26,132 nucleotides of DNA from the IMG/VR virus record IMGVR_UViG_3300027858_000195, positions 1 through 26,132 of that record, one strand, 5' to 3'. Shown piece after piece: positions 1 through 26,132 of this stretch. The translations under genes and the position numbers were made by a program. Position 1 is the first letter of the stretch. Each line of letters begins with the position of its first letter. Below the pieces are notes generated by a model, which was given only the letters and a program-made list of their open reading frames with translations, searched no databases and was not told the origin of the DNA. This DNA comes from a virus.

Positions 1-302
1 CGGGTAACTTTCCGATTCAGTCAAGCGCGGGTTCGATACTAAAAAAAGCGATAGTCGACTTGAAAGATATAATTCCGAAACTAGACGTTTTTATCCTTAG
101 TCAAACCCATGACGAATTATTGATGGATTGCCCACGGAGTATTAAACGTGAGGACTTATACGAGATACGCGATGTAATGAAAAACGCGGTTAAGTTGAAA
201 TGTCCGCTTAATTGCGATTTCGAAATATATCCCGAACGTTGGCAAGAGAAGGTAACGGAAGACGAATGGTTCGCCAATAAAGAAACGGAGGAAACCGCAT
301 GA
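1..302 (+). CDS. DNA polymerase family A, C-terminal part (5' end outside window)
   Basis: Template-directed DNA synthesis for phage replication. The reading frame is open from base 3 with no stop, so this is the end of a longer gene; a TTG at 60 lies inside the domain and is not a credible start. The visible 100 residues begin NFPIQSSAG, matching the family A palm/fingers segment (NxPIQGxxADI) downstream of the O-helix. The metal-binding motif C follows as QTHDELLMDCP (family consensus VHDE), whose Asp and Glu are catalytic. After it comes the usual last helix and a strand ending CDFEIYPERW. The exonuclease and O-helix parts lie upstream of the window. The TGA stop overlaps the ATG of the thioredoxin gene (ATGA), suggesting translational coupling. 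The family call is safe; whether a proofreading domain exists cannot be seen. Confidence 0.9.
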   Translation, partial: GNFPIQSSAGSILKKAIVDLKDIIPKLDVFILSQTHDELLMDCPRSIKREDLYEIRDVMKNAVKLKCPLNCDFEIYPERWQEKVTEDEWFANKETEETA

Positions 303-601
303 CCAACGAAAGCACGAAACCAACCGCCATCATCATCCGCAAGCTATCTCGGCAAAATTGCCGTCCATGCACGGTGTTGACATACGCTATCAACGAAATC
401 ACCGACCAACTCGCGTCACTAAACGCTCACGTATCGGAACACGACGTAGATGTCGAATTCGGATTAATACGGAAATACGGATTGACGAGTGTTCCCGTCA
501 TGATTTTCGAGCGTAACGGCGCGGAGATTACGCGACTTAACGGATTAGTCAGTACGGCGGAAATATTAGACGCGGTTGAATATGCGAAGGAGGCGAGGTA
601 A
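299..601 (+). CDS. Thioredoxin-like protein (CRPC active site)
   Basis: Small thiol-disulfide oxidoreductase of 100 residues, a normal thioredoxin/glutaredoxin length. The redox pair is Cys21 and Cys24 in NCRPC, after the first beta strand and at the start of a helix. The cis-proline that packs against the active site is Pro66 in TSVPVMIF. The end, NGLVSTAEILDAV, matches the last helix of the fold. It lies between the polymerase and, about 2.5 kb on, a class II ribonucleotide reductase that needs an external dithiol reductant, so recycling that enzyme is its likely job (inference). RBS GGAGG lies just upstream of the ATG, which overlaps the polymerase stop. The CRPC dipeptide differs from the CGPC of housekeeping thioredoxins. 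It could also be called glutaredoxin/NrdH-like. Confidence 0.85.
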   Translation: MTNESTKPTAIIIRKLSRQNCRPCTVLTYAINEITDQLASLNAHVSEHDVDVEFGLIRKYGLTSVPVMIFERNGAEITRLNGLVSTAEILDAVEYAKEAR

Positions 602-742
602 ATGTCACGGTTCACCGTATATTTTAACGTAAATAATTGGAACATCGGAATGTACGTAATAAAGAACGGAGATGAAACGTGGTTGGAATTCTCGTTGTTA
701 CCGTTAACTTTAGCGGTCAGCATCCGAGGGAATACGCGATGA
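602..742 (+). CDS. Small hypothetical protein, 46 aa
   Basis: Not recognised. ATG at 602 follows AAGGAGG (587-593) with an 8-base spacer, an excellent RBS, and the gene begins one base after the thioredoxin stop. The protein is rich in beta-favouring and aromatic residues (FTVYFNVNNWNIGMYV) and ends in a hydrophobic stretch. Its TGA overlaps the ATG of the next gene (ATGA). Support is the RBS and the tight packing, not homology. Confidence 0.6.
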   Translation: MSRFTVYFNVNNWNIGMYVIKNGDETWLEFSLLPLTLAVSIRGNTR

Positions 743-945
743 TCCACGCTATCATACTAGCATTTCCCGTAGCTGCTATCGTTTGGGCGGTCGCCATTTA
801 CGTAGGCTATCCGCTCGGATACGTCGAAACGGTCGTATACGTAATAGTAGCGAAAGCCATTGCGATGTACTTAAAGAACGATACACGCGTTGAGTTGAAC
901 GTGGTGAATACGAAGGAGGAAACGGAAGAATGGAACCGCCATTAA
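739..945 (+). CDS. Small membrane protein, two predicted TM segments (68 aa)
   Basis: Not recognised by family. A GTG at 679 would give a longer product, but the ATG at 739 has GAGGG at 726-730 in front of it and overlaps the preceding stop, so 739 is preferred. Residues about 2-21 are strongly hydrophobic (IHAIILAFPVAAIVWAVAIY), and a second hydrophobic stretch covers about 27-43. A charged, Glu-rich tail of about 25 residues would face the cytoplasm or outside. With the next gene it forms a pair of tiny membrane proteins inside the replication operon. A role in superinfection exclusion or host-membrane remodelling is possible but unsupported. Confidence 0.65.
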   Translation: MIHAIILAFPVAAIVWAVAIYVGYPLGYVETVVYVIVAKAIAMYLKNDTRVELNVVNTKEETEEWNRH

Positions 946-1088
946 CTTATGCATTGCTATATACTACGGCTTCCTTTATTTTGCATTTCCTATTAATTCT
1001 CGATACGGTTTCGTTTATCCTCAATAGAAAAATAGAATACGGTATCGGCGCGGTATTATGGACTATTATGATTTACGTATTTATATAA
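930..1088 (+). CDS. Small membrane protein, 52 aa
   Basis: Function unknown. ATG at 930 is preceded by AAGGAGGA (913-920) at a good distance and lies within the 3' end of the previous gene, read in another frame. Two hydrophobic stretches (about residues 5-30 and 38-52) separated by a short basic turn, NRKIEYG, suggest a two-helix membrane protein ending almost at the second helix. Called from RBS, overlap and hydrophobicity. Confidence 0.6.
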   Translation: MEPPLTYALLYTTASFILHFLLILDTVSFILNRKIEYGIGAVLWTIMIYVFI

Positions 1089-1116
1089 ATTACTAACGAA
1101 AGGAGGATGACGGATT

Positions 1117-1275
1117 ATGAAAGTCAGCGAATTAATAGCGGAGTTAAAGGGGTATGACGAGGATTCCGTAGTAATGGTTACGGTTGACGGCTCGGATTAC
1201 AACAACGTCAGCAAAACGGAATTAAACGAAGTAACTCACGGATTTAAAATCGTTTCAATTAACGGTCATTACTAA
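1117..1275 (+). CDS. Small hypothetical protein, 52 aa
   Basis: ATG at 1117 follows AAGGAGG at 1100-1106. The start, MKVSELIAELKGYDEDSVV, followed by a short strand with DGSDYN, resembles the many small phage proteins of the type MKVSELIxxLxxLPxDAxVxV, whose function is unknown. It is acidic, soluble and without cysteines. It ends 14 bases before the TTG of the nuclease gene, in the same operon. Confidence 0.65.
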   Translation: MKVSELIAELKGYDEDSVVMVTVDGSDYNNVSKTELNEVTHGFKIVSINGHY

Positions 1276-1289
1276 AGGAGGACGAATAA

Positions 1290-2348
1290 TTGACGGAAAC
1301 CATAAACGCATTATACGGAACTAACACGAACGCAGACGGAATCGACATCGAAGCAATCGCGCAAGAGTTCACGGATTACCTTAACGAGTTTCATTCGTAT
1401 CAGCAACCGTATGACGATGAAATGGACGCTAAACTTTACGAACAATTCGCGGGCATCTTACGTAAGCAGGCGAAATGGGGTTACTTCGATTGGTCGAAAA
1501 AGCGACCGTACTTCGGACCATCGTCAGCAGGCCGTAGCGACCGTGAATTGTACGAAAAGGTACGCAAGTCGCCTCGTGATAATACGAAGCCACAACCGCA
1601 GCAACGTAGGTGGACGGCATTAGGCGAACAAATCGGCGGTCTAGTACAACGCGAAATCATGTTAGCCGAACGCCACTATCCGAAGTTTACAGGCAAACCG
1701 AGTCGATTCCGATTCAAACGTAATTCAGAAGGCGCACCACTTTACGAACACTTTACGAAGAAGATGCACGAAGTTAATTACGACGGTGAGGAATTCGCTA
1801 TCTTCGGATTAGGCGACGGCATACTCGAATATCTGACGGACGATGGCGAGTGGCTACCGATTGGACTCGAAGTTAAATCGCGACAAACATCGTATGCTGA
1901 AACGAGTAAAGCGCGTATGCAAGAAGTTAAATCGGATCATCGCTTGCAGACGGTCTGTTACGGAGAAATGTACGGACTCAATTACTTCCTTACGATATAC
2001 CTAAATTCGTCGAAGAAGGCGTGGAATATGACGGACGAGGAACGTGTTAAATCGCCAGACTTCCGCGTGTTCGGATACGAGATTACGGAAGACGAGAAGA
2101 ACGAAGTTAAAGCGAAGTTTGCGAGAGTTACACGAATGGCTCGCGAAGGTAAAGCGCCGAAAGTCGAATTAGAATCGTGGCTATTCAACGATTACAAGAC
2201 GCATATTGCGAAGTCACTAACCGACGAAGAATACGAAGAATTACGTCAGCAAGCGTTGTTAATGCAGAATTCGGGATTACCCGACTGGAAGAAACGTCAG
2301 TATGCGCAGGCAGTCGACTTCATAACGCAAACTAGGGAATCGGTATGA
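1290..2348 (+). CDS. PD-(D/E)XK (RecB/Cas4-like) nuclease
   Basis: Probable DNA exonuclease or nuclease acting in phage recombination and replication. The 352-residue protein starts at TTG 1290 after AAAGGAGG with good spacing; no ATG fits. The nuclease core shows Asp176 in GLGDGILEY, then Glu194-x-Lys196 in GLEVKSR, giving the D...ExK metal site. It is followed by the DHRLQTVCYGEMYGL segment, which fits the QxxxY motif of RecB/Cas4-type nucleases. No cysteine cluster for an iron-sulfur site is present, unlike Cas4 or AddB. The N-terminal 110 residues are charged and unassigned. The TGA overlaps the ATG of the RuvC-like gene, so the two are probably co-translated and may act on the same recombination intermediates. 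Confidence 0.8.
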   Translation: MTETINALYGTNTNADGIDIEAIAQEFTDYLNEFHSYQQPYDDEMDAKLYEQFAGILRKQAKWGYFDWSKKRPYFGPSSAGRSDRELYEKVRKSPRDNTKPQPQQRRWTALGEQIGGLVQREIMLAERHYPKFTGKPSRFRFKRNSEGAPLYEHFTKKMHEVNYDGEEFAIFGLGDGILEYLTDDGEWLPIGLEVKSRQTSYAETSKARMQEVKSDHRLQTVCYGEMYGLNYFLTIYLNSSKKAWNMTDEERVKSPDFRVFGYEITEDEKNEVKAKFARVTRMAREGKAPKVELESWLFNDYKTHIAKSLTDEEYEELRQQALLMQNSGLPDWKKRQYAQAVDFITQTRESV

Positions 2349-2854
2349 GGATACTCGCGATTGACATATCGGCGTCACCTGGCTTCGCCGTAATCGACGT
2401 TAAAACGTTAAAGGCGGGTAAGAAAATCGTACTCGTACACGTTGATAGCGTTAAGACGTCGACTGAAACAACGGACTCACAACGTTACGCCTACATCGAA
2501 GCGAAGACGGTGCAAGTCGTTCATGAATACGGACCATTCGACGCAGTATGCCGTGAACACTTTACGAAGGGGCGCAGTAAGCGAGCGACGCAACTCGTAT
2601 TCGGATCGTGGGCAGCGGTCGATTCCGCATTAGGGCGCTACGGCTACGCAATACCGACAGATAACGAATTTACGCCTAGTACCGTTAAGAAAGCCGCGAC
2701 GGGAAAAGGTAGCGCAGATAAGACGGAAGTTGAGGCAGGCGTAAGGAAACGACTATCACTGGCGGACGACTTCGTATTCAAAACGGACGACGAAAGTGAC
2801 GCGGTTGCTACGGGATTAGCGTACTTAATTAACGAAGGGGTGATTACGGTATGA
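2345..2854 (+). CDS. RuvC-like Holliday junction resolvase
   Basis: Endonuclease of the RNase H fold that would cut four-way junctions or branched DNA before packaging. The 169-residue length matches RuvC-type phage resolvases. Visible acidic site: Asp7 in LAIDISAS on strand 1, Glu71 in CREHF on strand 4, and Asp149/Asp152 in DDESDAVATGLAY in the C-terminal helix. The segment PSTVKKAATGKGSADKTEV matches the conserved Lys-rich region before the last helix in this family. ATG overlaps the stop of the upstream nuclease, and the TGA overlaps the ATG of the next small gene. Family confident; the exact substrate is inference. Confidence 0.85.
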   Translation: MRILAIDISASPGFAVIDVKTLKAGKKIVLVHVDSVKTSTETTDSQRYAYIEAKTVQVVHEYGPFDAVCREHFTKGRSKRATQLVFGSWAAVDSALGRYGYAIPTDNEFTPSTVKKAATGKGSADKTEVEAGVRKRLSLADDFVFKTDDESDAVATGLAYLINEGVITV

Positions 2855-3033
2855 GCAGCGCATACGACTACGATAAATTCCTCGTAGCATTATACGATAG
2901 GCGCACGGAAATTACTCTCGACATCAAACGGAATGAACGTAGGAACTCGGAATTGCAACGCGAACTCGCAGAAACGCAGACAGCGATTGATAACGTTGAG
3001 CGCGAGCATTTACGGAATAACGATAAATATTAG
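2851..3033 (+). CDS. Small coiled-coil protein, 60 aa
   Basis: Not recognised. ATG overlaps the resolvase stop, with GGGGTGAT upstream as RBS. Residues about 18-55 form a highly charged heptad-like helix (rich in Glu, Arg, Gln, Asn with Leu/Ile spaced at 3-4), so a short coiled coil is expected. Such proteins are often small DNA-binding or assembly partners, but nothing here shows which. Confidence 0.6.
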
Positions 3034-3055
3034 ACAGCGGAAGGGAAGCGATTAT

Positions 3056-5305
3056 TTGACGATTGAACACCGATTATTAACAGACGGATTTATTAACGAT
3101 TATCCCGAGTTTCCATCGCACATGACAGCGTTAGGACAATTCGTATATTACCGAACATATTCACGATTCTTACCCGAACATGGACGTAGGGAAACGTGGA
3201 AAGAAACGTGCCGACGTGCTACGGAGTACAACGTTGGTCTTGGCGTTAAGCATATGCAGAAAATCGGATATACCGTTGATTACGCTAAATTCCGTAAGGA
3301 AGCCGAGGACTTCTTCGATAACATGTTCAACCTACGTCAGTTCCTTTCGGGAAGAACACTTTGGGTTGGTGGTGCTGACGGAGGCGTAGCGGATAAATAC
3401 CCACTCGCTAACTTTAACTGCTCATTCGTTAACATCCGATCATGGAACGACTTAGGCGATTTATTCTACTTATTACTCGTAGGAACTGGCGTAGGCTTCA
3501 AAGCTACGAAAGAGTTCGCGCGTAACTTACCGCCAATACGCGACAACATCGAAGTTATCCACGAACCATTCGTTCAACGTTATCCACTCGTAAAAGTAGC
3601 GGAAACATCGTTATTCGTAATCGAAGGCGGTAAGAAAGCGGTCATTCACGTAGGCGATTCGAAGGAAGGCTGGGTCGAGGCTTTACGCATATTCCTACGT
3701 TTGCACAACGAAAGAGAATACGAAGGTATCGAACGAATCGGTATTTTCTACGATTACATCCGACCGAACGGCGCTCGACTTTCAACATTCGGAGGAACAG
3801 CGTCGGGATTCGAACCATTACGCGATATGTTCAACGGTATCAGCCGAGTATTCCAAAACGAAATCGACCCGTCGTTAGCACCGTTAGATGACGCAGGTAA
3901 CGGATACAAGCGAGTGCGCCCTGTCCATATCCTTGATATCGGTAATCTAATCGGAAATAACGTAGTGGTCGGAGGTGTTCGACGCACAGCGGAAATCTTC
4001 CTATTAGACGCAGATGATTACGAGTCGATGTTCGCTAAGTACGGAATTAACGGTATTTGGAACGATGAACAACACGAAAAGGTTATCGCCGCACTACGTA
4101 AGATTGGCGAAACACACACGGCTGACTTCTTAGCGTCGTTAAAGACGTTTGACAGCGAGGCACGTCCGTTACATCACCGCAGAATGTCGAACAACTCGGT
4201 GGCATTCGAAAAGAAACCATCACGCGACGTACTTTCGCTAATATTCGAAATCATGCAAGCGGAAGGTGAGCCGGGGCTAATTAACCTCGAAGAAGCACGT
4301 AGACGACGCCCTAACGCAGAAGGCTTAAATCCATGCGCGGAAATATTGCTCGATAGTTACGGCGTATGTAACTTAACTACCGTCAACTTAGCGCAATTCG
4401 TAAAGGAATTAAACGGAGAAAACTACATCGATGTTAACGGACTAATCGAGGCACAACGTAAATCAGCGCGTGCGGGATTACGTATGACACTCGCGGAATT
4501 AGAGATACCGCATTGGAACGCAGTACAACAGCGTGACCGATTACTCGGAACATCGTTGACAGGCGTTAAAGACGCGTTCGCATTAATCGATTATACAGAC
4601 GAAGAAGAAGCGCAATTACTGAAAATCCTCGGTGACGCTGCTCGAGAAGAAGCCGATTTATATGCGAAGGAAATGCGTGTGTCGTCGCCATTACTTGTAA
4701 CTACGGTTAAACCCGAGGGAACGATATCGCAGGTGGCAGGCGGAGTATCAAGCGGACTTCACTATTCGCACTCACCGTACTATATCCGTCGTATTCGAAT
4801 AAACGCAACTGATCCGTTAGCAAAAGCGGTTATGTCGATTGGATGGAAAGTTCAAGCGGAAGTGGGGACTCCAGGTAATACGGAATGGGAACGCCTTGCA
4901 AACGCACGCACCTTAGTCATCGAATTCCCTGTCGCAAGTGGCGCAAGTAAAACGAAGGATGACGTATATGTCGGCGAACAATTCGATACGTACTTCCGAT
5001 TCCAAGCGGAATACACCGAACACAACTCGTCCAATACGATTCACGTTAGACCCGACGAATGGAAAACGGTAGAAGAAATCGTTTATCACGGATGGGATGA
5101 ATACGTAGGCGTGTCGTTCTTAGCTTACGACGGTGGTACGTATAAGTTAGCACCGTACGAGGCGATTACGCAAGAGGAATTCGAAAGAATGAGCGAAGGT
5201 CTAGCGAAGTTTGACCCGTCATTACTCGAGAAATTCGAAACTACTGGAGAATACGATTTAGACGGACTTGACGGCTGCGAAGGCGGTATTTGTCCTATCC
5301 GATAA
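3056..5305 (+). CDS. nrdJ: Adenosylcobalamin-dependent (class II, monomeric) ribonucleotide reductase
   Basis: Reduces ribonucleoside triphosphates to deoxyribonucleotides using a thiyl radical made from coenzyme B12. Start TTG 3056 gives 749 residues, near the 739 of the Lactobacillus leichmannii enzyme; a longer frame from 2933 would overlap the previous gene and lacks an RBS, while GGAAGGGAAG precedes 3056. Key residues are all present: Cys122 in NFNCSF (substrate-reducing pair), Cys427-Ala-Glu429 in NPCAEI (thiyl radical Cys and catalytic Glu), Cys438 in VCNLTTVNL (second of the pair, 11 residues after the radical Cys as in the reference), and the C-terminal shuttle Cys741/Cys746 in CEGGICPIR, three residues from the end. 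It works aerobically or anaerobically without a second subunit. The upstream thioredoxin is the likely reductant. Confidence 0.93.
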
Positions 5306-5312
5306 CAGAAAC

Positions 5313-5317
5313 GGAGG
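5313..5317 (+). promoter_or_regulatory. Ribosome binding site pointing to an ATA start
   Basis: GGAGG lies 8 bases after the RNR stop and 8 bases before ATA 5326. It decides the start of the HNH gene: an in-frame TTG at 5290 lies upstream of this site, inside the RNR gene. Confidence 0.7.
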
Positions 5318-5325
5318 TTACTGTC

Positions 5326-5931
5326 ATAGAAAAAGAATGCCTTGATTGTAAGCTAGTTTTACCTATATCGGATTATCAAATAGGAAGCGGTAAGTTAGGG
5401 TACAAACCGCAATGTAAAAAGTGTACGAAAGCGAGAGAAATAGCTAGACAAGAGGATGACCCGTTACACGCCAAATTAACTATAATGGCAGACGGAATCC
5501 TAAGCCGCACAAAATACGTTCATTGTACACCTTTTAACAAGTCATATAAAGAACGTGGGATTAAGTGTTTGATAGGAGAAAACAAAGCAGAAGTACGCTC
5601 CATGCTCAATAAACATTTTAGGCATGATGTCATACGCCTTTTAAGGAGAGATGAAAACCCTTCTGTAGATAGAATTGACCCATACAGGCATTACGAATTA
5701 GGTAATATTCAAATAATACCTCTACGTGAGAACAGAAGGCGCGCCGACATGAGTTATAGATTTAAGCCTGTAAAAGTCACTGACGTCGATGGAAATATAA
5801 CAATGTACGAAAGTATAAAAGGCGCAACTAAAGCTTTAGGGTATCCCTACGCAAGTGTTGTCAGATGGGGTTATTCCAATAAACCAAATAAACAAGGCTA
5901 TTTAATCGAAATATTAGGGGGCGGTCGATAG
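5326..5931 (+). CDS. HNH homing endonuclease with N-terminal zinc ribbon and NUMOD-like tail
   Basis: Free-standing endonuclease, 201 residues from the proposed ATA start. That start gives MEKECLDCKLV, how such proteins normally begin; the alternative TTG 5290 adds 12 residues. The order is: zinc ribbon (Cys5, Cys8, Cys30, Cys33); helical region; HNH-type core PSVDRIDPYRHYELGNIQIIPLREN at about 112-136, with Arg-Ile-Asp, His122 and Asn127; then a C-terminal segment with VTDVDGNITMYESIKGATKALG that resembles the NUMOD1 DNA-binding module. Codon use (many AAA, TGT, ATA, AGA) is unlike the CG-rich codons of the neighbours, indicating recent entry. It sits directly behind the conserved RNR gene, a frequent homing target. 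The TAG stop overlaps the next GTG. Confidence 0.8.
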   Translation: MEKECLDCKLVLPISDYQIGSGKLGYKPQCKKCTKAREIARQEDDPLHAKLTIMADGILSRTKYVHCTPFNKSYKERGIKCLIGENKAEVRSMLNKHFRHDVIRLLRRDENPSVDRIDPYRHYELGNIQIIPLRENRRRADMSYRFKPVKVTDVDGNITMYESIKGATKALGYPYASVVRWGYSNKPNKQGYLIEILGGGR

Positions 5932-6089
5932 TGGCTAGCATCGAACATCTCGACGATATCACACACGCAAGGCTAACGGGCTATCCACGGGCGGAATTCA
6001 CACCGCCTCGGGCTGCGCCTTGGAAAGCGAAGGAAGTTCCGCATGAGCAGGCGTTTCCATACCGATACGACGAAAGGGAGGACGATTGA
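5931..6089 (+). CDS. Small hypothetical protein, 52 aa
   Basis: Not recognised. GTG 5931 overlaps the HNH stop and is preceded by AGGGGG at a suitable distance; the TGA is followed immediately by the ATG of the PhoH-like gene at 6090. The protein is proline- and charge-rich (TPPRAAPWKAKEVP), with no membrane segment. A short linker peptide between RNR/HNH and PhoH in the operon. Confidence 0.6.
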   Translation: MASIEHLDDITHARLTGYPRAEFTPPRAAPWKAKEVPHEQAFPYRYDEREDD

Positions 6090-6797
6090 ATGGGCGGTAA
6101 ATACGAGGATATCCGTTGGAAATGGTTAGAAGAACGCGGTTTCAAGGTACTCGGCGATAAGCACCAATACGCGTATATGCAGTCGCTATGGACTGCGCCC
6201 GACATCGTTCAAGGTGTATTCTGCGAAAGTCCTGCGGGAACCGGTAAGACAATGCTCGCCGTACTTGCGGGTGCCTATGCCGTCGACAAAGGCGAATACG
6301 ACCGTATCATTTACATTCGTAACACGGAAGTCGTCGGTAAGCCTATCGGATATTTGCCCGGCGATGGGACGGATAAAACGCAACCTCATATGGCACCGTT
6401 CGTTAAAGCGCTCGACTACGTTAGACCCGGTACATTCGAAGTGTGGTCGGAAGCCGAGAAAGCCTTCGCGATTACACCGACATTTGAACGCGGTGTCACA
6501 TACGATAAGGCGTTCATTATATTGGACGAAGCCCAATCGATGTCACTTACGGAATTGCAGACGATATACACTCGCGTAACTAATACGTGCAAAGTCGTTA
6601 CGACGGGATCATTGCTACAAATCGATGATGACCGTTTGAAACGCTACAGCGGACTAACGCCATTCGAAGTATTCATGCGCCATTACGAAGGAGAGCGCGC
6701 TACCTTCCATAAACTCGTAACAAACTACCGCGGAGAATGGTCGAATCACGGCGACCGCGTACGTCATACGATTGAGGCGGTTGAAGCTAATGCGTAA
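6090..6797 (+). CDS. PhoH-like P-loop ATPase
   Basis: ATPase of the PhoH family (235 residues), common in phage replication clusters; the family is related to the ATPase half of superfamily 1 helicases and its exact role in phages is unsettled. Walker A is SPAGTGKT at residues 47-54. Walker B is FIILDEAQS at about 142-150, with the DEAQ typical of PhoH. The sensor-like TTGSLLQID is at about 171-179, where cellular PhoH has TGDxxQxD. ATG 6090 directly follows the preceding stop, with AAAGGGAGG upstream. No N-terminal PIN domain is present, so it is the short form. Confidence 0.88.
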   Translation: MGGKYEDIRWKWLEERGFKVLGDKHQYAYMQSLWTAPDIVQGVFCESPAGTGKTMLAVLAGAYAVDKGEYDRIIYIRNTEVVGKPIGYLPGDGTDKTQPHMAPFVKALDYVRPGTFEVWSEAEKAFAITPTFERGVTYDKAFIILDEAQSMSLTELQTIYTRVTNTCKVVTTGSLLQIDDDRLKRYSGLTPFEVFMRHYEGERATFHKLVTNYRGEWSNHGDRVRHTIEAVEANA

Positions 6798-7023
6798 GTA
6801 CACCGTAGGCATCAACGTTAACCACATCGACGAACTCGACGGAATGGGTACGAAAGTCAACGCCTTCCTCGCGACGATTGGCGATGGCGACCTCGATTTG
6901 CAACTGATGGTCAATCCGCATGGCGAGCAGTTTACGGAAACGAATGTAATCGGATTTAATTACGAACCGCCAAAGGAATATGACGTTGAGGATTACGAAG
7001 AATGCGAGGAGGACGACGAATGA
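6790..7023 (+). CDS. Hypothetical protein, 77 aa, acidic tail
   Basis: No family recognised. ATG 6790 is chosen over an in-frame start at 6772 because GAGGCGG (about 6775-6781) then serves as RBS; the gene overlaps the PhoH stop by 8 bases. The N-terminal half, KYTVGINVNHIDELDG, reads as a compact alpha/beta protein. The last 20 residues are almost all Asp/Glu (YDVEDYEECEEDDE), like acidic tails that mimic DNA or bind basic partners. The stop TGA overlaps the ATG of the dUTPase gene. Confidence 0.6.
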   Translation: MRKYTVGINVNHIDELDGMGTKVNAFLATIGDGDLDLQLMVNPHGEQFTETNVIGFNYEPPKEYDVEDYEECEEDDE

Positions 7024-7475
7024 ACAACGTAAATGAACGCGACATCGAATTGAAACGCTTCTTTAAGGAAATGCCGGAGGTGATTCCGTCTAAAAAGGCG
7101 GATAAGCTATCGGAAATATTCGATATGCAACGTACTCTAGACGACAGGATCGTAGCAGAACGCGGTATCGAAAAGAGTATGAGCGAATGGGTAATCGGAT
7201 TGACAATCGCTATTGAATCGGAAATAGACGAAATCAGACGCGAGGTCGATTGGAAATGGTGGAAGAATACGCAAGGTATCGATGAAGCACGTCTAACACG
7301 CTTGCAAGGCGAGGTCATCGATTTATGGCATTTCCTACCGAGTTTATCGCTTAAAGTCGGGCTAACGGCTGACGACGTTCACCGATTGTATATGGAGAAG
7401 AACGCGGAGAATCACGCTAGGCAAAACGGCGATAGCGATAAGGAAGGCTACGCAATTACGAAGGAGGACGAATAA
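7020..7475 (+). CDS. Dimeric all-alpha dUTPase (MazG/dUTPase-2 type)
   Basis: Hydrolyses dUTP to dUMP and pyrophosphate, keeping uracil out of phage DNA and feeding ThyX. Start ATG 7020 (151 residues) has GAGGAGG at 7006-7012; an upstream in-frame start at 7002 would precede this RBS. Family marks: FDMQRTLDDRIVAERG (residues 34-49), the metal-binding Glu68-x-x-Glu71 in IESEIDEIRRE, VDWKWWKN after it, then Glu98-x-x-Asp101 in QGEVIDLWHFLPSLSL, and YMEKNAENHARQ near the end with GY following. This order matches the dimeric dUTPase/dUDPase family rather than the trimeric beta type. Directly followed by thyX, a pathway neighbour. A general MazG-like NTP pyrophosphatase is the alternative. Confidence 0.82.
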   Translation: MNNVNERDIELKRFFKEMPEVIPSKKADKLSEIFDMQRTLDDRIVAERGIEKSMSEWVIGLTIAIESEIDEIRREVDWKWWKNTQGIDEARLTRLQGEVIDLWHFLPSLSLKVGLTADDVHRLYMEKNAENHARQNGDSDKEGYAITKEDE

Positions 7476-8303
7476 TTGGCGGAAATCACACGGAAAGTAA
7501 CGTTACTATCACATACACAATTAGCGCAATCAATAGTCGAAGAAATATTAGAATCGGATTTAAAACCGCTATTCTTCGATGAAGACAACGTTTGGAGTAA
7601 CGAAGTTACCGACGGTCAAGCACTCGCGCTTACCGCTATCCGAACGTGCTACAGCGCTAATAAACCGTCGGAAATCGTAGCAAAGGAAGGCGCTCGCTAT
7701 TTCAAAGCGAAAGCGTCAGACGGCGGTACAGGAACGGACGCTGACCGTCTTATCCGAATGATCGTATCAAGCGGTCATACGAGTACGCTCGAAGGCATTA
7801 CGTTTAACTTCGCAGTCGAAGGCGTTAGTCGTGCATTACTCGCGCAATTAACGAGGCATCGCGTAGGTTTCTCGTTCAGCGTCCAGTCACAACGTTATGT
7901 ACGGATGGGTTCTTCCGATAGGTCGGGCGGATTTGATTACGTTGTGCCGGATACGATTAAAGCGAAACATTCCGTAAATGAACACGGAGATTATGACGAT
8001 GAAAACGCCTACGAATATTTCGCTAAGGCTATGCGCGATATTCAAGACGTATACGATACGCTACGTTCTCACGGAATTCCCGCGGAAGATGCTCGCGCAG
8101 TCCTACCGCAAGCTGCGTCATGCAATATCGTATTATCCGCGAACTTACGCGCTATCCTCGACTTTTACGGTAAACGTAAAGCAGGCAACGGAGCGCAAGC
8201 GGAAATCGCAGGACTCGCGGAGGACTTACGCAAGGCAGTCGTAAACGTTGAACCGTGGATTGACGCATTCTTCGGAGTAAATGAAATGGAGGCGAGCGAA
8301 TGA
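7476..8303 (+). CDS. thyX: FAD-dependent thymidylate synthase ThyX
   Basis: Converts dUMP to dTMP using methylenetetrahydrofolate, FAD and NADPH. Start TTG 7476 immediately follows the dUTPase stop, with AAGGAGGACG upstream. The 275-residue protein carries the ThyX signature: TRHRVGFSFSVQSQRY, with Arg127-His128-Arg129 and Ser133/Ser138/Arg140 for FAD and dUMP binding. The upstream SSGHTSTLEG (99-107) is the conserved His-Ser-Glu segment. LPQAASCNIVLSANLRAILDFYGKR matches the C-terminal substrate-binding helix. Insertions around 28-45 and 145-175 make it slightly longer than typical bacterial enzymes. With dUTPase and RNR it forms a complete route to dTTP precursors. Confidence 0.93.
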   Translation: MAEITRKVTLLSHTQLAQSIVEEILESDLKPLFFDEDNVWSNEVTDGQALALTAIRTCYSANKPSEIVAKEGARYFKAKASDGGTGTDADRLIRMIVSSGHTSTLEGITFNFAVEGVSRALLAQLTRHRVGFSFSVQSQRYVRMGSSDRSGGFDYVVPDTIKAKHSVNEHGDYDDENAYEYFAKAMRDIQDVYDTLRSHGIPAEDARAVLPQAASCNIVLSANLRAILDFYGKRKAGNGAQAEIAGLAEDLRKAVVNVEPWIDAFFGVNEMEASE

Positions 8304-8470
8304 ATAGCGTATTTGTAATATGGGACGAAAATGACGGTTATAACATGGCTCGCGTATATGCCGATGAAAAGACGGCAAACTTCGCGCTCAAACTTAAATA
8401 TACGGAATACTGGATAATTCACGGAAAAGCAACGGTTAAAGAAGTACCTATCGTACGATTCGAAGATTAA
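8300..8470 (+). CDS. Small hypothetical protein, 56 aa
   Basis: Not recognised. ATG 8300 overlaps the thyX stop, with TGGAGGCGAG upstream as RBS. The sequence looks like a small beta-rich fold: FVIWDENDGYNMARVYADEKTANFAL, then WIIHGKATVKEVPIVRF. No cysteines, signal or membrane segment. Confidence 0.65.
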   Translation: MNSVFVIWDENDGYNMARVYADEKTANFALKLKYTEYWIIHGKATVKEVPIVRFED

Positions 8471-8472
8471 CG

Positions 8473-8478
8473 AAGGAG
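8473..8478 (+). promoter_or_regulatory. Ribosome binding site pointing to an ATC start
   Basis: AAGGAG, 2 bases after a stop and 7 bases before ATC 8486. No ATG, GTG or TTG lies in the downstream frame before ATG 8615, which itself has no RBS, so this site decides the start of the 3D-domain gene. Confidence 0.7.
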
Positions 8479-8485
8479 TGGTCGC

Positions 8486-9088
8486 ATCAATAAACGAAAA
8501 CTAACGTTAATATACGCATTATCAGTCGCAGTCGGAATACTAGGCGGACTCACCACATTACCACACGTAATCACCACGGAAATACCATCGGAATCACGCG
8601 GATATACAACGCAAATGCCCGCAATGATAGATAACGAGCCTACGTTAAACAAACACACTAGGCAAGCGTTTAAGGCGGACGCAATAAGTAAACGGAAGGC
8701 ACACGTTGAAGCACGTAAGAAGGCGCAAGTTATTACCGTAAGTCGGTCGGCTGAACCGCAAAGGCAAGCGGTCATATTCGAAGCTACCGCGTATGTCGCG
8801 TTATGCGATACGGGATGCACCGGAATTACGAGAACAGGCGTTGATGTACGTAATACGATTACCTACGCAGGACATCGCGTAATAGCCGTTGATCCGCGTG
8901 TCATACCGCTAGATTCGCTAGTGCGCGTTAATTTAGCGGACGGTACGACATTTACGGCAACGGCGCAAGATACAGGCGGTCGCATCCACGGGCATATCGT
9001 CGACATACTCGTCAGTAGCGAGAGTGATGCGTGGGCGTTCGGTAGACAACGAATAACAATCGAGGTATTACGAAAGGGGAACGGTTGA
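8486..9088 (+). CDS. Membrane-anchored 3D-domain (double-psi barrel) protein
   Basis: Probable cell-wall-active or wall-associated protein. From ATC 8486 it has 200 residues: a basic N-terminus (NKRKLT), a hydrophobic segment at about 8-27 (IYALSVAVGILGGLTTLP), a charged Lys/Arg/Ala-rich linker at 55-90, and a C-terminal 3D domain at about 96-196. The three aspartates that name the domain are Asp136 in AVDPRVIPL, Asp162 in AQDTGGRIHG and Asp173 in HIVDILV; the fold is shared with MltA-type lytic transglycosylases and YuiC/RpfB-like proteins. Starting at ATG 8615 would delete the membrane segment. Two cysteines (CDTGC) at 107-111 could form a disulfide outside the cell. It ends one base before the next ATG. 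Endolysin-like activity is possible but not shown. Confidence 0.8.
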   Translation: MNKRKLTLIYALSVAVGILGGLTTLPHVITTEIPSESRGYTTQMPAMIDNEPTLNKHTRQAFKADAISKRKAHVEARKKAQVITVSRSAEPQRQAVIFEATAYVALCDTGCTGITRTGVDVRNTITYAGHRVIAVDPRVIPLDSLVRVNLADGTTFTATAQDTGGRIHGHIVDILVSSESDAWAFGRQRITIEVLRKGNG

Positions 9089-9730
9089 ATGACGAAGTTT
9101 AATAAAGGCGATAAGGTACGATTCATCGGTAAAAAGCGTGATTTTAACGAGGATGTAACCCGCGGAAAAGTTTACGAAATTCATGCGATGAATGCTCAAG
9201 GAGACGCGAGTTTTTACGACGATGCAGAATCGGAAAACGAATGGTCGTATATCTCCACTGAAACGGAGCATTTATTCGAATTAGTACCGGAAGAATCACC
9301 GCTAACGGAAACCGACATCATAGCAAATCTAGCGTTACGCGTATCGGAATTAGAACGCGCTGAAATACGCTCAATGCACGAAGCCGAGGCGTCAGCTTAC
9401 GCTAAATACGGTAATCCCTACGAGGAACAAACGGAAGGCAAGGTAGACAACGCAGCTACAACGCAAGCTGAACGTATCGAAGCCGTATGCAACGAAGTCC
9501 GCGGCCTGTTAATACGCAAGAACCACGATTACGGCGATTCGTTTAGCAAACAGTACGCTAAATACGGGATTCTTAGCGGACTGATGCGCATGGACGATAA
9601 GATGGCGCGTCTTGATACGTTGATTAACGGGGCAGATGCGCAGGTTGACGAAAGTATTGACGATTCTATCGCAGATTTAGCGGGTTATGCGTTGCTTACG
9701 TTGGTTGAGCGTCGGAAAGACGGAAAATAA
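9089..9730 (+). CDS. DUF1599 (nucleotide-modification-associated) domain protein with SH3-like N-terminus
   Basis: 213 residues. The C-terminal half (about 128-205) reads as DUF1599: LIRKNHDYGDSFSKQY, GILSGLMRMDDKMARLDTL and VDESIDDSIADLAGYALLTL. DUF1599 proteins are found in phages and have been linked by comparative genomics to nucleotide modification; the biochemical role is not established. The N-terminus, KFNKGDKVRFIGKKRDFNED...GKVYEI, looks like a small SH3/KOW-like beta barrel, joined by a helical linker at 72-125. ATG 9089 follows the previous stop directly, with AAAGGGG upstream. Its last 35 bases overlap the 3' end of the convergent minus-strand gene. Confidence 0.75.
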   Translation: MTKFNKGDKVRFIGKKRDFNEDVTRGKVYEIHAMNAQGDASFYDDAESENEWSYISTETEHLFELVPEESPLTETDIIANLALRVSELERAEIRSMHEAEASAYAKYGNPYEEQTEGKVDNAATTQAERIEAVCNEVRGLLIRKNHDYGDSFSKQYAKYGILSGLMRMDDKMARLDTLINGADAQVDESIDDSIADLAGYALLTLVERRKDGK

Positions 9731-10088
9731 ACACGCTACCATCGCTACTACCACGATCATACACGAAGCTATACGGAGCGCCCTCGCCTCCATACGCATA
9801 CTGCTCGCTAAACTTACGCGCACTCATATAGTAGCGTTTGTCAACGAAATAAGACGCAGTATTCGCGTTGGCACTCGTTGGAGTGACGCCATTATCCTTA
9901 ATAACCGCTAGCGAACGGTCGTGTACGCGGTACATCAGGACTAGACGCTGATACGGTTTAATGCCGAGCAACTTCCGCACGGTAGCGTTGATATAAAAGC
10001 GACGTTGATTGTCGAGCGTAATGAACGGTAAGCCGTCCGTTGGTACGTATTCGAATCCGTCGAGTAGTGCGCTGCTTTCTTCGTTCAT
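9696..10088 (-). CDS. AbrB-like DNA-binding regulator (probable), minus strand
   Basis: The only gene read leftwards. The ATG at 10088 (130 residues) has CGGAGGT at good spacing on the minus strand; a start at 10145 would lie over the promoter. Residues about 22-65 (ITLDNQRRFYINATVRKLLGIKPYQRLVLMYR...LAVIKDN) resemble the AbrB/SpoVT swapped-hairpin domain, in which a strand, a short helix (xxVRKxLGI) and a strand ending in xxIxK form a DNA-binding dimer. The C-terminal 65 residues, rich in Tyr and Gly, are unassigned. Position opposite the operon, with its own promoter and facing a sigma-like gene, fits a transcriptional switch (inference). AbrB assignment is moderate. Confidence 0.65.
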   Translation of the reverse strand: MNEESSALLDGFEYVPTDGLPFITLDNQRRFYINATVRKLLGIKPYQRLVLMYRVHDRSLAVIKDNGVTPTSANANTASYFVDKRYYMSARKFSEQYAYGGEGAPYSFVYDRGSSDGSVFIFRLSDAQPT

Positions 10089-10123
10089 GCGGTGATACCT
10101 CCGAGTTTTTAAATAATAACGTA

Positions 10124-10152
10124 ATTGTAACGTAAGTATACGCAAGTTGCAA
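10124..10152 (-). promoter_or_regulatory. Sigma-70/SigA-type promoter for the minus-strand regulator
   Basis: On the minus strand: -35 TTGCAA (10152-10147), a 17-base spacer, then -10 TACAAT (10129-10124), five of six matches to TATAAT. It lies about 36 bases upstream of the start codon at 10088, leaving room for the RBS. A clear plus-strand counterpart was not found. Confidence 0.65.
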
Positions 10153-10180
10153 CGGATATATACGAAAGGTGGACGATTAG

Positions 10181-10522
10181 ATGACGGAAGCTAAAGCGAT
10201 ACTCCGTAACTACCACGCGCTAGTCGAGCGCCAATACAAAGGCGACGTGGACGCGATATGCACGCTTGTCGACCTTGCCGACGCAATAGAGCGCGCTAAC
10301 TTAACCGATAGGCAAACGGAGGCTCTTAGGTACGTATATGGCGATGACTTGACGCAGAAGGTCGCAGGCGAGCGGATGGGGATATCGCAACCTAACGTGA
10401 CTGCGTATATCGATACAGCGGTTGAAAAGATTGACGCAATTTACGAATATATTGGGTGGCATAACGGAGATATCACGAAGGAGGATTTCAATGACGAAGC
10501 TGACACGACAATCAACGCATGA
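10181..10522 (+). CDS. Sigma-70 region 4-like HTH protein (positive regulator type)
   Basis: 113 residues; ATG 10181 with GAAAGGTGG upstream. Residues about 40-85, LTDRQTEALRYVYGDDL...AGERMGISQPNVTAYIDTAVEKI, match the helix-turn-helix of sigma factor region 4: LTxRQ..AL..Y..... then .A..MGISQ.NV. No region 2 is visible, so it is not a full sigma factor; small proteins of this kind in phages activate late transcription or bind the -35 element. Divergent to the AbrB-like gene and first after it, it is well placed to control the genes to the right (inference). It overlaps the next gene by about 32 bases. Confidence 0.75.
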   Translation: MTEAKAILRNYHALVERQYKGDVDAICTLVDLADAIERANLTDRQTEALRYVYGDDLTQKVAGERMGISQPNVTAYIDTAVEKIDAIYEYIGWHNGDITKEDFNDEADTTINA

Positions 10523-10874
10523 TGCGATAAATACGGAGTTTACGAGTTTCAAGCGTACACAAACAACGCGTGAATATCGAATTAAGTTTGCGGAAGAACT
10601 TACCGAAAGGTACTTCGCTGAACACGGTAAAATGCCGGAAGGAACGATCCTCGAACGTTTAGCTACGTTGATATTGCAAGACGAATTAGCGGACACACAT
10701 CCGGATAAAATGACACGCGAGGAATATCCGTTATTAAGCGATAGACAACGTGATACTCGCGGACGTGACGAGCGTTCCTTTAGTGCTGCGCAAGATGTAG
10801 CGACTGATGGCGTTGATTACCGCGTGAAAAGTCGCGATAGTAACCGCAGAATACGCGAAGTTTTCGGAGAATAA
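10491..10874 (+). CDS. Hypothetical protein, 127 aa
   Basis: No family recognised. ATG 10491 has AAGGAGG at 10478-10484; the longer in-frame start at 10422 has none. It begins inside the 3' end of the sigma-like gene. The protein is strongly charged (many Arg, Glu, Asp) and helical, with TTREYRIKFAEELTERYFAEHGKMPEGTILERLATLIL at 23-60 and an Arg-rich C-terminus (about 78-127), so nucleic-acid binding is plausible. It is the last gene before a terminator, and may act with its partner. Confidence 0.65.
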   Translation: MTKLTRQSTHDAINTEFTSFKRTQTTREYRIKFAEELTERYFAEHGKMPEGTILERLATLILQDELADTHPDKMTREEYPLLSDRQRDTRGRDERSFSAAQDVATDGVDYRVKSRDSNRRIREVFGE

Positions 10875-10891
10875 GCGTCACTTAGTATATT

Positions 10892-10937
10892 ATACCGCGT
10901 TAGACTGCTTAACACTATGAAGGCGGTATTTTACCGC
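10892..10937 (+). promoter_or_regulatory. Two mutually exclusive hairpins (possible attenuator)
   Basis: ATACCGC at 10892-10898 can pair with GCGGTAT at 10923-10929, which is followed by TTT. The same GCGGTA can instead pair with TACCGC at 10932-10937 in a tight hairpin. Only one can form at a time. This may simply be a terminator with overlapping repeats. Confidence 0.45.
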
Positions 10938-10952
10938 TATAACAACATAAAC

Positions 10953-11000
10953 AAGCGCGCAAACTCCGTTGTCATGACGGTAAGGCGCGCTTTTATTATT
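10953..11000 (+). terminator. Rho-independent terminator
   Basis: AAGCGCGC (10953-10960) pairs with GCGCGCTT (10985-10992), with an inner CCGT/ACGG stem, and is followed by TTTTATTATT. It lies 78 bases after the stop of the 127-aa gene and before the methyltransferase leader. Confidence 0.7.
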
Positions 11001-11014
11001 TACGAAACTTACAT

Positions 11015-11066
11015 TGCGTAGATAGTCTGACGGGACGAAAAGCGGAACCCTACCGCCTGCTACGCA
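11015..11066 (+). ncRNA. Possible structured leader element upstream of the methyltransferase
   Basis: TGCGTAG (11015-11021) pairs perfectly with CTACGCA (11060-11066). Inside are a GCGG/CCGC hairpin (11042-11045 with 11053-11056) and a weak GTC/GAC hairpin, giving a three-way-junction shape of 52 bases. TACGCA at 11085-11090, next to the RBS, could compete for the same 5' strand. No known riboswitch or ribozyme was recognised. Confidence 0.35.
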
Positions 11067-11107
11067 TTTATTTACGTTAGGGAATACGCAAATGGGAGCG
11101 ATGGAGA

Positions 11108-11911
11108 ATGACGTTAGAATTAAATACCGTGTATGAAGGCGATTGCCTTACGTTAATGAAGGATATACCGGATAAGAGCGTTGATATGATATTATGCGAT
11201 TTACCGTATGGGACTACCGCGTGTAAATGGGATACGGTTATTCCGTTTGAACCGTTGTGGAAGGAGTATGAACGCGTTATAAAAGATAACGGTGCGATTG
11301 TGTTAACCGCTAGTCAGCCGTTTACATCTGCGTTGATAATGAGCAACCCCAAAATGTATAAATACAACTTCGTCTGGGAAAAAAGCAAAGGCTCTAACTT
11401 CACGCACGCTAAGAATATGCCGATTAAATTCCATGAGGATGTATGCGTGTTTAGCAAAGCACCTATCGGACATAAAGTGCAATTAGGCACTAAGAGAATG
11501 ATGTATAATCCGCAAGGGTTAATTAAAGTAGACCGCAAGTGGTCGCGTCCTAAGAAATACGAAAACGGACACAACCTTTCTAGGGAAAGTCATAAACTGG
11601 AACGTATTATAGAATTTACAAATTATCCTACTAGCATACTAAAATACGGTAATTCGGATAATCGCGAAAGAGGGTTACACCCTACGCAAAAGCCTGTAAT
11701 GTTATTCGAGCATCTAATCCGCACATATACAAACGAAGGCGACACGGTACTCGACAATTGCCTCGGTTCCGGAACTACAGCAATCGCGGCAATCAACACT
11801 AATCGCAACTATATCGGAATAGAACAAGACGCCGAATACGTAGCAATCGCACGCCAGCGTATCAGCGACGCTATGCAAACGGAAGTCGACGGAGGTGTTC
11901 GCGTTGACTGA
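11108..11911 (+). CDS. DNA methyltransferase (amino-methylating, beta-type order)
   Basis: Transfers a methyl group from S-adenosylmethionine to an adenine N6 or cytosine N4. The 267-residue protein has the catalytic motif first (LCDLPYGT, a DPPY variant, at about 29-36), then a target-recognition stretch, and the SAM-binding motif near the end (DNCLGSGTTAIAAI, about 217-230), preceded by LHPTQKPVMLFEHLI. This catalytic-then-SAM order is that of the beta class. GGGAG at 11094-11098 is the RBS for ATG 11108; ATG 11101 is out of frame. No restriction enzyme gene lies beside it, so it is an orphan enzyme. A paralogue is encoded at 19412. Its specificity cannot be read from the sequence. Confidence 0.88.
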   Translation: MTLELNTVYEGDCLTLMKDIPDKSVDMILCDLPYGTTACKWDTVIPFEPLWKEYERVIKDNGAIVLTASQPFTSALIMSNPKMYKYNFVWEKSKGSNFTHAKNMPIKFHEDVCVFSKAPIGHKVQLGTKRMMYNPQGLIKVDRKWSRPKKYENGHNLSRESHKLERIIEFTNYPTSILKYGNSDNRERGLHPTQKPVMLFEHLIRTYTNEGDTVLDNCLGSGTTAIAAINTNRNYIGIEQDAEYVAIARQRISDAMQTEVDGGVRVD

Positions 11912-12782
11912 CGCAATTAATCGCTACCAGGACGATGATGGTCGCGAAATCGTATACGGATATGCAGACGAAGTATCGATACAAACGAATGAAACGTTAG
12001 ACGAATGGCGTGACGCTAAACGACGTAAGGAATTACGCGAAAGTGGTCCTACGCGTTACTACGTTAACTGCTACCACGATACGGCGAAGCTACTTAGCGA
12101 AACGTTAAAGGTGACGGAGTTAGGCGTATTAATGAAGTTGATTCCGTATTTGAAGATGAATAGCGGAGGTCAACTAGTTCACAACGGAAGTCGCATGACA
12201 TCGTCAGCTATCGCGAAAGCCATCGGTAAAGGTAAACGCACAACAGACGAATTGCTAGCGGACTTAGTTTCGCATGGCGTGTTATTTACGGAACGTGACG
12301 GCAGATTCGTTGTTTACGGCATTAACGAGTTTTACCATTCCATCGGAAAGCACGTACGCAAAACGTATTATACGAAAGTGTACCAGGTGAAGACGCGTAC
12401 AGACATCGCTAATCTAACGATACAAGCCGCTGGACTACTGTATAAGATGATCCCGTATTTTAACTACGAGTATTGCTGTTTATGCGATAACCCGGAAGAA
12501 ACGGATAAGACGAAACTACGGTATATGTCGCATATTCAATTGGCGCAACTTATCGGAGTCGACCGCAAGTTCATCGATAGGTATATGAAGGAGTTACGCA
12601 AATACGGCTTTGTAGCGACGTTCCTACTGCATGAATCGGAGTTATACGTAATTAATCCGGACATCATGTACCGCAAGCGTGACGAATATACATCTTATGC
12701 AGAAGCGTTACGTACATTATTCGTGATAAGCGAGAGTTATACGGAACAGATAAACGTGAAGCTAGCGGACTTACCGTATTAA
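11904..12782 (+). CDS. Replication initiator-like protein with two winged-helix domains
   Basis: Start TTG 11904 (292 residues) is preferred because GGAGG at 11891-11895 lies 8 bases before it; GTG 11895 would overlap that RBS. It overlaps the methyltransferase stop. Two related winged-helix units can be seen: about 70-150 (ELGVLMKLIPYLKMNSGG...MTSSAIAKAIGKGKRTTDELLADLVSHGVLF) and about 173-255 (QAAGLLYKMIPYFNYEYC...MSHIQLAQLIGVDRKFIDRYMKELRKYGFV). Both have a hydrophobic LxKLIPY/LYKMIPY helix, then an HTH and wing. This duplicated layout is that of RepA/RepE-type iteron-binding initiators. Immediately downstream are perfect 20-bp repeats. A transcription regulator of the same fold is the alternative. 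Confidence 0.6.
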   Translation: MTDAINRYQDDDGREIVYGYADEVSIQTNETLDEWRDAKRRKELRESGPTRYYVNCYHDTAKLLSETLKVTELGVLMKLIPYLKMNSGGQLVHNGSRMTSSAIAKAIGKGKRTTDELLADLVSHGVLFTERDGRFVVYGINEFYHSIGKHVRKTYYTKVYQVKTRTDIANLTIQAAGLLYKMIPYFNYEYCCLCDNPEETDKTKLRYMSHIQLAQLIGVDRKFIDRYMKELRKYGFVATFLLHESELYVINPDIMYRKRDEYTSYAEALRTLFVISESYTEQINVKLADLPY

Positions 12783-12785
12783 GCG

Positions 12786-12836
12786 TGGGTCAAATACTGC
12801 AATCTAACGCCGATTTTGGGTCAAATACTGCAATCT
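12786..12836 (+). repeat. Two perfect 20-bp direct repeats, iteron-like
   Basis: TGGGTCAAATACTGCAATCT occurs at 12786-12805 and again at 12817-12836, with no mismatch and a 31-base start-to-start distance (about three helical turns), so bound proteins would sit on the same face. It begins three bases after the stop of the initiator-like gene. Confidence 0.85.
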
Positions 12837-12851
12837 TAGAAATGGCGATGA

Positions 12852-12883
12852 GCCTTACGGAGAGTAAGCCTGAAGGCGTTTTT
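12852..12883 (+). terminator. Rho-independent terminator-like hairpin
   Basis: GCCTT (12852-12856) pairs with AAGGC (12873-12877), followed by GTTTTT. An alternative inner hairpin, CTTAC/GTAAG (12854-12868), competes. Probably ends transcription from the methyltransferase-initiator pair. Confidence 0.5.
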
Positions 12884-12980
12884 AGGGTCGGTTAACCTCT
12901 TCTCTTATAGATAACGCTAACTACGTATCACTTAAAGAATAGCGGTAAATACATTAATTAATATCTGCGACTGAACTTGT

Positions 12981-13025
12981 GAAGGCGCTATTACTTGACC
13001 TTGTAGTTCAAGACATGGCGTCTTC
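12981..13025 (+). repeat. Long inverted repeat (45-base hairpin)
   Basis: GAAGGCGC (12981-12988) pairs with GCGTCTTC (13018-13025) with one G-T wobble, and inside it CTTGAC (12994-12999) pairs with GTTCAAG (13006-13012) with one bulge. No T-run follows, so it is not a terminator. It may be an ssDNA origin, protein site or small RNA stem. Confidence 0.6.
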
Positions 13026-13118
13026 GCATAAATGCTCGACGCGGATGTTTAACAATAACGATAATATCGCTTATCTAAGACCATCGGTAAATACAAACAA
13101 CGCGCATCACTAACCGCT

Positions 13119-13190
13119 AATACTATCGAAGTATTAAACGGAGTTAACACTAACGGTAATACTGCGTTAGGAAATACCGCTACATTGCGG
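13119..13190 (+). promoter_or_regulatory. Three consecutive short hairpins before a small ORF
   Basis: AATACT/AGTATT (13119-13135), CTAACG/CGTTAG (13150-13170) and CCGC/GCGG (13177-13190) follow each other, ending 10 bases before GGAGGTGA. They could form a structured 5' leader; no promoter was identified. Confidence 0.35.
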
Positions 13191-13216
13191 AATACTATAC
13201 GGAGGTGAAACGATAA

Positions 13217-13303
13217 ATGGCGAAGTTAAACGATAGACAAATCGCAGCATTGTTACGGAGCCATATCGGATCACTCTTATATAGAAGGAACGCGTGTGGA
13301 TGA
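13217..13303 (+). CDS. Short ORF, 28 aa, with a strong ribosome binding site
   Basis: ATG 13217 follows GGAGGTGA (13201-13208), one of the best ribosome binding sites in the window. The peptide begins MAKLNDRQIAALLRSHIGSL and is basic and helix-prone, then ends at TGA 13301. It may be a real micro-protein, or the surviving 5' end of a decayed gene, since the following 400 bases are full of stops in this frame. Confidence 0.4.
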   Translation: MAKLNDRQIAALLRSHIGSLLYRRNACG

Positions 13304-13306
13304 CGG

Positions 13307-13610
13307 TGCATAACGTAACAGAGCGGTGAATAGCGTAGTATTGCGTAAGTTAGGCGAAGCGTTCACCACGGATAGCCCTTCGATAACCGGTGTGTCTCGT
13401 ATGCATATCGTATACATTAACGGGTAACGATCGTGTTCGGTTACTATTCGTAAGTATGCGTGGTTACTACGTTTATAGCGTGTGCATAACGGATGCATAA
13501 CGGTTAAGTAAGCGGAAGTAGTGAAACGTTGGTACGACAAGGGTTGGCGGAGTATCTAGTTTACATAATTAAAGTTATGGGAAGCTACGATGGCATAAAT
13601 ATGCATACCG
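13307..13610 (+). repeat. Five copies of TGCATANCG
   Basis: Copies at 13307-13315 (TGCATAACG), 13402-13410 (TGCATATCG), 13483-13491 and 13494-13502 (both TGCATAACG, tandem with an 11-base period) and 13602-13610 (TGCATACCG). A further half-match, TATGCAACGG, follows the last. All are on the same strand within 304 bases of non-coding sequence, as expected for protein-binding iterons. Confidence 0.6.
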
Positions 13611-13661
13611 TATGCAACGGTAATGGCGATATACTGGCGTTTTTGAAGACCGGGGCGCCTC

Positions 13662-13685
13662 CGTGGTTCAGCCGCTGACACCACG
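13662..13685 (+). repeat. GC-rich hairpin upstream of the nuclease gene
   Basis: CGTGGTTCAG (13662-13671) pairs with CTGACACCACG (13675-13685) through ten base pairs with one bulged C and a CCG loop. GGGG before and CCC after could extend it. Its local GC content is well above the surroundings, and no T-run follows. Confidence 0.6.
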
Positions 13686-13731
13686 CCCGCAGTAAATTCT
13701 TACAAATTTTCAGAAGCGGAGGGTAAACGTA

Positions 13732-15138
13732 ATGGCATCTAAATACTCACACAAACGGAAGATGACGAAAGAAGAGGTCACCACGGAGTTAATGCGTATG
13801 CAAGACGAAGGTCACTCGATGAAAACAACGGATTTTGAACCGTGGTTTTACCGCAGGATTAACGATTGTTTCGGAAGCTATAAGGTAGCTAAGAATGAGC
13901 TCGGTATATCTACGGAAAGAAAGCCGTATGAGAGCGGTAGGATGCGGTTACTTAGTGATGTGATTGAGGAAACGAAGATAGCGGTTTTACTAGTCGCCGA
14001 CATGGGCGAAATGCGTGATAATTACCGTCACATCCTAGATTATAGCCGAACTTACTTAGGGGATTCCGGTAAGGTATTCGAATTAGCGGGCGTAGAAAAG
14101 ACTGCAAGTAGAGAACGCGTGTGGACACCTCATTATTGGACGGAAGATGTAATACGTGAAGAATTAGCGGAAGCTATCCGTGTGACAGGCAGTAGTACGT
14201 CTAACGCGATATCACAGACCGATTACAAACGTGTGGTTAATGCGGTTATATCTTATTACGGAACGTGGAACGCAGGTCTTGTAGCGCTAGGTTACGAGGT
14301 GGCGTATATATCACCGAAAATGGATTGGACACGAGAGTACGCGAAAGAAGTAGCGTTAGACTCGATAGTAAACGGTGTTGAACCGACTCTCACGGCGTTA
14401 TCGTCGGCTATACGAGGATTCAATTCTTACGTTAGTAAAGAATTTAGCGGGATATCAGACTTCTTCAAATACGTCGGAATTTGCCCGTTATCCGACCGCC
14501 CCCAACAAGAAATACAACGTATATATCGTCCTACATACAAGACGCTATACGGCATACAACGTGAGATTATCCGTTTATGGTACATTGGTTGTCCGTTAAA
14601 TTATAAATTTATACGTAAGAATCGTTACCATGTAATTCATACGGCTAATACACTAATCGGATCGTGGCGCCAAGCAGTCGAAAGTGTCGGTATTAATTAC
14701 GCTGACATCACGAAAGCATCCGATACAAACGTATTATCCGAGTGTGGCACGGAATTCGAATTATTGTTCGCGGAAATACTAACGGAATTAAATTACGAAT
14801 ATATCCGTGAAGGCGAAGGTTTACCGGAAGTGTTCGACGACTTTACGTTAAAGCCCGATTTCATACTACCGAATTGGCGTTGGATTGACTGCAAGTTATC
14901 GGAATGGACGGACGTTAGCGAAATGTTAAAGCGGTACGAACCGATGAATCCTAACGGAATGACAGTCGTTTATTTGCGTGGCAAGAAACGAAGCATTGAA
15001 CGCGGTAGAAAATGGCGATATGAACACGTAAGTGTATATTGTTTTACGGAACAACTGACGAAAGATAGACGAAAGTATTACGAAGATAAGTTAGACGAAA
15101 TAGCACGTAAAGCAGAAGTAGGCGCTGTCGCGAAATGA
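13732..15138 (+). CDS. Putative homing endonuclease: tandem HTH-like repeats plus PD-(D/E)XK domain
   Basis: 468 residues; ATG 13732 with GCGGAGGG upstream. About five degenerate repeats of 45-60 residues can be seen, best at 15-59 (ELMRMQDEG...INDCFGSYKVAKNELGI), 140-188 (ending YYGTWNAGLVALGY), 205-250 and 275-321 (ending LIGSWRQAVESVGI). Each follows helix, then FGSWxxAxxxxGI, as in homing-endonuclease-associated repeats that bind DNA. The C-terminal domain (about 337-420) is a restriction-like fold: TEFELLFAEIL, then KPDFILPNWRWIDCKLSEW with Pro375-Asp376 and Asp386-x-Lys388, a PD-(D/E)XK site. There is no HNH, LAGLIDADG or GIY-YIG motif. Sitting just before the terminase genes, it is likely a selfish nuclease. 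Alternatively a phage restriction-type or packaging nuclease. Confidence 0.65.
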   Translation: MASKYSHKRKMTKEEVTTELMRMQDEGHSMKTTDFEPWFYRRINDCFGSYKVAKNELGISTERKPYESGRMRLLSDVIEETKIAVLLVADMGEMRDNYRHILDYSRTYLGDSGKVFELAGVEKTASRERVWTPHYWTEDVIREELAEAIRVTGSSTSNAISQTDYKRVVNAVISYYGTWNAGLVALGYEVAYISPKMDWTREYAKEVALDSIVNGVEPTLTALSSAIRGFNSYVSKEFSGISDFFKYVGICPLSDRPQQEIQRIYRPTYKTLYGIQREIIRLWYIGCPLNYKFIRKNRYHVIHTANTLIGSWRQAVESVGINYADITKASDTNVLSECGTEFELLFAEILTELNYEYIREGEGLPEVFDDFTLKPDFILPNWRWIDCKLSEWTDVSEMLKRYEPMNPNGMTVVYLRGKKRSIERGRKWRYEHVSVYCFTEQLTKDRRKYYEDKLDEIARKAEVGAVAK

Positions 15139-15149
15139 TGGCGCTTTTT
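15120..15149 (+). terminator. Terminator-like hairpin at the end of the nuclease gene
   Basis: AGGCGC (15120-15125) pairs with GCGCTT (15141-15146), one wobble, with TTTTT at 15145-15149. The 5' arm lies inside the last codons of the gene. Moderate stability only. Confidence 0.45.
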
Positions 15150-15156
15150 ATTATGC

Positions 15157-15182
15157 GCTACTGCCGGAACACAAGCGGTAGC
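15157..15182 (+). repeat. Hairpin directly upstream of the small terminase RBS
   Basis: GCTAC (15157-15161) pairs with GTAGC (15178-15182), and GC/GC or CTGCCG/CGGTAG pairings extend it. GAAGGAGG follows at once, so it may influence translation of terS, or belong to the packaging start region. Confidence 0.4.
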
Positions 15183-15199
15183 AGAAGGAGGCGAAATCA

Positions 15200-15643
15200 A
15201 TGGCGAAATCAAGACGCGATAAACTATCGGAGTCACTTACGATAGCACAGCAGAAAGCAGCGTATCTTCTATTGGAAAACGAAATGCTACCGACGGCTGA
15301 ACAACGGACGCAAGAGGAAATAGCGAAGGAAGTCGGAGTTGACCGTATTTCCCTTTACCGATGGCGCAAGGAGAATCAATCGTTTATCGAATTTAAGAAG
15401 GAAGTCGCGAAGGATTACTTATCGGATGCAGTCGGTATATTCGCGAAGCAATTAATACGCTCAATCGAAGGTACTAACGGAGTTCCTTCATCGAAAGCGC
15501 TCGATCTTTACGCGAAGATGATGGGCTTCATTAAGACGGAACACAGCGTAGAAATTACGAATGGTGGCGCGAAGTCAAACGAACAAATCACGGAAGAACT
15601 TGCGGAACTCGACGCGTTGTTAAGCGAAGACAAAGCGGAATAA
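15200..15643 (+). CDS. terS: Terminase small subunit
   Basis: DNA-recognition subunit of the packaging motor. 147 residues, ATG 15200 after AGAAGGAGG. The N-terminal region has a helix-turn-helix at about 35-60 (RTQEEIAKEVGVDRISLYRWRKE), followed by a helical, oligomerisation-type middle with KALDLYAKMMGFIKTE and an acidic tail (TEELAELDALLSEDKAE) that would contact the large subunit. It resembles the HTH-containing small terminases of Bacillus phages of the phBC6A51 type. The large subunit gene begins 15 bases after its stop. The pac or cos site it would bind was not identified. Confidence 0.82.
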   Translation: MAKSRRDKLSESLTIAQQKAAYLLLENEMLPTAEQRTQEEIAKEVGVDRISLYRWRKENQSFIEFKKEVAKDYLSDAVGIFAKQLIRSIEGTNGVPSSKALDLYAKMMGFIKTEHSVEITNGGAKSNEQITEELAELDALLSEDKAE

Positions 15644-15658
15644 GGAGGTGCGCGCCAT

Positions 15659-17368
15659 ATGGCGTTCGTAGACGGACAATGGCTAGCGTATGAAGCGCGC
15701 GCCGAACGTATTGAATTAATATCGGAGAAGTTCGATAAGCTACGTAAGGGATTCGAAAAAGGCGTGCTAACTGACGCGTTGAAAGCGGAAATGCTCGATA
15801 CTGGACGCGAGTTAAAACGTTTAAGACGTGTGCATCGCGGAGAATACGACGTTCTCTACTTTACTTACGAATATTTCAGCGGTGAACGAAATGACGCGAA
15901 CGTATCGAATTTAATACCGCAACCTCAAACGTTAGACGGTGCTGCGGATTTCCATAAGGAATTATGCGGACTTCTCGACGAGGTAACGAAGGGTAATATC
16001 GATACGCATATCGGATGGTCGGTTGGACGTAAGCATGCGAAGACCGCATATTTAAGTAACGCGTATTTATGTCACCAAATCGTATACCGCCTTCAACGCT
16101 ACATTATCGAAGTGTCGGAAACAACGGACGTAGCAGGCGACTTTATCAAGTGGACGGTGAACCAATTAAAATTTAACGATAAATTGCGTGAGGACTTCGG
16201 TTCTTTACTGCATCCTAAACCGTCGATGAACGAAATCGATAACAAATACGAATTTATTACCGCAACAGGCACGAAGGTAGAAGCTAAGGGTATCGGAACA
16301 CAAATGCGAGGACTACGCCATTTGTCTGATCGTCCTGGGCTTTTTATTTTGGACGATTTAGAGAGCGGGGACAATACGAACACGCCCGAACTACGCGCGA
16401 AGAACTTGCGGTGGTTCCGTTCGGAAATGTTAGAGGCGTTGGACTTCGGTGGACGTTGTATCTACATGGGAACAATCGTGCATTACGATAGTCTTTTAAA
16501 TCACGTTATCACAAAGCGTAAGGATTTCACCTCGCGTAAGTTTCCGGCTATCTTGTCGTGGTCTGAACGCGATGACTTATGGGACGAATGGCGAGCGCTA
16601 TATAACGCTGACGACCCAAACGCAGTCATTAACGCAGAAGCGTTTTTTAACGCGAATGAAGACGAAATGGTACGAGGGTCGTCCGTTTTATGGGCGGAGA
16701 AATATTCGTATAAATACTTCATGGAAAAACTCGAAGCAATGGGCGCAAGAGCGTTCAACCAAGAATACTTAGGTAATCCGGTCGATGAAGAATCGCAAGT
16801 GTTTAAAGCGGAAGATTTCGTTTACTACACCGATAGCGATATTGAAAACGGTGACTTCACGTATTACGCTGCGGTCGATTTAGCGATGGGTAAAGCACGC
16901 GGAGATTACTCGGCAATGATTACGCTGGCTAAACGAGCAGGGTCGGAAGTTTGCTACGTAGTAGACGCCCATATCGTTAAAGCGAAACCGGACGAATTCA
17001 TGAAGGACATCGTAAGTAGAACGCTTAAATACCAATACGAAGCACTAGCGGTAGAGTCGCAGGCTTTCCAAGAATACTTCGCAGATGAACTCGGTAAGGC
17101 GTTACAACGCGTCGGGTATCCCGCGAATACACGCCTTAAACAAGTTAAACAGAAGATACGGAAGCAGTTACGTATCGAGGCGTTAGAACCGGATATAAAA
17201 GCAGGAAGAATACGTTTTAAAAAGGATCAACGGTTACTACTCGAAATGCTCGAACTTTACCCGAATCATAATAACGATGATGGTCCCGATGCTTTATCAG
17301 ACGCTTTTAAAATAGCGAAGTCTAGCACGGTTAAAGTCGAAACAGTAAGACGAAATAATCGATGGTAA
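15659..17368 (+). CDS. terL: Terminase large subunit
   Basis: ATP-driven DNA packaging motor with a nuclease that cuts concatemers. 569 residues; ATG 15659 with AAGGAGG upstream. ATPase domain: deviant Walker A VGRKHAKT at about 122-129, and Walker B LFILDDLE at 228-235 with GTIVHYD (271-277) as coupling motif. RNase H-like nuclease domain: AAVDLAMGKARGDYSAMITLAK at 404-425 (first Asp407), AVESQAF at 464-470, and the C-terminal DDGPDALSDAFKIA supplying the last acidic residue. The N-terminal 60 residues are a charged helical extension. It is followed by portal, the usual order. Confidence 0.92.
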   Translation: MAFVDGQWLAYEARAERIELISEKFDKLRKGFEKGVLTDALKAEMLDTGRELKRLRRVHRGEYDVLYFTYEYFSGERNDANVSNLIPQPQTLDGAADFHKELCGLLDEVTKGNIDTHIGWSVGRKHAKTAYLSNAYLCHQIVYRLQRYIIEVSETTDVAGDFIKWTVNQLKFNDKLREDFGSLLHPKPSMNEIDNKYEFITATGTKVEAKGIGTQMRGLRHLSDRPGLFILDDLESGDNTNTPELRAKNLRWFRSEMLEALDFGGRCIYMGTIVHYDSLLNHVITKRKDFTSRKFPAILSWSERDDLWDEWRALYNADDPNAVINAEAFFNANEDEMVRGSSVLWAEKYSYKYFMEKLEAMGARAFNQEYLGNPVDEESQVFKAEDFVYYTDSDIENGDFTYYAAVDLAMGKARGDYSAMITLAKRAGSEVCYVVDAHIVKAKPDEFMKDIVSRTLKYQYEALAVESQAFQEYFADELGKALQRVGYPANTRLKQVKQKIRKQLRIEALEPDIKAGRIRFKKDQRLLLEMLELYPNHNNDDGPDALSDAFKIAKSSTVKVETVRRNNRW

Positions 17369-17395
17369 CTAAATCACGAAAGGAGGCGTAAACAC

Positions 17396-18898
17396 TTGGC
17401 GGATTTCAACATATTAGCACCGGAGCCGATGGACGAATTATTATTCACACCGTTTCAGCAGTCGTTAGGCGAGGCGGAGCATCAGCGTTTACAGCAACAA
17501 TACCGCAATTACTTATACTACGAAGGTTATCAGCATAAAGGCGCGTCAGACGAACTCGTCAAAGCCGAAGACGTACCGCGTCCACCCGGACTTGACTACG
17601 ACCCTACGCGATTCGTAAGCAACTACGCAAGGCTGTTGGTTTCGAAGAAAGCGAAGTGGCAAATGTCGGGCGCACACGGTATCGACGTCAGAACACGTCA
17701 AATAGGCGAAGAAGGATCGGCGGAACAGCAAACGGAATACAAACGCGCCGAAGCGTTAGAGGCGATAATCAATCAGTTATGGCGTGAGAACAACGCGAAG
17801 TCACGTTTAATACAAGCGGCGCGCGACCGTCTGATTGCCGGACGTGTAGCGGTGGAAATTAACTTCAATCCGCGTACGGGTAAACTCGTATGGTTATGGC
17901 ATCCGGATACTGAAACGTTTCCCGTCTTTTCTGATGATGGATTCGAAGATTTAATCGCGCTTCACTTCGTCCGTGAGAAAACGATAGACGGCGAGTTGTT
18001 TTACCGTAAACGCACGTTCGAAATGATTGACGACGAATGTTGGTTCTCCGAAGGTTTGTACAATACGGATTTAAAACGCGTAAAAGTATATACGGAGAAA
18101 GCATCGATGCAGTTACCGTTCTTACCCGTCGTATTAGTTCCGATAGAAGACTTAGCGGGAGAGCCGGCATTATCGAAGGAATTCGACGATATCAAAACGC
18201 TGTCAGCGATATTAAACGCAATGAATGAAGACGCAGTAGACGCGCTTAAATTCGAAATGTTCGGCATCACGGCAGTCATCAACGCACCTGCCGGAACAGC
18301 AGCGAAAATGGAAATCGCACCAGGCGCAGTTGTCGAGGTTACGGGTAGTGGCGACGCTACACCGGATATTAAGAAAATCGAAGGTAGCTTCGGATGGAAT
18401 GAAGCGCATAAGACGATGATTGAGCGAACGAAAGCGACAATGTACGAATTAACTTCGCTACCACAATCGGCAATCGGCGACTTGAATTTCGGCGGTATGA
18501 ATAACGATGCAATGCGGATAGTCTTCCACGATATCATCCAAGACACCGAAGAACATTGGTTAACGTGGGGTCCGAAGTTAGCGGAGTTACACGAAAAGTC
18601 CGTGCGCTACTTACAAGCGCGTGCAACTACGGCTAAAACGTTCGCATACGACAAAGAAACGTTACGACTAATCGGCACCGAGAATTACGATAACGAAGTT
18701 AAATTCGCGTTACCTTTACCGGATAACCGCGCAGACTTAATCGATTTACTAGCGTTAGAAATGAGCGTCGGACTCGAATCGCAAGCAGGCGCATTGTCGA
18801 GAGCAGGCGTAGAGAATACCGCAGCTAAACGCGAGGAAATTGCAACGGATTTAAAACGTTTACAGGCGCAACAAGACCCATATCCATTAGGCACGTAA
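17396..18898 (+). CDS. Portal protein (SPP1 gp6-like)
   Basis: Forms the dodecameric ring through which DNA enters the head. TTG 17396 with AAAGGAGG upstream; 500 residues, close to the 503 of SPP1 gp6. Features of the family: NYARLLVSKKAKWQMSG near 77-93, AARDRLIAGRVAVEINF at about 141-157, a beta-rich wing with LVWLWHPDTETFPVFSDDGFEDLIALHFVREK at 163-195, PVVLVPIEDL at 243-252, a long helix before ELTSLPQSAIGDLNFGGMNNDAMRIVF at about 350-376, and an acidic/helical crown. Located directly after terL. Confidence 0.9.
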   Translation: MADFNILAPEPMDELLFTPFQQSLGEAEHQRLQQQYRNYLYYEGYQHKGASDELVKAEDVPRPPGLDYDPTRFVSNYARLLVSKKAKWQMSGAHGIDVRTRQIGEEGSAEQQTEYKRAEALEAIINQLWRENNAKSRLIQAARDRLIAGRVAVEINFNPRTGKLVWLWHPDTETFPVFSDDGFEDLIALHFVREKTIDGELFYRKRTFEMIDDECWFSEGLYNTDLKRVKVYTEKASMQLPFLPVVLVPIEDLAGEPALSKEFDDIKTLSAILNAMNEDAVDALKFEMFGITAVINAPAGTAAKMEIAPGAVVEVTGSGDATPDIKKIEGSFGWNEAHKTMIERTKATMYELTSLPQSAIGDLNFGGMNNDAMRIVFHDIIQDTEEHWLTWGPKLAELHEKSVRYLQARATTAKTFAYDKETLRLIGTENYDNEVKFALPLPDNRADLIDLLALEMSVGLESQAGALSRAGVENTAAKREEIATDLKRLQAQQDPYPLGT

Positions 18899-18928
18899 GT
18901 AAGCGAAGAATAACGGAGGTGTATCGTT

Positions 18929-19201
18929 GTGAAAATCAAAGAAGCATCTGACGGGAGATTGATGTTTTACTGTGAAGGATGTGAAAGAGTTCATGCGGTT
19001 AATGAGTCGTGGTCATTTAACGGCGACTACGACAACCCAACGTTCTCGCCTTCCGTTTTAGTCACGATGCCTTACGCAGAAATAGTTAATTCTTGCCATA
19101 GTTTCGTTCGTGATGGAAATATCGAGTATTTATCTGATTGTTACCACGGTTTAGCAGGAACAACAGTGGCATTAAAAGATATTCAGGAATGGTTCAAATA
19201 A
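18929..19201 (+). CDS. Small zinc-binding protein, DUF6527-like
   Basis: 90 residues; GTG 18929 with ACGGAGGTG upstream. Zinc-ligand candidates are CEGCERVH (Cys14, Cys17, His21) and later CHSF and CYHGL. The core GRLMFYCEGCERVHAVN, then SWSFNGDYDNPTFSPSVLV and NSCHSFVRDGNIEYLSDCYHGLAGTTV, matches a small phage protein family I know as DUF6527-like; function unknown. The codons (TGT, GAA, AGA, many A/T third positions) differ from the portal and scaffold genes, so it looks like an added gene in the late operon. Confidence 0.7.
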   Translation: MKIKEASDGRLMFYCEGCERVHAVNESWSFNGDYDNPTFSPSVLVTMPYAEIVNSCHSFVRDGNIEYLSDCYHGLAGTTVALKDIQEWFK

Positions 19202-19263
19202 ATTATTACGACCGATGCGTAACGTCGTTAAACTTCCGACATAAACGAAATGAGGCGTTGAGT

Positions 19264-19422
19264 ATGGCGGACAATAAGTCGCGCGAAGTAGGCAAGTTAC
19301 ACGTAAAAGTCGAGGTTGACGTATCAGAAGCATTAACGGGATTAAAGGCGTTACAACGGGAGGCACGCGAAGCTACGAAGGTTTTACGCGAGTTAGAGGC
19401 GGTGTCGCGTAATGCTGAATAA
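19264..19422 (+). CDS. Small hypothetical protein, 52 aa
   Basis: Not recognised. The ATG at 19264, after GAGGCG, is chosen; an ORF start at 19138 would lie inside the previous gene. The sequence KLHVKVEVDVSEALTGLKALQREAREATKVLREL has a short strand followed by a long amphipathic helix, as often found at the start of phage tail tape-measure or minor structural proteins. It overlaps the methyltransferase start by 11 bases. Confidence 0.6.
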   Translation: MADNKSREVGKLHVKVEVDVSEALTGLKALQREAREATKVLRELEAVSRNAE

Positions 19423-20353
19423 AATTACGCAAGGCGATTGCCTAGTCGAGTCCGATAACATCGCGAGTGGCTCGGTAGATTTAATATTGACGGATTTACC
19501 TTACGGGACGGTTACAGGTGCGCCGAAGAATTGGACGGTAAGTAACGAAAGTAGTCACAAGTGGGACTTAGCGTTGACTCCGAAAGATGTATACGCAATA
19601 GCAAATCGCATCCTACGTAAGAACGGTAAAATGGTGCTATTCAGCCAAGAGCCATATACAACGCGGTTGATAACGGAGGCTAATGCAAATGTACCGTTTT
19701 CGTACCGTGCGATATGGGAGAAGGATAACTTCGCAAATGCGTTGCTATGTAATAAGGCGATGGTCGGATATTACGAGGACGTACTAATATTCAGTAAAAC
19801 GCATGACACAGACGGAATACACCCATTAAGGGTGTACTTTAAACTCGTTATGGATTACGTTGGATTAAATTTAAAACAGATAAATCTAACGTTAGGGCAT
19901 CGGAGAGCAGAGCATACTTTTTACGTAGCAAGCACGCAATACGGATTATGTACCGAACAGACATACGACGAACTTATCCGCGTGTTCAATATTGACGAAA
20001 TGTACGGCTTTATCGAGTATAGCGAGCTTAAGCGTATTGATAACGAGTTCAAACGTGATTTACCGAGTACGTTTAATTTATGGGAAGACGGAAAGTATAA
20101 ATCGAATATCCTTCGATACAAAAAGGATTATAACGGATACCACCCTACCCAAAAACCCGTAGCATTACTCGAAGATTTAATTAAAACGTTTAGTAACGAA
20201 GGTAACACAGTTGTCGATTTAACCGCGGGCAGTGGTAGCACGGCAGTAGCGTCGATTAATACGAGGCGTAACTTTATCGCTATCGAACAAGACACTAAGT
20301 ATGTGGAAATCGCAAGACAGCGTATTTCAGGCGCTTTACAGACGAATAAGTAA
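19412..20353 (+). CDS. Second DNA methyltransferase (paralogue of the one at 11108)
   Basis: 313 residues, amino-methyltransferase of the same motif order: LTDLPYGTVTG at about 27-37, target-recognition middle, then YHPTQKPVALLEDLIKTFSNEGNTVVDLTAGSGSTAVASI at about 241-280 with the SAM-binding motif. The ends of both enzymes are nearly the same (EQDxxYVxIARQRIS), so they share ancestry; the middle differs (an insert at about 135-220), so the target sites probably differ. ATG 19412 overlaps the preceding small gene. It is embedded between portal and scaffold in the structural operon, an odd place for a methyltransferase. No restriction partner is visible. Confidence 0.87.
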   Translation: MLNKITQGDCLVESDNIASGSVDLILTDLPYGTVTGAPKNWTVSNESSHKWDLALTPKDVYAIANRILRKNGKMVLFSQEPYTTRLITEANANVPFSYRAIWEKDNFANALLCNKAMVGYYEDVLIFSKTHDTDGIHPLRVYFKLVMDYVGLNLKQINLTLGHRRAEHTFYVASTQYGLCTEQTYDELIRVFNIDEMYGFIEYSELKRIDNEFKRDLPSTFNLWEDGKYKSNILRYKKDYNGYHPTQKPVALLEDLIKTFSNEGNTVVDLTAGSGSTAVASINTRRNFIAIEQDTKYVEIARQRISGALQTNK

Positions 20354-20432
20354 CGTAACACGACCGAACGTATACGTCATTTAAACTGCTACGGAATCTA
20401 CACGCGACGGCGTTATAAACGGAGGTACACAT

Positions 20433-20996
20433 ATGAAACGATTATTATTACCGTTAGACTTGCAATTCTTCGCGGAGGAACCGCCAGTAGTACCGGCAGA
20501 ACCGACACCGCCGAATGAACCGCAAGAACCGGAAGCACCGAAGTATACGCAACAAGATATCGACAGAATCGTCGGTGAACGCCTAGCACGCGAAAAGGCG
20601 AAGTCGGACAAAGCCGTGGAAGAAGCGAAAGCCGAAGCCGAACGTAAGAAACTCGAAGAATCTAACGAGTTCAAGGCGTTGTACGAAGCGGAGAAACAAG
20701 CGCGTGAGCAAGTCGAGCGCGAACGTCATGCCGAACGACTTCAAACAACGAAGCAATCGCTATTATTAAGCGCGGGATACGCGTCAGATAAGATTGCGGA
20801 CTTAATGGATTTCGTTACGGGTGACGACGAAGAATCGGCGAAGGCAAGCGTTGAAAAACTTGTCAAGGTAGCACCACCGAAAGCACCACCGGTTGACCCT
20901 TCGTATAACGGAGGACAGCGACAAGCACCGCAACAGAACGACGGCGGTTACGAAGCCGCGAGAGAAAAAGCACGAAAAATACTAAAAAGAAAATAG
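20433..20996 (+). CDS. Capsid scaffolding protein (DUF4355-like)
   Basis: 187 residues; ATG 20433 with ACGGAGG upstream. The N-terminus LPLDLQFFAE is the typical start of Gram-positive phage scaffold proteins, followed by a Pro/Glu-rich linker at 17-40 and a long charged coiled coil at about 41-110 (DIDRIVGERLAREKAK...QVERERHAERL). A Gly/Gln-rich stretch and the basic tail EKARKILKRK follow; basic C-termini of scaffolds contact the capsid protein. Position between portal and capsid fits. No protease domain is visible. Confidence 0.82.
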   Translation: MKRLLLPLDLQFFAEEPPVVPAEPTPPNEPQEPEAPKYTQQDIDRIVGERLAREKAKSDKAVEEAKAEAERKKLEESNEFKALYEAEKQAREQVERERHAERLQTTKQSLLLSAGYASDKIADLMDFVTGDDEESAKASVEKLVKVAPPKAPPVDPSYNGGQRQAPQQNDGGYEAAREKARKILKRK

Positions 20997-21008
20997 GAGG
21001 CAACACAA

Positions 21009-21371
21009 ATGCCATACAACTTACAAACAGGTCAATCAGAATTTAAAGGTGGAAAAAACATCCTTGCAAGCACGCATCTACAATTCAAAGAGGTCGGCGG
21101 AACTATGGACGCAACTGCGTTTCCAGTAGGTATCGTAGAAGTCGGTCAAGTATTAGGTCACAACGCAACTAGCGGGAAATTCGAGCCTTTCACAGACGCA
21201 GGTGTATATGATGACTTCGCAATCCTTAACGTTGATTTCGATAACGACGGTGTTAATGACACTATCGTAGGCGAACTTATCGTACGCGGATCGGTGTACA
21301 ACGCTAAATTAGTCGGAGTTACTGCGAAGTTCAAAACGGCTACGCCAATGATTCGCTACGTATCGGAGTAA
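21009..21371 (+). CDS. Putative head decoration/stabilising protein
   Basis: 120 residues, ATG 21009 with ATAGGAGG upstream. All-beta, glycine-rich and free of cysteine: VGIVEVGQVLGHNATSGKFEPFTDAG, DFAILNVDFDNDGVNDTIVGELIVRGSVY. The pattern of an initial value given to 'G..LG....G....' followed by 'A.L...D' and 'V...G.V' is that of lambda gpD-type decoration proteins and related coat accessory proteins. Its place between scaffold and major capsid (separated only by the HNH gene) agrees. Low codon variety with preferred codons suggests high expression. Confidence 0.65.
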   Translation: MPYNLQTGQSEFKGGKNILASTHLQFKEVGGTMDATAFPVGIVEVGQVLGHNATSGKFEPFTDAGVYDDFAILNVDFDNDGVNDTIVGELIVRGSVYNAKLVGVTAKFKTATPMIRYVSE

Positions 21372-21408
21372 TTAAATAAATACATTCTCGGAAAGGTGTG
21401 ACGGATTA

Positions 21409-22230
21409 ATGGTTTGTAGAGATTGCGAAATTACAAAAGATGTTTCTGAATATTACGTGAAGATAAAAGAACCGTTAACAATGGACAGCGTTTGTAAAAG
21501 TTGCAGACGCGAAATCGCTCGTCAATACAGAATCAAAAACCCGAAACCACTTAAACCTAAAACTCCGAGAATGGACGGGTTTAGACTACTGCCAGAAGGT
21601 ATGCGTAAATGCGGGGATTGCGACGAAGTAAAAGAGCAGGATTTTTTCTACACAGACTCCACCCGAGCGTCAGGTACTTCCGTTTATTGTAAAGATTGTT
21701 CTAAAAGGCGATTCGAGAAAAAGATGGAAGTAAGAGGCGATGAAGTCATTGAATATAGGCGGAGATGGGCGGAAGAAAACCGCGAAATACTTCGAGAAAA
21801 ACATCGTGTGTATAGAATGGCTAACCTTGACAAAAAGGTCGTCATCGAAGCACGGCGACGCGCCCGTAAAATGTCTTTACCGGATACATTAACCCACGAA
21901 GAGACTAACGAAATATTAGCTTACTTCAAAGGTAAATGTGCGCTATGCGATGAACCATCAGAAGCACTTGACCATTTCATACCCATTAAAACGGAAATGG
22001 GCGGAACTACAAAAGAAAACATCATTCCACTATGTAAAGCAATGAATTCATCTAAAAGCGCAAGAAACCCGTTTAAGTGGGCGGAAACTTACTTAGACGA
22101 AAGCGCAAAAGAAAGGTTCATAACTCTAATTGAATATCTTTCAGACATCAACGGATTAACGGTAGAGCAATACCGCGAATTCGTTTTTTCATGTTTCAAA
22201 ACAAAAACAAAAAATAAAAACATTTCCTAG
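21409..22230 (+). CDS. HNH endonuclease with zinc ribbons, inserted before the capsid gene
   Basis: 273 residues; ATG 21409. Domains in order: zinc ribbon 1 (Cys3, Cys6, Cys29, Cys32), zinc ribbon 2 (Cys68, Cys71, Cys94, Cys97), a basic helix (100-160), then an HNH core at about 177-225: CALC (177-180), DHFIP with His189, and LCKAMNSSKSARNPFKW. In relatives this segment is normally LCxxCNSSKG, so one zinc-binding Cys is Met212 here; the general base His and Asn213 remain. Codon use (AAA, TGT, AGA) contrasts strongly with the flanking structural genes. It separates the decoration protein from the major capsid gene, a typical homing location. Confidence 0.82.
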   Translation: MVCRDCEITKDVSEYYVKIKEPLTMDSVCKSCRREIARQYRIKNPKPLKPKTPRMDGFRLLPEGMRKCGDCDEVKEQDFFYTDSTRASGTSVYCKDCSKRRFEKKMEVRGDEVIEYRRRWAEENREILREKHRVYRMANLDKKVVIEARRRARKMSLPDTLTHEETNEILAYFKGKCALCDEPSEALDHFIPIKTEMGGTTKENIIPLCKAMNSSKSARNPFKWAETYLDESAKERFITLIEYLSDINGLTVEQYREFVFSCFKTKTKNKNIS

Positions 22231-22241
22231 GAGGAATTATT

Positions 22242-23270
22242 TTGTCTACAATTACCCATCTTTCAGAATTTTCAGAACCAGCATTAAGAGGACTTATCGA
22301 CGAAAGCGTAGCACTTCGCGAGGAGTTCCCGACATTCGGTGAACGTTTCTTACCGTCAGTAAACGTATACAGCACAACTTTCGCGTATGACATCATCAAG
22401 AAAACTAAGCACTTAGCTTCATTCATCGGTTACGGCGCAGAACCGCCAGTAATGGATCGTGACGCGGTTGCTTCTAAATTCGGTACACTAGCGGCGTTCG
22501 GTCTTCAATACATCGCGACTGTAGAAGAATTAATGGCGCTAGACCAAGCACGTAAAGGCGAAAAAGCAGCGATGGTTGCTAAGTTAGAGAAAAAAGCGGT
22601 TGACGTTATCGAAGGTATTCAAGACTTCGCGGACGTATTACGCGCACAAGCGTTAACTACCGGCGTTCTTAATTACACGAAAGGCGACGTTAAAATCAAC
22701 TTCGATTATCAAATTCCAGCGGAACATAAAATCGCTCTTACTGGCGTAAACGCTTGGTCTGACGCTTCTGCGGATATCTTAGGCGACTTAATCGCATGGA
22801 ACGAATTGTACTCGAAATCAAACAACGGTAAATCTGCCGACGTTATCCTTATGCCACAAGAAGTATTCGCGCACCTAACTAAGAACGCGTCTATCATTTC
22901 CGAAGCACGTCCGGGCATCGCAGGCGTTACACGTATCGCTACTGCGGAAGTTAACTCGGTACTTGAAGGATTCGCTTTACCAACGATTCAAGTCGTTAAA
23001 TCACGTACTACTAACGTACGTAACGTTTACACAGGTCAAGACGAAGACGTAGAATTCTTCCCTGCGGGTCGCGTTGTATTCCTAGCAGACGGAGTTGGTA
23101 ACTTCTACTACGGTCCTAACCCGGAATCACCTACGTTCGAGCCAGGTCTAGTTGTTCGTGCCGTTGATGAAATGCGCCCTAAACGTTCTATCATCGAAGG
23201 TTACGCAGCAGGTTTCCCGATCATCGAAGTTCCATCGTTAATCCTACACGCTGACGTTCTAGGCGCGTAA
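22242..23270 (+). CDS. Major capsid protein (lambda gpE-like, HK97 fold)
   Basis: 342 residues, about the length of lambda gpE. TTG 22242 is preceded by an outstanding AGGAGGA sequence. Family traits: REEFPTFGERFLPSVNVYSTTFAYDIIKK at the N-arm, ASFIGYGAEPPVMDRDA, helix with GLQYIATVEELMALDQARKGEKAAM, the spine helix VIEGIQDFADVLRAQALTTG (about 118-137) and ADVILMPQEVFAHLTKN (about 204-220) of the A-domain, and FFPAGRVVFLADG with late strands ending in EMRPKRSIIEGYAAGFP. The gene uses a narrow, preferred codon set (more GTT, GCT, CTT) than the rest, as expected for the most abundant protein. Confidence 0.9.
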   Translation: MSTITHLSEFSEPALRGLIDESVALREEFPTFGERFLPSVNVYSTTFAYDIIKKTKHLASFIGYGAEPPVMDRDAVASKFGTLAAFGLQYIATVEELMALDQARKGEKAAMVAKLEKKAVDVIEGIQDFADVLRAQALTTGVLNYTKGDVKINFDYQIPAEHKIALTGVNAWSDASADILGDLIAWNELYSKSNNGKSADVILMPQEVFAHLTKNASIISEARPGIAGVTRIATAEVNSVLEGFALPTIQVVKSRTTNVRNVYTGQDEDVEFFPAGRVVFLADGVGNFYYGPNPESPTFEPGLVVRAVDEMRPKRSIIEGYAAGFPIIEVPSLILHADVLGA

Positions 23271-23500
23271 TGACTAACGTAAAAGTACGAGTTCTTGACG
23301 CCGTTATCGATGGTAACGGCAAAGGCTCGGTAATTAACATCGACGCTAAATCCGCAAAGCATCTCGCTTCAATCGGATACGTCGAATTAGTAGCGGAGGA
23401 ATCAAAGCCGAAAGCGAAGGCGGAGTCAGCGCCGACCAACGCAGATAAATCGGCAGAGAAACCGAAGCCACAACGTAAGTCAACGAAAGACAGTAAATAG
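23270..23500 (+). CDS. Small protein after the capsid gene, Lys/Ala/Pro-rich tail
   Basis: 76 residues; ATG overlaps the capsid stop (TAATG). An N-terminal half, NVKVRVLDAVIDGNGKGSVINIDAKSAKHLASIGYVEL, reads as the short beta-hairpin/helix protein found after many phage capsid genes, in which xxAxxLxxxGxVEL is typical. The remainder is a disordered Lys/Ala/Pro/Glu tail. Function unknown; probably a head or neck accessory. Confidence 0.7.
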   Translation: MTNVKVRVLDAVIDGNGKGSVINIDAKSAKHLASIGYVELVAEESKPKAKAESAPTNADKSAEKPKPQRKSTKDSK

Positions 23501-23511
23501 GAGGTACGCAA

Positions 23512-23895
23512 ATGGCGACGCTAACACAGATGACCGAACGGTTAACTAAACGGTTTACCGCCGTAACTGCGCAACCTGCGCTAGAATCGGCAGCGATTGA
23601 CGTCATGGCGGACACGTTCGAGTTATTCGGATATGAAGCGTCTGCCGACGTACCTATCACGGATTTAAACCGATTACTCGCGTATAGTTCCTCGGAACTT
23701 GCGTTACAAATAGCGCTAGATTCAGCGCGATTCTTTAAATATACGGACGGAGAAGAATCCGTAGACAAGTCGATGATTTCGAAAGAGTATCGTGAGTTTG
23801 CGGGTATCTTTAAATCCGATTACCTAGCGGAAGAAGCGAAGTTACTGCCGGACTTATCGAGTTTCCGCGTTATGCGAAGGCTTGACCGTCCATGA
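23512..23895 (+). CDS. Head-tail connector protein (gp15-like)
   Basis: 127 residues, ATG 23512 with AGGAGGT upstream. All-helical with ALESAAIDVMADTFELFGY, DLNRLLAYSSSELALQIALDSARFFKYTDGEESVDKS and a C-terminal MRRLDRP. Its position two genes after capsid, and its helical make-up, fit the first head completion connector of SPP1/HK97-like phages (gp15/gp6 type). The TGA overlaps the ATG of the next gene. Assignment rests on position and general form. Confidence 0.6.
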   Translation: MATLTQMTERLTKRFTAVTAQPALESAAIDVMADTFELFGYEASADVPITDLNRLLAYSSSELALQIALDSARFFKYTDGEESVDKSMISKEYREFAGIFKSDYLAEEAKLLPDLSSFRVMRRLDRP

Positions 23896-24707
23896 ATAAA
23901 CAAGCGGAATTAGACGCGATTTACGCAAAGCTATCCGCTGATTACGGCAAACTAAACGATAAACAAGTAGCGTATGCAATTAAGGAAGTCGGACGTGTCC
24001 GTGGCGATATAGCGGAATTACTATCAGAGTTCGCCGCAGAAGACGGCACGGTCAAACGTCAGCGACTTTCGAGATTATTACGCGAACTTGACGGTATCGA
24101 AAAGGCATTACGTGAAAACGGTACAGTCGCGTTAACGAAATCAATCACGGATTCAAGCGCATTCTCAATCGCAGGTATGAACGCAGGTGCTACGTCAGTT
24201 ATCGGTGTTCCGTTAGTATCAGCGAGTATCGAACGTATTAATAAACAAACGGTCGATTACGTTATTCGTAGATTCGGCGAAGACGGCTTAGTGCTATCGG
24301 ATCGTATTTGGGGAACTAGCGGAGAAATCCGTGACAGTATCGCCAGTGTCTTACGTAGCGGAATTATCCGCGGTGATAACGTAAGTTCGATGGTTCGCGA
24401 TGTACGTAAAGCGTATGACGCTGAAACGTGGAAGATAAAGCGTTTAGTTGTAACGGAAGGCAATACGGCTTATCGCGTTGCAGGCGCTAATAGCGTTAAG
24501 CAATCGGAAGTGGCGAAGTACGTCCGAATTAACGAAAACGGTCGTCGACACGGAAACCACGAAAATCACCGATGTTATAAATTAGCGCAGGAAGACCGCT
24601 ACGGAGAGGGACGCGGAATATTCTTACCGACTGACTCCGATATTTACTTTCCGCATGTTCAATGCAGTTCTTATATCACGCCTGTAATAAAAGAAGAGTA
24701 TCTATAA
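23892..24707 (+). CDS. Minor head protein (SPP1 gp7 / Mu gpF-like)
   Basis: 271 residues; ATG overlaps the preceding stop. The C-terminal domain (about 165-262) shows the family pattern: WKIKRLVVTEGNTAYRVAGANSV (about 178-200), then HRCYKLAQEDRYGEGRGIF and IYFPHVQCSSYITPV, where the HxxC and PHxxCxS elements are typical (usual form PHPNCRC/S). A helical N-terminal region (1-85) follows the usual layout. Proteins of this family enter the procapsid near the portal and are needed for infectivity. In SPP1 the gene follows portal; here it lies after the connector, a slightly different order. Confidence 0.78.
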   Translation: MNKQAELDAIYAKLSADYGKLNDKQVAYAIKEVGRVRGDIAELLSEFAAEDGTVKRQRLSRLLRELDGIEKALRENGTVALTKSITDSSAFSIAGMNAGATSVIGVPLVSASIERINKQTVDYVIRRFGEDGLVLSDRIWGTSGEIRDSIASVLRSGIIRGDNVSSMVRDVRKAYDAETWKIKRLVVTEGNTAYRVAGANSVKQSEVAKYVRINENGRRHGNHENHRCYKLAQEDRYGEGRGIFLPTDSDIYFPHVQCSSYITPVIKEEYL

Positions 24708-24720
24708 AGGAGTGTCTTAA

Positions 24721-24972
24721 ATGGCGAAAGTTAAAACGCACGAGGGTAATGATTGGAACGATGCGGAATACTACGAAACGACCGAATATTATTGCCCAAA
24801 ATGCGGTAATAAAACTGTTTGGGTCGAGGTAGACGATGATGGCGGTGACTTTTATGTCGGACTTGAATACGTATGTACTACTTGCCCAACTACGTTTTGC
24901 CTACCGCACCTAGAAGACACTACCGACGGTGGTTACGCGGAGTCATTGGCGCAAAAATTAAAATCGGAGTAA
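24721..24972 (+). CDS. Small zinc-ribbon protein
   Basis: 83 residues; ATG 24721 with AAAGGAG upstream. Two CxxC pairs, CPKCGN (Cys25, Cys28) and CTTC (about 52-55), spaced as in a zinc ribbon, with a strand-rich middle (TVWVEVDDDGGDFYVGLEYV) and an acidic N-terminus. Family unknown. It sits between minor head and head-closure genes and uses less biased codons, suggesting a late addition. Confidence 0.65.
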   Translation: MAKVKTHEGNDWNDAEYYETTEYYCPKCGNKTVWVEVDDDGGDFYVGLEYVCTTCPTTFCLPHLEDTTDGGYAESLAQKLKSE

Positions 24973-25025
24973 TAGCAGGCAACAAGACCCGTATAGCGGA
25001 GTGCAAGGAACGGAGGAGTGATTAC

Positions 25026-25190
25026 GTGAATCTTAGCGACCTACTAAAACGAGTATCAGAGGAAGACAGACGTAAAATGTTCGTATTTAGAGGCGATGAT
25101 GGCGGTTGGAGTAATGTTGACTTCGAGGTAAACGAAAACGAAATTACGGTCACATTCGATACGAACGAAATATTTACAAGTGATAAATAA
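25026..25190 (+). CDS. Small hypothetical protein, 54 aa
   Basis: GTG 25026 is chosen because CGGAGGAG (about 25011-25018) lies just before it; an upstream ORF extension to 24873 would cover the previous gene. The protein, LSDLLKRVSEEDRRKMFVFRG...WSNVDFEVNENEITVTFD, is small, acidic and beta-ended, without known family. Confidence 0.6.
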   Translation: MNLSDLLKRVSEEDRRKMFVFRGDDGGWSNVDFEVNENEITVTFDTNEIFTSDK

Positions 25191-25211
25191 CGAAACTTAG
25201 GAGGTGATTAC

Positions 25212-25610
25212 GTGTTAACACCGCAAGACATCGAATTCATACGCAATACACGCAAGGAAGTCGTCGAAGGACGCGAGACGCTAATAACAATCGCTTATAC
25301 GAGCGCAGGCGGTAAAGACGAATGGACAGGCGAAGATATTCCGGGCGAACCCGTTGAGCGCGAAGTGCTTTCCGTAGTCACCGAGATAAGTTCGACGGCG
25401 GGTACGGGGAGCGAGCGTGTAATTATCGGAGGAATCAGCGTTGAAAAGGGCGACGTATGGCTAAGTATCGAATTCGATTTAATCGCCGATATCGCCACGT
25501 TTATTACGCGTTTACAATACGACGGTCAATGGTACACCGTATTAGCTTCGGATAAAAAAGGAATCGGCGCAATTAACCGCGTGGAAATGCTTGGGAGGTT
25601 GACGACGTGA
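25212..25610 (+). CDS. Head closure (head-tail stopper) protein, gp16-like
   Basis: 132 residues, GTG 25212 with TAGGAGGTGAT upstream. A short N-terminal helix (TPQDIEFIRNTRKEVVEGRE), then antiparallel strands (ETLITIAYTSAGGKDEWTGEDIPGEPVEREVLSVVTEI, GDVWLSIEFDLI, TFITRLQYDGQWYTVLASDKKGIGAINRVEMLGRL) match the small beta-barrel stopper proteins of the SPP1 gp16 type. It precedes the HK97 gp10-like gene, the usual order. It overlaps the next GTG. Confidence 0.68.
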   Translation: MLTPQDIEFIRNTRKEVVEGRETLITIAYTSAGGKDEWTGEDIPGEPVEREVLSVVTEISSTAGTGSERVIIGGISVEKGDVWLSIEFDLIADIATFITRLQYDGQWYTVLASDKKGIGAINRVEMLGRLTT

Positions 25611-25960
25611 AGTTTAACGTATCAGTAAGCGGAATCGACGCAGTGTTACGCAAACTCGAACGTCATCTAGGCGATGAAGCCGTTACGGATATCGACCGTA
25701 TTACCGAGGCTTACGCGCGGAAGATGGCGAACGAGTCGGCGGAAATGGCACCCGTTAAAGACGGATTCCTAAAGAATTCCATCGCAAGTTCTCCGCAACC
25801 TTCCGACGAATTACACGTATGGGAATACGGTAGCGACTTGCCTTACGCGACTAAACAGGAATATACGCATCCTACGAATAAGGCGTTCATCCGCCGATCC
25901 GTATGGAATAACCGTGAGAAATACAGCAACGCCGTATTAAAACGTATTACGAAAGGGTGA
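25607..25960 (+). CDS. HK97 gp10-like neck/tail-joining protein
   Basis: 117 residues, GTG 25607 overlapping the previous stop. It matches the family pattern: an N-terminal strand with SGIDAVLRKLERHL, helix ITEAYARKMANESAEMAPVKDGFLKNSI (the xAPVdTGxLrxSI motif), WEYGSDLPYATKQEYTHP (Y(A)xyvE-type motif) and a C-terminal helix, PTNKAFIRRSVWNNREKYSNAVLKRI (xxxxpFlrpal pattern). Such proteins complete the head-tail interface. Confidence 0.82.
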   Translation: MKFNVSVSGIDAVLRKLERHLGDEAVTDIDRITEAYARKMANESAEMAPVKDGFLKNSIASSPQPSDELHVWEYGSDLPYATKQEYTHPTNKAFIRRSVWNNREKYSNAVLKRITKG

Positions 25961-25964
25961 CGTC

Positions 25965-26132
25965 ATGCAACACGAAATACAACATTCGCTAATCACGCAT
26001 TTACGCTCGAAGTTCGCAGGCGTTACCGTCGTATGGGTTTACGATGGCGTAACGTTGCCCGCGGTTAAACCGTTTATCACCGTCGAGCAAATGCAGAATA
26101 ACAACGCAATACTATCGAAGGGTCGCGAGTCT
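25965..26132 (+). CDS. Probable tail terminator / minor tail protein, N-terminal part (truncated by window)
   Basis: ATG 25965 with GAAAGGGTGA upstream; the frame is open to the last base (56 codons). It begins MQHEIQHSLITHLRSKFAG, with VTVVWVYDGVTLPAVKPFITVEQMQNNN, which resembles the tail-terminator/gp17-type proteins (helix, then a strand and xxPFITVEQ, where relatives have kPyvvvxx). The next gene in such operons. The remainder lies outside the window. Confidence 0.65.
   Translation, partial: MQHEIQHSLITHLRSKFAGVTVVWVYDGVTLPAVKPFITVEQMQNNNAILSKGRES

Follow-up and report, generated by a model that had tools for sequence, protein, structure and literature searches.

An optional phage gene upstream of the terminase genes encodes a probable homing endonuclease that joins HNH_repeat modules to a PD-(D/E)XK domain

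To our knowledge, PD-(D/E)XK homing endonucleases are known mainly through the intron enzyme I-Ssp6803I. That enzyme is small and carries no repeats. The nuclease analysed in our study, P0001, resembles I-Ssp6803I in its PD-(D/E)XK catalytic motif and in its probable nature as a homing-type enzyme. However, I-Ssp6803I is encoded by a group I intron, whereas the P0001 gene is free-standing and places five repeats ahead of the nuclease. Rfam found no introns in the analysed stretch of DNA or in the related records L003 and L044, and the empty sites described below show no split gene; a group I or group II intron setting was therefore rejected. Membership of the type of I-Ssp6803I, an enzyme that the preliminary description had named, found no support, as there is neither an intron nor sequence similarity to solved structures. 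PD-(D/E)XK enzymes form one among six known families of homing endonucleases (PMC6083498). The catalytic domain of the Vsr-like EDxHD enzyme I-Bth0305I (3r3p) was among the fold matches of P0001 (probability 0.63), but the EDxHD enzymes differ, since the active site of P0001 reads E...PD...DxK, EDxHD is absent and no sequence similarity was detected. Phage HEGs located beside terminase genes (T5orf172, IPA-HNH) are likewise optional, terminase-adjacent and situated at an exchange boundary, but belong to a different catalytic family (PMC10448857). The same survey of phage HEGs does not mention PDDEXK or EDxHD (PMC10448857). In our literature search the combination found in P0001 was undescribed; subscription papers were thinly covered, so that priority is uncertain.

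P0001 was identified in a virus record of 26,132 bases, itself a fragment, which was analysed at full length and is called the window here. The hosts of this phage are Bacillaceae-type bacteria. The gene (13732..15138, + strand) encodes 468 aa and is preceded by a Shine-Dalgarno-like GGAGG before its ATG (13718..13722, +); homologues and purifying selection in the family indicate that the ORF is real. The genes for the small (terS, 15200..15643, +; phrog_7344, E=2.5e-26) and large terminase subunit (terL, 15659..17368, +; phrog_38, E=3e-94) follow downstream. Upstream, a replication-type ORF (11895-12782) is separated from P0001 by about 0.95 kb without a convincing gene. The gene had been described as lying between an origin-like region and the terminase genes. 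Its position ahead of TerS and TerL was confirmed, but evidence for an origin was not found in the upstream stretch, which shows a dif/XerCD-like site adjoining the insertion (13558..13585, - strand; 21 of 28 bases of B. subtilis dif, sequence from PMC3025954). A GC-rich hairpin noted upstream of P0001 is as stable as shuffled sequence (z 0.34), so that its reading as a special element is unsupported. The GC content of the gene (0.434) is close to that of the phage (0.458) and is therefore uninformative on a recent arrival.

The C-terminal part of P0001, about 136 aa (residues 333-468; 14728..15135, +), is supported as a PD-(D/E)XK nuclease domain by alignment and by structure prediction with AlphaFold and Foldseek. 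The pattern G-x-x-F-E ... P-D ... D-x-K-L is kept with little or no variation among 17 aligned diverse domains. The predicted active site comprises the nearly invariant E343 in helix 1 (14758..14760, +) and the invariant motifs P375-D376 (14854..14859, +) and D386-x-K388 (14887..14895, +), which bears out the earlier reading of PD...DxK. The AlphaFold model of the domain (pLDDT 81.3, pTM 0.79) shows the core order alpha-beta-beta-beta-alpha-beta, i.e. a helix, strands around PD and D-x-K, then a helix and a strand. Restriction-type nucleases led the Foldseek search of the PDB: the most confident matches were EcoT38I, McrBC and Ecl18kI (probability 0.98-0.92) for the domain and PspGI (0.98) for the full-length model, none of them with E <0.001. 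In BFVD the best match was a nucleocytoplasmic-virus protein (E 2e-4), followed by nuclease-named entries (E 0.003-0.02). The type II restriction nucleases Ecl18kI, PspGI, EcoT38I and EcoRII-C are thus the best fold matches, the last also through a weak Pfam match (EcoRII-C, E=0.006). P0001 differs from them in its flanking domains and in having no gene-tied companion methylase. A known family spanning the nuclease was looked for in four profile libraries, and none covers the domain; Pfam, NCBIfam and PHROGs gave scattered weak matches only. Moreover, no HNH profile matched P0001 at E up to 1, and a profile of the nuclease retrieved no nuclease from all PDB sequences up to E 10. Arm-DNA-bind_5, AbiEi and GapS1 were rejected as indications of function because these matches were weak and limited to single members.

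The N-terminal region of about 330 aa consists of five three-helix units of about 61-71 aa each. The HNH_repeat profile matches three of the five, and the other two are degenerate. In Pfam, HNH_repeat (PF18780) matched P0001 with E=1.2e-5 and 25.9 bits, 0.1 bit short of the gathering cut-off of 26; the homologues L044 (49.5 bits, E=5.5e-13), L036 (67.4 bits, E=1.4e-18) and L040 (58.2 bits, E=1.1e-15) were also matched. A repeat HMM trained solely on L036, L037, L039 and L040, with P0001 excluded, matched residues 12-60 (7.6 bits), 136-187 (16.3 bits) and 277-322 (21.8 bits). Shuffling the N-terminal region 500 times gave single-domain scores of at most 12.7 bits, with 5.7 as the runner-up; by this standard two repeats are clear, whereas the first is weak when taken alone.

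Repeat 1 covers residues 12-60 (FGSYKVAKNELGI; 13765..13911, +), with AF2 helices at 13-25, 37-47 and 50-57. Repeat 3 (residues ~136-188, YGTWNAGLVALGY; 14137..14295, +) is supported by Pfam, the repeat HMM and AF2, and repeat 5 (residues ~270-322, IGSWRQAVESVGI; 14539..14697, +) by the repeat HMM and AF2. The degenerate repeat 2 (residues ~68-122; 13933..14097, +) was placed by spacing and low-confidence AF2 helices at 68-91, 95-109 and 112-118, and the degenerate repeat 4 (residues ~198-251; 14323..14484, +) by AF2 helices at 201-213, 220-238 and 241-248; the counterpart of repeat 4 in L044 gave a weak match to the repeat HMM. Both degenerate units preserve the repeat period, in which the motifs FGSYKVAKNELGI, YLGDSGKVFELAGV, YGTWNAGLVALGY, FSGISDFFKYVGI and IGSWRQAVESVGI fall at residues 47, 108, 176, 238 and 309. 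Each of the five units contains three helices in the AlphaFold prediction, mostly at low confidence for the middle ones; as the full-length model as a whole is of low confidence (pLDDT 65.5, pTM 0.34), it was used only for helix order. Taken together, the count of about five repeats given earlier holds, with three units from the repeat HMM and two from period and predicted helices. The supposed tie of the repeat to HNH enzymes did not stand. HNH_repeat is the DNA-binding repeat that P0001 has in common with other Bacillota proteins, in which it is combined with, among others, a NERD-like nuclease or a helicase instead of a PD-(D/E)XK nuclease, and therefore the repeats do not imply HNH. Besides, L081 and similar frames of ~690-850 aa in many Bacillota genomes carry HNH_repeat within long helicase-like proteins, so that it also occurs outside homing enzymes.

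The first homologue of the family was found on a Rossellomorea plasmid, with 34.6% identity to residues 334-461. Iterated profile searches then gave relatives in 9 and later 13 of 397 Bacillota genomes as well as in IMG/VR contigs. These relatives carry one to six repeats (one in L031 and L059, three in L037, five in L036, six in L039 and L040) and are patchily distributed in Bacillota prophages and phage-like records. Searches of 50,697 named phages by tblastn gave no match for P0001, the homologue from Rossellomorea, L036, L040 or the repeats of L037, and initial viral scans with P0001 and A3 gave none either. Matches to L028 and L029 proved spurious, these being radical-SAM-like proteins. 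One family member (L037) lies near TerL; others precede a tape-measure-like gene, stand beside a recombinase and a replication-type gene, or occupy non-phage loci. Six within-family pairs had sufficient unsaturated change for an estimate of dN/dS; it was 0.07-0.14 in five of them and 0.65 in the sixth (L032/L033), which has few changes. Judged from these ratios, intact copies evolve mostly under purifying selection. Decayed copies also occur, namely a frameshifted one in a B. licheniformis plasmid record (L030) and a broken one (L071). L035 contains two tandem diverged family copies, both intact (214-1020 and 1498-2313, - strand; synonymous distance 0.81, dN/dS 0.07). L072 (967-2385, -) and L077 (1012-2772, +) are distant relatives of the nuclease domain with different N-terminal regions, and their C-terminal parts are helical and possibly DNA-binding.

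Gene-less related phages, which the preliminary description had proposed to look for, were found in two sets, one for the window (L003) and one for L044 (L103, L104, L108, L109). The gene is thus optional: one and the same site exists in alleles that carry it and in alleles that lack it. L003 is 94% identical to the window in TerL and 95% in TerS and keeps both flanks (window 13176-13625 at 74% and 15143-18883 at 84%). Between them, about 130 bp in L003 correspond to about 1.5 kb in the window, and the P0001 gene is absent from the full 41.9-kb L003 record. Split alignment places the right border of the inserted segment at 15137..15143, against L003:7472-7478. The left border lies in a zone (13626..13732) that is uncertain by ~100 bp, as strong similarity to L003 stops at ~13626. 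A terminator-like hairpin lies over the stop codon of P0001 (15120..15146, +): the final codons and the stop codon are inside the hairpin, which is followed by T. In L044 the arrangement is equivalent, but the stem bases differ. A separate terminator-like hairpin occurs in the empty L003 site, with its right arm at the insertion border, and the gene may therefore insert at, or bring, a terminator that shields terS.

In L044, the equivalent interval upstream of terS holds a full-length homologue with 46% identity across 473 aa. Window and L044 are 70% identical in the nuclease domain, 50% in TerL and 48% in TerS; the non-synonymous p-distance is 0.20 for the nuclease domain and 0.36 for TerL. 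Within the protein, the repeat region has diverged faster than the nuclease domain (pN 0.42 vs 0.20), as would be expected if targets shift. The gene is absent from L103, which is 97% identical to L044 in TerL and has its metagenome id, and from L104 (TerL 94%). In L103, L104, L108 and L109, homology restarts at L044:3185, 19 nt past the stop codon, and the right border is thus the identical base in all four empty relatives. In the L104 alignment only 2 bp of the empty allele are unmatched, within CGGAA-AC-ATTTCCG, and the site forms the interrupted palindrome CGGAAA-CA-TTTCCG; this exact insertion site is tentative, as the left arm of the alignment scores weakly (20.5). The insertions of window and L044 share the interval, although not demonstrably the sequence. 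Only one of 20 terminase-related records, L044, carries the gene. In the phage-like records L045 and L046, an identity of 98% extends over the gene, ~240 bp ahead of it and 28 bp after it, whereas the flanks are otherwise unlike. When an empty site for L040 was looked for at genus level, no relative proved to carry the neighbouring gene. On these comparisons, the P0001 gene looks mobile.

Our best reading is that P0001 represents a new PD-(D/E)XK type of homing endonuclease, and we put the probability at about 0.78 that it is a free-standing enzyme whose repeats bind DNA, whose PD-(D/E)XK domain cuts and whose gene is copied by repair. We infer cleavage, and homing over other routes of transfer, from the presence or absence of the gene in related phages. 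The five tandem helical, helix-turn-helix-like HNH_repeat modules would bind an extended DNA site within the non-coding DNA that separates the dif-like site from terS. The C-terminal domain would cut the gene-less genomes of co-infecting phages at this site, probably as a dimer, a conjecture that draws on the restriction-type fold and on the possible palindrome. Recombinational repair of the cut genome would then copy the gene in. As a terminator-like hairpin of its own closes the gene, it could stand ahead of terS and hardly affect the transcription of terS. HEGs cluster near terminase, RNR and capsid genes (PMC10448857), and the window has HEG-like genes also beside its RNR and capsid genes.

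HEG-related nucleases have been reused for interference (PMC10448857), and P0001 could be a domesticated interference nuclease that cuts rival phages or satellites at a conserved site, is retained because it serves the phage and is moved by ordinary recombination. Purifying selection and the cassette-like spread into non-homologous flanks would agree with such a role. However, interference alone does not predict a fixed interval and a right border shared by four empty relatives, and a search with PADLOC matched no defence family. We consider this reading unlikely; interference and homing are compatible and do not exclude each other. The location directly upstream of terS and terL in the window and L044, and near TerL in L037, would also suit an accessory nuclease of packaging that acts with the terminase at cos or pac. 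Such a nuclease is the HNH protein gp74 of HK97, encoded beside the terminase genes and active in cos cleavage (PMC10448857). This is very unlikely for P0001, as the gene is missing from relatives with 94-97% identical TerL and from 19 of 20 terminase-related records, and other members stand by a tape-measure-like gene, by a recombinase and replication-type gene or in non-phage loci. Finally, an ordinary moron gained or lost by illegitimate or homologous recombination, whose product acts on DNA in a different way, for example in junction resolution or as a regulator that binds the dif region, is highly improbable: the dif-like site adjoins the gene and a phage Holliday-junction-resolvase profile matched the domain very weakly (E=0.35), but a DNA-binding repeat string on a restriction-type nuclease better fits a sequence-specific cutter, the variable repeat number (1-6) fits a variable target length, and family members also occur far from any dif-like site.

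As a homing endonuclease, P0001 would add a free-standing, repeat-armed phage type to the PD-(D/E)XK enzymes. As natural empty sites are available, its target could be mapped and homing tested directly. As far as could be found, how HNH_repeats read DNA is unsolved, and one to six repeats on one nuclease domain offer a natural series for this question. It is a rather unlikely extension that the family is modular, one PD-(D/E)XK cutter being combined with one to six HNH_repeat modules that evolve faster than the cutter and whose number and sequence determine how long the target is and what its identity is. If true, this would be a natural repeat-coded nuclease with a logic comparable to TALE nucleases.

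Several further features were observed in the window and its relatives. An Endonuclease-VII-like gene (5290-5931; phrog_1035, GC3 0.34) overlaps the 3' end of the RNR gene and is HEG-like. An HNH/Endo-VII-like gene lies amid capsid-region genes (21409-22230); the distance between matching flanks indicates that L003 lacks it, and it is thus a second optional nuclease. An int-alpA RNA (11015-11082, +; Rfam RF02996, 55.8 bits) is located just upstream of an N6/N4 DNA methylase gene. Paralogues of this methylase occur several per phage, in numbers and places that vary between close relatives (window 11108-11911 and 19412-20353; L003 3430-4212, 4648-5394 and ~11733-12491). In this phage group, dif/XerCD-like sites lie upstream of terS in either orientation and share 20-24 of 28 bases with B. 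subtilis dif, against at most 19 in 20 shuffled windows. They were found at L003:7279, L004:7146 and 7218, L044:1282, L103:705, L104:214, L108:158, L109:209, L014:7247 and L007:3089, which suggests that host XerCD may be used for integration at dif or for dimer resolution.
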